NCBI GenBank assembly: GCA_900318265.1
Contig: ONKA01000008.1
Span: 1 to 64,000 of the forward strand
DNA length: 64,000 nucleotides
Source of the DNA: an uncultured Bacteroidales bacterium
GTDB taxonomy: Bacteria > Bacteroidota > Bacteroidia > Bacteroidales > F082
Reading direction: 5' to 3'
The translations under genes were made by a program, and so were the position numbers. This document shows positions 1-64,000 of the stretch, piece by piece. The notes under the pieces are model-generated. The model searched no databases. It had not been told where the DNA came from and worked only from the letters and a program-made list of their open reading frames with translations. Every line of letters starts with the position of its first letter. Positions within the stretch are counted from its first letter, which is position 1.

Positions 1-1
1 C

Positions 2-541
2 TCGCGCGACATCTGGCTCTATGTGTCGATGGAATACTTCAAGCAGAAAATCAAGGCGGGCGAAGTCGGCTCGTCGGCGATGCCCCACAAGGTGAACCCA
101 ATCGACTTCGAGAACGCCGAAGGCAACCTCGGCATGGCCAACGCCATCCTCACCTTCTTGAGCACCAAACTGCCCATCAGCCGCCTGCAGCGCGACCTCA
201 CCGACTCCACCGTCACCCGCAACATCGGCGTGCCGATTGCCCATACCTTGATTGCGCTCAAGTCGCTGATGAAGGGCTTGGACAAACTCCTGCTCAACGA
301 GGACAAGATCCGCCAAGACCTGCAACAGAACTACGCCGTGGTGGCCGAAGCCATCCAGACCATCCTGCGCCGCGAGCAGGTGGAAGGCGCCTACGAGCTG
401 CTGAAAGGCCTTACCCGCACCAACAAGCACATCGACAAAGCCGCCATTGATGAGTTCATCAAAGGCTTGCCGGTGAGCGAGAAGATCAAGGCGGAACTGG
501 CGGCCATCACGCCGGAGAATTACACGGGATACAATTATTGA
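2..541 (+). CDS. purB: Adenylosuccinate lyase, C-terminal part (5' end outside the window)
   Basis: PurB splits SAICAR and adenylosuccinate, releasing fumarate, in purine synthesis. The reading frame is open from base 2, so the gene continues upstream; an internal ATG at 23 is not the real start. The fumarate-lyase signature SSAMPHKVNP lies about residues 25-35 of the visible part, followed by a conserved NAEGN and the all-helical C-terminal domain ending in GYNY. About 180 of the usual ~450 residues are present. The ABC exporter begins 38 bases downstream with no visible terminator between them, so co-transcription is possible. Confidence 0.95.
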   Translation, partial: SRDIWLYVSMEYFKQKIKAGEVGSSAMPHKVNPIDFENAEGNLGMANAILTFLSTKLPISRLQRDLTDSTVTRNIGVPIAHTLIALKSLMKGLDKLLLNEDKIRQDLQQNYAVVAEAIQTILRREQVEGAYELLKGLTRTNKHIDKAAIDEFIKGLPVSEKIKAELAAITPENYTGYNY

Positions 542-579
542 GCGGAAACCGCGTTTGAGATAAGAGCAAACCAACGCCT

Positions 580-2412
580 ATGGCCAAGCAAAAGACTTTC
601 TCCCGCGTCCTCACCTACGTCAAGCCCTACTGGGGCAGCATCGTCCTGAATCTGGTCTTCAACCTGATGACCATTTTCTTCTCGTTGTTTTCCTTTGCGT
701 TGGTCGGGCCGTTCCTAACCTTATTATTCAAGGAAGGCGCGGTGGAAGTCATGGCCAAGCCCGAGTTCTCTTTCACCTCCGACTACCTAATGGGCTACCT
801 CAACTGGTTCATGAGCAGCCTCATCGCAAGTGGAGGCAAATACCATGCGTTGGTCTTCATGTGCCTGTTGCTGCTTGCGGCCTTTTTCTTCCGTAACCTC
901 GGTCGCTTCTTCGCCTGCTATTTCATGGCCAATGTGCGCGTGGGAGCCGTCCACGACCTGCGCCGAGATGTCTACAACAAAATCCTCATCCTGCCTCTCT
1001 CCTTCTATCATAGCCGGCAGAAAGGCGATACACTGGCGCGTATCACAACAGATGTGCAGGAAGTCGAGGTTTCGATTTTGAACTACTTGGAGATGCTCAT
1101 CAAGGATCCGCTGACCATCCTGTTCTTTTTCCTCTTCATGGTGACTTTGAGCCCGAAACTGACGCTCTTTGTCATCCTCGTCCTACCCATTGCGGGACTG
1201 CTTATCGGCAAGGTGGGCAAGATGCTGAAAAAAGAGTCGAAGGAAGGCCAGACCAAACTGGCGGGCATCATCTCCACCGTGGAGGAAACCATTTCTGGTT
1301 TGCGTATTATCAAGGCTTTCAACGCCATTCGCTATTCCAGCGACAAGTTCGAGGAACAAAACAGCGACTACACCAAGGTGCTTCGCGGCATCCACCGCAA
1401 ACGCGACATGAGTTCGCCGATGAGCGAGTTCCTTTCGTCGGCAGTGGTTATCCTCGTGCTTTGGTTTGGTGGCAAACTCATCCTCGGCGGCGGCAACCAC
1501 ATCGACGCGGGCAGCTTTATCAGCTACATCGTGGTGTTTTCGCAAATCATCACTCCAGCCAAGTCGTTCTCGCAAGGTTACTACAACGTGCAGAAAGGCA
1601 TCGCCTCGGCAGAGAGAATCTTTGAGATTTTGGATGCCGAAGAGGTCATTACAGAGAAAGAGAACGCCATTGAAATCAAAGACTTCAAAGACTGCATCGA
1701 ATATAAGGATGTGCATTTCAGCTATGGCAAGGACGAAGTGCTTAAAGGTATTGACTTAAAGATACCAAAAGGCAAGTTCGTCGCCCTCGTCGGCGAAAGC
1801 GGTGGTGGCAAGTCGACCATGGCAGACCTCCTGCCGCGTTTCTACGAAGTGGGTAGCGGCAGCGTCAGCATCGATGGGCACGACATCCGCGACTATAAGA
1901 TCGGTGACCTGCGCAACCTGATGGGCGTGGTATCGCAAGAGACCATCCTTTTCAATGACACCGTGTTCAACAACATCGCCTTCGGCATGAAGGATGTCTC
2001 GAAGGAACAGGTCATCGAAGCCGCCAAAATCGCCAACGCGCATGAGTTCATCATGGAGTTAGAACACGGCTACGACACCCGCATCGGTGACCGTGGCATG
2101 AACCTTTCTGGCGGCCAACGCCAACGTTTGAGCATTGCCCGTGCCGTGCTGAAGAACCCGCCTATTCTCATCTTGGATGAAGCGACCTCTTCGTTAGATA
2201 CCGAGAGCGAAAGGCTGGTGCAAGACGCCTTATCGAAAGTGATGAGCCAGCGCACCTCCATTGTCATCGCCCACCGCCTGTCTACCATCCAGTATGCCGA
2301 CGAAATCGTGGTATTGCAAAAAGGCCAGATCATCGAGCGCGGCAAACACGACGACTTGATCGCCCTTGGCGGCATCTACAAGAAACTGACCGACTTGCAA
2401 TCCATTGGATAA
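580..2412 (+). CDS. MsbA-like ABC exporter (membrane domain fused to ATPase)
   Basis: This 610-residue protein has the half-transporter layout: about six membrane segments in residues 1-330, then a nucleotide-binding domain. Walker A GESGGGKST is at 405-413, the Q-loop SQET follows, the ABC signature LSGGQRQR starts at 509, Walker B ILILDEAT at about 529, and the H-loop His is in IAHRLST near 563. It should act as a homodimer in the inner membrane. Family knowledge suggests lipid A/lipid or drug export; the sequence does not decide the substrate. The gene for a small conserved protein starts 4 bases after its stop, so the two are probably co-translated. Confidence 0.93.
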   Translation: MAKQKTFSRVLTYVKPYWGSIVLNLVFNLMTIFFSLFSFALVGPFLTLLFKEGAVEVMAKPEFSFTSDYLMGYLNWFMSSLIASGGKYHALVFMCLLLLAAFFFRNLGRFFACYFMANVRVGAVHDLRRDVYNKILILPLSFYHSRQKGDTLARITTDVQEVEVSILNYLEMLIKDPLTILFFFLFMVTLSPKLTLFVILVLPIAGLLIGKVGKMLKKESKEGQTKLAGIISTVEETISGLRIIKAFNAIRYSSDKFEEQNSDYTKVLRGIHRKRDMSSPMSEFLSSAVVILVLWFGGKLILGGGNHIDAGSFISYIVVFSQIITPAKSFSQGYYNVQKGIASAERIFEILDAEEVITEKENAIEIKDFKDCIEYKDVHFSYGKDEVLKGIDLKIPKGKFVALVGESGGGKSTMADLLPRFYEVGSGSVSIDGHDIRDYKIGDLRNLMGVVSQETILFNDTVFNNIAFGMKDVSKEQVIEAAKIANAHEFIMELEHGYDTRIGDRGMNLSGGQRQRLSIARAVLKNPPILILDEATSSLDTESERLVQDALSKVMSQRTSIVIAHRLSTIQYADEIVVLQKGQIIERGKHDDLIALGGIYKKLTDLQSIG

Positions 2413-2416
2413 AGCC

Positions 2417-2674
2417 ATGAAAAAGCAATTCACCTTTTCCACCGGCGAGCACATCGAAGCTGACCTTGAGGACTTGCAACGCCTTTTGCGCGACAACCAG
2501 CAGTATTACGAAAACTATCAAGATGTCCTCGGCTCACTCGAAGACGACGACTATGTGGCGCGTGGCAACGGCTTCTGCGACCGCAAATACAGCGACGATT
2601 TCATCGAGGGACAACTGGAGAAATACGCGCAGCGGGTGAAGGAAATCCAGAAATGGATTATCCAATGGGAATAA
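2417..2674 (+). CDS. Small hypothetical protein, acidic, 85 residues
   Basis: I do not recognise this family. The ATG at 2417 lies 4 bases after the ABC exporter stop; a TTG 12 bases further upstream would overlap the exporter and is less likely. The protein is cytosolic in appearance (no signal or membrane segment), acidic in the middle (LEDDDY), and ends in a probable amphipathic helix rich in Lys, Gln and Trp. Tight spacing suggests a role linked to, or at least expressed with, the exporter. It is followed by a strong hairpin. Confidence 0.75.
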   Translation: MKKQFTFSTGEHIEADLEDLQRLLRDNQQYYENYQDVLGSLEDDDYVARGNGFCDRKYSDDFIEGQLEKYAQRVKEIQKWIIQWE

Positions 2675-2685
2675 TTCTCGAGAAA

Positions 2686-2743
2686 TTTGCCGATAACGGC
2701 AAAAAATCGAGTGTTATTTGCTTAAACTTGCCGTTATCGGCAA
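2686..2743. terminator. Nested inverted repeat between convergent genes
   Basis: Arms at 2687-2702 (TTGCCGATAACGGCAA) and 2728-2743 (its exact reverse complement) are 25 bases apart. Each arm is also a small hairpin (TTGCCG-ATAA-CGGCAA). A-rich and T-rich runs flank the arms. The site lies between the plus-strand small protein and the minus-strand hexosaminidase, so a bidirectional terminator is the simplest role. Confidence 0.6.
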
Positions 2744-2796
2744 AAATCCAACCTTTTTCTGAGTTTTTACGGTTTTTCTTGCCGATACCATAAATA

Positions 2797-4635
2797 CTAT
2801 CTTTTCTTAAAGGCATAACCCTTTTGTTCCCAAACCGGCATCTCTCGGCTAACGATGATGCTATAGAAGCGGTTGAATGCGGTATCAAAAGTTTCGAGAT
2901 ACCCGCCATTCCATCCCCTTTCGGCCACCCCAAGAATCTTGGGAAGCATCTGGTAAGTCGCATCATCAAAACTCCGAAGTTGTGAAGACCAAAGCTGCGC
3001 CTGCACGCCAATGATGTCGCCTTTGTAATCTTTGGGATTGAAGGCGAAGGTCTTGCGCTCATCGACATAGCCCGCCCACGACAGACCGATTTCTTCAGGA
3101 GAATCGCTATAGGCCAAATCCAAATAAGTGTAGGCCGCCGGAGAGAGCACAACAGGGAAGCCTTCGACGCCCTCAGTGTTCCATACGTTGATGAAATAGA
3201 GCGAGTTTTTGAGCCTCTCTTGTGTTTCAGGTTCCAACCCTTTGGCGATGTCTTCCCAACCTGCCAGTCGGATGCCGCGTGCTTCGGCGAGGTCGAGCAT
3301 GCCGTTGATAAAGGTTTCCTTCATCTCGTGGCGGTCATGGCCCGACCACGCGCCTTCTGGCACCTCGTCGCCACCGATATGGATGGCAGGAAGCGGAACG
3401 CCTGCTTCCTTATGCAAACGGATGACCTCGTCGAAGACCTTGCCGTAGAACTTGTAAACACTGGGAAGATAAACGCTCAACACATTATCTGTGAAGTCCT
3501 GTGCCGACCAGTAACGCGAAGTGTCGGCATGGTCTTGCAAGCGGAAACTGCTGTCGCCCGAGCGCCGCTCGTAGGCCTGCATCGCCTTGATGGAAGCCCG
3601 TGAATGGCCCGGCGTGTCAAACTCGGGAATCACCCTGATGCGGCGATCCCAAGCATAGCGAAGAATCCGTTGGTATTCCCCAACCGTATAAAAAGAGGTG
3701 TTGCCGATTTTTCCATTGGCGGATGGCTTTAACGCGCAGGTTTCCTGCAAATTCCAATCAGGCAGCGCATGGTGGGCGCCAAAATCGGTCAGTTCCGGAA
3801 AATCCTTGATTTCCAAGCACCAAGATTCGTCATCGGCAATATGGAAATGCAGTGTATTGAGTTTCCACGAGGCCATCAAGTCGATGATTTCGAGCACCTC
3901 GTCCACCGTGCGGAAGTCGCGCACCACATCGAGCATAAAGCCACGGTAAGCGTAATCAGGCCAGTCCTCGATGGTCATGGGCTGTAGAGGTTGTGGCAAC
4001 TTTTCTAGTGTGACTTGAGCATAGAAAGCGCCATCCTCATCATTGGATTCTACCTTTGGCACTCCATCCTCCCCTATTTTGATGCGATACCAACCAGCGG
4101 GATGTACAATTGGTGGTGTTTCTGCCTTGGGTGACGTTTCAGGAAACCTCTCTACAGTGGAATCCAAATATTTCACCTGCTTGACTTGAGGGATGATGTC
4201 GGCGGGCTGGACTTCGTATTGATTTGAGGACCAATCCATCGAATCCTGTTTTTCAGGCAATTTCAAGAAATGGTATTCCACCTCCATCGGCAGGTCGAGT
4301 CTGCCCTGTTGCTGTAGGACGAAGGCCTCGGGCGCCCAAGAATGCCTTGGCAACGGGCGACCGTAATACTTTAAGGTCACCGTTCCGCTTTCAGGAATGT
4401 CGATATACCATGAGGTTCCTTGATAATGGTTCATCGTGGGTCCCACCACGGAGGTCTTGCCGTCGAAAAGCTCTTGGAACCACACGCGCGAGCCTTTGGA
4501 CACATTGTGAAGCACGAGGGTGTGCAAAGCGCGACCATCGGGCTCTGCTGAGCCTTCGGTCCAATCAGCTGACGGCACACGACCGCATGCTGCTGTCAAA
4601 AGTAAAAGCAATATGAACGAGGCGATTTTTCGCAT
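2797..4635 (-). CDS. Lipoprotein beta-N-acetylhexosaminidase, GH20
   Basis: GH20 enzymes remove terminal GlcNAc/GalNAc from glycans. The 612-residue protein starts at the ATG at 4635 (a TTG four codons upstream has no support). A lipoprotein signal ends in LTAAC, placing it in the periplasm or outer membrane. A GH20b-like N-terminal domain spans roughly residues 30-200 and the TIM-barrel follows. The catalytic Asp-Glu pair is in HIGGDEVPEGAW, D423/E424. The barrel also has the HFHIADDE and PEFDTPGHS motifs of the family. The gene starts 8 bases after the psuG stop and is probably read from psuK onward. Confidence 0.93.
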   Translation of the reverse strand: MRKIASFILLLLLTAACGRVPSADWTEGSAEPDGRALHTLVLHNVSKGSRVWFQELFDGKTSVVGPTMNHYQGTSWYIDIPESGTVTLKYYGRPLPRHSWAPEAFVLQQQGRLDLPMEVEYHFLKLPEKQDSMDWSSNQYEVQPADIIPQVKQVKYLDSTVERFPETSPKAETPPIVHPAGWYRIKIGEDGVPKVESNDEDGAFYAQVTLEKLPQPLQPMTIEDWPDYAYRGFMLDVVRDFRTVDEVLEIIDLMASWKLNTLHFHIADDESWCLEIKDFPELTDFGAHHALPDWNLQETCALKPSANGKIGNTSFYTVGEYQRILRYAWDRRIRVIPEFDTPGHSRASIKAMQAYERRSGDSSFRLQDHADTSRYWSAQDFTDNVLSVYLPSVYKFYGKVFDEVIRLHKEAGVPLPAIHIGGDEVPEGAWSGHDRHEMKETFINGMLDLAEARGIRLAGWEDIAKGLEPETQERLKNSLYFINVWNTEGVEGFPVVLSPAAYTYLDLAYSDSPEEIGLSWAGYVDERKTFAFNPKDYKGDIIGVQAQLWSSQLRSFDDATYQMLPKILGVAERGWNGGYLETFDTAFNRFYSIIVSREMPVWEQKGYAFKKR

Positions 4636-4643
4636 AACATGCG

Positions 4644-5555
4644 TCAAAAAACCATTTCCTTGGCCACACGCGCCGCCAAGCGGGCGTTGTTCAGCACCAG
4701 CTGGATATTTGAAGCGAGGCTATCGCCGCCTGTAAGGTCTTTGATGCGCGCCAACAGATAGGGTGTCGTCTCCTTTCCGTGGATGCCTAACTTCTTGGCA
4801 TCGGCCACGGCCTCGTCGATGGCGGCGTTGATGCGATCGGCATCCATGGAATATTCCTCTGGGATGGGGTTGGTAACCAGCATGCCCCCACCGAGACCCA
4901 TCTCCTGCTTGGCAATGAAGGCCTTGGCCACCTCCTCGGGAGTGTCGAGGCGGTAATCCACCTTAAAGCCACTCTTGCGGGTGTAGAAAGCGGGCAGTTC
5001 TTCCGTGCCATAGCCGATCACTGGCACGCCCTTGGTCTCGAGATACTCAAGAGTGAGTCCCAAATCGAGAATCGACTTGGCACCGGCACAGATGACCATG
5101 ACGGGAGTGCGAGCCAACTCCTCTAAGTCGGCAGAGATATCCATGGTGGTCTCAGCACCACGGTGCACACCGCCCACGCCACCTGTGGCGAACACGCAGA
5201 TGCCTGCCAATGCGGCAATAATCATCGTCGTGGCCACCGTTGTGGCACCATCTTGTCCGCGTGCCACGAGCACTGGCAGGTCACGGCGCGAGGCCTTGGT
5301 GACAGCGGTGCCTTTTTTGCCCAGATATTCAATCTCCGATGGAGTCAAGCCAGCCTTCAGGCGGCCTCCGATGACGGCGATGGTGGCAGGCACTGCCCCT
5401 TCGTCGCGGATGGTCTGCTCCACCCGCAACGCCGTCTCCACATTCTGTGGGTAGGGCATTCCGTGGGATATGATGGTCGATTCGAGAGCCACAACGGGCT
5501 TTCCGCTTTGCAATGCTTCAGCCACTTCGGGCGAGAGGTCCAAATATTTGTTCAT
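4644..5555 (-). CDS. psuG: Pseudouridine-5'-phosphate glycosidase
   Basis: PsuG breaks the C-C glycosidic bond of pseudouridine 5'-phosphate to uracil and ribose 5-phosphate. The 303 residues match the family length. The N-terminal VALESTIISHGMP motif carries the Glu (E25) that corresponds to the family's active-site acid, and the GGVGGVHRGAE / DISADL motifs follow in the middle of the protein. The gene sits directly after the PfkB kinase on the same strand (56-base gap), which completes a two-step pseudouridine catabolic pathway: phosphorylation, then cleavage. Confidence 0.95.
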   Translation of the reverse strand: MNKYLDLSPEVAEALQSGKPVVALESTIISHGMPYPQNVETALRVEQTIRDEGAVPATIAVIGGRLKAGLTPSEIEYLGKKGTAVTKASRRDLPVLVARGQDGATTVATTMIIAALAGICVFATGGVGGVHRGAETTMDISADLEELARTPVMVICAGAKSILDLGLTLEYLETKGVPVIGYGTEELPAFYTRKSGFKVDYRLDTPEEVAKAFIAKQEMGLGGGMLVTNPIPEEYSMDADRINAAIDEAVADAKKLGIHGKETTPYLLARIKDLTGGDSLASNIQLVLNNARLAARVAKEMVF

Positions 5556-5611
5556 ATTCTATGGTTCTAGATTAAACTTCAATAACTTTAAGATTTATGG
5601 TACGAGCCTTT

Positions 5612-6526
5612 TTACCCTGACCGCTGACCCAGACCCTGACCAATGCCCTCTGGGTGAGATTGGTCAGGGTCATGGTCAATGGTCATGGTCGAAAAAAGTT
5701 GATTTACGGTATCAGGACTTTCAATGTTATGTTTTGCACAAAGCAGGCCGATGTGCGCGGCTTCTTCGATGGTAGCTTCGGGACCAGCATGGATGATGCC
5801 TGCCATGAGTGCGTCACCGGCACCCGTGGCATTCACCACATGGCAAGGTAGAGCAGGAAAATGTTGTTTAGTATCGTCTTCAACGACCTCCAAACCATCC
5901 GCTCCGAGGCTGACAAATCGCCTATCGACACCTTGCAAGTCGGCAAGGATGGCATTTTCGATCTGATTGCATTTCAGCGCGAAGAAATGCTTTTTGACGG
6001 ACATTGCCATAGCCTCTTTGATTTTGGCGGCCTTGGCTCCCGAAACGGCATCCACATAAAGGGGTTTGTCGGTATGATCAATGAGATAGGCCAAGGTCTC
6101 CACGGGGATGTTGGCATCGGCCACGAAGGCATCGACATCGCCCAACTTTTTCATTTTTTGGGCAAGCCATTCAGGAGTGATGCCATCGGCAGCTGCCATA
6201 TCCGCCACGCCACCAACCATCTCGCCGTCGCAGTCGTTGATGCTCAAGAAACAAGAACGTGTACCTAAGGCGGCATAGTCGCAAAGGCTGATGTCGATGT
6301 GGGCTTTACGACAACTCTCGGCAGTGAAACGACCGAAGTCATCGCCTCCGAACAAGGTCAGAAAGACGACCTCATCGCCCAGCAGTGCAAGGTTATGGGC
6401 GATGTTGCGCCCTACCCCACCCGCAGTCAGGCGCACCGTGCCGGGGTTGGAGTCGCCAGGCACAAAGGCACTAAAGCTCGTGGCGATGATGTCGGCATTC
6501 GCTCCGCCGATTACACAGATTCTCAT
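5612..6526 (-). CDS. psuK: PfkB-family pseudouridine kinase
   Basis: The protein is a ribokinase/PfkB-fold sugar kinase. It starts with MRICVIGGANADI, has the GGVGRNIAHNLALLG motif near residue 40, and the C-terminal NATGAGDALMAG motif that contains the catalytic Asp. Position next to psuG makes pseudouridine the most probable substrate. The ATG at 6526 is chosen because a perfect -7 box lies just upstream; a 17-residue N-terminal extension would run through that promoter. The last ~20 residues (rich in Asp, Pro, Gly, Gln) are encoded by an inverted repeat and look like read-through into a terminator rather than part of the fold. Confidence 0.9.
   Translation of the reverse strand: MRICVIGGANADIIATSFSAFVPGDSNPGTVRLTAGGVGRNIAHNLALLGDEVVFLTLFGGDDFGRFTAESCRKAHIDISLCDYAALGTRSCFLSINDCDGEMVGGVADMAAADGITPEWLAQKMKKLGDVDAFVADANIPVETLAYLIDHTDKPLYVDAVSGAKAAKIKEAMAMSVKKHFFALKCNQIENAILADLQGVDRRFVSLGADGLEVVEDDTKQHFPALPCHVVNATGAGDALMAGIIHAGPEATIEEAAHIGLLCAKHNIESPDTVNQLFSTMTIDHDPDQSHPEGIGQGLGQRSG
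5632..5671. repeat. Inverted repeat inside the 3' end of psuK
   Basis: Perfect 13-base arms GACCCTGACCAAT (5632-5644) and ATTGGTCAGGGTC (5659-5671) enclose a 14-base loop. Further partial copies of the CTGACC/GGTCA unit flank it (5617-5630 and 5672-5690). The element lies within the psuK reading frame and just before its stop, so it may end psuK transcription or be a mobile palindrome that has entered the gene. Confidence 0.65.
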
Positions 6527-6547
6527 GGTCAAATGCTTTGTTTGGTG

Positions 6548-6555
6548 CAAAGATA
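6548..6555 (-). promoter_or_regulatory. -7 box of the psuK operon
   Basis: TATCTTTG on the minus strand, 22 bases before the psuK ATG, is an exact match to the Bacteroidota TAnnTTTG box. It fixes the psuK start at 6526. Confidence 0.7.
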
Positions 6556-6596
6556 CGAAAAAGGATAGATTCCACAAGTATTTGGGGATGACCTAT

Positions 6597-6637
6597 TAGC
6601 TTGTGCTGCGATTTGGCACAGGCTTTTGTTTTCTTTG
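6597..6637 (+). promoter_or_regulatory. Island dyad-promoter module, copy 1 (PLD unit)
   Basis: Left arm 6597-6606 (TAGCTTGTGC), 9-base centre, right arm 6616-6625 (GCACAGGCTT), 8-base spacer, then TTTG at 6634-6637 within TTTTCTTTGCA. No plus-strand gene lies upstream, so this copy cannot be explained merely as a terminator of a preceding unit. A second promoter lies 47 bases further down. Confidence 0.8.
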
Positions 6638-6683
6638 CAGCGGAAAACACCAACTGCGGTCTTCACATTCAGGGAACTTATGC

Positions 6684-6691
6684 TATTTTTG
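6684..6691 (+). promoter_or_regulatory. Second -7 box upstream of the PLD gene
   Basis: TATTTTTG followed by CATT, 22 bases before the ATG at 6714. It matches TAnnTTTG exactly, unlike the box of dyad copy 1, so the gene may have one regulated and one constitutive start. Confidence 0.6.
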
Positions 6692-6713
6692 CATTATTAA
6701 ACAAACAACAACC

Positions 6714-7226
6714 ATGTTGAAACTCATCACCGATTCTGCCCATTACACCGAAGTCCTTGCCCTTGTCCCCAAGGTCAAGCGCAGCCTCTGGATTGGCACC
6801 GCCGACATCAAAGACCTATATGTCAAGGTAGGCTCTCAAACGAAGCCCTTCCTAGCGGTCTTGGCGCAGCTCATCAAAAAAGGCGTTGAGGTACGGCTTA
6901 TCCACGCCAAAGAGCCAGGTCCCGCGTTTCGTGAGGACTTTGACAAATACCCGACCTTGTTTGATGGTTTGGAGAGGGCACTCTGCCCAAGAGTGCATTT
7001 CAAGATCTTGGTCTTCGACGGTCAAGTGGCATATATTGGCAGCGCAACCCTTACCGGCGCAGGCATCGGCATGAAAGGCGACGGCACTCGCAACTTCGAG
7101 GCGGGCATCCTCACCGACAACCCTGAGCTAGTTGAGCAAGCCATGAACCAATTCGATGCCGTCTGGATTGGAAAACATTGCAAGTCCTGTAAACGGAAAG
7201 CCTTTTGCGGCGACCCAATCGCCTGA
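6714..7226 (+). CDS. Small phospholipase-D-fold protein with C-terminal Cys cluster
   Basis: The 170-residue protein has one PLD-type half-site: H95-x-K97 in VHFKILVFDG followed by YIGSATLTG. PLD-fold enzymes with one motif dimerise; bacterial members include nucleases and phosphodiesterases. Residues 156, 159 and 165 are Cys (HCKSCKRKAFC), possibly a metal site with Cys91. No signal peptide is seen. A longer reading from 6603 would pass through the promoter and is rejected. The gene is the first unit of the dyad-promoter island; nuclease activity is plausible but is inference. Confidence 0.8.
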   Translation: MLKLITDSAHYTEVLALVPKVKRSLWIGTADIKDLYVKVGSQTKPFLAVLAQLIKKGVEVRLIHAKEPGPAFREDFDKYPTLFDGLERALCPRVHFKILVFDGQVAYIGSATLTGAGIGMKGDGTRNFEAGILTDNPELVEQAMNQFDAVWIGKHCKSCKRKAFCGDPIA

Positions 7227-7251
7227 TTTTTTCAAAAAAAGAAAATCTTTC

Positions 7252-7292
7252 AAGCCTGTGCAACAAATTGGCACAGGCTTCTTTTTTCTTTG
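7252..7292 (+). promoter_or_regulatory. Island dyad-promoter module, copy 2 (AAA+ unit)
   Basis: Perfect arms AAGCCTGTGC (7252-7261) and GCACAGGCTT (7271-7280), 9-base centre, 8-base spacer, TTTG at 7289-7292. It lies 25 bases after the PLD stop and 33 bases before the AAA+ ATG. The T-rich spacer means the RNA hairpin could also terminate the upstream unit. Confidence 0.85.
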
Positions 7293-7325
7293 CAGCGTAA
7301 ACAAATAACGAAAGAAAGGATTGCT

Positions 7326-8987
7326 ATGGAAACCAAGAAAAGAACAACCCACAAAATGGACTTATTATCTGCTGTGGAAAAAGTAGTAGAACTCTCAAAA
7401 GGCTCACATTTAGAAGCCGAGTTCTTCAAAAAGGCAGCACGCCCTATAAAATACATCGCTGATAAGCTTGAACTAACCAAGGAACAAAGCGTGATGATGG
7501 CTCTTTTTATCGACAATAGCAGCGATACGAGTATCAGAATTAGCGATTTCGCCGAAAAGCTTGAATGCAGCACCACTCGTATCTTACGTTTTATGAAAGA
7601 TGTCGATGAGCTGGCAAATAGAGGGTTGGTTTATTCGTGCCGTGAACGCAAGGGTATAACCTATCGGGTGCCATTGGAGGTAATCGAGGCTTTCAAACAA
7701 AACGAAAAATACACACCAAGCATGCACACTGGATTGTCGTGTTCAGAATTATTCAGCGTAATTGCAGAAATCATGGATATGCGTGATGACAACGAACTAA
7801 GCACAGAAACAGCAACTACAATGCTGCAATCTTTGCTTGAAAACAACAAGCATTTGCTCTTCGTGCAAAAGTTGAAGAGTTTCAAGTTTTGGGAAGAAGA
7901 CGAATTGCTACTGCTTATTTTTTCGCATCTATTTGTCAATAACAACGACGACAATATCGGCTTTCACGACCTTAGCTTCTTTTACGACCGCAGACACAGA
8001 TGGAATTCCATCAAAAGCACCCTTGCCAACAATACAAACAACTTATTGGAAACAAAGATGATTGAATACAACAACGACAACGGCTTTGTAAACAATGAGT
8101 CGTTTAGAATGACCTGGCAGGCTAAAGAACAATTATTTTCCGAACTCAACCTTGCTTCAATGAACCAAGAAAACGACAGAAAGAACGTCATCAAGCATGA
8201 AGGGATTGTTGAGAAACAGCTCTTCTATGATAAAGAAGTTGAGTCACAGGTTAAGGATTTATGCCAATTGTTAGAAGAGTCACATTATCGTGAGATTTGC
8301 AACCGTTTGGCCGAAAATGGCTATCGCACTGGATTCACCTGCTTGTTTTACGGTGCGCCTGGCACGGGAAAAACAGAAACCGTGTTACAGTTGGCTCGTC
8401 AAACAGGGCGCGACATTATGCAAGTCAACATTTCGGAGATTAAAAGCATGTGGGTAGGTGAAAGCGAGAAAAACATCAAGAATGTTTTTGACCAATACCG
8501 AATAAAGGTTGAAAAATCCACCGTTGCCCCTATCTTGCTTTTCAACGAGGCAGATGCCATCATTGGTAAGCGCCAAGAAGGTGCCGAACGAGCCGTTGAA
8601 AAGATGGAAAACACTATCCAAAACATCATCCTTCAGGAAATGGAAAATCTCAACGGCATTCTCATCGCCACCACCAACCTTGCCCAAAACATGGATAAGG
8701 CCTTCGAGCGTCGTTTCCTTTACAAAATCAAGTTCAACAAGCCAACGCTTGAAGCAAGGATGCAAATCTGGCACACTATGCTTCCAGACTTGAATGAGAC
8801 CGACATCCAGACCTTGGCTGAGCGTTACGACTTCAGCGGTGGCCAGATTGAGAATGTCGCCCGTCACTACGCCATAGACACCGTCTTACACGGCAATGCT
8901 TCATTAGAGACTCTAATGGCTCATTGCGATGGCGAACGCCTCGAACAGAAAGAAAGCCAGAAAATAGGCTTCAATAAAACAATGTGA
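7326..8987 (+). CDS. AAA+ ATPase with N-terminal winged-helix-like region
   Basis: The 553-residue protein starts at the ATG at 7326, after an A/G-rich stretch. Residues ~60-120 look like a winged-helix DNA-binding fold (IRISDFAEKLECSTTRILRFM). The C-terminal AAA+ domain has Walker A GAPGTGKTE at 343-351, sensor-1 ATTN, the FERRF arginine-finger region, and sensor-2 GGQIEN. Walker B reads ILLFNEAD, with Asn407 in place of the usual Asp and the catalytic Glu408 kept. The fold is of the SpoVK/FtsH-like group. Its target is unknown; in this island a role in a defence complex or as a DNA-bound remodeller is inference. Base composition is more AT-rich than in the PLD gene before it. Confidence 0.88.
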   Translation: METKKRTTHKMDLLSAVEKVVELSKGSHLEAEFFKKAARPIKYIADKLELTKEQSVMMALFIDNSSDTSIRISDFAEKLECSTTRILRFMKDVDELANRGLVYSCRERKGITYRVPLEVIEAFKQNEKYTPSMHTGLSCSELFSVIAEIMDMRDDNELSTETATTMLQSLLENNKHLLFVQKLKSFKFWEEDELLLLIFSHLFVNNNDDNIGFHDLSFFYDRRHRWNSIKSTLANNTNNLLETKMIEYNNDNGFVNNESFRMTWQAKEQLFSELNLASMNQENDRKNVIKHEGIVEKQLFYDKEVESQVKDLCQLLEESHYREICNRLAENGYRTGFTCLFYGAPGTGKTETVLQLARQTGRDIMQVNISEIKSMWVGESEKNIKNVFDQYRIKVEKSTVAPILLFNEADAIIGKRQEGAERAVEKMENTIQNIILQEMENLNGILIATTNLAQNMDKAFERRFLYKIKFNKPTLEARMQIWHTMLPDLNETDIQTLAERYDFSGGQIENVARHYAIDTVLHGNASLETLMAHCDGERLEQKESQKIGFNKTM

Positions 8988-8995
8988 AGTTTTTT

Positions 8996-9036
8996 GAGCC
9001 TGTGCCTCGATATGGCGCAGGCTCACTTTTTCTTTG
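8996..9036 (+). promoter_or_regulatory. Island dyad-promoter module, copy 3 (Trp-repeat unit)
   Basis: Arms GAGCCTGTGC (8996-9005) and GCGCAGGCTC (9015-9024), 9-base centre, 8-base spacer, TTTG at 9033-9036. The outermost pair is G-C where other copies have A-T, a paired change that supports selection for symmetry. Confidence 0.85.
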
Positions 9037-9081
9037 CAGCGAGAAACCAATAAAAGTACTAACACTTAAATATAAAAAGTC

Positions 9082-9621
9082 ATGGAAACCAACAAAGTAA
9101 ACGATTACCTGATGAAAAAAATGATTCAGAAAGAAGCAATGAAGAAAATCTCTTCCGATTATCCACTAACTGATGAATTGCTGAAGGAATACTGCAACGA
9201 TTTGGATTGGGAGGAAGTATCGGAGAACAGCAACATCAAATGGACAGCCGCAATGATTGACCGTTGGGGCGAGTATCTGAATTGGAAAACATTCTCTGAA
9301 AGAGCAAACGAAGAAATCCTGATTCCCGAAATCATCGAGAAATTCAAAGACCGTTGGGATTGGAGCGAACTTTCAGCCAACTCTGATCTAAAACTCACTT
9401 ATGACCTTATCGACAAATACATTGACCGTTGGGATTGGAATAGGCTCATTAACCGTGGCTGGTACAGCAGCGAAAACGAACTGTATTCCATCGATTTCCT
9501 CAACCGCTATGTGAAGTACATCCCAATGGAAGATTTTGAAAAGTCCAATTTATGGGATTCCATTGTTGAAGAGGAGGAAAAGGCGATAAAGAAAGCAATT
9601 ATGCTGAAAGACAACAAATAA
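9082..9621 (+). CDS. Trp-rich tandem-repeat protein, 179 residues
   Basis: I do not recognise a named family. From about residue 45 the protein holds three ~35-residue helical repeats with the pattern DW-x2-[VLF]-S-x-N-x3, a middle Ile-Asp segment and a closing DRW or EYLNW: DWEEVSENSN, NWKTFSERAN and DWSELSANSD open the units, and DWNRLINRG starts a partial fourth. Repeats of this kind occur in uncharacterised Bacteroidota proteins and suggest a helical scaffold. No signal or membrane segment is present. It is the first gene of the third island unit and is followed 12 bases later by a 73-residue protein. Confidence 0.75.
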   Translation: METNKVNDYLMKKMIQKEAMKKISSDYPLTDELLKEYCNDLDWEEVSENSNIKWTAAMIDRWGEYLNWKTFSERANEEILIPEIIEKFKDRWDWSELSANSDLKLTYDLIDKYIDRWDWNRLINRGWYSSENELYSIDFLNRYVKYIPMEDFEKSNLWDSIVEEEEKAIKKAIMLKDNK

Positions 9622-9633
9622 AGTATTCCTATC

Positions 9634-9855
9634 ATGAGCAAAGTATTTAAAGTATGGCCCAAGCGGGTCAAAAGAGTGAACGTCACAGTGCTTACACCTG
9701 AAATGGTCATCATTGTGACCCTACCAACCCATGTTTCCAATCCCTTCAGCAATGGTGCCAAGGAAATCAAGGAAACCTACATGCGCATCTACCAATTCGA
9801 CTACCAGAAAGCCAACTGCTATCAGTCGGACTTCAATTATACTGCATTGGATTGA
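9634..9855 (+). CDS. Small hypothetical protein, 73 residues
   Basis: The ATG at 9634 is 12 bases after the Trp-repeat gene stop, so the two form one unit. The protein is basic at the N-terminus (KVWPKRVKRVN) with a central hydrophobic stretch (VIIVTLPTHVSNPF) and an aromatic C-terminal half (YQFDYQKANCYQSDF). No family is recognised. Its position suggests a small partner of the repeat protein, an inference from spacing only. Confidence 0.6.
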   Translation: MSKVFKVWPKRVKRVNVTVLTPEMVIIVTLPTHVSNPFSNGAKEIKETYMRIYQFDYQKANCYQSDFNYTALD

Positions 9856-9875
9856 GGAATAGCTAAAATGCCATC

Positions 9876-9916
9876 AAGCCTGTGCCTCAATTCAGCACAG
9901 GCTTCTTGTTTCTTTG
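9876..9916 (+). promoter_or_regulatory. Island dyad-promoter module, copy 4 (DUF262 unit)
   Basis: Perfect arms AAGCCTGTGC (9876-9885) and GCACAGGCTT (9895-9904), 9-base centre, 8-base spacer, TTTG at 9913-9916. It is 20 bases after the preceding stop. The following ATG is 129 bases away and has a second promoter in between. Confidence 0.85.
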
Positions 9917-9978
9917 CATAGTGGAAGCACCAAATTAAATAAGTAGAAAGATTGTTTTTCAGCTCTGAATAAAAACTG

Positions 9979-9986
9979 TAATTTTG
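9979..9986 (+). promoter_or_regulatory. Second -7 box upstream of the acidic repeat protein
   Basis: TAATTTTG, an exact TAnnTTTG match 59 bases before the ATG at 10046. As in the PLD unit, a dyad module is followed by a plain promoter. Confidence 0.55.
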
Positions 9987-10045
9987 CGAAGTGTTTTCTC
10001 ACAAATATACATAAGCCGAAATAAACATCAATAAAGTTCGTAGCA

Positions 10046-10846
10046 ATGATGACAGAACTAACTGACAAGCTAATACAAGATGCTTTCGCCGAAACAAGCA
10101 TTGACCCTAAATACTATCCTCAATACGAGGCAGAAGTAAAACGTCGCTATAAAGAACTCCAAGAAGAAGATCCTGACTACGAAGAATCTCCTGATAAGGA
10201 TAATGCCCACGTCAGCATAGACCTAACAAATGAATACATAGTTTACTATGTTGCAGAAATAGAAAAAGGTCATTGCCAACAATGGGCGCACTCATTTGCT
10301 GATAATCTCGTTTTAGAAGAAAATGAAGAATCTGCAATAAGAAGCGCCTTAGAAGAATTGAATGAAGAAGATAAGCAGAAAGAACTTGAAATCCATGCCA
10401 ACTCTATAAACATAGATCCTGTATTTGTAGATCGTTATACAATCTTGTTTGACTTAGGCGAGCCGGATGTAAGAGAGAAAGCTGAAGATTATTGTCGGGC
10501 ATATCATAAATGTATTAAGCAGGGTAAAAGTGATATTTATGCCCATGCCTATGCAGATGCTGTAAATGAAAACTATTATGAGGAGTATTGTGAGATTTAT
10601 GCTGAAGCGTATGAAGTCGCAACCAATCATGGACAAGATGACTCAGAAGCCTATCTTTTTGGTGTTTTTTGCACAGACGCAGCCGACCAAGGCTATTGGT
10701 TAATGCTGAACAAGTTTAAAACGGAATTCAAAGAAGATTGGCAAAAAGAGTTCTACATGCTCCTGATAAAACGCGAACTCGAACAAGAAGAGAAACGGCC
10801 ATTAACAGCTGGAGAAATTAACGAACTTAGAAAAGACATTTGGTAA
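10046..10846 (+). CDS. Acidic helical-repeat protein, 266 residues
   Basis: No named family is recognised. The protein is strongly acidic, with roughly twice as many Asp/Glu as Lys/Arg. It has degenerate repeats of about 35-40 residues built on aromatic-Ala helices: YIVYYVAEIEKG, YCRAYHKCIKQGKSD and YAEAYEVATNHGQDD each begin a unit, with AHAYADA-type second helices. It has no signal or membrane segment. The DUF262-DUF1524 gene starts 1 base after its stop, so translational coupling and a shared complex are likely. An acidic partner could act as an inhibitor, DNA mimic or scaffold for the nuclease; that is speculation. An ATG 3 bases downstream is an equally possible start. Confidence 0.75.
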   Translation: MMTELTDKLIQDAFAETSIDPKYYPQYEAEVKRRYKELQEEDPDYEESPDKDNAHVSIDLTNEYIVYYVAEIEKGHCQQWAHSFADNLVLEENEESAIRSALEELNEEDKQKELEIHANSINIDPVFVDRYTILFDLGEPDVREKAEDYCRAYHKCIKQGKSDIYAHAYADAVNENYYEEYCEIYAEAYEVATNHGQDDSEAYLFGVFCTDAADQGYWLMLNKFKTEFKEDWQKEFYMLLIKRELEQEEKRPLTAGEINELRKDIW

Positions 10847-10847
10847 A

Positions 10848-12635
10848 ATGGAAGACTTAATCCCAATTAGTAAATTAAAAGGCATCACTTTTTTTATTCC
10901 AAGCCACCAGAGAGGATATAGATGGAGAGAAGAAAATGTTATTGCGATGCTATCTGACTTTAAAGAGTTTATCGCACAAGGGAAATCTGATGATAGCAAA
11001 GGAAGGGTGTATTGTTTACAACCCTTAGCTATTACACCAAATGGAAATGATTCTTATTGTGTTGAAGATGGCCAGCAACGATTGACTACACTATATCTTC
11101 TTATCAAGTACTTGTTTGAAGATGATAATCATTTCTATTCATTTGAGTTTGAGAGTGATCAAAATAATCGACGTAAGAATTTCATGGAGAACGGTGTTAT
11201 AGATGAAAACTATAAACAGTTTTCCGATATTAACTTTTTTCATATCGCTTGGGCGTACCAAACCATCAAAAAATGGTTTGAATCTGGCGATGGTAAAGGT
11301 TGGGAAAATGATTTCAAAGTATTACTGAACGCATCGGAAAAAGAAAACTCTTTGCAATTTATATGGTATGAAATTAGTAAAGAAAATGCCAGGAAGGTAT
11401 TTCGAGATCTCAATTATGGGAAAATTAGACTTACAGGGTCTGATTTAATTAAGGCGTTATTGCTTTCAAAGGATAATGGACTATCAAATGAGCAGCGTAT
11501 TGTTATCTCAACCCAATTAGATGAAATGAGCCAACGTCTATCTGATAACAGATTCTGGTTCGTATTCCAACATCATGCCCCTTTGTATCATTCTGACAGA
11601 CTAGATTTTTTGTTTAATCTAACCGAAAAAGTCAGTGATGATGAATACAAGCACTATCCGTATAAAGCATTTGAAGCTTTTGCCAAAGCAAAGAAGAATA
11701 ATTGCTTGTATGAAGAATGGCAGAAAGCAAGAAAAATGTATCACAATCTAGAGGATTTCTATGAGAATCCTTTTATCTATCATTACATTGGCTTCCTTGT
11801 CTTCCTTTCTGGCAATACGTCAAAATCAACTTTTCCGCTTTATGACTGGATAAAAAAATACCAGTCTACTACTAAGATTCGTTTCGTTATTGAATTAAGG
11901 AAGAGTATAAAAGCAAAGATAGGCTTGACAGGCATTGAAATAGAGAAGGTGGAGTATAGTGACAGAGAAAAAGTAAGGTCTATACTGCTACTACACAATA
12001 TTGAAACTGTTCTATTGCAGTATAGAACAATGAGAAAACGACTCGGGCTTCAAAGAGAGTTTGAGCAATTCCCATTTGATTTATTACATCGTCAAAACTG
12101 GGACATCGAGCATTTAGCCTCACAAACCGATAATCCTTTAAAATCCGAGAAAGAGTGGAACGAATGGATTGATAGCACCAAAACAGATTATCCTAGTTTA
12201 TTTAAGTCATCATTAAACAAAGATTCTTCTGAGGAAACCAACAGAATCCTTATACTCTATAACAAATATATTTCAAAAAAGGTTGGTAATAGAAAAGGAG
12301 ATGATTTCAAGGATCTATATAAACTCATTGTTGAATCAATTGATAAGGAGCTTGGCGAAGAAAAAGTTAAGTTCAAAGATGGCATAGGTAATCTTGTTCT
12401 ACTTGACAGACATACAAATAGAAGCTATCACAATTCGTTATATCCAACGAAGAGAAAAACAATCATTGAATCAAACGCATATATTCCGATATGCACAAAA
12501 AGAGTCTTTACAAAGTTCTATAACACAACACCTTCAGTCAGAATGAATGCCTGGACACAAACAGATTATGATTTCTATCTGAAAGATATAATGAATACAC
12601 TATACTTTTATCTTTCTCCTCAATACAAACAGTAA
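10848..12635 (+). CDS. DUF262-DUF1524 protein (GmrSD-type nuclease-like)
   Basis: The 595-residue protein has the two halves of GmrSD type IV restriction proteins. The N-terminal DUF262 carries FIPSHQRGYRW (16-26) and EDGQQRLTTLY (from 73), the ParB-like NTP-binding motifs. The C-terminal DUF1524 HNH-type nuclease has DIEHLASQ with His422 and GNLVLLDRHTN from 514, the expected ordering. Known GmrSD proteins use NTPs and cut modified phage DNA; whether this one does is inference. It lies between the acidic protein (1-base gap) and a second DUF262 protein (1-base overlap). The DNA is strikingly AT-rich relative to the flanks, as expected for an acquired defence gene. Confidence 0.9.
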   Translation: MEDLIPISKLKGITFFIPSHQRGYRWREENVIAMLSDFKEFIAQGKSDDSKGRVYCLQPLAITPNGNDSYCVEDGQQRLTTLYLLIKYLFEDDNHFYSFEFESDQNNRRKNFMENGVIDENYKQFSDINFFHIAWAYQTIKKWFESGDGKGWENDFKVLLNASEKENSLQFIWYEISKENARKVFRDLNYGKIRLTGSDLIKALLLSKDNGLSNEQRIVISTQLDEMSQRLSDNRFWFVFQHHAPLYHSDRLDFLFNLTEKVSDDEYKHYPYKAFEAFAKAKKNNCLYEEWQKARKMYHNLEDFYENPFIYHYIGFLVFLSGNTSKSTFPLYDWIKKYQSTTKIRFVIELRKSIKAKIGLTGIEIEKVEYSDREKVRSILLLHNIETVLLQYRTMRKRLGLQREFEQFPFDLLHRQNWDIEHLASQTDNPLKSEKEWNEWIDSTKTDYPSLFKSSLNKDSSEETNRILILYNKYISKKVGNRKGDDFKDLYKLIVESIDKELGEEKVKFKDGIGNLVLLDRHTNRSYHNSLYPTKRKTIIESNAYIPICTKRVFTKFYNTTPSVRMNAWTQTDYDFYLKDIMNTLYFYLSPQYKQ

Positions 12636-15184
12636 TGGCAGCGACTTTCTATAATACATTTGAGAATAAAGCTATCTTGATTCCAAGATTACAACGTGAT
12701 TATGTGCAAGGATTGAATGTTGCATTGATTAGCGACTTCATCGAAAGACTTGTCTATTCCGTTCAAGAAGGCAAGAACGAAGATTTGAATTATATTTATG
12801 GCAGATGGGTTGATGATGGCTCTAAGTATATACCAATTGACGGACAGCAACGTTTGACTACGCTTTGGTTGCTCCATCTTTATTCACATTCAGCATCCTT
12901 GCCTCAAAATCCATTTCCTGTTTCTATCATCTTTGAATCTCGGGAACATGCTCAATCATTTTGCGATTGTCTAAAAAGAGAACTTGGAGGAATAATCAAG
13001 AGTTGTCCCCAAGGACGTTTGTGTCAACAAATTGTTAATCAAGCATGGTTCCAAAGAATTTGGCTTAAAGATCGCACTGTAAAATCAATGCTTTCAGCAT
13101 TGGATGTAATAAGAACTAAAATAAAGGGCGTTGACATCTCTAGCTTTAATGAAAAGTTAAAGTCCACCAAATCCATTACTTTCAAATTCTACAAAATAGA
13201 TGGCAAGTTAAATGATGATGTATATATTAAAATGAATGGAAGAGGCCTTCCATTGACTGATTTTGAAATTCTAAAATCATGGTTGGATGGCAAAATTGAG
13301 GAAGTGTGCCATAACAATTTAAGCTGGCTACAATTATGGCAAAACAATCTTGATAATAGCTGGACCGAATTGATATGGAAGAATAGGAATCTTGATGAAA
13401 AAGATAGCATAGGTAATGATATTTCTTTTTTGATTGATGATGAGTTTTTGAGGTTTTTCTACAATTTAATCCTTATCTACTGGCTATTGCTTAAAGTGAA
13501 TCATCATCAGAAAAAGTCCGATATCTGTGGAATAGCTGACGAACAATCAGATAGTCGTTTGAATGATATTGGTCGCCTGTTGAATATGGAAAAAGATGTT
13601 GAGAAAGAAGAATTCCCGGAAATGGTATATGATAGACTAATGAATCGTTTTATAGGTGATGGTGAATATTATCTTCCTCTATATTTACTTGACAAAACCA
13701 ATATTTTTACCCCTAGACTGCTTGTTTTCATTTATACTGCATTTCAAGAACTAGTACAGAGCCAAAGCATACCCGAAAAGGAATGGTTGTTTGGCAATCG
13801 TGAGACCTTGCTGAATTTTCATGTTGGGGCAACCTCCAGTAATACCATCTTCCATCAAATTGCATTGGAGGATAAGCCAACTTATAAGAACCTGTGCTTG
13901 CTTTATGCATCATTAAAACCATTGTCAAAGAAAGAAGGATCTGCAACGTCATTCTTTGACTGGATGCGCGTGATGAGAAATCTTATCTTAGGTACCAATA
14001 TCACCAAAGAGAATATTAGTAGAGTCTTAAAATCTATCCATGACTTTTCTGCACTTTGTAAGAAAAAGAATATATACGAGTTGCTTGCTGATGGTATATT
14101 AAGAGAAGATTCTTCAGGTTTTAATCAAAGTCAGTTTGAAGAAGAAATTAAAAAAGCGCAATGGATTATCGAAGATAGTAGTTGGGCACAGGTATTTAAC
14201 AACTTTGAAAACACAGCCTTTTGTAAAGGCACCATTGGCTTTATCTTTGGCTATTTGCCGGAACAAAGAAATATTAAAATCTTCAGAGAGTATTCAACGC
14301 TATTCCATCTATTGTTTGGAGAATCTGGTGTTAGATATAACATTCAAGATGGTTTTATTCTTCAACGCAGTTTGATGTGTTTCACATCACATTATGGATT
14401 TGGTTACAGTTATGGGGATAATAAGGATTATAAATGGAAATTCATGGACAATCGAGACGAATGGCATAAGTTCCTAAAAGACTCAGTTGAATATGAAGGT
14501 CAGCCTCATAATCAATGTATGAAGACGCTATTATTTCTATTGTACGAAAGGTTGCATAACCAGATAGATTTGTCGAATTACAACGAGGAATATGTGCAGG
14601 TTTTAGTCGCTGAGTTGGATTTGGTTATTAAAGGCACATTGCAGAATAACACTATCAAAGATTGGAGATACTATTTCATAAAATATCCATCTGTTTGGAC
14701 TGCAATGGGAAAATCATTGTGTTACTGGGTAAACGATTATAATATAATGATTTTAGGAAGCACTCAATATAGAGGCGGGAACATTAGAGAATTACATTCT
14801 TTTGCATTTATGAAGGATGTCGAAGCGGATAAAGAGGAGCACCCCAAAAAGTATAACAATTGGAATAATCTTGGTTTCTGGTACTATGATAATACATGCA
14901 TGTATATTGACCACAATTGTATGACAAAAAGAATCGTTAGAATCGATTTATTCTATGAGCTAGACAAAGCAGACCAATATCGATTTAGATTATTCTACCT
15001 GCCTAACAAGAATGAAGAATCAGAAGTGACATATCAAGCTACTTTCAATGATTTATTACCTATAGCAGAGAAACACTCTTTCAAGTTCCAAGAATTGGAT
15101 CACAAGTATTATTCCTCCTGTTATTCATACGAAGATGCAGTTTTAGTGTTTAATGAGTTATTGAAAGAACTTGAATCGTATTAA
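12635..15184 (+). CDS. Large second DUF262 protein, 849 residues, unrecognised C-terminal half
   Basis: The start ATG overlaps the preceding stop by one base (TAATG), so translation is coupled. The N-terminal DUF262 domain shows LIPRLQRDY (15-23), PIDGQQRLTTLW (Asp69) and later NGRGLPLTDFEILKS. I see no DUF1524 His motif (EH-x2-P/S-Q) or GN-x-L-L motif, so the nuclease part of GmrD appears absent. The long C-terminal region is rich in Trp, Tyr and Asn and has no motif I can name; it may be a sensor or a divergent effector. Pairing with the complete DUF262-DUF1524 protein suggests a two-subunit complex. Composition is AT-rich. Confidence 0.85.
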   Translation: MAATFYNTFENKAILIPRLQRDYVQGLNVALISDFIERLVYSVQEGKNEDLNYIYGRWVDDGSKYIPIDGQQRLTTLWLLHLYSHSASLPQNPFPVSIIFESREHAQSFCDCLKRELGGIIKSCPQGRLCQQIVNQAWFQRIWLKDRTVKSMLSALDVIRTKIKGVDISSFNEKLKSTKSITFKFYKIDGKLNDDVYIKMNGRGLPLTDFEILKSWLDGKIEEVCHNNLSWLQLWQNNLDNSWTELIWKNRNLDEKDSIGNDISFLIDDEFLRFFYNLILIYWLLLKVNHHQKKSDICGIADEQSDSRLNDIGRLLNMEKDVEKEEFPEMVYDRLMNRFIGDGEYYLPLYLLDKTNIFTPRLLVFIYTAFQELVQSQSIPEKEWLFGNRETLLNFHVGATSSNTIFHQIALEDKPTYKNLCLLYASLKPLSKKEGSATSFFDWMRVMRNLILGTNITKENISRVLKSIHDFSALCKKKNIYELLADGILREDSSGFNQSQFEEEIKKAQWIIEDSSWAQVFNNFENTAFCKGTIGFIFGYLPEQRNIKIFREYSTLFHLLFGESGVRYNIQDGFILQRSLMCFTSHYGFGYSYGDNKDYKWKFMDNRDEWHKFLKDSVEYEGQPHNQCMKTLLFLLYERLHNQIDLSNYNEEYVQVLVAELDLVIKGTLQNNTIKDWRYYFIKYPSVWTAMGKSLCYWVNDYNIMILGSTQYRGGNIRELHSFAFMKDVEADKEEHPKKYNNWNNLGFWYYDNTCMYIDHNCMTKRIVRIDLFYELDKADQYRFRLFYLPNKNEESEVTYQATFNDLLPIAEKHSFKFQELDHKYYSSCYSYEDAVLVFNELLKELESY

Positions 15185-15228
15185 CCTATTGTTTTGAATC
15201 ATTAAAGAAACATTTTATGTTTACCATC

Positions 15229-15269
15229 AAGCTTGTGCAACAATTCGGCGCAGGCTTTTTATATCTTTG
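15229..15269 (+). promoter_or_regulatory. Island dyad-promoter module, copy 5 (WYL regulator's own promoter)
   Basis: Arms AAGCTTGTGC (15229-15238) and GCGCAGGCTT (15248-15257), 9-base centre, 8-base spacer, TTTG at 15266-15269. This copy alone has a perfect TATCTTTG box; copies 1-4 have TTTCTTTG (or close). The module upstream of the regulator implies autoregulation. Confidence 0.85.
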
Positions 15270-15312
15270 CATCATAAAACCACAGATTCAACGCAGTTAA
15301 AACAGATAACCC

Positions 15313-16221
15313 ATGTCTAAAAACCAAATCAACAAATATGTCTGGCTTGTAGAGACACTATACAAAGCCAAGAAAATAACGCTTAAGGAAATCAACCGCA
15401 AATGGTTGGAAACCGATTTGAGCGAAGGCTTGGAGATTCCTCGCCGCACCTTCGACAATTGGAAGAAAGCTGTAGAGGATATGTTTGGTCTTGTCATTAT
15501 GTGTGATAAGCGCGATGGTGACCGCTATTACATCGAGAACCGCGAGGTGCTTGAGGACGACAGCCTGCAACGCTGGCTGTTCAGCACTATGTCGGTCAAC
15601 AACACGCTGTTGGAAAACAAAGCGCTCAGCGACCGCATCCTGTTGGAAAGCATCCCATCGGGTCAGGACTTCCTCGCCACGGTCATGGAAGCGATGAAGA
15701 AAAACCGATTGCTGGAAATCACCTATAAAGGCTTTTGGAGCGAAAGCGAACACATCTTCCCCGTGGCGCCTTATTGCGTGAAGTTGTTCCGGCAGCGGTG
15801 GTACATGGTGGGCAACAGCGTTTACGAAGACAAGATCCGCATCTATTCCCTAGATCGCGTACTGGAAGCCCAATTGTCGGAGGAGACCTTCAAATACCCC
15901 AAGAAATTCAGCCCAGAAAACTACTTCAAAGGCTGTTTCGGCATCATTCGCGACGAGGATTGCCCCATCGAGACCGTGAAGCTGAAAGTAAGCGCCGACC
16001 AAGCCAACTACCTGCGTTCCCTACCCTTGCATCCTTCACAAAAGGAGCTGGTGCATACGGGCGAATACAGCATCTTCTCCGTTGAGGTGCGCCCTACCTT
16101 CGACTTCCAACAGGAACTTCTCTGGAACGGCGACGCGCTTGAAGTGTTGGAGCCGCTTTGGCTGCGTAAGGAAATGGCGGGGATGGTGAAACGGATGTGG
16201 GACAATTACAGCAAGAAATGA
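15313..16221 (+). CDS. WYL-domain transcriptional regulator
   Basis: The 302-residue protein has an N-terminal helix-turn-helix-like region (residues ~5-80, IPRRTFDNWKKAVEDMF), a WYL domain (~120-195, with RWYMVGN at 162-168 in place of the canonical Trp-Tyr-Leu, and IRIYSLDRVLEA), and a C-terminal WCX-like region. WYL proteins such as BrxR and CapW bind inverted repeats at defence-system promoters and respond to nucleotide-type ligands. Here five inverted repeats precede five units in the same island, including this gene. The exonuclease gene overlaps its stop (ATGA). Base composition resembles the core genome rather than the AT-rich DUF262 genes. Confidence 0.9.
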   Translation: MSKNQINKYVWLVETLYKAKKITLKEINRKWLETDLSEGLEIPRRTFDNWKKAVEDMFGLVIMCDKRDGDRYYIENREVLEDDSLQRWLFSTMSVNNTLLENKALSDRILLESIPSGQDFLATVMEAMKKNRLLEITYKGFWSESEHIFPVAPYCVKLFRQRWYMVGNSVYEDKIRIYSLDRVLEAQLSEETFKYPKKFSPENYFKGCFGIIRDEDCPIETVKLKVSADQANYLRSLPLHPSQKELVHTGEYSIFSVEVRPTFDFQQELLWNGDALEVLEPLWLRKEMAGMVKRMWDNYSKK

Positions 16222-16712
16222 ACTCCTTCGCCGCCATAGACTTCGAGACCGCCAACAACGAGCGCACCAGCGTGTGCAGCGTGGGCGTAGTCATTGTCCG
16301 CGAAGGCGAGTTCGTGGACTCGTTTTATTCGCTCATTCAGCCTGAGCCGAATTATTACCTGTATTGGAACACGCTCGTCCACGGCATCACCAAGGCCGAC
16401 ACCGAGGATGCGCCCGTGTTTCCATACGTCTGGCAAAAGATTGAGCCGCTCATCGAGGGTTTGCCTCTCGTGGCGCACAACAGTCCTTTCGATGAAGGCT
16501 GCCTCAAGGCAGTGATGCGCTGCTACCAAATGGATTACCCTGATTATCAGTTCTATTGCACCTGCCGCGCCGCGCGCAAACACTTCGGAAAACTTCTGCC
16601 CAACCACCAGCTGCATACCGTGGCAGCAGCCTGCGGCTACGATTTAATCAACCACCATAACGCGCTCGCCGATGCCGAAGCCTGCGCATGGATCGCTCGG
16701 GAGATATTGTAA
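16218..16712 (+). CDS. DEDDh 3'-5' exonuclease (DnaQ-like)
   Basis: The 164-residue protein matches the epsilon/RNase T exonuclease fold: ExoI motif AIDFET with D8 and E10, ExoII around AHNSPFDEG, and ExoIII HNALADAEA with the catalytic His and Asp near the C-terminus. The start ATG overlaps the WYL stop by 4 bases (ATGA), so both are made from one message; a longer GTG-started reading lies inside the WYL gene and is unlikely. It could trim DNA or RNA ends or small nucleotides; its coupling to a WYL sensor suggests it may shape the signal the sensor reads, which is inference. Confidence 0.9.
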   Translation: MNSFAAIDFETANNERTSVCSVGVVIVREGEFVDSFYSLIQPEPNYYLYWNTLVHGITKADTEDAPVFPYVWQKIEPLIEGLPLVAHNSPFDEGCLKAVMRCYQMDYPDYQFYCTCRAARKHFGKLLPNHQLHTVAAACGYDLINHHNALADAEACAWIAREIL

Positions 16713-16741
16713 AAAAACTTGTTTTTGTTGAATAAAGCTAA

Positions 16742-16749
16742 TACTTTTG
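16742..16749 (+). promoter_or_regulatory. -7 box of the small lipoprotein gene
   Basis: TACTTTTG, 38 bases before the ATG at 16788. There is no dyad here, which marks the downstream edge of the dyad-controlled island. Confidence 0.6.
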
Positions 16750-16787
16750 CATCGTCTCATTCATGCATACCCAAAATAATCCGAACG

Positions 16788-16985
16788 ATGAAGAAACTGT
16801 TATCATTGCTTGTATTAGTCGCATTCTTTGGTATGACAAGCTGCGATGCGACTTTGGATACTACAAGATCTAAAACCAGGCCCAAAAAAGAAACCAACAA
16901 GCCAAAGAGCCCTCCTGAGAAGATCTCACCTCAAAACATAAAATCTGCTGAGAGCAAGCCCGAGCAAACGTTAAAGAACCCCTAA
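16788..16985 (+). CDS. Small Lys/Pro-rich lipoprotein, 65 residues
   Basis: The ATG at 16788 opens a lipoprotein signal (MKKLLSLLVLVAFF) ending in the lipobox GMTSC. The mature part is about 45 residues, low in complexity, basic, and rich in Lys, Pro and Ser (RPKKETNKPKSPPEK). No function is recognisable. A promoter box upstream supports it as a real gene. Confidence 0.65.
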   Translation: MKKLLSLLVLVAFFGMTSCDATLDTTRSKTRPKKETNKPKSPPEKISPQNIKSAESKPEQTLKNP

Positions 16986-17045
16986 ACGCTTATCAAACAA
17001 ACCTTTCAACAATTCAAGGATTTATTCCAACAATACGCTTTGATA

Positions 17046-17591
17046 ATGGAACAGTTTGTATCCGCTTTCCAATCTCTCAAAGAAGGCAACGAACGCTTTG
17101 TTACGGGAACCTTATCCAATAAAGGCTCGTACATCGAAGACCGAAAGAGACTCAGCGAAGGTCAACACCCCTTTGCCGTTGTCCTCTGCTGCTCCGACAG
17201 CCGCGTGGCACCCGAGATCATCTTCGACCAAAAGCTCGGTGACCTCTTTGTCATCCGCAATGCCGGCAATGTGGTGGACGAGGACGTTCTCGGCTCCATT
17301 GAATATGCCGTCGAGCATCTGGAGACACCTTTAGTGGTCGTCATGGGTCACTCAGCATGCGGTGCGGTCACAGCAACCTGTCAAGGCGGTGACTTGCCTG
17401 GACACATCCTCGATTTAGCCAAACGCATCAAACCTTCGATTAACACGGGTTGCTGCATCGACGATAACGCCCGCCGTCATGCCCGAAGGATGGCACAACT
17501 GATTGAAGAAGACGAAATCGTCCATCATATTGGCGCAAAAGTCGTTGCGGCTTTCTATAACCTCGAAAGCGGAAAAGTGGAATGGCTGTAA
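17046..17591 (+). CDS. Beta-class carbonic anhydrase
   Basis: The enzyme interconverts CO2 and bicarbonate. The 181-residue protein has the zinc ligands Cys49 (in CCSDSRVAPE), His102 and Cys105 (in GHSACGAV), and the Asp51/Arg53 dyad next to the first ligand. Length is normal for a bacterial beta-CA, and no signal peptide is seen, so it is cytosolic. The ATG at 17046 is preferred to a TTG two codons earlier. The amidohydrolase lipoprotein follows after 42 bases. Confidence 0.95.
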   Translation: MEQFVSAFQSLKEGNERFVTGTLSNKGSYIEDRKRLSEGQHPFAVVLCCSDSRVAPEIIFDQKLGDLFVIRNAGNVVDEDVLGSIEYAVEHLETPLVVVMGHSACGAVTATCQGGDLPGHILDLAKRIKPSINTGCCIDDNARRHARRMAQLIEEDEIVHHIGAKVVAAFYNLESGKVEWL

Positions 17592-17633
17592 CGCAGTTTT
17601 GCTTTTTATCGCCCAATTCTCAGACATCAGACC

Positions 17634-19262
17634 ATGAAAACACATACAAGACATTTCATCTTAGCGTTCATCGCAGCAATTTTGACCTTTATGACCGCCT
17701 GCAACCAAAAAACGCCCGTCGACCTTATCGTTCACAATGCCAATATCTATACCGTCGACAACAACTTCTCGAAAGCCCATGCCTTTGCCGTGAAAGACGG
17801 TAAGTTTGTCGCCGTTGGCGATGAAGAGAGCATTTTGCGCCAATACACCGCAAAGGAAACCATCGACGCCCAAGGCGACGCGGTGTATCCCGGCTTCATG
17901 GACGGGCACAGCCACTTCACGGGCTATGGCGAGAACCTCGTCCGCTGGGCCGACCTGAAAGGCTGCCGCTCCTACGATGAGGTCATCGAACGCCTCAAAA
18001 CTCACGACAGCCTTTACCCTGCCGAATGGCTCTTGGGTCGCGGCTGGGACCAAAACCTCTGGGAGGTGGCCGAGTTCCCCGATAACGAAAAACTTGCAGA
18101 GGTCTTCCCCGACAAGAAAGTCCTGCTAACCCGCGTGGATGGTCATGCAGTATTGGTCTCCAAAGAGGTTCTTGAATTAGCCAACATCGATGCGAACACG
18201 AAGATGGACGGTGGCATGGCCCTCATCAAAGAGGGTCGCTGCACAGGCGTGCTGTTGGACAACCTTGCCGATGCAGCCAAGGCTTTGGTACCCAAAATGG
18301 AGACTGCCCAAAGCATCCAAGCCCTACTCAAGGCGCAAGAGAACTGCATAGGGGTCGGCCTGACCAGCGTCACCGATGCGGGGCAGGACATCGCCACCAT
18401 CGAGCTCATCGACAGTCTGCAACAGGCAGGACAGCTCAAAATGCATGTCAACGCCATGGTCAACCCTGATGACGAGACGATGGACCACTTTATGAGCCAA
18501 GGTGTCATCGACAAGGAAAGACTCACCGTCCGCAGCGTGAAGATCTATGCCGACGGTGCCTTAGGCTCACGCGGTGCGAAACTACTTGAACCTTACACCG
18601 ACGACCCGACAAACGACGGCTTGATCCTAGAAAGCGACGACTTCTACCGTCACGTCTGCCAAAAGGCCTACGATGCTAATTACCAAGTCTGCTGCCATGC
18701 CATCGGCGACGGCGGCGTGCAGCATATCCTGGACATTTACTCCGAATACCTGAAAGGCCGAAACGACCTCCGCTGGCGCATCGAGCACTCACAAACGGTG
18801 TCTGATGCGGACTTCCAACGCTTTGGAGATTTATCCGTCATCCCCTCCATCCAAACCACACACTGCACCTCCGACATGGATTGGGCCGACGAACGCCTAG
18901 GCGACCGCATCAAGAATGCATACGCCTACCAGCAACTGCTGCAGCAAAACGGATGGGTCATCAACGGCACCGACTTCCCCATTGAGGACATCAGCCCTAT
19001 CTACACTTTCTATGCTGCCGTGGCCCGCAAACACTTGGACGGCACACCTGCTGAGGGCTTCCAAATGGAGAATGCCTTGACTCGTGAACAAGCCTTGCGT
19101 TCCATCACCATCTGGGTGGCCAAAGGTTGCTTCATCGAAAGCCGAAAAGGGAGTATAGAAGTAGGAAAAGATGCTGATTTCGTGATTCTTGACCGCGACA
19201 TTATGACCGTAGCGGAAAACGAAATCCCCATGGCCAAGGTCAAGACCTGCCACATTCACTAA
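17634..19262 (+). CDS. YtcJ-like amidohydrolase lipoprotein (Amidohydro_3)
   Basis: The 542-residue protein begins with a lipoprotein signal ending FMTAC (Cys23). It has the metal-binding DGHSHF motif (His92, His94) after PGFMD, an HAIGDGGV motif, a later WRIEHSQ motif and a NGTDFPIE motif near residue 445, all typical of the Amidohydro_3/YtcJ family. Substrates of these proteins are mostly unknown (N-acyl amino acids, amides). The enzyme would sit in the envelope, facing the periplasm or cell surface. Confidence 0.9.
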   Translation: MKTHTRHFILAFIAAILTFMTACNQKTPVDLIVHNANIYTVDNNFSKAHAFAVKDGKFVAVGDEESILRQYTAKETIDAQGDAVYPGFMDGHSHFTGYGENLVRWADLKGCRSYDEVIERLKTHDSLYPAEWLLGRGWDQNLWEVAEFPDNEKLAEVFPDKKVLLTRVDGHAVLVSKEVLELANIDANTKMDGGMALIKEGRCTGVLLDNLADAAKALVPKMETAQSIQALLKAQENCIGVGLTSVTDAGQDIATIELIDSLQQAGQLKMHVNAMVNPDDETMDHFMSQGVIDKERLTVRSVKIYADGALGSRGAKLLEPYTDDPTNDGLILESDDFYRHVCQKAYDANYQVCCHAIGDGGVQHILDIYSEYLKGRNDLRWRIEHSQTVSDADFQRFGDLSVIPSIQTTHCTSDMDWADERLGDRIKNAYAYQQLLQQNGWVINGTDFPIEDISPIYTFYAAVARKHLDGTPAEGFQMENALTREQALRSITIWVAKGCFIESRKGSIEVGKDADFVILDRDIMTVAENEIPMAKVKTCHIH

Positions 19263-19290
19263 TTGAAGTAATTACCTTACAAAGGAAAGA

Positions 19291-20577
19291 TCAATAATCC
19301 ATCCGATAGATGTCGACACAGTTGCCTCCGTGGCCCGAGTGGCCTTGAGAGGTAGTGTAGACGTACTTGCCATCCTTGGAGATGTCGAGTCCCACAGGGA
19401 ACGAATCGGCGGGGATGGTAGCGATGTTTTTCATCGTCTTGGTGTCAACAATAGAAAGGCAGTTGCTCGAATTGCAGGCAGCCACAACATAACGTCCGTT
19501 GGGCGTGATTTCAATCGTTCGGGTGCCAGAGCCGACCTTGCAATTCTCCCAGCCATTAATGGTGGCTTTCTTGTTTTCCATCTGAGTGGCAACACGCATA
19601 AAGTCTTTCAACGGGATGCGTTGCACATAACCAAACTTATTGATGCTCAGATACAAATAACCACCGCGGATGACCAAATGGCGCAGATTCGTCATCATGC
19701 CGTATACAGTGCCAAGATATTTGGCATTGGGCACGTCGATCACAGCGATACCGCCATTGCCGCCCATGCAACCCACCAAGAGATAACGGTTGTCCTTGGT
19801 AAACACCGTCCCACGCAAGCATAGTCCGCTGTTCACGTCGCGGTCGACGGAATGGGTGAGGCTGAAATTTAGGGTCAGCTTCTTCCCCACCTCGATGCAC
19901 GAAACATAATGCCATTTCTCAGGTGAATCACCCATAATATTAATGATGCCCACAGTGTTGTTCCCCCAATGCGTGATGGCAATATACCTGTTATCAGGCG
20001 AAACCGCAATCATCTTGGGCAGCGGGCCAGTCTCCATCAAACGGATGATGCTATCCGTCTCCGTGTCGATAATGGCCACCGCCGATGGATCTTGTGCGTT
20101 GATGTCATAGCTACGACGGTAATAAGGTACCCAAAGGTAACGTCCTCCATGCGAGAAAGCACTCTCGACAGGCTTCCCCATAAAATTATTGAGGTTTTTC
20201 TTGTAATGCGTAAACTCAAATAGGCCCGAAGGCTTGCTCCACAAGGCCGAGTCGGCTTCCGATAACTTATGAAGGATGACCTTCAGTTTATTGTTGCTGC
20301 CTGCCTCATAGACAACCGTCTTGCAGGCTTCCAAGGAATTGACGTAATACTTTGTCCCATTGGGATGGATGTTGACCGACTTGGGCGAACGGACGTCCGT
20401 GTCCCAAGTGTCTTTTTCGGCAGCAGAATACTGCTGCTTTTTCCCAACCAGCGTAATGGTAAACGTGCCATCTTCTGACGAGACGCTTTTGCCAATGGAA
20501 GGATGCACAAACTGGGCAATTGCTCCAAAAGGGAAGGCAAAAGCCAGCAAAACAAACAAGAAGACTTTGGTTTTCAT
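19291..20577 (-). CDS. Secreted YVTN-type beta-propeller protein
   Basis: The 428-residue protein starts at the ATG at 20577, which opens a signal peptide ending in GAIAQ. The body has repeated propeller blades: AVSPDNRYIAITHWGNNTV, TPNGRYVVAACNSSN and DISKDGKYVYTTSQG are successive blade cores of the YncE/YVTN group. Residues near the C-terminus are rich in Gly and His (GHSGHGGN). Function is unknown; such proteins bind partners in the envelope. The start is 1 base from the end of the NlpC/P60 gene upstream, so the two form one operon. Confidence 0.85.
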   Translation of the reverse strand: MKTKVFLFVLLAFAFPFGAIAQFVHPSIGKSVSSEDGTFTITLVGKKQQYSAAEKDTWDTDVRSPKSVNIHPNGTKYYVNSLEACKTVVYEAGSNNKLKVILHKLSEADSALWSKPSGLFEFTHYKKNLNNFMGKPVESAFSHGGRYLWVPYYRRSYDINAQDPSAVAIIDTETDSIIRLMETGPLPKMIAVSPDNRYIAITHWGNNTVGIINIMGDSPEKWHYVSCIEVGKKLTLNFSLTHSVDRDVNSGLCLRGTVFTKDNRYLLVGCMGGNGGIAVIDVPNAKYLGTVYGMMTNLRHLVIRGGYLYLSINKFGYVQRIPLKDFMRVATQMENKKATINGWENCKVGSGTRTIEITPNGRYVVAACNSSNCLSIVDTKTMKNIATIPADSFPVGLDISKDGKYVYTTSQGHSGHGGNCVDIYRMDY

Positions 20578-20578
20578 A

Positions 20579-21229
20579 TTAATTCTCGGGTAAAACTCTA
20601 CATGCAGTGATGTATCTCTGGGCATAATATGCCTCCGTCGAGGTTGAAACGGTCACGCCCAAATTCACGGTAGCATGAATGAAGGTAAAACTATGGTTGG
20701 CAGGATCGTTGTTTACCACGATGGCCACATGACCTATTTCCTTAGTGTTGCGACGTCCACCATAAAAAACCAAATCGCCTCTTTTCAGCTCTTCAGGCCT
20801 GTGGATCACGCGCCATCCTTGATGCAATTGGTCAGGCGCGTAATAGCTCAAGTTATAGCCAAAGCGGCTGAACACGAAGTGGGTAAAGCCTGAGCAGTCG
20901 AACTTGTCGGGACCATGTCCGGCAGGCACATACGGGACACGCATGAACCTCATGGCATAATCGATGATGCTGTCCGCCACCGTAAGGTTCTTGCAGTATT
21001 TTGAAGGATCGGGCAGGTCATACCTGATGGAGTCCCATTGCGTCACAAACAAACCGTCACAATAGTCAATAGCAGGCAGATCCTGCAACTTAGTGTCGTC
21101 GCAATCGGCCCTATCATCGTTTCCACGAATCATTTGCGAAACCATGGTGCAACCACCAAGGAATACAAGCAAAATAAATACAAAGGGAAACGACATTTTA
21201 TATACAAATGTCCTCTTTTCGTCTTTCAT
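20579..21229 (-). CDS. NlpC/P60 peptidase lipoprotein
   Basis: NlpC/P60 enzymes cut peptide stems of cell-wall muropeptides. The 216-residue protein has a lipobox FLGGC (Cys27) and a C-terminal NlpC/P60 domain with the catalytic Cys112 in FDCSGFTHF and His167 in IGHVAI; GDLVFYGG lies between. The ATG at 21229 gives a basic n-region (MKDEKR), but leaves only a few bases after the -7 box. An ATG 33 bases inside (21196) would give a better leader but an uncharged n-region. Confidence 0.92.
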   Translation of the reverse strand: MKDEKRTFVYKMSFPFVFILLVFLGGCTMVSQMIRGNDDRADCDDTKLQDLPAIDYCDGLFVTQWDSIRYDLPDPSKYCKNLTVADSIIDYAMRFMRVPYVPAGHGPDKFDCSGFTHFVFSRFGYNLSYYAPDQLHQGWRVIHRPEELKRGDLVFYGGRRNTKEIGHVAIVVNNDPANHSFTFIHATVNLGVTVSTSTEAYYAQRYITACRVLPEN

Positions 21230-21236
21230 TGGGCTG

Positions 21237-21260
21237 CAAAAATAATAATTTTTACCTTTG
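21237..21260. promoter_or_regulatory. Back-to-back divergent -7 boxes
   Basis: TATTTTTG on the minus strand (21237-21244) serves the NlpC/P60 operon and TACCTTTG on the plus strand (21253-21260) serves the UvrA-like gene. They are 8 bases apart, and both genes would have very short 5' leaders. Confidence 0.65.
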
Positions 21261-21273
21261 CAACACGAAAAAA

Positions 21274-23541
21274 ATGCATTTTATGCCAATTAATTTTGAC
21301 CAAATCGTCATCAAAGACGCCTTCGAGAACAACCTGAAGCACGTATCCGTCAACATTCCCAAGCGACAGATCACCGTGGTGACAGGCGTCTCAGGTTCTG
21401 GCAAGTCATCGTTGGTGCTCGATACCATCGCCGCCAAGTCGCGCCGCGAGTTGAACGACACCTTCCCTTCATTCACGCAACAATACCTCCCGAAATACGG
21501 ACGTCCCCACGTCGGCGACATCGAAAATCTACCCATCGCCATCGTCATCGAACAAAGAAAACCCACTTCCAACTCCAGGTCAACCGTTGGCACCTACACA
21601 GATATCTATGCCTTGCTACGCCTGTTGTTTTCACGCATTGGGCAGCCTTTCGTGGGCTATTCTGATGCTTTCTCTTTTAACCATCCATCGGGGAGTTGTC
21701 CGCGCTGCGCGGGTTTGGGAGAGATCCGAGAGTTGGACATCCACAAGCTCGTCGACTTCGACAAGTCGCTCAACGACGAGGACACCATCCACTACATCGC
21801 CTTCGGCAAAGGCGGCTGGCGCTGGATCCGTTATGCCCACAGCGGCCTCTTCGACCTCGACAAGAAAATCAAAGACTACTCGCCCGAAGAACTCGATCTC
21901 TTCCTCAACTCACCGCAAATCAAGCTGAAAAACCCACCATCGAATTGGCCTAAGAGCGCCAAATATGAAGGTCTCATACCAAGAATGTACCGCAGCATCA
22001 TCAACTCGGAGGAAGGCCTGCTCCACGCCGCTGTGCTTAATCCCATGCTGACCATGGGCACTTGTCCCGACTGCGGCGGCACCCGCCTTAACGAGAAGAT
22101 ACGCTCGTGCAAAATCAAAGGCATAAACATCGCAGAGGTGACCGCCATGAGCATTGCCGACTGCCGTCAATGGATGGAAACTATCGACAACCCCCTCGCC
22201 GAAGACATCAAGCGTTCCACCATCGAAAGGCTTGCTGCATTAGAGGAAATCGGTCTTGGCTATCTCACCCTCGACCGTGCCATCGGCACGCTCTCGGGCG
22301 GCGAGGCGCAACGCTGCAAGATCGCCAAATACATCAACTCACCGCTTTCCGACGTGATGTACATCCTCGACGAGCCCAGCGTGGGCCTGCACAACCACGA
22401 CATCCTGCTCATGCAGAAGTCGGTACAAAAGTTGAAAAACCACGGCAACACGGTCATCCTCGTCGAGCACCACAAGGATATGATCAAAATAGCCGACCAC
22501 ATCATCGACATGGGCCCTGGCGCAGGCATGAAAGGTGGTGAAATCGTCTTCGAAGGCAGCTACGACGAGCTATTGCGAAGCCAGACGCTGACAGGCATTT
22601 CGCTCAGTGCAACAAGTTCCATAAAGGAACAAGTTCGCCAGCCCAAGTCTTTTTTCCACCTTGAAAACGCCACCTTGCATAACATCAATAACCTAACCGT
22701 GGATTTGCCCTTAGGCATGATGTGCGGCATCGCAGGCGTGGCCGGCTCGGGCAAAAGCTCATTGATGGAGTGCTTCCGCAAGGCTTATCCGCTGCCCGAG
22801 GAAATCATCTACATCAGCCAGAAAAACATCGGCATCAGTCTGCGCTCCACCCCTGCCACCTATCTCGAAGTGGCCGATGACATCCGCAAGCTCTTCGCCA
22901 AGGTGAACAAGACCAAAGCCGACCTGTTCTCTTTCAACGGCAAAGGCGGTTGCCCCGTCTGCCAAGGCAAGGGCGTCATCGTCAGCGACATGGCTTTCAT
23001 GGATGCCATCGAGACCACCTGTGAGGCTTGTGGCGGACTGCGTTACAGCAACGAAGTCTTATCCTATAAGGTCAACGGCATGAACATCGCCGAGGTGATG
23101 GACATGACCGCCAACAAAGCCTCCGAAATGTTTGCAGGCACCGTCATCGCCGAGAAGTTGGAGCCTTTGCGCAAGGTCGGCTTGGGCTATCTCCATCTGA
23201 ACCAGTCGCTTTCCACCCTCTCGGGTGGCGAATTGCAGCGCATCAAGTTAGCCTCCTACCTCCGCGACGCAGGCAAAATCTTCATCATGGACGAGCCCTC
23301 CGATGGCCTTCACCTTAACGACATCAGGCGTATCCTCGACTTGTTTGAAGCCATGGTCGAGGCGGGCAACACCATCTTCCTTATCGAGCACAACCTAGAG
23401 ATGTTGAAAGCTTGTGACTACCTCGTGGAACTCGGTCCCGGCGGCGGTGCCATGGGCGGCAAAATCATCTTCAATGGCACTCCGAAAGAGATGCTAGACT
23501 GCAAAGATTCTGTTACTGCACCTTATCTTTCAGCGCATTAG
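21274..23541 (+). CDS. UvrA-like ABC ATPase paralogue
   Basis: The protein resembles UvrA, with two ABC ATPase halves: VSGSGKSS Walker A near residue 40, LSGGEAQR, a second GVAGSGKSS and LSGGELQR, plus ILDEPSVG and IMDEPSDG Walker B motifs. Four zinc-finger type pairs are present (CPRCAGLG, CPDCGG, CPVCQGKG, CEACGG). It is 755 residues, clearly shorter than true UvrA (~940), and the N-terminal consensus differs, so it belongs to the UvrA-paralogue class often linked to drug or DNA-damage tolerance and not to standard excision repair. The start is placed after the promoter box; ATG at 21283 is an alternative. Confidence 0.88.
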   Translation: MHFMPINFDQIVIKDAFENNLKHVSVNIPKRQITVVTGVSGSGKSSLVLDTIAAKSRRELNDTFPSFTQQYLPKYGRPHVGDIENLPIAIVIEQRKPTSNSRSTVGTYTDIYALLRLLFSRIGQPFVGYSDAFSFNHPSGSCPRCAGLGEIRELDIHKLVDFDKSLNDEDTIHYIAFGKGGWRWIRYAHSGLFDLDKKIKDYSPEELDLFLNSPQIKLKNPPSNWPKSAKYEGLIPRMYRSIINSEEGLLHAAVLNPMLTMGTCPDCGGTRLNEKIRSCKIKGINIAEVTAMSIADCRQWMETIDNPLAEDIKRSTIERLAALEEIGLGYLTLDRAIGTLSGGEAQRCKIAKYINSPLSDVMYILDEPSVGLHNHDILLMQKSVQKLKNHGNTVILVEHHKDMIKIADHIIDMGPGAGMKGGEIVFEGSYDELLRSQTLTGISLSATSSIKEQVRQPKSFFHLENATLHNINNLTVDLPLGMMCGIAGVAGSGKSSLMECFRKAYPLPEEIIYISQKNIGISLRSTPATYLEVADDIRKLFAKVNKTKADLFSFNGKGGCPVCQGKGVIVSDMAFMDAIETTCEACGGLRYSNEVLSYKVNGMNIAEVMDMTANKASEMFAGTVIAEKLEPLRKVGLGYLHLNQSLSTLSGGELQRIKLASYLRDAGKIFIMDEPSDGLHLNDIRRILDLFEAMVEAGNTIFLIEHNLEMLKACDYLVELGPGGGAMGGKIIFNGTPKEMLDCKDSVTAPYLSAH

Positions 23542-23591
23542 CCACGCAATTTTTTTCGCCATGGCGAAGACTATAATATTTCAAAAAAGTG

Positions 23592-23599
23592 TATTTTTG
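23592..23599 (+). promoter_or_regulatory. -7 box of the T9SS cargo / beta-helix operon
   Basis: TATTTTTG, 36 bases before the ATG at 23636. It excludes the longer reading from 23561. Confidence 0.6.
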
Positions 23600-23635
23600 C
23601 ATTTTTCAACATTTTGCAAACCTAATCCCATACCA

Positions 23636-24121
23636 ATGAAACACATAATAAAACGCGGATTGTTGCTTACTGCCCTAATAATGGGTCTGGCATTCCACCT
23701 CACGGCACAATCCACACAAATGACCATCTATCTCAACAATGGTAATGAGAAATCCTATCTCATGACACCAAGTGACCGCGTCTATTTTGAAGACAATGAA
23801 ACACTTGTAGTCGAAATCACCGTAAACACTAAATCCGACAGATACAACCTTGCAGATATCCGTAAGATCACATGCGCCGAGACAGAAGGCATAGCTGAGG
23901 CTTCGGGAGGAAGGGTATGTCTCTCCCCCAACCCAGTACATGATGTCGTCATGCTAAGCAACCTCAATGGCAACGAGACCATTCAAATCTTTGCACTTGA
24001 CGGACGATTGATGAAGTCGGTAGAAGCCTCGGAAGGACAATTGATTGACATCTCCGAACTACCCATCGGGCTCTATCTCGTCAAAACTGAGCACCAAACC
24101 CTTAAAATGATCAAGCTATGA
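23636..24121 (+). CDS. Small secreted protein with T9SS C-terminal sorting domain
   Basis: The 161-residue protein starts with a signal peptide (MKHIIKRGLLLTALIMG, ending TAQ). The last ~75 residues fit the type A sorting domain of T9SS cargo: a SPNPV start, an IQIFALDGRLMKS strand, and a closing LPIGLYLVKT plus basic end KMIKL. The mature part before it is only ~55 residues and has no named domain. The ATGA overlap with the following large protein suggests coupled translation and a shared role at the surface. Confidence 0.85.
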   Translation: MKHIIKRGLLLTALIMGLAFHLTAQSTQMTIYLNNGNEKSYLMTPSDRVYFEDNETLVVEITVNTKSDRYNLADIRKITCAETEGIAEASGGRVCLSPNPVHDVVMLSNLNGNETIQIFALDGRLMKSVEASEGQLIDISELPIGLYLVKTEHQTLKMIKL

Positions 24122-26556
24122 GAAAGACCTTATTATTAATGGCCCTTCTGCTGGCTTGCATGGGCCTTAGTGCACAAAACTATCACATCAATCTACACAA
24201 CAACGGTTCTGTAATCTACAATAACGATGTTAACACCATCGACGAAATACGTTTTCAAGGCCATCAGCCTGCCAACATGCTCATCAATGGGCAGAATGGC
24301 ACCTTGACCTTCCCTCTTTCCACATTCGACAGCATCACCTTCGTAAAAGAGGAGCTCCCTCCTGCGGGCGACACGGTTTTCATTATCTATAACGGCTCAA
24401 ACGTGAACGTCGTCAACCCGTTCTCCAACAATGGCGTGACGGTCAGCACCAGCAATGCCAACGTCACGGTGAACTCCACCATGGCCAATGTGCCCTACGT
24501 GGTGTCAGGCAGCTCAAGTAATGGCTCGTTGACAATGTACAGCACATCTTCTTTCTATTTGGCACTCAGCTCTTTATCGCTGGCAAGCACGAGCACTGCA
24601 GCCATTAATTTGGCTTCCAACGTCGGTGTAACCCTTGCTTTGAGAGGCACCTCCTCCCTTGCCGATGGAGCCAATAGCAGCCTCAATGCAGCACTCTACG
24701 CCGCAGGCAGCCTCAACGTAGGTGGCTTGGGCACTTTGTGTGTCACGGGCAATGCCAAACACGGCACAGCCGTGGAAGGCTCGATGACGGTCAACTCTGG
24801 CACTATTCGCATCTTTGACACAGACAGCGACGGCATTCACGGTAGCAGCAACTTGACTTGGAACGGCGGTACACTTGAAATTGTTTCAGCCGGTTCCGAT
24901 GGCCTTGACATTTCAGGAACCATCACCATCAACAACGGCGACCTGACCATCAACACGACGGCGGAAAGCCAAAGAAGTATCAAAGTGACAAACGCCTTTA
25001 CCATGACAGGCGGTTCGCTAAGTTGCAACGTCACAGGCAACGACTGTAAGGGCATCAAAGGCGATGCCGACATCAATATCAGCGGTGGTACCGTAGATGT
25101 GCAAGTTTCTGGCACAGGCTCGCACGGCATCTCCTCCGACACCGATGTTGTCATCGGCGGCACGGCTGACATCACCGTTGTCTCCTCATCGCAAGACGGC
25201 AAGTGTATCAAGAGCGACGGCACCGTCCACGTCAACGGCGGCACCCTAGAACTCACCCATTCGGGCGACATCTCCAAGGGCATCACGGCCACAAGTGACG
25301 TGACCATTACAGGCGGTGAAATCACCATCACTGCATCAGGTAGTACCATACTTGAAAATGTCAATAACCAAAACGTGCCAGCTTATTGCACCGCCATCAA
25401 GAGCGATGCGGACATCACCATATCGGGAGGAACCTTCCATATCACCTTGCCCACCACCAACCATGGCGGCAAGGCCATCAGTGCTGATGGTAACTTAACC
25501 ATCAATAACGGCGACTTCACCATCACCACCCAAGGCAACGGCGCTTCTTACACCGTCAGCGGTAGCACAAAAGACGCCTACACTTCATCGTGCCTCAAGT
25601 GCGACGGCAACATGCAAATCCTCGCTGGCAATTACACCCTCAGTAGTTCGGGAACGGGCGGCAAGGGCATCAACGTGGGTGGCACCTTGGTCATTGGCCA
25701 GCAAGGCGCCAACAACGACGACCTCTTCCTCAACGTCACCACTTCTGGCGAACGCATCACTGTCTCCAGCGGAGGTGGAGGATGGCCTGGACCAGGCGGA
25801 GGTGGCGGCGACTATGCCAACCCGAAAGGCGTCAAAGCACAAGGCAACCTGACCATCAACAGTGGCAACATTACCGTGCATTGCACCCAGACGCAAAACG
25901 AAGGCGGCGAGTGCATAGAAAGCAAGGCAACGTTGACCATCAACGGTGGCAACATTGAGGCTTATTCCGTGAAGGATGACGCCGTGAACGCAGCCCAAAA
26001 CCTCACCATCAATGGTGGTATCTACTATGCCCACAGCGATGCCAACGACGGCACCGACTCGAACGGCACCATGTTCCTCAACGGTGGTCTCAACATCTCC
26101 AACGGTGCCCGTTCGCCCGAGGAAGGCTTCGACTGCGACAACAACCAATTCAAGATTACGGGTAGCACCAGCATCGGCACAGGCGGAGGCACCAGTAATC
26201 CCACACAAAATGTCTGCACCCAGCCTTCGCTGAAAATCAACACGCAGCAAGGCTACGCCATCCAAATCCTGAAATCGGACGGCACCGTGATTTGCACCTA
26301 CCAATGTCCCACTTTCACCGGAGGTGGAGGCGGCGGTTGGCCTGGAGGAGGCGGCAACGGTATGGTCATGCTCTTCACCGACCCACAACTGCAAACAGGA
26401 CAGTCGTACACCGTAAAATACAATGGCACCATCAGTGGCGGTACCAATTGGAACGGCTATTATACTGGTAACGTTACCTATTCAGGAGGCAGCCAAACCA
26501 CCGTCAACGTCAATTCGATGGTTACCACGGTGAGTGCAGGAGGCGGAGGATGGTAA
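24118..26556 (+). CDS. Large Gly-rich beta-helix protein, Cthe_2159-like
   Basis: The 812-residue protein has an N-terminal signal (MRKTLLLMALLLACMGLSAQ; SPI cleavage after SAQ or a weak lipobox LLAC). From ~95 on it consists of repeated right-handed beta-helix rungs with a TVNSGTIRI / TINNGDLTI / NISGGTVDV pattern, as in the carbohydrate-binding Cthe_2159 family (calcium-dependent polysaccharide binding). Glycine-tryptophan loops (GGGGWPGPGGGGG near residue 555, GGGGGGWPGGGG, and the C-terminal AGGGGW) interrupt the helix. It overlaps the preceding gene by 4 bases and the following HD gene by 7. Confidence 0.85.
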   Translation: MRKTLLLMALLLACMGLSAQNYHINLHNNGSVIYNNDVNTIDEIRFQGHQPANMLINGQNGTLTFPLSTFDSITFVKEELPPAGDTVFIIYNGSNVNVVNPFSNNGVTVSTSNANVTVNSTMANVPYVVSGSSSNGSLTMYSTSSFYLALSSLSLASTSTAAINLASNVGVTLALRGTSSLADGANSSLNAALYAAGSLNVGGLGTLCVTGNAKHGTAVEGSMTVNSGTIRIFDTDSDGIHGSSNLTWNGGTLEIVSAGSDGLDISGTITINNGDLTINTTAESQRSIKVTNAFTMTGGSLSCNVTGNDCKGIKGDADINISGGTVDVQVSGTGSHGISSDTDVVIGGTADITVVSSSQDGKCIKSDGTVHVNGGTLELTHSGDISKGITATSDVTITGGEITITASGSTILENVNNQNVPAYCTAIKSDADITISGGTFHITLPTTNHGGKAISADGNLTINNGDFTITTQGNGASYTVSGSTKDAYTSSCLKCDGNMQILAGNYTLSSSGTGGKGINVGGTLVIGQQGANNDDLFLNVTTSGERITVSSGGGGWPGPGGGGGDYANPKGVKAQGNLTINSGNITVHCTQTQNEGGECIESKATLTINGGNIEAYSVKDDAVNAAQNLTINGGIYYAHSDANDGTDSNGTMFLNGGLNISNGARSPEEGFDCDNNQFKITGSTSIGTGGGTSNPTQNVCTQPSLKINTQQGYAIQILKSDGTVICTYQCPTFTGGGGGGWPGGGGNGMVMLFTDPQLQTGQSYTVKYNGTISGGTNWNGYYTGNVTYSGGSQTTVNVNSMVTTVSAGGGGW

Positions 26557-27164
26557 ATCCCGACATCATAGCATACATCGAGCAGGAGATCCTCCCCCGC
26601 TACGAGCATTTCGACGCCGCTCACCAACGCAACCATGCCGAAGAGGTCATCGAAAGGAGTTTGGCTTTGGCAGAGCATTATGACGTGAATGAAAACATGG
26701 TCTATGCCATCGCCGCCTACCACGACACAGGTCTTTGCGATGGCCGCGACACGCATCATCTCGTCTCGGGACGCATCATCCGAGAGGACATGAAACTACG
26801 CGAATGGTTCGATGAAACCCAAATCGAGACCATGGCACAAGCTGCCGAAGACCACCGAGCTTCATCGGGTCACGAGCCTCGCAGCATCTACGGCAAAATC
26901 GTGGCTGAAGCCGACCGCCTCATCTCGCCCGAAAAGGTCATCCGTCGTACCATACAGTTCACGCAAGACCATTTCCCCGACTACGACAAAGAGCAACAAT
27001 ACCAACGCTTCCGAGAGCACCTATTGGAGAAATACTCCGACATAGGTTATCTCCGCCTCTGGATTCCCGAGTCGGACAACGCGGTGCGATTGGAAGAATT
27101 AAGGAAAATCATTCGCGACGAAAACAAGATGAGAGAAGCTTTTGAGCAACTATTTCCGCAATAA
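26550..27164 (+). CDS. HD-domain phosphohydrolase
   Basis: The 204-residue cytosolic protein has HD-superfamily metal ligands: NHAEEVIERS with the first His near residue 28, AAYHDTG near 56, and later the AEDHRAS and VAEADRL motifs. It begins inside the end of the beta-helix gene (7-base overlap), so it is coupled to a secreted protein, which is an odd partner. HD enzymes act on nucleotides or signalling phosphates; the substrate here is unknown. Confidence 0.88.
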   Translation: MVNPDIIAYIEQEILPRYEHFDAAHQRNHAEEVIERSLALAEHYDVNENMVYAIAAYHDTGLCDGRDTHHLVSGRIIREDMKLREWFDETQIETMAQAAEDHRASSGHEPRSIYGKIVAEADRLISPEKVIRRTIQFTQDHFPDYDKEQQYQRFREHLLEKYSDIGYLRLWIPESDNAVRLEELRKIIRDENKMREAFEQLFPQ

Positions 27165-27189
27165 AACACCTGGGAATACATATATTTTG

Positions 27190-27197
27190 TATTTTTG
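27190..27197 (+). promoter_or_regulatory. -7 box of the secreted hypothetical protein
   Basis: TATTTTTG, 23 bases before the ATG at 27221. Confidence 0.6.
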
Positions 27198-27220
27198 CGT
27201 CCAATTTAACTCACGTTGAT

Positions 27221-28111
27221 ATGAAAAAGACACTTATTACCCTTATGATCCTCTGCTTCGCCGGCCTGGCCATGGCCCAAGAAGCCAACGAGACCGAATT
27301 CAAAATGGCCATTGGCGACACCGTCATTTGGAAGCCTTTCGAGCAATGCGACGGCCTTGGCTACAACGTCAAAGGACCAAAAGTCATCAATTACAAGCCC
27401 ATTCATTGGGGCGAAAAGATCCAAGTCATTGCCCAAAAAGTCGGAAAAAGCAGCATCATCGCCACTTGCCAGGACAATGATACCGAAGCCGTGGCCAATT
27501 TCATCGTTTACGACCCGAACGAAGTCCCTGTTATCGTCGAGAAGCCAGTGAAGCCCGCCACGCAGACCTTTACGGGCACCTATAAATTCGTCCCGCCCAC
27601 CAACAATTACTTCATCACCATTAACGACACGGGTAGCGGATTCAACGAGACTTACATGAAACACGGCGACGATGAAGCCTACAACGACGGACAAGGCGTG
27701 GACCGTTTCTGGAACATCAAGACCGGAAAAAACTGGTACTACCGTCCCGACGCCCAAGGTTGGACCGACGATGTCGACTGGGAATTTGAGGCTTTCGGCG
27801 AAAGCTTCCCCATCATCAACTCTTTCGCCAATGAGGTGAACAAAGACAACCTTTCCAACTACTTTGTCGGTACCGAAAAACTCACGGTCGGTGGTTCCGA
27901 AAAACCCTTTGAAATCGACTGCTGGCATTTCTTCGTCGACTACGAGGACGGCACCGTCATCCAATACTGGGTGGATCCCGCCAACGGCTGCACGCTGAAG
28001 CGCCAAATCAACGCCGACCCCGCCAAGGTGGTCACCGTGTATGACCTCAAGTACAACCGCCTGTATTTCGGCCCCAGCTTCAAGAAAGGCCTACATGATA
28101 TAACGAGATAA
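27221..28111 (+). CDS. Secreted hypothetical protein, 296 residues
   Basis: The protein has a clear signal peptide (MKKTLITLMILCFAGLAMAQ) and is then soluble. Residues 25-100 look like an all-beta Ig-like/BACON-type module ending in FIVYDPNEVPV, a linker with PVKPAT follows, and the rest is a distinct domain rich in Tyr, Trp and Asp, with FRW/WYYRPDAQGW-type segments. I do not recognise the C-terminal family. gcvT follows 40 bases later without a visible -7 box, so it may be read from this promoter. Confidence 0.75.
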   Translation: MKKTLITLMILCFAGLAMAQEANETEFKMAIGDTVIWKPFEQCDGLGYNVKGPKVINYKPIHWGEKIQVIAQKVGKSSIIATCQDNDTEAVANFIVYDPNEVPVIVEKPVKPATQTFTGTYKFVPPTNNYFITINDTGSGFNETYMKHGDDEAYNDGQGVDRFWNIKTGKNWYYRPDAQGWTDDVDWEFEAFGESFPIINSFANEVNKDNLSNYFVGTEKLTVGGSEKPFEIDCWHFFVDYEDGTVIQYWVDPANGCTLKRQINADPAKVVTVYDLKYNRLYFGPSFKKGLHDITR

Positions 28112-28151
28112 CAACAGTTCAATAATTCAACAATAAACAATTAAACATAAC

Positions 28152-29270
28152 ATGATGGAAAACATTGAATTAAAGAAAACCCCTTACAACCAGATCCATC
28201 ACGACCTGGGCGCCAAGATGGCTGAATTTGCCGGTTACGACATGCCGATCCAATACACCGGTCTCGTTGAAGAGCACAACAACGTCCGCAACAATGTCGG
28301 CGTGTTCGACGTGAGTCACATGGGCGAATTCCGCGCCAAAGGCCCCATGGCCAAGCAGTTCATGCAGTACTGCACCGTCAACGACGTGGCCGCTTTGAGC
28401 GACGGTAAGGTGCAATACACCTGCCTGCCTAACGGCAAGGGCGGCATCGTGGACGACATGCTCGTCTATCGTATCGCCGACGACCACTACTTCATGGTGC
28501 CCAACGCTGCCAACATCGACAAGGACTGGGCTTGGATGAGCCAGATTGCCGAGAAGTTCGGCATGACCCTTGGCGAAGACTTCAAGAACGAGAGCGAAGA
28601 ATGGGCTCAGTTGGCCGTGCAAGGCCCCAACGCCCTGAAAGCCATGCAAAAGCTCACCAAAGCCAATGTGGTGGATATGGAATACTACACCTTCCAAATC
28701 ATCAACTTCGCCGGTGTCGACAACATCATCTTCTCGACCACGGGTTACACTGGTTCGGGTGGTTGCGAGATCTACATCCCCGTTGCCCACGCCAAGGAAG
28801 TTTGGGACGCCGTCTTTGAGGCTGGCAAGGAGTTCGGCATCATGCCCGCAGGTCTGGGTTGCCGCGACACCCTCCGTCTCGAAAAGGGCTTCTGCCTCTA
28901 TGGTCATGAGATCGACGACACCATCAGCCCCATTGAGGCTGGTCTCGGCTGGATCACCAAGTTCGTCGACGGCAACGACTTCCTCAACCGCGAGATTTTC
29001 GCTGCACAAAAAGCCAATGGCGTGAGCCAGAAGATCGTCGGCTTTGAAATGATCGACCGTGGCATTCCGCGCAACGGTTATGAGGTGTGCGACGCCGAAG
29101 GCAATTGCATCGGCATGGTGCGCTCGGGTAGCCCGTCGCCCTCAACTGGCAAGAACATCGGTACCGCTCTGGTGAAGAAGGCCTTCAGCAAGAAGGACAC
29201 TGAAATCTTCATCAAGATCCGTAACAAACTCATCAAAGCCGTCGTGGTGAAGATGCCGTTCCTGCCCTAA
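28152..29270 (+). CDS. gcvT: Glycine cleavage system T protein (aminomethyltransferase)
   Basis: GcvT moves the methylene from aminomethyl-lipoyl GcvH onto tetrahydrofolate and releases ammonia. The 372-residue protein has the full family layout: GAKMAEFAGYDMPIQY at the N-terminus, FDVSHMGEF, a central TGYTGSGGCEIYIP motif for folate binding, and the C-terminal GMVRSGSPSPS. Length is normal. Two ATGs are adjacent (28152, 28155). A hairpin terminator follows. Confidence 0.97.
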   Translation: MMENIELKKTPYNQIHHDLGAKMAEFAGYDMPIQYTGLVEEHNNVRNNVGVFDVSHMGEFRAKGPMAKQFMQYCTVNDVAALSDGKVQYTCLPNGKGGIVDDMLVYRIADDHYFMVPNAANIDKDWAWMSQIAEKFGMTLGEDFKNESEEWAQLAVQGPNALKAMQKLTKANVVDMEYYTFQIINFAGVDNIIFSTTGYTGSGGCEIYIPVAHAKEVWDAVFEAGKEFGIMPAGLGCRDTLRLEKGFCLYGHEIDDTISPIEAGLGWITKFVDGNDFLNREIFAAQKANGVSQKIVGFEMIDRGIPRNGYEVCDAEGNCIGMVRSGSPSPSTGKNIGTALVKKAFSKKDTEIFIKIRNKLIKAVVVKMPFLP

Positions 29271-29298
29271 TCGTTTGGAAAGTAATGGAAAAGTTTTC

Positions 29299-29336
29299 AG
29301 CCGTCCCCGAAAAAACGGGGGCGGCTTGTTTTTTGG
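29299..29336 (+). terminator. Rho-independent terminator after gcvT
   Basis: AGCCGTCCCC (29299-29308) pairs with GGGGGCGGCT (29317-29326), with one G-T wobble, and is followed by TGTTTTTT. Confidence 0.85.
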
Positions 29337-29347
29337 CAGGATTTTTG

Positions 29348-29355
29348 TAGTTTTG
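29348..29355 (+). promoter_or_regulatory. -7 box of the 177-residue lipoprotein
   Basis: TAGTTTTG, 52 bases before the ATG at 29408. Confidence 0.6.
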
Positions 29356-29407
29356 CACCGTAAAAGGAAAGCAAAACAAAGTCTAATAATTTAAAAACAT
29401 TATCAAA

Positions 29408-29941
29408 ATGAAAAAGTTAAGTTTAATCTGCATGACCATCCTAGCCATCTCATTCTTGGCTTCTTGCCGCGGACCGCAAGGCCCTGCCGGACACGACGGC
29501 AACGCCAACGTGGCCTCTTCTACCCTGACCATCAAATCTTCCGATTGGCAGTGGCAGGCCAATAATAGTCAATGGATGGTTGAAATCGACTATCCCGCCA
29601 TCAATAACAACGTCTTCAACCATGGTGCCGTGCTCGTTTACATGGACGTGGATGGAGCTTGGTCGCAAGTGCCTTTGACCTACTATTATCAGGACTGGAT
29701 CACGAACGAGGAAAACCAACAGGTGCTCATCAACTGCGAGGCCTCCATTGAAGTGGCCACTTTAAGTGACGGCGGCGTCCGCCTCTTCTGGACAGAGAGT
29801 GACTTCTATGACGGAATGCGTCCCGAAACCCACGACTTTAAGGTTGTGGCCATCGAGGCAACGGTCTTCGCCACCCGCAGCGACGTCGACTACAGCAGCT
29901 ACGAGGCCGTGAAGAAAGCCTTCCAGCTGGCTGAAGATTAA
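29408..29941 (+). CDS. Lipoprotein with collagen-like start, 177 residues
   Basis: The signal ends in the lipobox FLASC (Cys20). The mature protein begins RGPQGPAGHDGN, a short collagen-like Gly-x-y run directly after the lipidated Cys, and then a beta-rich domain with WSQVPLTYYYQ and a DFKVVAIEAT strand. Many Bacteroidota lipoproteins share this arrangement, but function is not known. It is convergent with the exchanger gene and separated by a perfect palindrome. Confidence 0.75.
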   Translation: MKKLSLICMTILAISFLASCRGPQGPAGHDGNANVASSTLTIKSSDWQWQANNSQWMVEIDYPAINNNVFNHGAVLVYMDVDGAWSQVPLTYYYQDWITNEENQQVLINCEASIEVATLSDGGVRLFWTESDFYDGMRPETHDFKVVAIEATVFATRSDVDYSSYEAVKKAFQLAED

Positions 29942-29967
29942 AAGACAGTAAACGGAAACGGATCAAT

Positions 29968-29995
29968 GTAGAGACGGTGCATGCACCGTCTCTAC
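29968..29995. repeat. Perfect 28-base palindrome (REP-like, GTAGAGACG family)
   Basis: The arms GTAGAGACGGTGCA and TGCACCGTCTCTAC are exactly symmetric. It lies between two convergent genes and is followed by a T-rich tract, so it may end both transcripts. Related sites with CGTCTCTAC occur at 43128-43172 and 49089-49110. Confidence 0.8.
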
Positions 29996-30000
29996 TATTT

Positions 30001-30957
30001 TTATTGCATCACCAACGAGAACCACATGAAACCCACATAGCCCAAGGTTAGCAAGGCGCCCTCCCAACGGGAGATCTTGCGGCCTTTGCCCGTGAAGACA
30101 AACAGCAGCATCAGGATGTTGGCGGCAAAGAGAATCAACAACTGTTTGTTCATCATCGGCTCAAATGGCAATGGCGTTATGAGTGCACTGACACCCAACA
30201 CCATGAAGATATTCATGATATTTGACCCCAACACGTTTCCTATGGCAATGCCAGAATTCTTCTTCAATGCAGCCACAAAAGAAGTGATGAGTTCGGGCAA
30301 AGAGGTGGCAGTAGCCACAATGGTCAAGCCTATGGTGCTTTCGCTCATGCCCCAGTTACGGGCCAAAATCTGCGCATTGTTGGAGACAAGCTCACCGCCC
30401 AGCCACAATCCAGCGATACCAAAAACAAGCGATAGGATGGTCTTTCCCCAAGGCATGGCTTGTTGCGCATCTTCGCTTTCTCCCTGAGGATCCTTTTTCA
30501 TAAAAGTCAGCAACAGATAACCGATGCCCAATGAAAGAAGGATGACACCTTCAATCCAGTTGATGGTGTGGGATTGTTCCGTAAAGAAGTAATTGGCCAT
30601 CAAAGTGATGGCAAGTGTGGCAACGAAGCCTACGGGGATGTCACGACGGATGGAAATGCGGCTGACGTCAATGGGCCAAACAAGAGCACTCACACCCAAA
30701 ATAAGCAAGATATTCATCGTGTTGCTGCCGATAATGTTACCGATAGCCAAACCTGGACTGCCTTTCGCACACGAGAACACATTGACAATCATCTCAGGCA
30801 ACGAGGTACCAAAAGCCACGATGGTCAAGCCGATGATGAGGGGCGACAACTTGGCGCGGACACCAACGCTAGTGGCTCCGTTGACAAGCCAATTCGCGCC
30901 TAAGATAAGGGCGACGAAGCCTGCGGCGAGTAATAAAAGAGGTATTAAAGAAGTCAT
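30001..30957 (-). CDS. CaCA-family Ca2+/Na+ exchanger (YrbG-like)
   Basis: The 318-residue protein has about ten membrane segments and two inverted alpha-repeats: GTSLPEMIVN with GNIIGSNTMN in the first half, and ATSLPELITS with GNVLGSNIMN in the second. These acidic repeat motifs bind the transported cations. The loop between the halves is acidic. Function as a Ca2+/Na+ (or H+) exchanger follows from the family. Confidence 0.92.
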   Translation of the reverse strand: MTSLIPLLLLAAGFVALILGANWLVNGATSVGVRAKLSPLIIGLTIVAFGTSLPEMIVNVFSCAKGSPGLAIGNIIGSNTMNILLILGVSALVWPIDVSRISIRRDIPVGFVATLAITLMANYFFTEQSHTINWIEGVILLSLGIGYLLLTFMKKDPQGESEDAQQAMPWGKTILSLVFGIAGLWLGGELVSNNAQILARNWGMSESTIGLTIVATATSLPELITSFVAALKKNSGIAIGNVLGSNIMNIFMVLGVSALITPLPFEPMMNKQLLILFAANILMLLFVFTGKGRKISRWEGALLTLGYVGFMWFSLVMQ

Positions 30958-30998
30958 ATCCTAGTCTTGGCGGCGTTTAATTACATTGAATCTTCGAT

Positions 30999-31057
30999 TT
31001 CGACGGGCTCAACGACCTTGGCTTTCTCGTATTGTCAAGGTCCTTAAGCCTGTCGAA
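30999..31057. repeat. Imperfect inverted repeat of the TTCGACAGGCT family
   Basis: Arms 30999-31019 and 31037-31057 pair over 21 bases with a few mismatches (TTCGACGGGCTCAACGACCTT against the complement of AAGGTCCTTAAGCCTGTCGAA). The motif (CCTGAGCYTGTCGAAGGG) is a frequent intergenic repeat in Bacteroidota; another copy is at 59625-59643. Confidence 0.7.
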
Positions 31058-31065
31058 GGGCCGAA

Positions 31066-31737
31066 TTAAACATTATAGTTTCTTGCTCCGAAAATCTTGC
31101 TGCCCACCCTAACCAAAGTAGCACCTTCCTCGACGGCAATCGGATAGTCGTCCGACATGCCCATCGAAATCTGCTTGAATTGCGGTTGGTCAGCAAAATA
31201 ATCTTTCTTGAGGGTTTCAAATATGTCTTTCAGGTGTTTGAATTCCTTGCGGACCTCATCCTTATCGTCAGTGAAAGTCGCCATGCCCATTACTCCACAG
31301 ATACGCACGTTTTGCATCTGTTTGAATGCTTCCGAATCAAGCAGTTGACGGGCTTCATCCATGTCAAGACCGAACTTCGTCTCTTCCATCGCGATGTGGA
31401 ACTGCAGCAAGCAATCGACAACACGGTCGTGCTTTTTGGCTTCCTTGTTGACAGCTTCAAGCAAGTTGGCAGAATCGATGCTATGGATAAGCGTAACGAA
31501 AGGGATAATATATTTGATTTTGTTGGTCTGCAGGTGGCCGATGAAGTGCCATTGGATGTCGGCAGGCAACACCTCATGCTTGTCGCGCATCTCAAGGGCG
31601 TGGTTTTCGCCGAAAATACGCTGACCCGCATCGTAGGCTTCCTGCAAGTCGCTGACGGGCTTGGTCTTGCTGACGGCCACCAAAGTCACTGACTCGGGTA
31701 GCGTCGCCCTGATTTTTTCTAAGTTTTCCTTGATCAT
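31066..31737 (-). CDS. yggS: YggS-family PLP homeostasis protein
   Basis: YggS/PLPHP proteins bind pyridoxal phosphate and balance B6 vitamers and amino acids, without known catalysis. The 223-residue protein has the PLP Lys in VAVSKTK (Lys24), GENHALEM, WHFIGHLQTNK, a middle GVMGMATF, and the phosphate-binding SMGMSDDYPIAVEEGATLVRVGSKIFG end. The gene diverges from ffh. Confidence 0.95.
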   Translation of the reverse strand: MIKENLEKIRATLPESVTLVAVSKTKPVSDLQEAYDAGQRIFGENHALEMRDKHEVLPADIQWHFIGHLQTNKIKYIIPFVTLIHSIDSANLLEAVNKEAKKHDRVVDCLLQFHIAMEETKFGLDMDEARQLLDSEAFKQMQNVRICGVMGMATFTDDKDEVRKEFKHLKDIFETLKKDYFADQPQFKQISMGMSDDYPIAVEEGATLVRVGSKIFGARNYNV

Positions 31738-31759
31738 GATTCAACTGTTTTTGATGGTG

Positions 31760-31767
31760 CAAAAATA
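31760..31767 (-). promoter_or_regulatory. -7 box of yggS
   Basis: TATTTTTG on the minus strand, 22 bases before the yggS ATG. Confidence 0.65.
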
Positions 31768-31775
31768 CGCAATCC

Positions 31776-31814
31776 AAACAATTCAACAATTAAACATTCA
31801 AACAATTCAACAAT
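31776..31814. repeat. Direct repeat between the yggS and ffh promoters
   Basis: AAACAATTCAACAAT occurs at 31776-31790 and again at 31800-31814, 24 bases apart (about two helix turns). The pair lies between the divergent boxes of yggS and ffh. A looser form of the same motif precedes gcvT near 28112-28148. Confidence 0.65.
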
Positions 31815-31820
31815 AATTCT

Positions 31821-31828
31821 TACCTTTG
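31821..31828 (+). promoter_or_regulatory. -7 box of ffh
   Basis: TACCTTTG, 20 bases before the ffh ATG. Confidence 0.65.
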
Positions 31829-31848
31829 CGCCCAAATTTAGAAAAACT

Positions 31849-33183
31849 ATGTTTGAAGGTTTAAGTGAAAAACTAGAACGTTCGTTCAAAGTCCTTAGAG
31901 GACAGGCATATATCACCGAGGTGAACATTGCCGATACGATGAAGGAAATTCGTCGCGCCCTGCTGGACGCCGACGTCAGCTATAAGATTGCCAAGGATGT
32001 CACCAACAACATCAAGGAGAAGGCTCTCGGACAAGAGATTCTCACCTCGGTGAAACCTGGCGACATGATGGTCAAAATCGTCCACGACGAGTTGGCAGAA
32101 CTGATGGGCGGCGATGCCGTCGACATCAACCTGAAAGGTCAGCCGAGCATCATTTTGATTGCAGGTCTGCAAGGATCTGGTAAGACCACCTTCTCTGCCA
32201 AGTTGGCCTCTTATCTGAAACGCAAACGCAGCAAGCAAGTGCTGTTAGTGGCTGGCGACGTATACCGTCCCGCCGCTATCGAGCAGTTGAAAGTGTTGGG
32301 CCAGCAGGTGGAAGTTGAGGTCTATAGCGAAGAAGGCAACAAGAACCCCGTGCAGATTGCGCAAAACGCGATCAACCACGCCAAGAGCCAAGGCAAGAAC
32401 GTGGTCATCATCGATACCGCCGGTCGTCTTGCTGTTGACGAGGAGATGATGAACGAGATCGCCAACATCAAGGAAGCCGTGAATCCGCACGAGACCTTGT
32501 TTGTGGTGGATGCCATGACGGGTCAGGATGCCGTGAATACGGCCAAAGCCTTCAACGACCGCTTGGACTTCGACGGCGTGGTGCTGACCAAGTTGGACGG
32601 CGACACCCGCGGCGGTGCAGCCCTCACCATCCGCACAGTAGTGGAGAAGCCCATCAAATTCGTCGGTATCGGTGAAAAAATGGATGCTTTGGATGTGTTC
32701 CATCCCAAGCGCATGGCCGACCGTATCCTCGGCATGGGCGACATCGTCTCCCTCGTGGAACGCGCCCAAGAGCAATTCGACGAGGAAGAAGCACGCAAGT
32801 TGCAGAAGAAACTCGCCAAGAACGAATTCAACTACAACGACTTCCTGAAGCAGATCCAGCAAATCAAGAAGATGGGTAACTTGAAGGACCTCGCCAGCAT
32901 GATTCCCGGCATGGACAAGGCCATGAAGGGAGAGGAAATCGACGACGACGCTTTCAAGAGCATCGAGGCCATCATCTATTCCATGACGCCCCAGGAACGC
33001 GAGAATCCGAAACTCCTCAATGGCACGCGCCGTAAGCGCATCGCCGATGGCAGTGGCACTTCTATCGTGGAAGTCAACCGCCTTGTGAAGCAATTTGAGG
33101 AGACTTCGAAGATGATGCGCATGATGACCACGGGTGGTGGCAAAAAGATGATGCGCATGGCCAACGCAATGAGAAGAAGATAA
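31849..33183 (+). CDS. ffh: Signal recognition particle protein Ffh
   Basis: Ffh binds 4.5S RNA and signal sequences and, with FtsY, brings ribosomes to the membrane. The 444-residue protein has the N domain (1-95), the G domain with P-loop GLQGSGKTT (106-114), DTAGRLAVDEEMM and TKLDGDTRGG, and the Met-rich M domain from ~300 ending in MRMANAMRRR. All parts are intact. folD follows 11 bases later. Confidence 0.97.
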   Translation: MFEGLSEKLERSFKVLRGQAYITEVNIADTMKEIRRALLDADVSYKIAKDVTNNIKEKALGQEILTSVKPGDMMVKIVHDELAELMGGDAVDINLKGQPSIILIAGLQGSGKTTFSAKLASYLKRKRSKQVLLVAGDVYRPAAIEQLKVLGQQVEVEVYSEEGNKNPVQIAQNAINHAKSQGKNVVIIDTAGRLAVDEEMMNEIANIKEAVNPHETLFVVDAMTGQDAVNTAKAFNDRLDFDGVVLTKLDGDTRGGAALTIRTVVEKPIKFVGIGEKMDALDVFHPKRMADRILGMGDIVSLVERAQEQFDEEEARKLQKKLAKNEFNYNDFLKQIQQIKKMGNLKDLASMIPGMDKAMKGEEIDDDAFKSIEAIIYSMTPQERENPKLLNGTRRKRIADGSGTSIVEVNRLVKQFEETSKMMRMMTTGGGKKMMRMANAMRRR

Positions 33184-33194
33184 ACACCAACACT

Positions 33195-34079
33195 ATGGAT
33201 AACAAGATTATTGACGGAAAACTGATTTCCGAACAGATTAAGAAAGAGATTGCGGCGGAAGTTGCCGACATGATTGACCGTGGCATTGCCGCCCCGCATC
33301 TGGCCGCCGTCATCGTAGGCGAAGATGGCGCCAGCAAGACATACGTTGCCTCGAAGGAGAAAGCCTGCCACTCGGTGGGCATGACCTCCTCGGTGTATCG
33401 TCTGCCCGAAACCACCACCGAGAAAGAGATGCTCGACATGGTGGAGTTCCTCAACAACGACCCCGAAATAGACGGTTACATCATCCAACTGCCTTTGCCG
33501 AAGCATATCGACGAGAACAAGGTCATCAACGCCATCAAGCCACAAAAGGACGTTGACGGCTTCACCAGCGTCAACGCAGGTCGCATGCAGCTGGGGCATC
33601 CTTGCTTCGTGCCTGCCACGCCGAATGGCATCATGGAACTCATCAAACGCTCTGGCATTGAGACCGTTGGCAAAAATGTTGTCGTTTTAGGCCGTTCCAA
33701 CATCGTGGGTACGCCCATGGCCATCCTCATGTCAAGAAAAGGCATCGACGCCACCGTCACCTTGTGCCACAGCCGTACGAAGAACCTGCCCGACATCTGC
33801 CGTCAGGCCGACATCCTTGTGGCTGCTATCGGTAAGCAGGGCTTTGTGACCGCCGACATGGTGAAACCCGGCGCCGTGGTCATCGATGTGGGCATCCATC
33901 GCATTGACGACCCGACCAGTCCGAAGGGATACAAAATCATGGGCGATGTGGACTATGACGAAGTCTACAAGGTGGCTTCCAAAATCACGCCCGTTCCTGG
34001 GGGCGTAGGTCCCATGACGATCGTTTCGCTATTGCAAAACACACTGAAAGCCGCCAAAGGCGAAGTGTATCCAAAATAA
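33195..34079 (+). CDS. folD: Methylenetetrahydrofolate dehydrogenase/cyclohydrolase
   Basis: FolD interconverts methylene-, methenyl- and formyl-tetrahydrofolate. The 294-residue protein has the EDGASKTYVASKEKAC active-site region with the catalytic Lys, QLPLPKHIDE, GRSNIVGTPMA for NADP binding, and PVPGGVGPMT near the end. With gcvT elsewhere in the window it supplies one-carbon units. A terminator follows. Confidence 0.97.
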   Translation: MDNKIIDGKLISEQIKKEIAAEVADMIDRGIAAPHLAAVIVGEDGASKTYVASKEKACHSVGMTSSVYRLPETTTEKEMLDMVEFLNNDPEIDGYIIQLPLPKHIDENKVINAIKPQKDVDGFTSVNAGRMQLGHPCFVPATPNGIMELIKRSGIETVGKNVVVLGRSNIVGTPMAILMSRKGIDATVTLCHSRTKNLPDICRQADILVAAIGKQGFVTADMVKPGAVVIDVGIHRIDDPTSPKGYKIMGDVDYDEVYKVASKITPVPGGVGPMTIVSLLQNTLKAAKGEVYPK

Positions 34080-34101
34080 AGTTTTTCATGGTTTTTAATG
34101 G

Positions 34102-34137
34102 AAACGGGGACGCCACGAAAAGGCAGCCCCGTTTTTT
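34102..34137 (+). terminator. Rho-independent terminator after folD
   Basis: AAACGGGG (34102-34109) pairs with CCCCGTTT (34127-34134), with an inner GCC/GGC pair, followed by TTTT. Confidence 0.8.
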
Positions 34138-34163
34138 GTTGCCCATATTCCAACAAAAATGCT

Positions 34164-34171
34164 TAGTTTTG
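34164..34171 (+). promoter_or_regulatory. -7 box of the propeller/OmpA operon
   Basis: TAGTTTTG, 21 bases before the ATG at 34193. It rules out the longer reading from 34088. Confidence 0.65.
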
Positions 34172-34192
34172 CACCTTAATAAGTCTTGCCTC

Positions 34193-35116
34193 ATGAAAAA
34201 AGGATTGCTTTTCACCCTGATAATACTGGCATTTCTTCCTTGGACAAAAGCCCAGGAAAAAGGCACAACAACCCACTCCCCTATCTATCTCCCGCAACTC
34301 AAAGCCGAGTTGCCCAAGGAAGTGAGTGAGACTTCAGGGCTTTTCTTCCACAATGGTCGTCTTTGGACCCACAACGACAGTGGTGGCAAACCCATCTTGT
34401 TTGCCCTCGACACCACCGACTTCCAAGTCGTCCAGAAAGTCACACTGTCCAATGTAAAAAACAAAGACTGGGAAGATGTCTGCACCGATGGTGAGACGGT
34501 CTTTATCGGCGACTTCGGTAACAACAAAGGCAATCGAAAGGATCTAAGGATCTATACTTTCCCTTTGTCATCCATTCCGGCTGAAGGTGACACATTCCTC
34601 CAGGTCGATTCAATCCGTTTCAGTTTTGCCGACCAGACGAACTTTGAGAAAAGAAAACAGGCACACGACTTCGACTGCGAAGCCGTTTTTGCCACCGAGG
34701 ATTATCTTTACCTTTTAAGTAAAGGCTGGGAAACGGGCACGACGCGGCTGTATCGCCTCTCAAAAAACGAAAGAGAACAGGTGGCAGAGGTGGTCAACGG
34801 CTTCGACTCACAAGGTCTGATCACAGGTGCCGACTACGATAGGGAAAAACACATTTTGGCTATCGTGGGCTATGTTAAAGACATCTGGAAACCCTTCATG
34901 TACCTCATCTTTGACTTCGAAGAGGATGGCACGAAACTTTCGAACAGACGTTTCGAAATGCCACAATTAAGTGGAACACAGACTGAAGGCATCTGTTTTT
35001 TCGATGACGGGCGATGCTATGTTTCGGCAGAGACTTCCCCCACTGTCACTACAAGGGTGTTTGTCGCTGATTTCAGGAAATGGATTGAGAAAGAACTGAA
35101 AAACAAGGAAAAATGA
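34193..35116 (+). CDS. Secreted beta-propeller-like protein, 307 residues
   Basis: A signal peptide (MKKGLLFTLIILAFLPWTKAQ) is followed by a soluble body with blade-like strands: ETSGLFFHNGRLWTHNDSGG, DWEDVCTDGETVFIGDFGNN and CEAVFATEDYLYLLSKG. The pattern resembles SdiA-regulated/phytase-like propellers, but no catalytic residues are identifiable. The TPR/PD40/OmpA gene overlaps its stop (ATGA), so the two are co-translated and probably act together in the envelope. Confidence 0.78.
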   Translation: MKKGLLFTLIILAFLPWTKAQEKGTTTHSPIYLPQLKAELPKEVSETSGLFFHNGRLWTHNDSGGKPILFALDTTDFQVVQKVTLSNVKNKDWEDVCTDGETVFIGDFGNNKGNRKDLRIYTFPLSSIPAEGDTFLQVDSIRFSFADQTNFEKRKQAHDFDCEAVFATEDYLYLLSKGWETGTTRLYRLSKNEREQVAEVVNGFDSQGLITGADYDREKHILAIVGYVKDIWKPFMYLIFDFEEDGTKLSNRRFEMPQLSGTQTEGICFFDDGRCYVSAETSPTVTTRVFVADFRKWIEKELKNKEK

Positions 35117-36765
35117 AACGCTTGGTAACCATACTGTTTCTCATCGCTTTGGCATCTACAGCCTTCGCACAACACCCCAAGAAGGCCGTGAAGGCGTACG
35201 AAGCCGCTGAAGACGCCTTTATGAAACGCGACTACAAAAAGGCATACCAACAAGTCCTCAAAGCTATCGTCGAAGACCCTAACTATGCTGAAGCTTGGCT
35301 CTTGCAAGGCGAGATCGGGATGGAGACCCAAGATTTTGACCTGGCTATGTTAGGTTATGAGAAATCCTTGACATGCGATTCGATGGTCTTCCCTCCTGCC
35401 GCCATCACTCTGGCCAGGTTGTACGACAGACAAGGTTCATACAAACGCGAAATCGCCTTGCTGCGGTGGTATCAGTCGAAGAAATTCCCACAAGCAGCCA
35501 ACAATGCCACCGTGACCGAGATGCTTGAATTGGCTACCTTCCGCGACAATGCCATTTCCCATCCTGTAGCATTCACGCCAGAGAACCTAGGAGATGCTGT
35601 CAACACCAATGATGACGAATACGTGAACATGCTTTCGTTTGACGGAACACAGCTTTTGTTTACCCGCAAGATGCCCATGGGCAACGGCTATCAAAAGGAG
35701 TTCCTATACATCTCGCAATGGGATGGCCGGCAATGGACTGAGGCCCAATTGCTTGCCTTTGCCGACTTCCCACAGGACGTCGACCCAGGTGCAGCCTTCA
35801 TCTCCGCTGATGGCAAGAAACTCTACCTGACGGGCTGTGGTTGGACACGCGATAGTAGCTGCGACCTCTATGTCTCGGAATGGATAGACGGGCAATGGGC
35901 TATGCCCAAACGTTTGTCGGAAGGCATCAATACAAGGAGTTGGGAGTCGCAGCCATGCGTGAGCAGCGACGGCAAAGAACTCTATTTCGTCTCACGCCGA
36001 AACGGCAATGCCGACATCTATTGCGCCAAGCGCAACACAGACGGCAGTTGGTGCGAGCCGCAGAATGTGGGCACACCCATCAACACGCAAGGCACCGAAA
36101 TGGCACCTTTCCTGCATCCCGATGGTCACACACTATATTTCTCGTCGGACAAGCACATCGGCATGGGCGGCTTCGACCTCTTTATGAGCCGCCGCGGCGA
36201 CGACGGGCAATGGCAGAAACCGGTCAATCTCGGCTTCCCTATCAACACAAACGGCGACGAGATCAACTTCTTCGTGGCTGCAGATGGCAAAACGGCATTC
36301 ATCTCCTCGCAACGTGAGGGTGGCCATGGCGGATATGACATCTACACTTTCGAGTTGCCCGAAGAGATTCGTCCCGACTCGGCCGACTACCTCGCCTCTG
36401 TTGACGTGGTAGAGCTTACACCTGGCGATGCCGTAGTGTTGCAAAACATACAGTTTGAATTCAACAGTGCTGCCTTGACTGCCGACTCAGAGTCAGGCAT
36501 TCAGATTTTAACTGCCTTCCTCAAGCGCAATCCCGACTTGAAGGTGGAGCTTGCCGGCCATACCGACAATGTAGGCAATGACAACTACAACCTGAAACTA
36601 TCTTCCGACCGTGCCGAATCGGTCAGGAAAGCCCTGATTGCCAATGGCATCGAAGAAACACGGTTGACAGCCAAAGGCTATGGTGCCACAAAGCCCATGG
36701 TTCCCAACGACACCGAAGAGCACCGCGCCTTGAACCGCAGAACAGAAATGATTATAATCAATTGA
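35113..36765 (+). CDS. TPR - PD40 propeller - OmpA envelope protein
   Basis: The 550-residue protein has a signal peptide ending STAFAQ, TPR-type helices (~20-130), PD40/WD40-like blades (~155-420; LYLTGCGWTRDSSCDLYVSEW, LYFVSRRNGNADIY, LYFSSDKHIGMGGFDLF), and a C-terminal OmpA peptidoglycan-binding domain (~435-550, FEFNSAAL, LAGHTDNVGND, NRRTEMII). The order recalls T9SS PorE, but there is no carboxypeptidase-like domain and no lipobox, so it is not called PorE. It may tie an envelope complex to peptidoglycan. Confidence 0.85.
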   Translation: MKRLVTILFLIALASTAFAQHPKKAVKAYEAAEDAFMKRDYKKAYQQVLKAIVEDPNYAEAWLLQGEIGMETQDFDLAMLGYEKSLTCDSMVFPPAAITLARLYDRQGSYKREIALLRWYQSKKFPQAANNATVTEMLELATFRDNAISHPVAFTPENLGDAVNTNDDEYVNMLSFDGTQLLFTRKMPMGNGYQKEFLYISQWDGRQWTEAQLLAFADFPQDVDPGAAFISADGKKLYLTGCGWTRDSSCDLYVSEWIDGQWAMPKRLSEGINTRSWESQPCVSSDGKELYFVSRRNGNADIYCAKRNTDGSWCEPQNVGTPINTQGTEMAPFLHPDGHTLYFSSDKHIGMGGFDLFMSRRGDDGQWQKPVNLGFPINTNGDEINFFVAADGKTAFISSQREGGHGGYDIYTFELPEEIRPDSADYLASVDVVELTPGDAVVLQNIQFEFNSAALTADSESGIQILTAFLKRNPDLKVELAGHTDNVGNDNYNLKLSSDRAESVRKALIANGIEETRLTAKGYGATKPMVPNDTEEHRALNRRTEMIIIN

Positions 36766-36767
36766 AT

Positions 36768-37472
36768 ATGAAAAAGATAGTATTACCTTTGTTTGCATTG
36801 GCCATAATCCTGTCGGCCTGTGTAAAGACACCCGAACCCATCCGTTTCTCGATATTGGGCGACAGTTATTCGGCCTATGAAGGTTTTGTGTATCCCGATA
36901 CCAACGACGTGTATCATTTTGATGAAATCGGCGTGACGGGTTCAGAACAGATGTGGTGGGCTCAAGTGGCAGATTCTACCGGCTGGATTCTCGAACGGAA
37001 CAATTCTTTTTCGGGTTCAATGATTAGCAATTTCGACATTATGGATTTTTATCTCCCAGTTTCCTATATTCATCGTATGAACAACTTGGGCCATCCTGAT
37101 GTGATTTTTATCCTTGGCGGCGTTAACGATGTGTGGTATGGCGCTTCCTTTGGCGAATATGTATATTCCGACTGGACTGAAGAACAGCTCCGTTCATATC
37201 GTCCTGCGCTGGCCTACTTGCTTGACAATCTGCAACATCTCTATCCCAAAGCAAAGTTGTATTTTCTTCTAGAAACAAATCCTTGTCCCGGCGGCATTGA
37301 CGAAGAAACCCGAATGGGATACATCACCTCAACCCATCGCATTGCCAATCATTACAATGTGGACTGCATTGACTTACTCGACATTCACAAGAAACTCTGG
37401 CATCCAGATGTACAGGGGCAAAAAGAAATTGCCAACCAAGTATTGGAGTATATTGCAACGGAAAATTTCTAA
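36768..37472 (+). CDS. SGNH/GDSL hydrolase lipoprotein
   Basis: A 234-residue lipoprotein (lipobox LSAC, Cys18). SGNH blocks are visible: block I FSILGDSYS with Ser33, block II SGSMISNFD, block III GGVNDVW, and block V HPDVQGQ with the catalytic His. The family cleaves esters of lipids or glycans; the substrate is open. The ATG lies 2 bases after the OmpA gene stop. The 3' end overlaps the convergent rhomboid gene by 4 bases. Confidence 0.87.
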   Translation: MKKIVLPLFALAIILSACVKTPEPIRFSILGDSYSAYEGFVYPDTNDVYHFDEIGVTGSEQMWWAQVADSTGWILERNNSFSGSMISNFDIMDFYLPVSYIHRMNNLGHPDVIFILGGVNDVWYGASFGEYVYSDWTEEQLRSYRPALAYLLDNLQHLYPKAKLYFLLETNPCPGGIDEETRMGYITSTHRIANHYNVDCIDLLDIHKKLWHPDVQGQKEIANQVLEYIATENF

Positions 37473-38182
37473 TTCCTGAATCGGTAACGCACCGTCAACT
37501 CTTCGTCGCTCGGTGTGGGCACATCCCAATAGGGAATTTCACCATTCCCTTCATTGTCTGAAGAATCGTCTTCATCATCCTCATCCCAGTGGTGGATTTC
37601 CTTCTGCGGGCCTTCCTTCCGAAGAAAAACAGCCAACAACACACCTATGATAGCACCGCTGAGGTGGCCTTCCCAAGAGATGTTTTGTGGTATAGCCAAC
37701 GAGGGAATCATACCCCAGATGAAGCTACCATATAGGAAAACCATGATAAGCGATACGACAATGAGCAAACGATTGCCTCGGATGAAGCCGCTCGTGATAA
37801 GGAAGAGGTTAAGGCCATAGACGAGCGCACTCGCTCCTATATGGGTTGAGTCGGGGTTGCCGATGCACCAGGTAATCAAGCCACTCGCGAGATAGGAGAT
37901 GAGCATGACGCGGTTGGCGAGGGTGGGATAACAATAGTACAAGGCCGTCCCCAACACGAGGATAGGGACAGAATTGGAGAGCAAGTGTTCCCAATTAGCA
38001 TGCAGAAACGGCAAGGTAAAGATGCCAACCAAGCCATGCAAGGAATGCGGCGTGACACCCCAACGGCTCAAGTTGATGCCACACGACACCTCGACAATCT
38101 TCACCACCCACATCAATGCCACGATGAGAAGGGGGACGATGAGACTGCCCAGAAACTTCCGTCTTTCCGCTTTGTTATCCAT
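37469..38182 (-). CDS. Rhomboid-family intramembrane serine protease
   Basis: The 237-residue protein has six membrane segments and the Ser-His dyad of rhomboids: Ser118 in HIGASALVYG and His173 in EGHLSGA; HANWEHLLSN with the conserved His/Asn lies in helix 2. The C-terminal ~45 residues are highly acidic (DEDDEDDSSDNE) and cytosolic. The ATG at 38182 is preferred to a TTG six codons upstream. A partner or substrate is not evident. Confidence 0.9.
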   Translation of the reverse strand: MDNKAERRKFLGSLIVPLLIVALMWVVKIVEVSCGINLSRWGVTPHSLHGLVGIFTLPFLHANWEHLLSNSVPILVLGTALYYCYPTLANRVMLISYLASGLITWCIGNPDSTHIGASALVYGLNLFLITSGFIRGNRLLIVVSLIMVFLYGSFIWGMIPSLAIPQNISWEGHLSGAIIGVLLAVFLRKEGPQKEIHHWDEDDEDDSSDNEGNGEIPYWDVPTPSDEELTVRYRFRN

Positions 38183-38243
38183 AATGCTGAGGTCGTTCAA
38201 GAATCATTCCGCGGGCAAAGGTCGGAAATTTTGGCAGATTTTG

Positions 38244-38251
38244 TATTTTTG
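38244..38251 (+). promoter_or_regulatory. -7 box almost touching the first EamA ATG
   Basis: TATTTTTG ends 4 bases before the ATG at 38256. With transcription starting a few bases after the box, the message would be leaderless. Confidence 0.6.
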
Positions 38252-38255
38252 CGGC

Positions 38256-39152
38256 ATGAAAAACAGAGGTTTCATCGTTCATTTGGCGGGCGTCATAGCC
38301 ATGGTTTTCTGGGGAATGTCGTTTGTTTGGTCGACACAAGTCTACCAAAGCCTCAACCCCACTGCGACTATCTTTTTGCGGCTTGTTATCGCCACCGTTT
38401 TCCTAACGACAATTTTGTTTGTCTTCCGCCTCAACGAGAAGATCCAAAAGAAGCACCTCGGGCTGTTTGCCATAGCAGCCATGTTCGAGCCTTTCCTTTA
38501 CTTCATCTTTGAGGGCTATGGACTGAAGAACTCCTCCCCCGTGATTGGTGCCGGCATCATCGCCTTGATTCCTTTAGTCACCCCCATCGCGGCGCGTATC
38601 TTCCTCAAAGAACGGCTCACGCCAATGAACATCGTAGGCTTCATCATCTCCTTCGCCGGCGTCATCGTTATGCTGCTCAACAAGAACCTTGAGCTCACGG
38701 CCTCGCCCAAGGGCATCCTCTTCCTCTGCGGGTCGGTAATCGTGGCCGTAGGCTATTCCATCGCTTTGATTCGTCTCACCAAACTATATAAGCCATTGAC
38801 CATCACATGGATGCAGAACATCGTCGGGATGATCTACTTCATCCCCATGGTCTTCATCATGGAGCGTTTCGAGCCTTCAAACTTTGCCAACGTGAGCGCC
38901 TACATCGTTCCGTTGGTCTGTTTGGGTATCTTCTGCAGTGCCGGTGCATACGCCCTATGGGCTTTTGCTTTCAGCAAGCTGGGCGCCTCAAAAGCCAATG
39001 TTTACTCCAACCTCATCCCAGTATTCACGGCCATCTTCAGTTATCTTCTCGCCATCGAAGAGATGACGGCATTCAAAATCATTGGCATCTTGGTGGTGGT
39101 CATCGGACTGGTGCTCTCCCAAATGAAAACAAAAAAGGCTGCCACCGAGTGA
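38256..39152 (+). CDS. EamA/DMT-family transporter (first)
   Basis: The 298-residue protein has ten membrane segments in two EamA repeats (ITKL-type loop at the middle; repeat 1 from FWGMSFVWS, repeat 2 from LFLCGSVIVAVGYS). These are metabolite or drug exporters with unpredictable substrates. The longer reading from 37974 covers the rhomboid gene's other strand and has no support; the promoter directly before 38256 fixes the start. The stop lies within a terminator hairpin. Confidence 0.88.
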   Translation: MKNRGFIVHLAGVIAMVFWGMSFVWSTQVYQSLNPTATIFLRLVIATVFLTTILFVFRLNEKIQKKHLGLFAIAAMFEPFLYFIFEGYGLKNSSPVIGAGIIALIPLVTPIAARIFLKERLTPMNIVGFIISFAGVIVMLLNKNLELTASPKGILFLCGSVIVAVGYSIALIRLTKLYKPLTITWMQNIVGMIYFIPMVFIMERFEPSNFANVSAYIVPLVCLGIFCSAGAYALWAFAFSKLGASKANVYSNLIPVFTAIFSYLLAIEEMTAFKIIGILVVVIGLVLSQMKTKKAATE

Positions 39153-39158
39153 CAGCCT
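39136..39158. terminator. Hairpin at the first EamA gene's stop
   Basis: AGGCTGCCAC (39136-39145) pairs with GTGACAGCCT (39149-39158) with one mismatch; it overlaps the EamA stop codon and is flanked by A and T tracts, so it can serve both convergent genes. Confidence 0.65.
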
Positions 39159-39180
39159 AAACTCTTTTGCTCGACAGGGC

Positions 39181-39732
39181 TTACTTTAGTTTTATGGAGG
39201 ACAAAATCTGCTTATAGGCCTCGTTCTTGTATGCATCGCTGCGAACCTCAGCCATCACAAATTCATCTTTTTCGTTGGCTTTCATCATTACTGTGAAGTC
39301 GCCCATTTCGTTTTCGAACCCACGGAATTTGTTTGTTCCGAAACTAACCTCACCCAAATCCTTCGTCTGTTGCAGACCCTGATAGGTCTTGACCATTTCT
39401 GCCATTTGACGATAAGGCTGTTCTTGGACTAAGATGGATCCTTTGAACTCATCGCCAGTACCTGGGTAGATTTTGGCTTCGTGTCTGTCTTGCTTCAGCA
39501 CCTTCCATCCTTCAGGGAGGTCGACACTGAACATTTCAAAATCCAAGGTGCAGGGACCCACAGGGAGCTGCGGCTCCTCTTGAACAGTCTCCGCTTCGGC
39601 TGGTTGAGAAGTCTCTTGTTCTGCCACAGGCTGTTCTTCGGTTTTTTCATTTTGTTTGACATTGTTGTTTCCGCATGCGACCATGGCGAACATGACGACA
39701 GCGGCCATAGCGAAATGATAAATCCTTTTCAT
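39181..39732 (-). CDS. Lipoprotein with acidic linker, 183 residues
   Basis: A lipoprotein signal ends in FAMVAC (Cys20). A Glu/Gln-rich linker (residues 25-55) follows, then a compact alpha/beta domain starting FEMFSVDLPEGWKVL, similar in pattern to PsbP/DUF1795-type lipoproteins, though I cannot name the family with certainty. It is expressed from its own promoter and convergent with the EamA gene. Confidence 0.75.
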   Translation of the reverse strand: MKRIYHFAMAAVVMFAMVACGNNNVKQNEKTEEQPVAEQETSQPAEAETVQEEPQLPVGPCTLDFEMFSVDLPEGWKVLKQDRHEAKIYPGTGDEFKGSILVQEQPYRQMAEMVKTYQGLQQTKDLGEVSFGTNKFRGFENEMGDFTVMMKANEKDEFVMAEVRSDAYKNEAYKQILSSIKLK

Positions 39733-39789
39733 TTGTCTAGTATTTGATTAATAAAACGATGAAATCGGTTCTGAACACTTATTGAATTG

Positions 39790-39797
39790 CAAAATTA
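39790..39797 (-). promoter_or_regulatory. -7 box of the 183-residue lipoprotein
   Basis: TAATTTTG on the minus strand, 57 bases before the ATG. Confidence 0.55.
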
Positions 39798-39893
39798 GGA
39801 ATACGAAACGACTGAAAACGGGGAGAAAACTCCTATTTTTCGAAAAAGAAGACAAAAAAAGCCTGTATTAAGGCAAAAAACATTTGTTTTCCA

Positions 39894-39901
39894 TAATTTT
39901 G
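39894..39901 (+). promoter_or_regulatory. -7 box of the SpoU methyltransferase
   Basis: TAATTTTG, 20 bases before the ATG at 39922. Confidence 0.65.
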
Positions 39902-39921
39902 CAGCACATAACCGGAGCATT

Positions 39922-40692
39922 ATGATCACCAGCAAAACCAACCCAAAAATCAAGAACCTCGTCAGGCTACAGAAGGCCTCCGAACGTCGTGAACAAGGCC
40001 GTATCCTCATTGAAGGACAGCGTGAGATCGAGCGTGCACAGGCCTGCGGCTTCGAGATGGAAGAATTGTATGTCTGTGAACCCTTGCTGCGTGAACCCGT
40101 CAACATTCAAGCAAAATACACCGAGACCGTTTCCGAAGAGGTGTTCGAAAAGATCGCCTATCGCGAAGGCAGCGACGGACTGTTGGCTGTAGCCAAGCCC
40201 AAATACAAGAACTTGAGTGAGTTCAAGCCTAGAAAGGATGCCTTGATCATCGTGTTGGAAACCGTCGAAAAGCCCGGCAACCTCGGTGCCGTAATGCGTA
40301 CTGCTGATGCCGCTGGCGTGGATGCGGTTATCGTGGCCGACCCTGCAACGGATCTCTTCAATCCCAATGCCATTCGGGCCAGCATCGGTTGTATCTTCAG
40401 CGTTCCTGTCTATGCCTGCTCTACCGAAGAATGCATCAGCTGGCTGAAAAAGAACGGCATCACCATCTACTGCACCTACCTCAAGGCCTCCATCGACTAC
40501 CTAGACGCCGACTTCACCAAAGCCACTGCCCTTGTCATGGGCACTGAGGCCACAGGCATTTCCGATGCCTGGGTCGAGGCCGCTGATCAAAACATCATCA
40601 TCCCCATGAACGGTATCGCCGACTCACTCAACGTGTCGGTGACCACCGCCATTGTCACCTTCGAGGCCGTACGCCAAAGGAGAAAACCATGA
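39922..40692 (+). CDS. TrmH/SpoU-family RNA 2'-O-methyltransferase
   Basis: The 256-residue protein has an N-terminal L30e-like substrate-binding region (1-105) and a SPOUT domain with NLGAVMRTADA (motif 1), VMGTEATGIS (motif 2) and IPMNGIADSLNVSVTTAI (motif 3), the knotted SAM-binding core. It should methylate ribose in rRNA or tRNA; the target site is not defined by sequence. An EamA transporter overlaps its stop (ATGA). Confidence 0.93.
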   Translation: MITSKTNPKIKNLVRLQKASERREQGRILIEGQREIERAQACGFEMEELYVCEPLLREPVNIQAKYTETVSEEVFEKIAYREGSDGLLAVAKPKYKNLSEFKPRKDALIIVLETVEKPGNLGAVMRTADAAGVDAVIVADPATDLFNPNAIRASIGCIFSVPVYACSTEECISWLKKNGITIYCTYLKASIDYLDADFTKATALVMGTEATGISDAWVEAADQNIIIPMNGIADSLNVSVTTAIVTFEAVRQRRKP

Positions 40693-41567
40693 AAAAGGAC
40701 TATTTGCTGCTGCATCTCTCCGTCTTCATCGCCGGTTTCACGGGTGTGTTGGGACGACTCATCACCTTGGATTCCGCCATCTTGGTTTGGTGGCGCATGG
40801 CTGCAGCAGCATTGTTGATGTGGGCATTCCTTGCCCTCAGAAAAGGGTTGAACCGATATCAATTCAAGGACATTGTGCAGATGGGTGGTGTAGGCATGTT
40901 ATTGTGCCTACATTGGGTGTTTTTCTACGCTTCCATCAAGGCCTCCAACGTCAGCATAGGCGTGGTGTGCTTCTCCTTGGTTGGTTTCTTCACCGCTTTG
41001 CTTGAACCCATCATCAACAAGCACAAATTCTCGGGACGCGAGTTCCTCTTCAGCCTGCTCACCATCCTTGGCATCTATCTCATCTTCCAGTTCGATGCTC
41101 GCTACCGTCTGGGCATCGCCCTAGGGGTGGTCTCTTCGGCCTTGTATGCCTTGTTTGCCATCACCAATCAGCGCGTAGGCAAACACTACGAAGCCAAGAA
41201 CATGTTGCTTTGGGAAATGGTTGGCGGTCTCATCGGCCTGACCTGCCTCATACCTATATATAATGCGTTTATCCCCGTCGGGAGGCTCTATCCTGTCGGC
41301 ATGGACTATCCTTATTTGGCTTTCATGGTCGTGGTGTGCACTATTGGCCTTTGCCTATTGCAAATCATCGTGCTGCAGAAGATTCCCGCCTTCACTGTCA
41401 ATCTCACCTACAACTTGGAGCCTGTTTACAGCATCATCCTCTCCATGTTCATCTTTAGCGAGTACAAGGAGTTGAATTTCTCGTTCTGCATCGGCATCGC
41501 GCTGATTATCATCTCCGTTGTTTTGCAGACTTGGAGCGAAATCAGGAGGCGAAAAATCAAAGCTTAA
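40689..41567 (+). CDS. EamA/DMT-family transporter (second)
   Basis: The 292-residue protein has ten predicted membrane segments and EamA repeats (LGRLITLDSAILVWWRM; FTVNLTYNLEPVYSIILSM). Its start overlaps the SpoU gene by 4 bases, and its end overlaps the convergent endonuclease/phosphatase gene by 11. Substrate unknown. It is only distantly like the first EamA protein of the window. Confidence 0.87.
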   Translation: MKKDYLLLHLSVFIAGFTGVLGRLITLDSAILVWWRMAAAALLMWAFLALRKGLNRYQFKDIVQMGGVGMLLCLHWVFFYASIKASNVSIGVVCFSLVGFFTALLEPIINKHKFSGREFLFSLLTILGIYLIFQFDARYRLGIALGVVSSALYALFAITNQRVGKHYEAKNMLLWEMVGGLIGLTCLIPIYNAFIPVGRLYPVGMDYPYLAFMVVVCTIGLCLLQIIVLQKIPAFTVNLTYNLEPVYSIILSMFIFSEYKELNFSFCIGIALIIISVVLQTWSEIRRRKIKA

Positions 41568-42501
41568 CCTTCACAAACACCGGATAATGGTCGGAAGGAT
41601 TGTGCCGAATGTAGGTGTCGAATGAAATCTGCTGCGGTGCATCGGAGGCCTTGATGGTATCGTCCGGATCTTCGTCGGGCGTCCAATAACTGTTGGTGAA
41701 GACACCGTATGCCTCCACCGTCGTACTTGGGGAGACAAACACGTGGTCGATACGACTGGTAGTAAAATAATTGGTCTTGAATGCATTGAACGTTCCGTTT
41801 TCCGCGAAGCGGATGCGGGTGGCATCGTAGGAGTCCTTAAGTAGTCCCGATTTCGTAAAGATGGTATAGATTTCATCGTTTTGATCCACGTTGAAGTCGC
41901 CTGTGATGAATACGGGCGCACCTTGGGCTATCTCATGAACCTTGGCGACCACCAGTTTGGCCGCCTCACGACGCGCCACAACGCCCACATGGTCCATGTG
42001 GAGATTGAAGAAATAAAACACTTTTGTACCTTTTCTCCGATTGAACAAGCCGTGGCGCCGTTCCTGATCCTTCACTGCAAATTTGCCCCAAGTGCAGATG
42101 CGGATGCAAACCGCATCCCATCCCAAGCCAGGTTTGTCGGGCGTCTCGCTGAGCCAGAAGTCACCATGGTCAAGGAGTTGGAGTTTATCCTTTTTATAAA
42201 ATATGGCCTCATGTTCGCCACCGCGCTGACCATCGTCACGCCCGATGCCGATATAATCATAGCCATCCAAAGCCTTCTTCATATCTTGGAGTTGGACATA
42301 CAGCACTTCCTGTGTTCCGAATATCTCAGGCGCCATGAAATTCACCTGATCGCAGATGACCTGGCAACGCTTGGTCCACACCTCGCCTTGGATACTGTCG
42401 TTGGCATTTTTGTAACGGATATTATAGGATCCGACGAGCATTTGCTGGGCGGAAAGCTGTAGAGATGCCACAATGAGGGCAAAGAGAAGGAGTTTTTTCA
42501 T
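41557..42501 (-). CDS. Secreted endonuclease/exonuclease/phosphatase-family protein
   Basis: The 314-residue protein has a signal peptide (MKKLLLFALIVASLQLSAQ) and the DNase I-like fold motifs: FGTQEVL with the metal Glu, LHMDHVG, ITGDFNVDQND, RIDHVFVS and the final PSDHYPV with the catalytic His. Periplasmic or secreted members in Bacteroidota may act on nucleic acids or sugar/inositol phosphates. Own promoter on the minus strand at 42522-42529. Confidence 0.9.
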   Translation of the reverse strand: MKKLLLFALIVASLQLSAQQMLVGSYNIRYKNANDSIQGEVWTKRCQVICDQVNFMAPEIFGTQEVLYVQLQDMKKALDGYDYIGIGRDDGQRGGEHEAIFYKKDKLQLLDHGDFWLSETPDKPGLGWDAVCIRICTWGKFAVKDQERRHGLFNRRKGTKVFYFFNLHMDHVGVVARREAAKLVVAKVHEIAQGAPVFITGDFNVDQNDEIYTIFTKSGLLKDSYDATRIRFAENGTFNAFKTNYFTTSRIDHVFVSPSTTVEAYGVFTNSYWTPDEDPDDTIKASDAPQQISFDTYIRHNPSDHYPVFVKVKL

Positions 42502-42521
42502 AGAAACTAGATTTGTTGGGA

Positions 42522-42529
42522 CAAAAGTA
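42522..42529 (-). promoter_or_regulatory. -7 box of the endonuclease/phosphatase gene
   Basis: TACTTTTG on the minus strand, 20 bases before the ATG at 42501. Confidence 0.65.
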
Positions 42530-42539
42530 GAAAAAATCC

Positions 42540-43118
42540 TTATTCCTCATTATTTTTCCCCAACTTATTATACCAACTCCCAAACACAAACATCTCCTCG
42601 ACGAAAACAAACCCCAAACTCTGATAATAATGTTGCAAACGCGGTTTGTCTTTGTCAACAAGCAGTGTAACCTTTTGAAAACCGTTGCGCAAGGCATAAT
42701 CCATGCGGTCTCGCATCAGCATTTTGCCAATGCCAAAGCCTCTATAGTCTGACAGAACGGTCATGCTATCCAAATAGAATTCACCTGGACCGGTTTCCAT
42801 CGCGTTGCGGCTCAAGTCCATGCCTGAAGTTTGTTGGACGATGCCGAAGGTCTTGGCGCGCAATGCAGCATAACGAGCTCCGTCGTATGCCACCAAGGCG
42901 CCCACCCTATTTCCATCAATCTCAGCGATGCGTGTGTTGAGGTAACTATATAAGGTGTCATCCATGCGGCAAATATCCATCAAGTGTTCATAGATGGCAC
43001 GCTGCTCATCAGGAAGCTTTGCATCGATGTCAAGCATATCGATGCCCGCCAACACAACACGCGCAATGAAAGGCGCGTCATCCAATTTGGCATCACGAAT
43101 GTTTATCTTTCTTTCCAT
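42540..43118 (-). CDS. GNAT-family acetyltransferase
   Basis: The 192-residue protein starts at MERKINIRDAKLDDAPFI (ATG at 43118; a longer N-terminus is not supported). The acetyl-CoA binding motif A is DYRGFGIGKMLM near residue 130, after LDSMTVLS; the C-terminal part YQSLGFVFVEEMFVFG is the usual GNAT motif B. The acceptor is unknown. A palindrome of the GTAGAGACG family separates it from the MFS gene. Confidence 0.87.
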   Translation of the reverse strand: MERKINIRDAKLDDAPFIARVVLAGIDMLDIDAKLPDEQRAIYEHLMDICRMDDTLYSYLNTRIAEIDGNRVGALVAYDGARYAALRAKTFGIVQQTSGMDLSRNAMETGPGEFYLDSMTVLSDYRGFGIGKMLMRDRMDYALRNGFQKVTLLVDKDKPRLQHYYQSLGFVFVEEMFVFGSWYNKLGKNNEE

Positions 43119-43127
43119 AAAAAATCG

Positions 43128-43172
43128 GAGACGCATTGACTCCGTCGAATACTGTGTATTTCAATGCGTCTC
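43128..43172. repeat. Inverted repeat, GTAGAGACG family
   Basis: GAGACGCATTGA (43128-43139) and TCAATGCGTCTC (43161-43172) are perfect 12-base arms around 21 bases. The right arm continues as TAC, giving CGTCTCTAC as in the palindromes at 29968 and 49089. Confidence 0.75.
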
Positions 43173-43180
43173 TACAACGG

Positions 43181-44374
43181 TTAACGTAATTTATTTCTCT
43201 GATAATGAGGTGTAACAACGATGACAAAAAAGACGAGCGACACTAGCACCGAGGCGGAAGCCACCAGATATGCTGCCGAGAATGAGAAATGCTCCGCCAA
43301 CATACCGCCCGAGAAGATGCCGATGCCAAGTCCCAGGTCCCAAGTCGTTAGATAGGTAGATGTTGCAGTGCCTCTTTGGGCATTGGTGCCGAGATTGATG
43401 AACAAGGCATTGAACGACGGGAAAGCCGCCCCGAAGCCCAAGCCACAACACAAGGCAATCAACAGGAAAGCCGCTGCAGTGTAGTCCGTGCCCAAGGCGT
43501 TACAATGATGGCACATGCCCAATCCGAACATGGCCAAAACGACGATGCCCAAACCCAAGGCGATGGTCTGCGTCACCTTGCCCTTATCAACCATCTTGCC
43601 GGCAAACAAGCGCGAGGCAATCAGGCCGACGGCATATACCGAGAAAAACAAACCGCTGCTAATCGTTAGGCCCATCTCCTTGGCATAGAGGGCGATGTAA
43701 TTGGAGATCTGTCCGTAGGCGAAAGCCAACAAGGTGAACGATATGCCCGCCAACAGGCCTTTCAACAAGATGAAACGGTCAAGGGAAATGGGAGGACGCT
43801 TGACGGGCGGCCTTACCTTTGTCTGAATCCTTGAGGCAAACAAAGCGGCCAACAGGCTGCAACCCATACATCCCATAAAGATAGCGTTGAAGCTGAAATG
43901 CTCGTAGACGAACAGTCCCGTCATCGGGCCGACCGCCATGGCGATGTTGTTGGCCACACCGTAATAGCCGATGCCCTCTCCCCTATGCTCCGACGGCACC
44001 ACATCTATGACCAAGGTGTTACCGCCCACCGAGGTTAGCCCAAACGCCAAGCCGTGAACAATGCGGATTATTATTAATATGGTGATGGTAGCCGCAAAAA
44101 GATAGCCGACAAACACAGCCGTAAAGATGGACAATGCCAACAAATACAATGGCTTGCGCTTGAAGGTATCCATCATATAGCCCGAGAAAGGACGGACCAC
44201 CAAAGTAGCTAACGTGTAACAAGAGATGACCGTGCCAATAATCGCATTGCCTGCCTGGTATTTCTCCATGATAAAGAAAGGCAAGACGGGGAGCAGCAGA
44301 TAGAACGAGAAGAAAAACAGGAAATTAGCTGCACAAAGGCAGAGGTAATTCTTATTAAACAGTTTTTCTTCCAT
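43181..44374 (-). CDS. Major facilitator superfamily transporter
   Basis: The 397-residue protein has twelve membrane segments and MFS loop motifs: SGYMMDTFKRKPLY in loop 2-3 (motif A-like, G-x3-D-x2-R/K) and FAGKMVDKGKVTQ in loop 8-9. It resembles AraJ-type drug or sugar efflux proteins. The substrate is open. Its promoter is enclosed by an inverted repeat. Confidence 0.9.
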   Translation of the reverse strand: MEEKLFNKNYLCLCAANFLFFFSFYLLLPVLPFFIMEKYQAGNAIIGTVISCYTLATLVVRPFSGYMMDTFKRKPLYLLALSIFTAVFVGYLFAATITILIIIRIVHGLAFGLTSVGGNTLVIDVVPSEHRGEGIGYYGVANNIAMAVGPMTGLFVYEHFSFNAIFMGCMGCSLLAALFASRIQTKVRPPVKRPPISLDRFILLKGLLAGISFTLLAFAYGQISNYIALYAKEMGLTISSGLFFSVYAVGLIASRLFAGKMVDKGKVTQTIALGLGIVVLAMFGLGMCHHCNALGTDYTAAAFLLIALCCGLGFGAAFPSFNALFINLGTNAQRGTATSTYLTTWDLGLGIGIFSGGMLAEHFSFSAAYLVASASVLVSLVFFVIVVTPHYQRNKLR

Positions 44375-44380
44375 GATTTC

Positions 44381-44429
44381 GGCTCGTTATCGGGCGGCAA
44401 AAATACGGAATTAAGCCAGACAACGAGCC
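44381..44429. promoter_or_regulatory. MFS promoter enclosed by a dyad
   Basis: TATTTTTG on the minus strand (44398-44405) lies inside the inverted repeat GGCTCGTT (44381-44388) / AACGAGCC (44422-44429). The near arm sits in the MFS leader, the far arm in the -33 region. Confidence 0.6.
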
Positions 44430-44457
44430 AAAACAACAAGGAAAAACAATCGACTGC

Positions 44458-45669
44458 CTAGAATGCGAAATACATGTCCCAACGAAGGCGGCTAGTAGCT
44501 GCGAATTGACTATTCGTTACAACACCTGTCCTATTAAAGATGTACCACGAATACGAGAGATCCATACCAAATATTCCGAAATACATACCTACACCTTCGG
44601 TCAAGCAATTCACACCACCTTTCAGACTAGGCACATGGTAATACCCCGTCCTGACAAAGAAGTGGTCTGCCAAATTATACTCCAATCCTATGCCCGTGTT
44701 GATTTCACACATTTCTTCGTAAAATGAACCGACGCGTTCATATTCTCCCATTTTATTAAGAGCATATCCAGGAGCATCATAGAAAGATTGGAACATGCCG
44801 CGAAGCACCGACACATTATTGTCGTATCCATACTTAATCTTATAGGTACCATCTTCATTATAGCAAGGATAACCATTCCCATTCAATTCGATGATGGGTG
44901 GCGTGGGAACCAGCAACTTATTGAACTCAACATTGAGAGTAAGCGTATTCTTGGGATGGAAATTAAATTTGAAGGCCGTGCCAAGTCTCAGGGTCGTCGG
45001 AATAAACCCTTTTTGATCTTCCGAGGTTACATAAGTCATTTTTGTACCGATATTGGTAATGGCGGCACCTGCAGACAAGTCAACCAGACTGCCTAACGGA
45101 CGTTGGTAGTAGGCTGAGACATCACATGCGACTGAATATGACTTGGCGCTGTATCCCAGTGATTCGACCGTCAAACCAGAATAGATAAAACGACCAGCCA
45201 AACCAGCCGATAAGTAATCGCCAAAACGACGGGAATAGGCCAAGTCAATGGCAAACTCCTGTGGATTGTAATATCCCATGATTTGGCCGAATGCATCAAT
45301 AAGCGTCACATCGTTACTCTGCTGATATCGTGCCGTTGCAGCAATAGCCGAGCGACCAATCTTCTGCGCAAAAGCATCAAACAATGCGTATTGGTCAGGA
45401 ACCACAAAGTTAATTGCATTGAATCCAGAAGCAATCATGGTATGGTCGTTTTTCATGAAAGCATACTTGGCTGGATTGTAGAACATACTGAAAGCATCAG
45501 GGCTAGTAGCCACACCACCAAAACCCAAGGCTGTCCCACGGGCATCAAAAGCATTTGTCAAAAAAGGCACAGTCGTCGTGATGACATTTGGGGAGTAAGT
45601 CTGTGCAACAGAAACAGGCAAAGTCCCTAAAAGAAGCAGGGCTACAATAAGAATTCTTCGTGTTTTCAT
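44458..45669 (-). CDS. PorV-like outer-membrane beta-barrel, paralogue of the window's PorV
   Basis: The 403-residue protein has a signal peptide ending SVAQ and the PorV/PorQ barrel pattern. It shares with the PorV at 49171-50412 the segments SPNVITT-VPF, DARG, YNPAKY, FIPTTLRLG, KLLVPTPPIIE, YNEDGTYKI-YGYDNNVSV and QSFYDAPGY. It lies 3.5 kb from the porV-porU cluster. PorV-type proteins are shuttle barrels of T9SS; this copy may serve a subset of cargo. A long upstream leader contains a structured RNA. Confidence 0.85.
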   Translation of the reverse strand: MKTRRILIVALLLLGTLPVSVAQTYSPNVITTTVPFLTNAFDARGTALGFGGVATSPDAFSMFYNPAKYAFMKNDHTMIASGFNAINFVVPDQYALFDAFAQKIGRSAIAATARYQQSNDVTLIDAFGQIMGYYNPQEFAIDLAYSRRFGDYLSAGLAGRFIYSGLTVESLGYSAKSYSVACDVSAYYQRPLGSLVDLSAGAAITNIGTKMTYVTSEDQKGFIPTTLRLGTAFKFNFHPKNTLTLNVEFNKLLVPTPPIIELNGNGYPCYNEDGTYKIKYGYDNNVSVLRGMFQSFYDAPGYALNKMGEYERVGSFYEEMCEINTGIGLEYNLADHFFVRTGYYHVPSLKGGVNCLTEGVGMYFGIFGMDLSYSWYIFNRTGVVTNSQFAATSRLRWDMYFAF

Positions 45670-45730
45670 AATAAACTGTATTTGAGGATTGTTGATAATT
45701 ACTATTTCATGCTACTTCCATACACAAAAG

Positions 45731-45918
45731 AAGCGTGGAACTGAAGGCCACGAAGACTGGAGGTTGTAGGATACCTAAAGCAACTTGTGGAACAGCAGCC
45801 CACGCATAATGCGCGAAAGCCGCTATGCAAGTTCGTTGCTTTTTTGAAAACTCCTACATTTCCAATCTTAACGAGCATAACGCTTCAATAATGATGTCGA
45901 CTCGGCGAACCAAATCTT
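45731..45918 (-). ncRNA. Candidate structured ncRNA, rod-like, 6S-like in layout
   Basis: A minus-strand -7 box lies at 45922-45929. Downstream, three nested helices pair: 45753-45760 with 45862-45869 (8 pairs, one G-U), 45766-45771 with 45852-45857 (6 pairs) and 45777-45784 with 45835-45842 (8 pairs), with internal loops of 4-9 bases, and two small hairpins inside (45788-45834). A further hairpin (45734-45738/45748-45752) is followed by TTCTTTT on the minus strand, as a terminator would be. Total length is about 190. The shape and size recall 6S RNA of Bacteroidales, but I cannot confirm the family; it could also be a leader of the PorV paralogue. Confidence 0.5.
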
Positions 45919-45921
45919 TCG

Positions 45922-45929
45922 CAAAGATA
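45922..45929 (-). promoter_or_regulatory. -7 box of the candidate ncRNA / PorV paralogue leader
   Basis: TATCTTTG on the minus strand, about 250 bases before the PorV-paralogue ATG. No other TAnnTTTG box is seen closer to that gene. Confidence 0.6.
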
Positions 45930-46033
45930 AACAATAACATTAAATGCAAACCATATAATTGGTTTTTTCACCAAAAAAGACAACAAATAACAGTTATTTC
46001 GGAAATTTTGTCATAAATATTTACACAAAACTA

Positions 46034-46075
46034 CCTAAAATCGGAAATTTTGTCAGTGAATTTACCGATTTTAGG
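46034..46075. repeat. Inverted repeat upstream of hsp20
   Basis: CCTAAAATCGG (46034-46044) and CCGATTTTAGG (46065-46075) are exact 11-base arms with a 20-base loop. The adjacent CGGAAATTTTGTCA is repeated 42 bases earlier. Possible heat-shock control element; no known operator is recognised. Confidence 0.6.
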
Positions 46076-46225
46076 CCTCTTTTGGCCTTGGCAAAGAATT
46101 TGACTAGATGGAGTCGTCCAAGCAAAGTCCCGTAGGGACGGCAGGACATTAAGCAGGCGATGTGAGTCCCTGCTGAGTGAAACGAACACAAATAACAAAC
46201 AACTAAAAAATAGGAGATCAAAACC

Positions 46226-46651
46226 ATGTTAGTAACCAGAAGAAACCAAGACTTCATGCCTACTCTGTTCAACGAACTGATGAACTGGAACGACACGACT
46301 TATTCAACGCCCCGCATGAACATCATGGAGACGAAAGACAACTACAAACTCGAACTCTGCATCCCTGGTCTCACCAAGGAAGATGTCAAGTTGAACATCG
46401 ACGCTGAGGGCAACCTCGTCGTTGAGATGGTCAAGGAGAACAAGAGCGAAAAGAAAGAGAATAATGAAGAGATGCGCTACCTGCGTCACGAGTTCTCGGT
46501 CGAGCACTTCCGCCAGACGGTGATGCTGCCTGAGGACATCCACAAGGAGCAGATCAGCGCCAAGGTCGAAAACGGTATCCTCGACATCGTCATCCCGAAG
46601 GTGACTGTTGAAGAGAAGAAGCAGGCCATGCAGACCATCGAAGTCTGCTAA
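46226..46651 (+). CDS. Small heat shock protein, Hsp20/alpha-crystallin family
   Basis: The 141-residue protein has the alpha-crystallin domain: MNIMETKDNYKLELCIPGL with KEDVKLNI, a central EFSVEHFRQTVMLPEDI, and KVENGILDIVIPK with the G-I-L motif near 115. It should hold unfolding proteins as an ATP-independent chaperone. It has its own long leader and a strong terminator. Confidence 0.95.
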   Translation: MLVTRRNQDFMPTLFNELMNWNDTTYSTPRMNIMETKDNYKLELCIPGLTKEDVKLNIDAEGNLVVEMVKENKSEKKENNEEMRYLRHEFSVEHFRQTVMLPEDIHKEQISAKVENGILDIVIPKVTVEEKKQAMQTIEVC

Positions 46652-46714
46652 TACATTGAAGGCACAGATACACTCTGCTAAAGCCTCGGTATGACAGGCC
46701 TTCAATACCACCCA

Positions 46715-46748
46715 ACAACGGGACGGAGCCATCCGCCCCGTTTTTTTT
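46715..46748 (+). terminator. Rho-independent terminator after hsp20
   Basis: AACGGG (46717-46722) with CCCGTT (46737-46742) and an inner CGGA/TCCG stem, followed by TTTTTT. Confidence 0.85.
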
Positions 46749-46784
46749 GTTGCCACAAACGCAATTCCCGACACTTTTATTCCT

Positions 46785-46792
46785 TACCTTTG
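46785..46792 (+). promoter_or_regulatory. -7 box of the porin gene
   Basis: TACCTTTG, 18 bases before the ATG at 46811; it excludes the longer reading from 46691 through the terminator. Confidence 0.65.
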
Positions 46793-46810
46793 CAGCAAAT
46801 TTATTTGCGT

Positions 46811-47848
46811 ATGAGAAAAGCGTTACTCCTCACCTTCTTGTCCATCTTCGCCTTCCTTCAGGCCTTTTCACAAGACGGCAAACCTTTTGTCACTTTAGAC
46901 AACCTGCACCTGAACACGCGTGCCGACTTCACCCTCGACTACCATCCTGGGTATGATACGGTTGCGCCCAGCACCGACCACGGCTTTGCGGGCAAATATC
47001 TTGTCGTGGCCTTGGACGGCACCCTTGGCAGCAAGTTCAGCTACCACTTGCGTCAGCGCATCAACGCACCCAACATCGGCTTCGCCAACACCTTCTTCCA
47101 AGGCACCGACTGGGCCTATCTCAATTGGAACTTCACCGACAACTTCTTCCTTTCTGCAGGTAAGCAAGTCGTGGCCATTGGCGGTTGGGAATACGATTCC
47201 AACCCCATCGATATTTATTATGGCACCGAGTTCTGGAACACCGTATGCTGCTACGAGGTGGGCGCATCTTTGAATTACAAGGACAACTCTGGCAAGAATC
47301 ATTTCCTCGTCCAGATGTGCAACTCGCCTTTCATCAACCAGGCCATGCAGAGCATCTACGCTTACAACGCAATGTGGTATGGCGACTTCGGCATCTTCAA
47401 GACGGCTTACTCCGTCAATATGATCGAATACCAACCCGGCAAGTTCATCAACTACATCGCATTGGGCAACAAGCTGCAGTTTAAGGGCGTGGAGATGTAC
47501 CTCGACGTCATCAACCGCGCCTCCTTCGAGCAGGAGCATTTCTTCGGTCAAGACCTTACCGCCATCTATGGCGTCGGCGTTGACATCGGCAAGAAATGGA
47601 TCGTTTTCGCCAAGGCTGGCTATGACTTCAACAAAGCCCAACTACCTAACACTGAAGCCTATGACCAATATGTCATCCCTGGCAAGAAGGTGGATTTCGA
47701 GAGCCTCGGCTTCGAATATTATCCCATGGGCGACCGTAGCTTACGTCTTCACCTGTGTGGCTCACACACGAGTGTAGACGGCGTAAGCAAGTACCAAGCC
47801 AACCTCGGCCTCACCTGGAAAGTCGACTTGCTTAACCTGAAAAAATAA
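46811..47848 (+). CDS. Outer-membrane porin, OprP/OprO-like
   Basis: The 345-residue protein has a signal peptide ending AFSQ and beta-barrel strands throughout, with the pattern of phosphate-selective porins: FVTLDNLHLNTRADFT, a central DWAYLNWNFTDNFFLSAGKQ, and a closing NLGLTWKVDLL. No plug or TonB box. The Gate-domain membrane protein follows 6 bases later, so the two could form an uptake pair. Confidence 0.82.
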   Translation: MRKALLLTFLSIFAFLQAFSQDGKPFVTLDNLHLNTRADFTLDYHPGYDTVAPSTDHGFAGKYLVVALDGTLGSKFSYHLRQRINAPNIGFANTFFQGTDWAYLNWNFTDNFFLSAGKQVVAIGGWEYDSNPIDIYYGTEFWNTVCCYEVGASLNYKDNSGKNHFLVQMCNSPFINQAMQSIYAYNAMWYGDFGIFKTAYSVNMIEYQPGKFINYIALGNKLQFKGVEMYLDVINRASFEQEHFFGQDLTAIYGVGVDIGKKWIVFAKAGYDFNKAQLPNTEAYDQYVIPGKKVDFESLGFEYYPMGDRSLRLHLCGSHTSVDGVSKYQANLGLTWKVDLLNLKK

Positions 47849-47854
47849 ACCGTT

Positions 47855-49090
47855 ATGGCAAAGACAAAATACAACACCATCAAACGAACCACTACGTTCT
47901 ATCACGATCGGGTGGAAAGATTCTTCAAAAAGTTCGAGAGAAAGAACCCAATGAAGTTCACAACCAAACGAAGCGTTGAAGCCATCATCTTTCTAGTCAT
48001 CTTCTTCGCCTTCTTTGGGTTGTTGGCTTATAAAATGAGCCTGCCCAAGATGCTGAACACCTTCATGCAGACAGCCTATCACCTGCTGCTCGAGACCGTG
48101 TTCTACATCATGGCCATCTGCGTGCTCATGGGTGCCATCAGCAAGCTGCTCACCGAGTTTGGCGTGGTGCGTTTGTTAGAGAACCTGCTGCGTCCTTTGA
48201 TGAAGCCTCTTTACAACCTGCCTGGTGTAGCTGCCTTGGGTGCTGTGATGACCTTCCTCAGCGACAACCCAGCCATCATCACCCTGGCACACGACAAGAA
48301 CTTCAACCGCTATTTCAAGAAGTACCAGCTTGTCTCGCTGACCAATTTCGGTACTGCCTTCGGTATGGGTCTGGTGGTGGTGGCTTTCATGACCGGTCTG
48401 GGCTTCGGTAAAGGTGCTTTGGTTGGCGTGGCGGGTGCCGTCATCGGCAGCATCGTATCAACAAGATTGATGCAACGATCCTCGCTGAAATCTTACCCTG
48501 AGTTGGACGCCCCCGTTGACGCAGAATTTGGTGGCGACGAGCAGCAAATCACCTTCAAAAGCGAAGGCGGCATTTTCATGCGTTTCCTCAACTCATTGCT
48601 CGACGGTGGTAAGGACGGTGTGAGTATCGGCTTTGCCATCATCCCAGGTGTGCTCTGCATCTCCACCATTGTGATGATGCTTACCTTTGGTGCGGCAGGC
48701 GACAACGGCGAATATCTCGGTGTGGCTTACGAAGGTGTGCCCGTCATCAGTTGGGCTGCCAACAAGATCAACTTCATCTTCGAATGGCTCTTTGGCTTCA
48801 AGGACGGTGCTTTGATTTCCTTCCCCATGACCGCTCTTGGTGCCGTAGGTGCCGCCATAGGTCTTGTGCCACGTTTCATCACCCAAGGCATCATCGACAA
48901 CAACGCCATCGCTGTGTTCACTGCCATCGGAATGTGCTGGAGTGGTTTCCTCAGCACACACGCAGCCATGCTCGACAGTCTCGGTTACCGCAAGCTCATC
49001 GGCAAGGCCATCGGTGCTCATACTGTCGGAGGTCTATGCGCAGGCATTGCTGCGCACTGGCTGTATGTTCTGCTGGCGTTGATATTCTAG
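47855..49090 (+). CDS. Gate-domain (nucleoside recognition/SpmA-B-like) membrane protein
   Basis: The 411-residue protein has a short basic N-terminus and about ten membrane segments. Two Gate-type repeats are seen: MGAISKLLTEFGVVRLLENLLRP with a SDNPAIITLA motif, and a second half with SIGFAIIPGVLCIST and FLSTHAAMLDSLGYR. Related proteins act in spore maturation or nucleoside/metabolite transport; in a non-sporulating host transport is more likely. The stop overlaps a palindrome. Confidence 0.82.
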   Translation: MAKTKYNTIKRTTTFYHDRVERFFKKFERKNPMKFTTKRSVEAIIFLVIFFAFFGLLAYKMSLPKMLNTFMQTAYHLLLETVFYIMAICVLMGAISKLLTEFGVVRLLENLLRPLMKPLYNLPGVAALGAVMTFLSDNPAIITLAHDKNFNRYFKKYQLVSLTNFGTAFGMGLVVVAFMTGLGFGKGALVGVAGAVIGSIVSTRLMQRSSLKSYPELDAPVDAEFGGDEQQITFKSEGGIFMRFLNSLLDGGKDGVSIGFAIIPGVLCISTIVMMLTFGAAGDNGEYLGVAYEGVPVISWAANKINFIFEWLFGFKDGALISFPMTALGAVGAAIGLVPRFITQGIIDNNAIAVFTAIGMCWSGFLSTHAAMLDSLGYRKLIGKAIGAHTVGGLCAGIAAHWLYVLLALIF

Positions 49091-49110
49091 ACGTTGCACG
49101 CAACGTCTCT
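49089..49110. repeat. Palindrome, GTAGAGACG family, at a stop codon
   Basis: AGACGTTGC-AC-GCAACGTCT (49089-49108) followed by CTAC. The stop codon of the Gate-domain gene (49088-49090) is partly inside it. Confidence 0.7.
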
Positions 49111-49120
49111 ACAAGACACA

Positions 49121-49150
49121 AAAAAAAGAGGCTCGCGAGCCTCTTTTTTT
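49121..49150. terminator. Perfect 30-base bidirectional terminator
   Basis: AAAAAAAGAGGCTCG and CGAGCCTCTTTTTTT are exactly symmetric; a GC-rich stem with A/T tracts on each side, between convergent genes. Confidence 0.9.
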
Positions 49151-49170
49151 GTTTTTAGAATAGAAGATTA

Positions 49171-50412
49171 TTAGCTCTTCTTCCCACCCATGCTGTAGGT
49201 CAGGTTGAAGCGCAGGGTATTTTCCAGCGGGTTGCTGCCTGCCACCGTGTTGACGGGGATCAGATAGGAAACGTCAAGACCAAACACATTGTACTTCAGA
49301 GCGGCGCCCAAGGTGACGAACTTACGGTTACCCTTCAGTGCGGTCTCATTGAAGTAACCAGCGCGAACGGCAAAGGTGTTGTTGTACCAATACTCGATGC
49401 CACCGCCGATGTTGATCTCGCAAAGCTCTTCATAGAACTTGCCATAGTTGACCAGCTCGTGCTTCGAGTTGTAGCCATAACCAGGGGCATCATAGAAAGA
49501 CTGGATCATACCTTGAACGACGGAAACGTTGTTGTCGTAGCCGTACAGGATCTTATAAGTTCCATCGTCATTATACATCGGGTTGCCCTGATCGTCACGT
49601 TCAATGACGGGCGGCGTGGGCACCATCAACTTGGAGAAATCCACGTTGAAGGCCAAAGAGTTGTATTCATCGAGGTCAAGTTTCAGACCAGCGCCCAAAC
49701 GCAGTGTGGTCGGGATGAAGTCGCGACGTTCAGATTGACCATTGTAACTGATCTTACTACCAATGTTGGTGATGGCGGCACCCCAGGCAAAGTCGGCATC
49801 CATACTGCTGAACCATTCGACAGGACGTTTGTAATACACAGCCACGTCGGCAGCCACAGAGATACCCGGACGGCCATAGTCGGACTGGTTCTGGGTCAGG
49901 TCGGAATAGATGAAACGACCTGCGACAGCACCAGAGAGATAGTCACCGAGCATACGTGAATAGGTGGCATCAATAGCCCATTCGTTGGGGCTGTATTTAC
50001 CTTGTGATATGTTGTTATGGTCACGGAATTCGATTTCACCGCAGCTAAAATAGCGCAAGGTTCCCGCCACCGACGAACGTTCGTTGATCTTGTATGCCAG
50101 AGCCAAATAGGCAAGATTCATGTCGGGCACCAAATTACGCAGCCAAGGGCTATAGCCCAAACCGCCGGCGAACTTGTCCTCAAGATAAACATACTTGGCG
50201 GGATTGTAATGCATGGAATAGACATCAGGTGTTGTTGCCACACCACAATCACCCATAGAGCCTCCGCGGGCATCAGGTGAAATGGAAACAAAAGGAACAG
50301 CAGTAGTGATCACATTGGGTGACACGCTGTAATCCTGGCCAATGATGTTCTGTCCATACGAGGAAGCCGCAACCATCAAAAGGGCGGCAACAAGGAGTTT
50401 CTTTACTTTCAT
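49171..50412 (-). CDS. porV: T9SS outer-membrane shuttle protein PorV
   Basis: PorV (LptO) is the barrel that carries T9SS cargo to the PorU sortase. The 413-residue protein starts at ATG 50412 with a signal peptide ending SSYGQ, has SPNVITTAVPFVSISPDARG, YNPAKY and FIPTTLRLG, and ends in LRFNLTYSMGGKKS. It lies just downstream of the two PorU-type genes on the same strand but has its own promoter. See the paralogue at 44458-45669. Confidence 0.9.
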   Translation of the reverse strand: MKVKKLLVAALLMVAASSYGQNIIGQDYSVSPNVITTAVPFVSISPDARGGSMGDCGVATTPDVYSMHYNPAKYVYLEDKFAGGLGYSPWLRNLVPDMNLAYLALAYKINERSSVAGTLRYFSCGEIEFRDHNNISQGKYSPNEWAIDATYSRMLGDYLSGAVAGRFIYSDLTQNQSDYGRPGISVAADVAVYYKRPVEWFSSMDADFAWGAAITNIGSKISYNGQSERRDFIPTTLRLGAGLKLDLDEYNSLAFNVDFSKLMVPTPPVIERDDQGNPMYNDDGTYKILYGYDNNVSVVQGMIQSFYDAPGYGYNSKHELVNYGKFYEELCEINIGGGIEYWYNNTFAVRAGYFNETALKGNRKFVTLGAALKYNVFGLDVSYLIPVNTVAGSNPLENTLRFNLTYSMGGKKS

Positions 50413-50436
50413 ATCCGGTTTTAGTATTTGAAATTG

Positions 50437-50444
50437 CAAAAATA
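50437..50444 (-). promoter_or_regulatory. -7 box of porV
   Basis: TATTTTTG on the minus strand, 24 bases before the porV ATG and downstream of the PorU-like stop. Confidence 0.65.
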
Positions 50445-50493
50445 ACGTTTATTCAATTGTCATATTGTATGGATGTCAAAATAATTTTTCGCC

Positions 50494-53400
50494 TTAACGC
50501 TGGATGACCATGCGTTGGCTGACGGTACGGAAGAACCCGTTTTCATCCGTTAGCGTGAGGCGATAGAGATAAACACCTGAGCGCAAAGGACTTCCCGAAT
50601 AACCACAGCCGTTCCAAAGGATAGGCTCGATGACACCGTCGGTGGCGGACACCTTTTTATATAAATGTTGCACGGGACGACCCATGATATCGAAAATCTC
50701 AATGTTGACATCGAAATTGCCGTCCTCGCCAACATGGGTCAGGGTGATGCGAGTCTCCTCATTGAAAGGATTGGGGTAGTTGCGCACCTGCGAGAGGAAG
50801 AGATTGTCGTCAACGACAAACCAAAGGGCTGCTTCGGAGGCGTTGTCCTGAGTGTCCCACACCTTAAGGGTAAACTCGTACGTACCCGGTTCAAGTTCGC
50901 TGACCGGCAAGGCGATGCGTCCACGTCTGAAGTCATTCAAGGCAGGTTCATAGCGGTCGTTCAACACCAAGTGGTTGTATGTTGCAAGATTGCTGTTCAT
51001 TACAATGTCACGACCCAAACTGAAGCCATAGTGATAGATGCCTTGAGCATCGTAGAGGTCGGCATAAAGCACGCCTTGACGCTCCACCGATTGTCCATTT
51101 TCGAATTCGGGGGTATTCCAATAGAAGGTAATCTTCGGGCCTTCGTCGTCGGGCACCATGGCAGGATCGATTCCACCCAACATCAGCCCGTCGAACTTAC
51201 CCATGGCATCGACAACACGAAGTGAGTCGTAGGCATAGAAACTAAAGCGTGGCATGTCCATTCCCGGCATAATGTCTTTCGGCACCTGGAAGGAGATATT
51301 GAACCTACCCGCAGTCACACTGACCTGTCCCTGATAGAGCACATCCTTATGATAATACACATTCCTAGTCGTGTCGCCATTAAACTTCACCTTGATCTTC
51401 GCCTTCTGGTCGTAGAACCTCACCCACAGTGTGCCGTTGAAGCCGGCATCCAGATGTCCGTTGGCGTTTCTCACCTCACCCTCCAACGTCACCATGCTCA
51501 TGGCATGAAGTACAATGTCGTCGGAAGCCCCAATTGACATTCCATTGATTTTCGTCACAGCGATATTCCCCTGAGGCAAGGGGAAACGCATCACCGGGTC
51601 GCCCAAAAACAGGAAGCGGATATTCTGATTAAGGAACGGACTGGTTGGGCTTTGATAATTGAGCGAGTTGCTCTTGGCCTCCCTGACAATATCGCCATAA
51701 CGCATAGGTTTGCCAGAAGCGTCGCGTTGAAAGAGGACTGGGATAAGCGACCGTGTCAGACGGTCGTTATGCATACCGTAAGTAGGACGACTTGTTGTAA
51801 GCATCGCCACACTGCCTCCATGGGGGTTCAGGAACAGTTGTTCACCAGCAGAAACCAAGAGGGGGTTGTCGTATTTTGTAAACTCACAAGTGGCGGTATA
51901 GACAAAGGGCAATTTCTCGTAGTTGTTGAGGGCGTTGATGTCGGCATTGGCAAGCACATTCTCACCTGTCAGGCCCTTGACGCCACCATGGCCGTTATAG
52001 AAGAAGGCCAAAGTGCCTTGCTCGAGAGCACGCATCAAGTCGGCATTGGCGCCTTGGTTGACGGTACCACTCGAAGTGCTTGTCAGAGGATAGGCGCCAC
52101 AATACACCTTTTTTGCGGTCAATGCAGGACAAATGGTATCCATCATCATATAATGTTTCTCGCTGTAATCCACATAATCCACCTTCTCGTCGTCGGCCAA
52201 GAGCAGCAAATCCGTTTTCCATTCGCCATGCGATTCAGCCAGATTGTCGCATTGTTTGATCTTGCGCAACATATTCTCAGCTTCCTCCACAGTCGAAACA
52301 GAGATACGACCTACACCGATATCGACACGACCTTCACAGTTCACACCTTCGTTGTTGTCCATCAATGCGAAGAAGTCGTCGGCTGCGAAACTCAACTCAT
52401 ACTGTGGGTCTTCAAACGTTTCGTAGGTAGGCACATAATTCTGCCCATTGCCTTTGATATTGCGGAAATCGAACGATGCACGTCCAAACAAGGTCAGATA
52501 CTTCAGTTGGCCAGCGCTGCGCCGATACACCATGCGAACGAAGTCGCGTATGCCTGTCGGGTCGGGCGTGCCTGACGAAAATTCGTTATAGATTTGATTC
52601 ACATCGACCACCACGCTAGTCAAGCCGTCCTTTTCGGAATGATAATCGGCCAAGGCCTGTGCCTGCTCGAGAAAGATGGGCGAAGTGAGGATCAAGTTAT
52701 CGGCTTCGGCGATGGCGTGAAGGTTTTGATTGGGCAAGGCCGTCCAGCTCACAATCCGATGCGCCGCCTCAGGCTTGAACAGAACATAGCGTTTTTCCGT
52801 CCTCTCATCGGTGGCAAATACCAAGTTGCCTCCACTCAACACGACATCCTGAACAATAGGCTGCAAAGGTGAGGTCACTTCCCAAAGCCGATAATCGGCA
52901 TTGACATTCTGTACCCAGACAGCACTTCGGCCGTTGCCAAACTGACTTGGCATCAAGCGGAATAGGAAATTGCTTTCCGTCCTTTTCAGCTGTCTCCAAC
53001 CATAAATCTCAACATAATCAAGATATAGGGAAGCTGATGGAGAATTTACAAGACTCATTTTGAACGTAGCAGTGTCGTTATCAAGAAGCATCTGTTTGTC
53101 GATGGTCGATAACCTGCCATACAAATGATCTTGATCACTAATATACTTGATGGCAACATTATCAGCCACATGGTTGTCGTTGACCCAAGCATCGTAATGT
53201 AAATACGTCTTTTTGACGCGTCCCAATATTTGCGAATTTATTCTTAAAGCTTTGGTTTTTACCAGGTTAGGAAAAACAAAAGAAATAGCAAAAGTCGAAT
53301 CCTCTGCAGTAACCTGTTCGCCAAACCAGTTTTGTCCTATAGAATAAGGCGAAAACAGTTCTTCCTCATGCCAAACGAAATCGGGAAACTCAGAGATGAC

Positions 53401-53928
53401 GGTCGTCGTATTCTCAACGGACAGCGTGGGCTTCTCTCCCACCCTCAAACCGTCGACACCGCTATCAATACACAGATAATAATAAGTGGTGTCGGAATAA
53501 TAGTTGCGTTCACGCTCGTAGGTCTTGGTGCCATTGTCGACCAGCACCCAGCGCGTAGGTTCCTGTCCATAAAACAACACCACGTCGCCCTCATCGAAGC
53601 TGCCGTCGTCGGCACCCGTCACGCAGATGGCCATCTCCGTCAAATCGTCGGGACGACTATCCGAGTTCTTCTCAGGCAGAGCGCCCGAAGGATTACCAAA
53701 CAACCTGATCTGATTGGGGTTCAAGGCACTCACATCGATGCCCATCCCCTGCAAGGTGGCATAGTCCAATTGGTAGGCGCCCTCTTGCGTCACCGAAAGG
53801 CGATACCAGGTGTGATCGCTCAGCACCGACTGGTAGGTGTTATCCTGCGACCAGCCCACCGTACCGCCAAACAGCAGTAAGAGAACCGTAATAATGGTTA
53901 TTCTTCTGTATTTCATACTCATTCTCAT
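50494..53928 (-). CDS. PorU-like C25 protease, second of tandem pair
   Basis: The 1144-residue protein has a signal peptide (ending GWSQ) and a C25 gingipain-type domain with the dyad His647 in YNGHGG and Cys681 in TATCEFTKYD. A beta-rich region follows, then a C-terminal T9SS-type domain (NYPNPFNEETRI, FDIMGRPVQ, SGVYLYRLTL). It shares overall plan with the 1284-residue PorU directly upstream; its start overlaps the PorU stop by 4 bases (ATGA). It is probably a paralogue with a different cargo set or a helper of PorU, which is inference. Confidence 0.85.
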   Translation of the reverse strand: MRMSMKYRRITIITVLLLLFGGTVGWSQDNTYQSVLSDHTWYRLSVTQEGAYQLDYATLQGMGIDVSALNPNQIRLFGNPSGALPEKNSDSRPDDLTEMAICVTGADDGSFDEGDVVLFYGQEPTRWVLVDNGTKTYERERNYYSDTTYYYLCIDSGVDGLRVGEKPTLSVENTTTVISEFPDFVWHEEELFSPYSIGQNWFGEQVTAEDSTFAISFVFPNLVKTKALRINSQILGRVKKTYLHYDAWVNDNHVADNVAIKYISDQDHLYGRLSTIDKQMLLDNDTATFKMSLVNSPSASLYLDYVEIYGWRQLKRTESNFLFRLMPSQFGNGRSAVWVQNVNADYRLWEVTSPLQPIVQDVVLSGGNLVFATDERTEKRYVLFKPEAAHRIVSWTALPNQNLHAIAEADNLILTSPIFLEQAQALADYHSEKDGLTSVVVDVNQIYNEFSSGTPDPTGIRDFVRMVYRRSAGQLKYLTLFGRASFDFRNIKGNGQNYVPTYETFEDPQYELSFAADDFFALMDNNEGVNCEGRVDIGVGRISVSTVEEAENMLRKIKQCDNLAESHGEWKTDLLLLADDEKVDYVDYSEKHYMMMDTICPALTAKKVYCGAYPLTSTSSGTVNQGANADLMRALEQGTLAFFYNGHGGVKGLTGENVLANADINALNNYEKLPFVYTATCEFTKYDNPLLVSAGEQLFLNPHGGSVAMLTTSRPTYGMHNDRLTRSLIPVLFQRDASGKPMRYGDIVREAKSNSLNYQSPTSPFLNQNIRFLFLGDPVMRFPLPQGNIAVTKINGMSIGASDDIVLHAMSMVTLEGEVRNANGHLDAGFNGTLWVRFYDQKAKIKVKFNGDTTRNVYYHKDVLYQGQVSVTAGRFNISFQVPKDIMPGMDMPRFSFYAYDSLRVVDAMGKFDGLMLGGIDPAMVPDDEGPKITFYWNTPEFENGQSVERQGVLYADLYDAQGIYHYGFSLGRDIVMNSNLATYNHLVLNDRYEPALNDFRRGRIALPVSELEPGTYEFTLKVWDTQDNASEAALWFVVDDNLFLSQVRNYPNPFNEETRITLTHVGEDGNFDVNIEIFDIMGRPVQHLYKKVSATDGVIEPILWNGCGYSGSPLRSGVYLYRLTLTDENGFFRTVSQRMVIQR

Positions 53929-56900
53929 TTACTTAACACTAGTTTTGATACCAAGGTGGCCGTTTCTCCATTATCGTTGGTGGCCACGATGCGGTAGACA
54001 TAAATGCCATTACGCAAATCTGCACCGTTAGCGCCACGGCCATTCCAACGAATGGGCGTGATGCGTGCCGAAGTGCCCGACACCGTCTCGGAGAGTGTAG
54101 TCACCCAACGGCCCATGATGTCGTAAATATAGATGTCGACCTTCACATTGTTGCCCACTTGGTTGTGGTCGAACACGAAATGCGTCTCGTCCGTCACTGG
54201 ATTGGGCGCATTGAAGGCATTCTCAATGACCATGCCACTGTTGTTCACCACAGTGAACGAAACCGTAGCTGTTCCAGAGTTGTTGTAGATGTCCCAGACC
54301 TTGAGCGTCAGGGTATAGTCGCCATCGGCGAGGTTTTGCAGTTTGTATGTGATGGTACCCTTGCCCGGATGGTCAAGTTCGGCAACGAAGTAATCATTAA
54401 GGCAATAGGCATTCTTTGAAGGGCCTGTCAGCGTGGCCATGATGTCGTGACCAATGCCCGCGCCCGTCGTATTGATGCCACTCTCGTCTTCGACGAAAGC
54501 CAACAGCAATGGGTTTTGACCCGTCAAGCCACCATCTACGAAGAGCGTGTCGTCGATGAAGAGCTTGACCTCAGGTCCTTCGACGTCCTCAGTGGCCTCG
54601 TCATAAAAACCGCCGATGATGAACGCATCACAGCTGCCGTTGGCATCGATGTCGTAATCAGTAGCATAATAATTGATCAAACCTTGACCGAACCGATAGG
54701 AGATGTCGCGCGGGACGATAAAGTTGATTTTGAACCTTCCGTTGACTGCCTCAGCCTTCCCGTTGAAAATCATGCTATTACGTAACTTAAAATCAATAAC
54801 CCCACAAGCCGTGCCATAAGTGGAAAGCTCGGCTTCCTTATCATAGACGATAACGCTGACCACACCATTGAAACCTGTGGCCACATTGCCATCCAAGTCC
54901 TTCACGACGCCTTCAATCTCAACGGGTTGCAAAGCGCTAATGGTATCGTGATAGACAGGATACGTCATCCATGTGCTGTCGTTGATGGCGAGGGAGTCCA
55001 AGTCGTAGCCTGGATATTTCCCATTGATGCTTAGCGTTTCCACTTTCCATTTCGGATAGGCCAATCGCAATGCGGGGTCGCCAAAAAACACATAGCGTTT
55101 CTCCACCAAGCCTCCACTACTCTTTGCCATGCGGTAGACATCCCCCAAACGATAGTGCTCGCCCCCGTAATAACGGAACAAGTTATCGTAGACACCCTCA
55201 CCAAAAGCGAGGTTATGATGTCCATGAGTCACTCTTGAAGTGGTGAACATGGCGATCATGCCACCATATTGGTTCAAGAACGAATACTCGCCCAAGGAAG
55301 TGCGCAGGTGATCGTCGAAGCGGCTGAACTCACACGTACCAGTAATCATCAGCGGATACATCGGACCGTTTCGCCATGAGTCGACGTCCTTTCGTTGAAG
55401 AATCTTCTCTTCAGAAAGTTGAACCTCGCCTCCATGACCGACATAATGGAGCACCAACGTGCCTTTTTCCATGCGGCTATTGATGGCAGCGTTCACGTCA
55501 GGTGCAATCTCACCTCCCGGGGCGCTGATTTGCTGATAGGCGTCGAGATAGATCTTGTCAACCACAGCAGCCTCGCCTCCTACATTCTTCAGCTTGGCCA
55601 CCAAGGTCTCCGCACTATTCACAAAGCCACTTTCATCATCCGTAAAGAAAGTGATTGTGTTGCGCCACGGTTGCATGGTGGTCTCGTCTTTCACAATATA
55701 ACGTTCGATCTTGTCGACCATCTGGGCAGCCTGTTCCACCGTCTGCACCGGGAAACGTCCCACACCTATGTCGGCCAAGGAACCGTCGATATTGCCCTCA
55801 AGTTCATCCATAAAACCGAAATAGTCATCCGTTACATAGGTATACGACATCGCCAACGAAGCCACCGATTCGTAGGAAGGCACAAAGTCAACAACGCCAT
55901 CGCGGTTCTTGTAATCGTAGGAGCAATCACCCAAAAGCAGCAGATACTTGATAGTTCGGCCCGGAGTGCTGTCAAGATAAAGCATACGGCAGAAGTCGCG
56001 AATGGCCGAAACGTCTTTCGCGCCACAAGAGAACTCATTGTAGATCTTTTCCGGTGTGGTGACATAAACATTCAAGTCAGGGTCGATGCGGTTGTGGATG
56101 GCTTTCAGACGTTCGGCTTGTTCCATAAAATCGGGATACGTCAAGATAACAAAGTCCACATCGCGCACCCCATGAAGGTTCTGGTTGTCAACCTTACCGA
56201 AGGCCGTGGCAGAATGATACGAGTTGCCATTGCAGGCCACAAACTCGTTATCGCGGTTGCCGACCATCTTGAAACTCAAGGTAGAGCCACTGAGTTGACC
56301 TTTCACGATGGAGGGTTGCATGGGTTTGCTCACATCCCACACCTGGGTTTGTTGCGTGGCACCCGTCAGTCTGTACTCGTACGTTTTATTGAGTACGTAT
56401 GCTTCGGGATTACGGAAGCGCATTTGGTCACCCGTCATTTTCAGGCTGCGCCAGGCATTGACGAGGATATAATCCACAAAGCCTTCTGAGGTGACAGAGG
56501 AGCCATTGGAATTGTGTTTTAGGGTAACACGCACCGTCTCGCCATTGGGATGGCAGTTCACCCATCCACCCACATCGTATCCGTATGGCATCTCGGTCGA
56601 AGAGGAAGTAGTTTGAATAGGGTAAACAGCTTGCTGCACATTGTTGACCAACACCGCGAAACTGGCCGCTTGGAAATTGCGTCCCGCCAAAGCTGTCTTC
56701 ACCGTGCAGGGAAGTGAGGTAATCACATTGGGGAAAGTGAAATCGAAGCTTTGTGTAGATGTGTATTCCATCTTGTCGCCATAATAGGTTCGTCCTACTC
56801 GGAATACATTGTACAAGTCTTTTTCATGTACCTGATAATCCAGGAATTGGTTGACGATCTCATTGGCGCTTCCAGTAGGTTGGTCGGCATAACTGATGCG

Positions 56901-57779
56901 TTTGCCCTGGCCCAACCCCACGACAACGAAGGCGTAGGCATAGTCATCGTATGCGTTTTGAATATGCGTATAGGCCATACGTTCCGTTTCAAGCTTCCAG
57001 CAAACGGGGCCACGACCGTAGAAAAGGATATAGTCGTTGTTGTCGAAACGGCCATCGGATTCGCCTGCCACATAAATGGGCACCTCAACCAAATCGTCTG
57101 GACGGGCGGTTGCGTTCAACTCAGGCAGCACGCCGCCCCCATTGTGGTAGATGCGTATCTGACGCGGGTCAAGTTGTGACACGTTGATGCCCAATTCAGT
57201 GAGGTCGGAAGCCGTCAGCTTATAGATGCCAGTTTCTGCAAGACCGATCTTGTACCACTCTCCAGATGCCATCGCCGAGCGCGTGGCATAAGTGGGTTTA
57301 GACTTCATAATACTGACATCAGGAGTGAGCGTCATCGACAATGTGGCTGAAATCAGCTTCTCGTATTGATCGCCTTTTTGTCGGAAAGGCACGATACGCA
57401 CTGAGAGCAAAGCCTTATCGCGCGAGCGCAACGGCTTGGCGGTCACTTCAAAATCGCTGCTGAAGGCATAATTACGCGCCACCTTCATCTCAGCCTCAGT
57501 AAGGGCTTCGGCTTTGACATCATCACACACCACTTCCACTTTCACAGCATCGTCGTAAATGGGCAAAGACTGATAAAACACAGGCATGACATCTTCATAG
57601 GCACCCGACTCCAAATCAATATATAATAAGGTATCAGATCCAAAATGTTGTTCAGCCACTCCCTGCCATTGCAGACGGATAGTTTGTTCCATCTTCATTT
57701 GACCCCACAAAGAATCGGCGTTGCCAGCGGCAAAAAACAACATGACCAGCAACAAACAAAATCGTATCTTATGACGCAT
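53925..57779 (-). CDS. porU: T9SS sortase PorU
   Basis: PorU removes the C-terminal sorting domain of T9SS cargo and links it to lipopolysaccharide at the cell surface. The 1284-residue protein has a signal peptide, a beta-rich N-terminal region (30-160), WYKIGLAETGIYKLTASDL, a C25 catalytic domain with His782 in YVGHGGEV and Cys816 in TGTCEFSRFD, Ig-like modules, and a C-terminal domain with NAPNPVTDETHF, IYDIMGRWV and NGIYVYRIVATN. It is the first gene of the minus-strand unit porU-PorU-like and diverges from gldJ. Confidence 0.87.
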   Translation of the reverse strand: MRHKIRFCLLLVMLFFAAGNADSLWGQMKMEQTIRLQWQGVAEQHFGSDTLLYIDLESGAYEDVMPVFYQSLPIYDDAVKVEVVCDDVKAEALTEAEMKVARNYAFSSDFEVTAKPLRSRDKALLSVRIVPFRQKGDQYEKLISATLSMTLTPDVSIMKSKPTYATRSAMASGEWYKIGLAETGIYKLTASDLTELGINVSQLDPRQIRIYHNGGGVLPELNATARPDDLVEVPIYVAGESDGRFDNNDYILFYGRGPVCWKLETERMAYTHIQNAYDDYAYAFVVVGLGQGKRISYADQPTGSANEIVNQFLDYQVHEKDLYNVFRVGRTYYGDKMEYTSTQSFDFTFPNVITSLPCTVKTALAGRNFQAASFAVLVNNVQQAVYPIQTTSSSTEMPYGYDVGGWVNCHPNGETVRVTLKHNSNGSSVTSEGFVDYILVNAWRSLKMTGDQMRFRNPEAYVLNKTYEYRLTGATQQTQVWDVSKPMQPSIVKGQLSGSTLSFKMVGNRDNEFVACNGNSYHSATAFGKVDNQNLHGVRDVDFVILTYPDFMEQAERLKAIHNRIDPDLNVYVTTPEKIYNEFSCGAKDVSAIRDFCRMLYLDSTPGRTIKYLLLLGDCSYDYKNRDGVVDFVPSYESVASLAMSYTYVTDDYFGFMDELEGNIDGSLADIGVGRFPVQTVEQAAQMVDKIERYIVKDETTMQPWRNTITFFTDDESGFVNSAETLVAKLKNVGGEAAVVDKIYLDAYQQISAPGGEIAPDVNAAINSRMEKGTLVLHYVGHGGEVQLSEEKILQRKDVDSWRNGPMYPLMITGTCEFSRFDDHLRTSLGEYSFLNQYGGMIAMFTTSRVTHGHHNLAFGEGVYDNLFRYYGGEHYRLGDVYRMAKSSGGLVEKRYVFFGDPALRLAYPKWKVETLSINGKYPGYDLDSLAINDSTWMTYPVYHDTISALQPVEIEGVVKDLDGNVATGFNGVVSVIVYDKEAELSTYGTACGVIDFKLRNSMIFNGKAEAVNGRFKINFIVPRDISYRFGQGLINYYATDYDIDANGSCDAFIIGGFYDEATEDVEGPEVKLFIDDTLFVDGGLTGQNPLLLAFVEDESGINTTGAGIGHDIMATLTGPSKNAYCLNDYFVAELDHPGKGTITYKLQNLADGDYTLTLKVWDIYNNSGTATVSFTVVNNSGMVIENAFNAPNPVTDETHFVFDHNQVGNNVKVDIYIYDIMGRWVTTLSETVSGTSARITPIRWNGRGANGADLRNGIYVYRIVATNDNGETATLVSKLVLSK

Positions 57780-58041
57780 ATTTATCGTTATTACTTAATA
57801 TTCAATTTATTAAATACAAAGTACACCTTCTAAGCATACCTTTATTTATAAGGGAACGAAAATACAACTTTTTTATTGCAAGATGGCATTTTTGGGCAAC
57901 AAAAAAGTTTTTTTTCCAAAAATGACAACCGATTCAAAAAAAGTCCATAAATTTGCGTGTTTTTTTAGAAAAAAGTTTGAAAATAATCTGAGAGGCATAC
58001 AATAAATGCCTTTCAATTGAGTTTATAGATAACAAATTTGA
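57780..58041. other. AT-rich divergent intergenic region, porU / gldJ
   Basis: Very AT-rich with T- and A-runs. A TAAATTTG box for gldJ is at 57948-57955. For porU only near-matches are seen on the minus strand (TATTTTCG near 57858-57865). Confidence 0.5.
57948..57955 (+). promoter_or_regulatory. -7 box of gldJ
   Basis: TAAATTTG, 86 bases before the gldJ ATG. Confidence 0.6.
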
Positions 58042-59538
58042 ATGACAATGTATAGAAAACAAGGATTCAAGACACTAGCCATCATTGTTTTGGCAGGATT
58101 GCTTACCGTTTCATGCTCCAATAAGTCTTCGCGCACGACGGGTTGGGCCTACAACGATGCCAACAACGGAGGCTTCGAAGTTACTGAAGTGAACGACCAG
58201 GAAATCGGTCCCGGCTTGATTGCCATCGAAGGCGGAACCTTCGTGATGGGCGCCACAACCGACAACCTGACCTATTCGTGGGACAACTCGCCCCGCAAGG
58301 TCACCGTGCCTTCTTTCCTGCTGGACCGCACCGAGGTCAGCAATGTGGACTACCGTGAGTACATCTACTGGCTGAACCGCGTTTACGGACAAAACTATCC
58401 TCAGGTGGTACGCAATGCCGCGCCCGACACCTTGGTTTGGCGTGACCGCTTGTCATACAATGAGCCCATGGTTGAGATCTATTTCCGCCATCCTTCCTAC
58501 AATGACTATCCGGTGGTGGGTGTGACCTGGGTTCAAGCCAATGACTACTGCTCTTGGCGTACCGACCGTGTCAATGAGTTGATGCTTGTTGAGGCTGGCG
58601 TCCTTGATTGGGACCCGACCCAACAAGACGAAGAGAACTTCAACACCGACGCTTATCTGGCCGGCCAATACACTGGCAAGGTGAAGAACGGTAAGAAAGA
58701 CCTCTCCAAAGGCGGCGACGGCGTGCGTAACGTCAGAATGGACGACGGCATCCTTTTGCCCTCGTACCGTCTGCCTACGGAAGCCGAATGGGAATATGCC
58801 GCTGTCGGCTTGGTGGGCAACACCTCCAACGAAATCGTCAGCGAACGCAAGGTGTATCCTTGGAACGGCGACGGTCTGCGCACCGACAACAAGAGATATA
58901 TGGGTAGCTTCATGGCCAACTTCAAGAGAGGCCCTGGTGACTATATGGGTGTTGCTGGTCACTTGAACGACGGTGCCGCCCTGCCCGCCCCTGTGGGTTC
59001 CTACTGGCCCAACGACTACGGCCTGTACAACATGGCTGGCAACGTGGCTGAATGGTGCCAAGATGTCTATCGTCCGCTGTCTCACGAAGACGTTGCCGAC
59101 TACAGCCCCTTCCGTGGTAACGTGTTCACCCGCAAGGCTGTCGACGACGAAGGCTTCCTGCTGCAAAAAGACTCCCTGGGTCGTATCCGCAGAGAGCCCA
59201 TCCCTCAGGAAGAAGCTGCCAAGCGCCAGAACTACCGTACGAGCTTCAACTCCAACTATGACGACGGTGACTATATGTCGGCCATCCGCAACCGTTGGAG
59301 CGATCCTCAAGACGACCAAAGCGTGTTCACCAAGGAGATGTATGAAGCCGCCACGAATGAAACTCCCGGTACGACCCTCATCAGCGACGAATCGAGAGTG
59401 TACAAAGGCGGTTCATGGGCCGACGGTCCTTACTACCTGAGCCCTGGCACGCGCCGTTACCTCAACCAGAACCAGTCCGCTTCGACCATCGGCTTCCGTT
59501 GCGCGATGAACAAGGTGGGCAGCTCTTTTGCCAAGTAA
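58042..59538 (+). CDS. gldJ: GldJ-like lipoprotein, SUMF1/FGE-sulfatase domain
   Basis: The 498-residue lipoprotein (LTVSC, Cys25) has the formylglycine-generating-enzyme fold: IAIEGGTFVMGA, LDRTEVSNVDYREY, VGVTWVQANDYCSWR, YRLPTEAEWEYAA, GNVAEWCQDVYR and the closing VYKGGSWADGP. GldJ and GldK proteins are T9SS core lipoproteins; the divergence from porU-porV and the murF downstream match the gldJ neighbourhood described in flavobacteria. FGE catalytic chemistry is not expected. A terminator follows. Confidence 0.85.
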   Translation: MTMYRKQGFKTLAIIVLAGLLTVSCSNKSSRTTGWAYNDANNGGFEVTEVNDQEIGPGLIAIEGGTFVMGATTDNLTYSWDNSPRKVTVPSFLLDRTEVSNVDYREYIYWLNRVYGQNYPQVVRNAAPDTLVWRDRLSYNEPMVEIYFRHPSYNDYPVVGVTWVQANDYCSWRTDRVNELMLVEAGVLDWDPTQQDEENFNTDAYLAGQYTGKVKNGKKDLSKGGDGVRNVRMDDGILLPSYRLPTEAEWEYAAVGLVGNTSNEIVSERKVYPWNGDGLRTDNKRYMGSFMANFKRGPGDYMGVAGHLNDGAALPAPVGSYWPNDYGLYNMAGNVAEWCQDVYRPLSHEDVADYSPFRGNVFTRKAVDDEGFLLQKDSLGRIRREPIPQEEAAKRQNYRTSFNSNYDDGDYMSAIRNRWSDPQDDQSVFTKEMYEAATNETPGTTLISDESRVYKGGSWADGPYYLSPGTRRYLNQNQSASTIGFRCAMNKVGSSFAK

Positions 59539-59569
59539 ATAGTAATAGATTCTTTTTCATGATAGCTTT

Positions 59570-59600
59570 GAAGCCGTTTGATCCGTCAGGCGGCTTCTTT
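59570..59600 (+). terminator. Terminator after gldJ
   Basis: GAAGCCG (59570-59576) pairs with CGGCTTC (59591-59597), followed by TTTCATT. Confidence 0.7.
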
Positions 59601-59624
59601 CATTAAAACACAAGGGTCCCTGAG

Positions 59625-59643
59625 CCCTGAGCTCGTCGAAGGG
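59625..59643. repeat. CCTGAGCYTGTCGAAGGG-type repeat
   Basis: CCCTGAGCTCGTCGAAGGG between gldJ and murF, within a GGGTCC / GGGCCC region. Same family as the copy at 31037-31057. Confidence 0.6.
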
Positions 59644-59667
59644 TCGAAGGGCCCAAACCCATAACAG

Positions 59668-60945
59668 ATGATAGAAACAATATATCAACATTACCTCAAG
59701 GCTCACAAAGTCTCCACCGACAGCCGCAAGATTGAGAAAGACGCTGTTTTCTTCGCCTTGAAAGGCGAGAACTTCGACGCCAATGACTTCGCCCTGCAAG
59801 TGGCGGAGCAAGGCGAGGCCTGTCTCGTCGTCGCCGACCGCAAAGACCTGCCCAAACACGAACGCATCTTGATAGTGGACGACTCATTGAAAGCCTTGCA
59901 AGACCTCGCAGCCTACCATCGCCAACAGAGCAAAGCCATCGTGCTATCCATCACCGGCACCAACGGCAAGACAACCACCAAAGAGCTCGTCTCGGCAGTG
60001 CTGGCCAAGAAATACAACATCATCCACACGATGGGCAACCTCAACAACCACATCGGTGTACCGCTCACCCTGCTGAACATTAAACCCGAGACCGAGATCG
60101 CCGTCGTGGAAATGGGCGCCAACCATCCAGGTGAAATCGACTTCCTCTGCAAGATCGCCGACCCTGACTACGGCCTCATCACTAACATCGGAAAAGCACA
60201 TCTGGAAGGCTTCGGTAGCTTTGAGGGCGTCATCAAGACCAAGACCGAACTGTATCGACATATCAAGGCTCATGGCAAGGCCGTATTTGTCAATCAAGGC
60301 AACCCGCTGCTTTGGGAGCAATCAGAGGGACAGGAACGCATCAGCTATGGCAGGCATTGCGCTGCCTTCTGCCCTGTCGCCCCTGCTGCCTGCAACCCGT
60401 ATTTGAGCGTCGGCTGGAAGGAGCACCTTATCCAGACCCATCTCGTTGGCAGCTACAACTTCGAGAATGTGGCAGCCGCCATTGGCGTGGGTCAGTATTT
60501 CGAGGTGGACGAGAATGCCATCATCGAAGCCTTGGAGGCTTACACACCCACCAACAGCCGTTCGCAGGTGATTGAAACCGGCAAGAACCGCATCATCATG
60601 GATGCCTACAACGCCAACCCCACCTCCATGCGCGCCGCCTTGATCAACTTCGCCAGCATCTGCGGCGATAACAGCCTTTTGGTATTAGGCGACATGCGTG
60701 AGTTGGGCACGGCTTCCGAAGAAGAACATCGCAACATCCTGGGCTTGATGAAGGAGTTGAAATTCAAGGAGGCTTTGTTGGTCGGTTCGAACTTCAGCGC
60801 TTACAATGAGGACCCTGATTGGAAGACCTTCGATAATGTCCAGAGTCTGTGTCAATATCTTGAAAGCAGTCCAGTTAGCGGAAAGACGATACTCGTCAAA
60901 GGCTCTAATAGCATACAATTGGGGAAAGTGTTACCGCTATTGTAA
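59668..60945 (+). CDS. murF: UDP-MurNAc-tripeptide-D-Ala-D-Ala ligase
   Basis: MurF adds D-Ala-D-Ala to the UDP-MurNAc tripeptide, the last cytosolic step of peptidoglycan precursor synthesis. The 425-residue protein has the ATP loop GTNGKTTT (97-104), AVVEMGANHPGEI, NIGKAHLEGFGS, the GSYNFENVAAA motif and the C-terminal DAYNANPTSM. Length is normal. Confidence 0.96.
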   Translation: MIETIYQHYLKAHKVSTDSRKIEKDAVFFALKGENFDANDFALQVAEQGEACLVVADRKDLPKHERILIVDDSLKALQDLAAYHRQQSKAIVLSITGTNGKTTTKELVSAVLAKKYNIIHTMGNLNNHIGVPLTLLNIKPETEIAVVEMGANHPGEIDFLCKIADPDYGLITNIGKAHLEGFGSFEGVIKTKTELYRHIKAHGKAVFVNQGNPLLWEQSEGQERISYGRHCAAFCPVAPAACNPYLSVGWKEHLIQTHLVGSYNFENVAAAIGVGQYFEVDENAIIEALEAYTPTNSRSQVIETGKNRIIMDAYNANPTSMRAALINFASICGDNSLLVLGDMRELGTASEEEHRNILGLMKELKFKEALLVGSNFSAYNEDPDWKTFDNVQSLCQYLESSPVSGKTILVKGSNSIQLGKVLPLL

Positions 60946-60978
60946 CACGAGATCGGGGGCGCACCCTTTACTCCTTTA

Positions 60979-61070
60979 ATCGTCATGGCGGAGGAACATC
61001 CGCCATCTCCCAAGCGCGAAGACGAAGCCCTTGCGCATAGGAGATCGCGGATCAAGTCCGCGATGACGAT
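60979..61070. repeat. BIME-like composite palindrome between murF and anmK
   Basis: Outer arms ATCGTCAT (60979-60986) and ATGACGAT (61063-61070) enclose two hairpins: ATGGCGGA/TCCGCCAT (60985-60992/60999-61006) and ATCGCGGA/TCCGCGAT (61044-61051/61057-61064), with CGAAGACGAAGCC between. Typical of mobile REP/BIME elements. Confidence 0.8.
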
Positions 61071-61116
61071 TCAGAGAGAGAGACTCGTTCTAGTTGAAAG
61101 AGAAGAAAATAAACCA

Positions 61117-62172
61117 ATGAAAGAAACCACCGCCATAGGACTCATGTCGGGCAGCTCGTTAGACGGGCTGGATATCGCCCTTGTGCGCTTCCAAGAAGAG
61201 GAGGACAAATATCACTTCCAAATCTTGCAGGCCGAGACCCTACCCTATCCCGAATACTGGACCGAACAACTCTCCGAAGCCTTCCACAAACAGCCCGAAG
61301 ACTTAGTGCAGTTGGACAAGGACTACGGCAAATATTTAGGCGAGCAAGTGTTGGCTTTTGCCAAGAAACACAATGCTACACCTGACTTTGTTGCTTCGCA
61401 CGGCCACACCATCTTCCACCGTCCCGAGGAGCATTACACGCTTCAAATCGGTGACGGACAAGAGCTGGCCAAGGCTTGTGGCTTCACCGTCGTCAACGAT
61501 TTCCGCAGCGAGGACGTCAGCAAGAGCGGACAGGGTGCACCGCTTGTTCCTATTGGCGACAAGTTGCTTTTCGGCGACTATGAGATCTGCCTCAACATCG
61601 GCGGCATCGCCAACGTCTCATACGACGAAAACGGCAAGCGCATTGCCTTCGATCTCTGCATCGCCAACCAAGCCCTCAATTATCTCGCTCAGATGAAAGG
61701 TCTCCCCTACGACCGCGATGGCGAACTGGCCCGTAGCGGCGAGGTCGACATCACATTGTTGAAACAACTCAACAGGCATCCTTTCTACGGGCTGTACCCG
61801 CCCAAGTCGTTGGGTCGTGAGTTCTTTGAAGTCAACCAAAAGGAACTCTTGCAAGGCCTCTCCGTGCCAGATTTGTTGGCCACCTTTGTGGAGCACATTG
61901 CCTTGCAAATCGCATTGGGAGTGAGCCATCTACCCAAGGGAAAGATCCTCGTCACCGGTGGCGGTGCGAGGAACAAATTCCTTATGGAACGCCTGCAAGC
62001 CCGCAGCTCACATGAAGTCATCATCCCCGATAAGATGATTATCGACTACAAGGAAGCCTTGGTATTTGCTTTCCTTGGACTGCTCCGCGTGGAAGGCAAG
62101 ACCAATGTGCTAGCCTCAGTAACTGGGGCTGAAAGTGACAGTTGCAGTGGGAGGATTTGGAAACCCTGCTAA
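61117..62172 (+). CDS. anmK: Anhydro-N-acetylmuramic acid kinase
   Basis: AnmK opens and phosphorylates anhMurNAc for cell-wall recycling. The 351-residue protein begins MKETTAIGLMSGSSLDGLD (ATP-binding start), has SHGHTIFH, FRSEDVSKSGQGAPLVP with the catalytic Asp region, NIGGIANVSY, and GGGARNKFLMERL. The ATG at 61117 gives the usual length; a longer reading from 60985 would be coded by the palindrome and is rejected. Cell-wall recycling also fits the GH20 and NlpC/P60 genes elsewhere. Confidence 0.96.
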   Translation: MKETTAIGLMSGSSLDGLDIALVRFQEEEDKYHFQILQAETLPYPEYWTEQLSEAFHKQPEDLVQLDKDYGKYLGEQVLAFAKKHNATPDFVASHGHTIFHRPEEHYTLQIGDGQELAKACGFTVVNDFRSEDVSKSGQGAPLVPIGDKLLFGDYEICLNIGGIANVSYDENGKRIAFDLCIANQALNYLAQMKGLPYDRDGELARSGEVDITLLKQLNRHPFYGLYPPKSLGREFFEVNQKELLQGLSVPDLLATFVEHIALQIALGVSHLPKGKILVTGGGARNKFLMERLQARSSHEVIIPDKMIIDYKEALVFAFLGLLRVEGKTNVLASVTGAESDSCSGRIWKPC

Positions 62173-62208
62173 AGCATTCTGCTTCTTATTCATTTACAGC
62201 AATATATC

Positions 62209-62255
62209 CGACAGCAAACGACAACAAACGACTGCTGTCGATTACAAACGTTTGT
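62209..62255. promoter_or_regulatory. Dyad cluster upstream of the ORF6N gene
   Basis: CGACAGCA (62209-62216) with TGCTGTCG (62233-62240), two AAACGAC copies inside the loop, and the palindrome ACAAACGTTTGT (62244-62255) directly after. These lie just upstream of a TTTCTTTG box. Confidence 0.55.
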
Positions 62256-62282
62256 TCAACGGCTTTTTCTTAACAAAGGTTG

Positions 62283-62290
62283 TTTCTTTG
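62283..62290 (+). promoter_or_regulatory. -7-like box of the ORF6N gene
   Basis: TTTCTTTG followed by CGG, 22 bases before the ATG at 62313. It is the same variant box as in island copies 2-4 but without their dyad. Confidence 0.5.
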
Positions 62291-62312
62291 CGGTATTAAA
62301 ACTAATAAGAAT

Positions 62313-63305
62313 ATGGCAAAGAAAGAAACCAACTCAAAACTTGAAATCACAATTTGTGATATCAAAGGCATTGACAGTATCAATATAGAATCTTTGATAC
62401 GCGTAATAAGAGGCCAACAGGTGATGCTTGATTCTGATTTGGCGATGCTGTATGGTGTTGAAACCAAGAGATTGAACGAACAGGTGAAACGAAATCTCAA
62501 TCGTTTTCCGGAGGATTTCATGTTTCAACTCACTCATGATGAGGCAGTTAGTCTAAGATCACAAATTGTTACCTTAAACGAAGAGAAAAATTCTTTAAGG
62601 TCGCAAATTGCGACCATAAACGAGGAAGAAGTAATCTTGAAGTCGCAAATTGCGACATCAAGTTGGGGAGGCACTCGAAAACTTCCCTATGCCTTCACCC
62701 GCAATGGCATCGCCATGCTCAGCAGCGTTTTAAGGTCTGATACTGCTGTGGAAGTCAACATCCGCATCATGCGCGCATTTACCATGATTCCGCAACTCGT
62801 CAATCACAACACGCAGATTATTGAGCGCATCTTCAACATTGAGCAGCATCAACAAGAAACAGACAAAACGATTAAGGTTATTCTTGATAGAATCGAGGAC
62901 GTTAGTCCAAAACTCCTCCCCGAGCAAGTCTTCCCAACCGGTTGCGTCTGGGATGCATGGACTTACATCTCCGACCTCATTCGAAGTGCCCGACAAAGGA
63001 TTGTCTTGATTGACAACTATGTTGACGACCGAGTACTCTCCATGTTCACAAAGCGGAAAGACGGCGTTTCAGCGACCATCTTCACTCGGCATAATGAACA
63101 ATTCCTCACCGACCTTAAGAAGCACAACGCCCAATATCCCGAAATCGAGTTCATTCAACTGCCACACCGAAACCACGACCGCTTCCTGATCATCGACGAT
63201 AAAGTCTTTTTGTTGGGAGCAAGCTTGAAGGACATGGGAACGGGGCTTTGCGCGGTTACTGAGATGAAAATTGCGCCGGAGGTAATTCTAGGGTTGCTAA
63301 AGTGA
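62313..63305 (+). CDS. ORF6N-domain protein with C-terminal PLD-like domain
   Basis: The 330-residue protein has an N-terminal ORF6N (phage antirepressor-type) DNA-binding domain: VIRGQQVMLDSDLAMLYGVE, NRFPEDFMFQL and the PYAFTRNGIAMLSSVLRS end. In between, a 14-residue unit (SLRSQI-[VA]-T-x-NEE-x2) is repeated three times, the third partial. The C-terminal part has an H-x-R/K-x4-D type PLD-like motif in HDRFLIIDDKVFLLGASLKDMG. It likely binds DNA; the PLD-like part may be a nuclease or a structural remnant. The gene has own dyads and promoter. Confidence 0.88.
   Translation: MAKKETNSKLEITICDIKGIDSINIESLIRVIRGQQVMLDSDLAMLYGVETKRLNEQVKRNLNRFPEDFMFQLTHDEAVSLRSQIVTLNEEKNSLRSQIATINEEEVILKSQIATSSWGGTRKLPYAFTRNGIAMLSSVLRSDTAVEVNIRIMRAFTMIPQLVNHNTQIIERIFNIEQHQQETDKTIKVILDRIEDVSPKLLPEQVFPTGCVWDAWTYISDLIRSARQRIVLIDNYVDDRVLSMFTKRKDGVSATIFTRHNEQFLTDLKKHNAQYPEIEFIQLPHRNHDRFLIIDDKVFLLGASLKDMGTGLCAVTEMKIAPEVILGLLK
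62549..62656 (+). repeat. In-frame 42-base tandem repeat in the ORF6N gene
   Basis: Units begin at about 62549, 62591 and 62633 and encode SLRSQIVTLNEEKN, SLRSQIATINEEEV and ILKSQIAT. Copies differ at several bases. Confidence 0.75.
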
Positions 63306-63405
63306 AAACAAACTACACGAATCACCAAACTACAGGATTAAGCACATTTGAGTAAACCAGGAAACGCTTTTTCTAGTGTTTTTTCTTTCCTAAAAACTAT
63401 TTCCG

Positions 63406-63435
63406 TACTTTTGTCGTTTGATTCATATATCAAAC
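63406..63435 (+). promoter_or_regulatory. -7 box and dyad at the flippase start
   Basis: TACTTTTG (63406-63413) is followed by the perfect inverted repeat GTTTGAT-TCATAT-ATCAAAC (63416-63435), which ends 4 bases before the GTG start. It could be an operator or a translation-blocking hairpin. Confidence 0.6.
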
Positions 63436-63439
63436 GGTT

Positions 63440-64000
63440 GTGTTCAAGAAAATCCTAAATACCTTTGGCACCAAGATACTGGCGGCAGCCCTCAACTTCG
63501 CTATTGCCATTATCATCTCCCAAACTTTGGGCGATACGGGCAAAGGTACACAGGCTCTGCTCCTGACCACCATATCCTTCATCCTTATCTTCTCCGACAT
63601 TATTTGCGGCGCAAGCATCATCTACCTCGCCCCACGCCATTCGTTCAAGAAGATTCTGGTAGCCTCCACGGTATGGGCGGCCCTCATTGGTGTGATCATG
63701 GGCTTCGCTATCTGGCTGTTCTATCCAAAGCTGGCACCCGACTTGGTTGCACATGTAGCCATCCTGTCTTTCATCTCCTCGCTCAGCAACATCAACTTCC
63801 GTTTCTTGGTCGGCAAGGAGGAAATCAAAAAGGCCAACTACAACACACTGCTCCAACCCGTGCTTTTGGCCTTGACTTTGGTCATCTATTATATCTTGCT
63901 GAAGCGAACCGACATCTACGGCTACGTCATCGGGCTGTATGCCGCCTACGGAGGCACTTTCCTGCTGGGTGTGTGGATGTTGAGGAAGGAATACGCCAAC
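63440..64000 (+). CDS. Polysaccharide flippase-type membrane protein (start only)
   Basis: A reading frame starts with GTG at 63440 and runs off the window after 187 codons. The N-terminus VFKKILNTFGTKILAAALNF and the pattern of long hydrophobic helices (IIISQTLGDTGKGTQALLLTTISF, IICGASIIYLAP) match the O-antigen/Wzx-type flippase group of the MOP superfamily. An in-frame stop lies just before the start and no ATG is available, so GTG is the only plausible start. It is probably the first gene of a surface polysaccharide cluster to the right. Confidence 0.78.
   Translation, partial: MFKKILNTFGTKILAAALNFAIAIIISQTLGDTGKGTQALLLTTISFILIFSDIICGASIIYLAPRHSFKKILVASTVWAALIGVIMGFAIWLFYPKLAPDLVAHVAILSFISSLSNINFRFLVGKEEIKKANYNTLLQPVLLALTLVIYYILLKRTDIYGYVIGLYAAYGGTFLLGVWMLRKEYAN

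Follow-up and report, generated by a model that had tools for sequence, protein, structure and literature searches.

Each of the five gene units of an array in the window (the whole stretch of 64,000 nucleotides analysed here, from an uncultured Bacteroidales bacterium) is preceded by an inverted repeat with two 10-base arms around a 9-base centre, which is coupled at constant distance to a Bacteroidetes −7 promoter box (Table 1). Judged from sequence comparison, these dyads are probably bound as operators by the WYL regulator, whose gene lies in the last unit, and the units would form one WYL-activated regulon triggered by single-stranded DNA (ssDNA).

Table 1. Dyads, −7 boxes and genes of the array (window coordinates).
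Feature	Position	Strand
Dyad copy 1 (predicted operator), before the PLD-like gene; left neighbour gene on opposite strand	6597..6625	+
−7 box copy 1: TTTCTTTG	6630..6637	+
Unit 1: PLD-like protein, PLDc_2; weak DrmC match, under its cut-off	6714..7226	+
Dyad copy 2	7252..7280	+
−7 box copy 2: TTTCTTTG	7285..7292	+
Unit 2: AAA ATPase, IetA-like in C-terminal half	7326..8987	+
Dyad copy 3	8996..9024	+
−7 box copy 3: TTTCTTTG	9029..9036	+
Unit 3, gene 1: 179 aa, family searches without match	9082..9621	+
Unit 3, gene 2: 73 aa, DUF6140	9634..9855	+
Dyad copy 4	9876..9904	+
−7 box copy 4: TTTCTTTG	9909..9916	+
Unit 4, gene 1: 266 aa, family searches without match	10046..10846	+
Unit 4, gene 2: GmrSD_N/GmrSD_C protein	10848..12635	+
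Unit 4, gene 3: second GmrSD_N protein	12635..15184	+
Dyad copy 5, at the WYL regulator's own promoter	15229..15257	+
−7 box copy 5: TATCTTTG, usual TAnnTTTG form	15262..15269	+
Unit 5: WYL-WCX transcription regulator, N-terminal winged-helix-like domain in model; proposed binder of all five dyads	15313..16221	+
DEDDh exonuclease; start overlaps WYL stop	16218..16712	+

All five dyads reported by the initial annotation were recovered, with the TTTG of the −7 box lying 8 bases past the right arm and 37 bases after the first base of the dyad, and with a gap of 4 bases between the dyad end and the 8-base box, in five of five copies. The window has five exact occurrences of the core GCYTGTGC-N9-GCRCAGGC; when up to 3 mismatches were allowed, 12 strand-wise matches were counted there, whereas 100 shuffles averaged 1.62 and never exceeded 8. 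The modules had been called identical: the boxes of copies 1 to 4 are indeed alike, but that of the WYL copy differs, and the dyads themselves are not the same, the arms of copies 1, 3 and 5 being imperfectly paired (reverse readings). Likewise, the 9-base length of the centre held, whereas its supposedly variable sequence is conserved over 154 distinct sites in relatives, with a consensus of about TTCAATTCG (middle positions 94% A, 87% T and 83% T); since these sites were picked by their arms (up to 4 mismatches), a T-rich tail and TTTG or TTCG, only the centre, which played no part in the selection, and the flanks are informative in this set. The paired G-C change described for copy 3 is present, at the outermost position, but unique (1 of 130 units); here 120 of 130 units have T on the right, and the left side is variable. 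A scan for sigma-70-type promoters was uninformative for this phylum.

The window genome (an assembly of 2.98 Mb in 50 contigs, 89% complete; the window's contig is C14) was searched for the module, i.e. the arms with TTTG at the right distance at up to 2 mismatches, and yielded nothing beyond the five dyads, apart from two matches that are reverse readings of these; the many copies before unrelated genes that had been named as counter-evidence did not appear in this genome. The arms alone matched one more place at 2 mismatches (C5:28176), and at 2–3 mismatches gave 73 strand-wise matches besides the five dyads, versus 41 for a reversed control. The gene units match single defence components or candidates (IetA-like AAA, DrmC-like PLD, GmrSD, UzuA and PDC-S models); a complete known anti-phage system was not established by the defence-model searches, an Rfam search returned nothing at the gathering threshold and a tRNA search none.

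Array and module belong to gut and rumen Bacteroidales. The module was present in 45 of 99 same-genus genomes, with up to 11 copies per contig and with varying gene units behind it; modules on further contigs of the relatives precede the same gene families, and some of these contigs may be pieces of one broken array. The unit analysis covered 38 loci selected for a module or a WYL ortholog, of which 37 yielded units (two of the loci belong to the same contig). The 103 effector units, whose first genes fall into 34 families, come from 35 loci, and one control module is common to all of them. Across the order, 25 of 393 genomes matched, three of them in this genus, and most of the remaining matches look like chance (single sites with 2 mismatches); seven regions from six genomes were retrieved. 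Among 345 dyad readings, the spacing between right arm and TTTG/TTCG (counted as free bases after GGC) was 10 in 146, 11 in 17 and different in 14, i.e. 10 or 11 in 163 of the 177 readings with a box; many of the 168 readings without a box are reverse readings of the same dyads.

The regulator of the window has the build of the WYL family (N-terminal helix-turn-helix, WYL, WCX): Pfam matched WYL (7e-13) and WCX (3e-11) and left the N-terminus without a match, where the structure model (pLDDT 71.8, moderate confidence) placed helices and wing-like strands. DriD was the best Foldseek match (5e-12), followed by PafBC (6e-11), CapW (9e-8) and BrxR (3e-6), and DriD entries also headed the sequence search, weakly (E 0.002–0.008); owing to the moderate pLDDT and TM-scores of about 0.35, this ranking says little on the sign of regulation. 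Among the 99 genomes, module and WYL ortholog (at least 74% identity) were found together in 35, the module only in 10, WYL only in 3 and neither in 51 (Fisher p 3e-14, for genomes related by descent); the 74% cut was chosen after the ortholog search had been seen and takes in partial WYL matches (G101, G107, G127, G140). Three of the ten genomes with the module only (G069, G075, G099) have a WYL of 53%, and the module matches in G071 and G109 look like chance. A cultured relative, Prevotella ihumii, has a WYL of 53%.

A dyad occupies the WYL gene's own promoter where this gene heads its unit. At many WYLs that are less closely related, a different dyad takes this position, the arm letters changing between many WYL clades (arm types seen among WYL loci: ACATGTGC, AACTTGTGC, GGTATGCC, AGACCTGTGC). 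In 29 divergent WYL loci (447 kb), dyads with an uninterrupted stretch of 8 or more paired bases lay at a centre-to-TTTG distance of 23 in 13 cases; 165 other offsets had 1.69 cases on average and never more than 6. Of 20 divergent loci retrieved, six were without such a dyad (L150, L152, L156–L158, L165). Arm type is not strictly tied to the WYL, as G099 with its 53% WYL carries the main arm type and two arm types occur within one locus in L160, L161 and L210. Because of the co-occurrence and the dyads with other arms that many WYL clades have at the same place, the dyads appear to be a shared operator, most likely of the WYL protein as the best candidate to bind them, and the originally suggested transcription factor operator over the −33 region is supported as the best reading. 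A chance repeat was ruled out by the shuffles, the genome search including the box and the offset counts in the divergent WYL loci.

The −7 boxes separate the effector units from those of the regulator. In 100 of 103 effector units TT is found at −12/−11, i.e. a poor −7 box beside a good dyad (boxes of all 103: TTTCTTTG in 92, TTTCTTCG in 6, TTCCTTTG and TATCTTTG in 2 each, CATCTTTG in 1, the last having been omitted from a first Fisher test on the boxes); units headed by WYL (15) or its RhuM/Fic neighbour (12) have TA in 27 of 27 (TATCTTTG 25, TATTTTTG 2), and promoters without a dyad have TA..TTTGC in 149 and TT..TTTGC in 17 cases. One of the TATCTTTG boxes counted among the effectors, that of L135, in fact belongs to the WYL promoter behind a tiny ORF. 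In 6 of 29 WYL loci (L070, L071, L114, L126, L127, L148), the module lying closest upstream of WYL has a poor box. The effector modules may derive from a single ancestral copy; shared descent makes these counts non-independent, and the poor box could have been inherited rather than selected.

The poor effector boxes, together with a dyad straddling −33 at fixed distance like the DriD sites, favour an activator over a repressor, a choice that the initial annotation had left open, and an SOS-like regulon of exchangeable defence-type units. DriD is an ssDNA-triggered WYL activator of Caulobacter (PDB 8tp8, 9pfv) whose site straddles −35 at a constant distance from weak −10 boxes at several promoters of its regulon (PMC12340889). 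Besides the wHTH-WYL-WCX build, the window shares this layout, with positions taken relative to the predicted box; it differs in its site letters and centre (N9 here, N7 in DriD), in that ssDNA binding and activation are predicted only, and in that a single array of exchangeable units holds all its copies of the site, while the reported DriD targets are separate promoters (didA, bapE, recJ, dnaG and an operon beside driD). PafBC and SiwR, too, are WYL activators that work via the −10/−35 interval and respond to ssDNA or genotoxic stress, a likeness to the trigger proposed here; PafBC, unlike the window regulator, forms a heterodimer and has a broad stress regulon, and an array of repeated modules is not among the features described for either in the parts of the sources available (PMC11804915, PMC10693628).

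From the module and its positions, the co-occurrence, the differences in arms from one WYL clade to another and the box dichotomy, we infer binding and activation by the WYL protein, its trigger and a defence function. Every exchangeable unit carries its own dyad, fused to a −7 box at fixed distance and with arms straddling the −33 region, so that any unit entering the array would join one regulon. Owing to their poor boxes, the effector promoters should be weak alone and WYL-dependent, with a WYL dimer needed to keep RNA polymerase in place in the manner of DriD. The WYL promoter itself mostly has a good −7 box, and the right arm of its dyad is often degenerate, so that some regulator would always be made. 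The likely trigger would be ssDNA, arising in phage replication or from damaged DNA and recognised by the WYL domain. If this holds, one signal would switch on all units together. More tentatively, about 50 bases of operator and selectively weak promoter might travel with each defence unit and also serve as the joint for swaps between strains, placing newcomers under one ssDNA-activated WYL for an SOS-like, all-at-once immunity, with regulator and operator letters changing together between lineages.

The regulation of defence islands with many unrelated systems is poorly known; in the cases compared (CapW, BrxR, RptR), a repressor acts at one or two promoters. RptR resembles the present regulator in serving, as a single protein, a multi-system defence island, but is a small repressor (9 kDa) that the text available does not call a WYL protein, with three repeats in one promoter that overlap −10 (PMC12255303). 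A shared operator before each unit of a Bacteroidales defence array was not found described among the open-licence papers that the literature searches returned. The shared module is a searchable sign of units working together and nominates genes of no known family as defence candidates, and the loci supply matched regulator-operator pairs.

That the same WYL protein acts as a repressor, its dimer covering −33 and keeping the units shut until infection releases the dimer, is rather unlikely. The precedents are CapW, a WYL homodimer repressing one CBASS operon from a palindrome that overlaps −10 at the defence promoter (PMC9122588), and BrxR, a WYL repressor encoded in a defence island with two sites in that island, built as an 11-5-11 inverted repeat, the first of them downstream of the predicted −10 (PMC9122601). 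A dyad centred near −31 could also exclude sigma, and a poor −7 box could simply tighten repression. However, unlike operators that overlap −10 or follow it, the dyad here, one per unit, precedes the −7 box with hardly any variation in distance (the same in five of five window copies; 10 or 11 in 163 of 177 boxed readings), a weakened core promoter under a strong site suits activation better, and the DriD and PafBC folds outscored CapW and BrxR in Foldseek.

Compared with activation by WYL, it is improbable that dyad and T-run are an intrinsic terminator of the upstream unit, fused to the next promoter with no regulator bound. The 10-base arms are followed by a T-rich stretch (two of five window copies were called terminator-like), a co-oriented gene precedes 106 of the 128 units with a preceding gene (median gap 29 bases), related arms with no promoter stand where the AAA gene ends in L067 and L071, and slightly fewer arm positions are paired when the preceding gene is on the opposite strand (7.64 vs 8.35 of 10). 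The other 22 of 128 dyads nevertheless follow an opposite-strand gene with equal consensus fit (0.68 vs 0.75 mismatches), the centre is conserved, the distance to the box is fixed, the arms differ from one WYL clade to another, and divergent WYLs lack the T-run at their own promoters (L166–L169, L142). Termination as the main function was lowered on the opposite-strand genes and the absent T-runs; the dyads may act as terminators in addition to being operators.

Integron cassette arrays likewise consist of co-oriented exchangeable units with a repeat between them, and such a system was suspected from the arrays, then lowered on the edge identities and PF00589 results. A recombination site making the units mobile is very improbable. 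Units with the same first gene do sit behind different neighbours, and homology starts at the edge of the dyad (429 pairs; identity 0.42 immediately to the left and 0.84 immediately within), but a selected promoter amid unrelated neighbours gives the same edge (0.36 to 0.80 for units with different genes), the two PF00589 tyrosine recombinases of the genome lie on C47 and C32 and none on C14, and neither the fixed −7 spacing of what is here a promoter repeat nor the change of arms from clade to clade of WYL would be explained. Homologous exchange through the repeated module may occur alongside WYL-dependent activation.

Among 20 WYL orthologs, R176 is kept in at least 90% and R182 in all. The window WYL has S179 where, by eye, the second arginine might be expected; of the two arginines that PafB needs to bind ssDNA, one may be a serine in this protein.

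A pattern search of the window found the five dyads at exactly the coordinates claimed in the initial annotation, with the -7 box (TTTG) 8 bases past the right arm (dyad half) in each copy. Each copy also precedes a unit as claimed, copies 1-4 heading effector units, i.e. units whose first gene is neither the WYL-WCX regulator gene (WYL) nor its RhuM/Fic neighbour, and copy 5 the WYL regulator. The dyad is centred 23 bases ahead of TTTG, and the arms therefore flank the -33 region relative to the predicted box, in agreement with the proposed operator over this region. The restriction of the module (dyad plus box) to this island was likewise borne out: no further site was present in the own genome at up to 2 mismatches, the arms alone giving a background of weak matches at 3 mismatches.

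Array units and other features with coordinates (L, fetched loci; G, genomes, G000 being the window's own; C, contigs)
Feature	Dyad or site	Gene(s)	Description
Unit 1	window 6597-6625		PLD-like protein
Unit 2	window 7252-7280		AAA ATPase, C-terminal half IetA-like
Unit 3	window 8996-9024	9634-9855 (DUF6140)	179-aa protein; DUF6140 protein (73 aa, cluster c3)
Unit 4	window 9876-9904	10046-15184 (all three genes)	266-aa protein without family in front; two GmrSD_N proteins
Unit 5	window 15229-15257	15313-16221 (WYL)	WYL-WCX regulator, its stop overlapping the start of a DEDDh exonuclease
Tandem repeat	window 62554-62656		42-base unit, 2.4 copies
Further WYL proteins, own genome		G000:C21:70210-71067; G000:C19:111866-112789	42% and 41% identity
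Arms without promoter	L067:8551; L071:6183		directly after AAA gene, next gene convergent
Dyads of another type	G104:C45: 4694, 6255, 12224		TGTGCAATTCCATTGCACA-like, same-genus genome
Three-gene unit		L064:14702-16538	222-aa protein; 230-aa FtsZ/tubulin GTPase-domain protein; small protein

The array is modular and recurs in relatives with differing unit content. By sequence comparison of assemblies differing in completeness, and with counts inflated by kinship, the module (up to 2 mismatches) was found in 45 of 99 same-genus genomes, the own genome counted, with a maximum of 11 copies on one contig (G113:C31). The 40 named loci of WYL relatives belong mainly to uncultured Bacteroidales/Bacteroidia assemblies, including 'bacterium F082', many of them from rumen as judged from titles. 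According to the locus comparison, the position of the array is constant in many, though not all, relatives, flanked on the right by the WYL gene and the exonuclease and on the left by a PfkB gene (Pfam) and by what we take, from the sequence, to be an ABC transporter, a hexosaminidase and a PsuG-like gene. Altogether, 37 loci yielded 130 units, of which 103 are effector units with 34 first-gene families spread over 35 loci; units sharing a first gene stand behind different neighbours. The DUF6140 protein (14 members in 12 loci) is the first or second gene in many units, with unrelated partners.

The module itself spans ~50 bases, begins abruptly on the left with the dyad and has the approximate consensus AGCCTGTGC-TTCAATTCG-GCACAGGCT-TTTGTTTTC-TTTGCAGCGTAAA (154 distinct sites, selected by arms, tail and box). 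In units sharing a gene but differing in their neighbours, homology begins at the dyad edge (identity 0.42 just left of it, 0.84 just inside). The promoter-less arms behind AAA genes look like a bidirectional terminator.

The dyad is probably the operator of the WYL protein, as suggested by their co-occurrence, the presence of the dyad at the WYL promoter itself, the variation of the arms and cases outside the family. Both module and WYL were present in 35 genomes, the module only in 10, WYL only in 3 and neither in 51 (Fisher 3e-14, kinship uncorrected). When WYL heads its unit, the dyad sits at the WYL promoter itself: among 32 full-length WYL loci (at least 74% identity), 10 have it within 130 bases upstream of WYL, and in most of the others WYL sits behind another gene of its unit. 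Each of the 29 WYL loci in the unit set has a module upstream of WYL, at a distance of 53 to 2116 bases.

The 20 loci with distant WYLs (49-61% identity) often contain different dyads at unchanged position: ACATGTGC-N9-GCACATGT in the 58-60% group, elsewhere AAGGTATGCCC-N5-GGGCATACCTT, AACTTGTGC-N9-GCACAAGTT and TATGCCC-N5-GGGCATA. Within 447 kb of divergent WYL loci, 13 dyads with at least 8 paired bases in a row were centred 23 bases before TTTG, 3 of which seem unrelated to WYL; at 165 other offsets the count averaged 1.69 and never exceeded 6. Cases outside the family include G484, where dyads of the type AGACCTGTGC-N9-GCACAGGTCT are accompanied by a GmrSD pair and by WYL, PLD and AAA proteins of 48%, 75% and 60% identity; a 42% WYL adjoins a 73% PLD in G291, which also has a 71% DEDDh exonuclease, and in G253 a GmrSD pair and a gene FtsZ-like by eye lie in the vicinity of a 36% WYL. 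In Prevotella ihumii (53% WYL), AGGGTGTGCC-N7-GGCACACCCT occurs with an unchanged offset, ~5 kb past the WYL gene. Regulator and arm type thus go together broadly, not strictly, because the dyad scans found no such dyad in 6 of the 20 divergent loci (L150, L152, L156-L158, L165), G099 has the main arm type with a 53% WYL, and L160, L161 and L210 each contain two arm types; no neighbouring WYL turned up in G536 and G213, two genomes fetched from beyond the genus, and G175 has only part of the PLD gene next to the site. The three G104 sites possibly belong to another regulon of similar kind.

Among the 177 dyad readings that include a box, the arm-to-box spacing was 10 in 146, 11 in 17 and other in 14 (168 more readings, many of them reverse, had no box). 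At -12/-11, TT is present in 100 of 103 effector units and TA in all 27 units starting with the WYL or RhuM/Fic gene; 388 dyad-less upstream regions contain TA..TTTGC 149 times and TT..TTTGC 17 times. Effector dyads have 0.43 consensus mismatches versus 1.96 in the WYL or RhuM/Fic units. Judging from boxes and mismatch counts, a strong site would stand beside a weak core in the targets, and the regulator's promoter would have the opposite combination. Similarly, the DriD promoters as published (PMC12340889) have a site over -35 at constant distance to weak -10 boxes, with sigma region 4 between the two DNA-binding domains. The WYL structure model (pLDDT 71.8) matched DriD best, followed by PafBC and then by CapW and BrxR, and DriD entries weakly top the sequence search (E 0.002-0.008). 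Geometry at -33, box contrast and DriD likeness favour an activator of the units. Against an activator, however, the effector modules may descend from one ancestor, the structural TM-scores are only ~0.35, and a poor box belongs to the closest module upstream of WYL in 6 of 29 loci (L070, L071, L114, L126, L127, L148), in which the regulator may consequently depend on itself or on read-through.

As to the trigger of the favoured activator, binding of ssDNA by the WYL domain is known for DriD and PafBC, and a CapW-ssDNA structure exists. In the window protein R176 and R182 are retained, but S179 lies between the two, so that an ssDNA trigger is a conjecture based on relatedness; the adjacent DEDDh exonuclease would suit a nucleic-acid signal.

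WYL regulators tied to defence loci (CapW, BrxR) are already known, as are WYL activators serving several promoters (DriD, PafBC). Among the papers listed by our literature searches, none was seen to report a single site-plus-promoter module heading every exchangeable unit of a defence-type array; the repeated module, one per exchangeable unit, would therefore be a new aspect among WYL-regulated systems, a variation on known WYL regulation.

Part of the unit content is likely defence-related, given the families matched by cluster representatives in Pfam and defence-library searches (20 proteins and 10 proteins): GmrSD, PD-(D/E)XK, FtsZ/tubulin GTPase, Nmad2/Nmad3, HAD, RhuM/Fic, AAA_15/AAA_21, FtsK-like, YgjP-like and MoxR families, and UzuA for a GIY-YIG representative. 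A uracil-DNA-glycosylase match was below cut-off, and several representatives had no family in these searches. GmrSD_N-type tandem pairs are recurring units (window, L131, L138). The recurrent three-gene unit of L064 and relatives, whose small protein has a weak PD-(D/E)XK match below cut-off, is a candidate new system; in another genus (L209), a gene FtsZ-like by eye adjoins a GmrSD pair.
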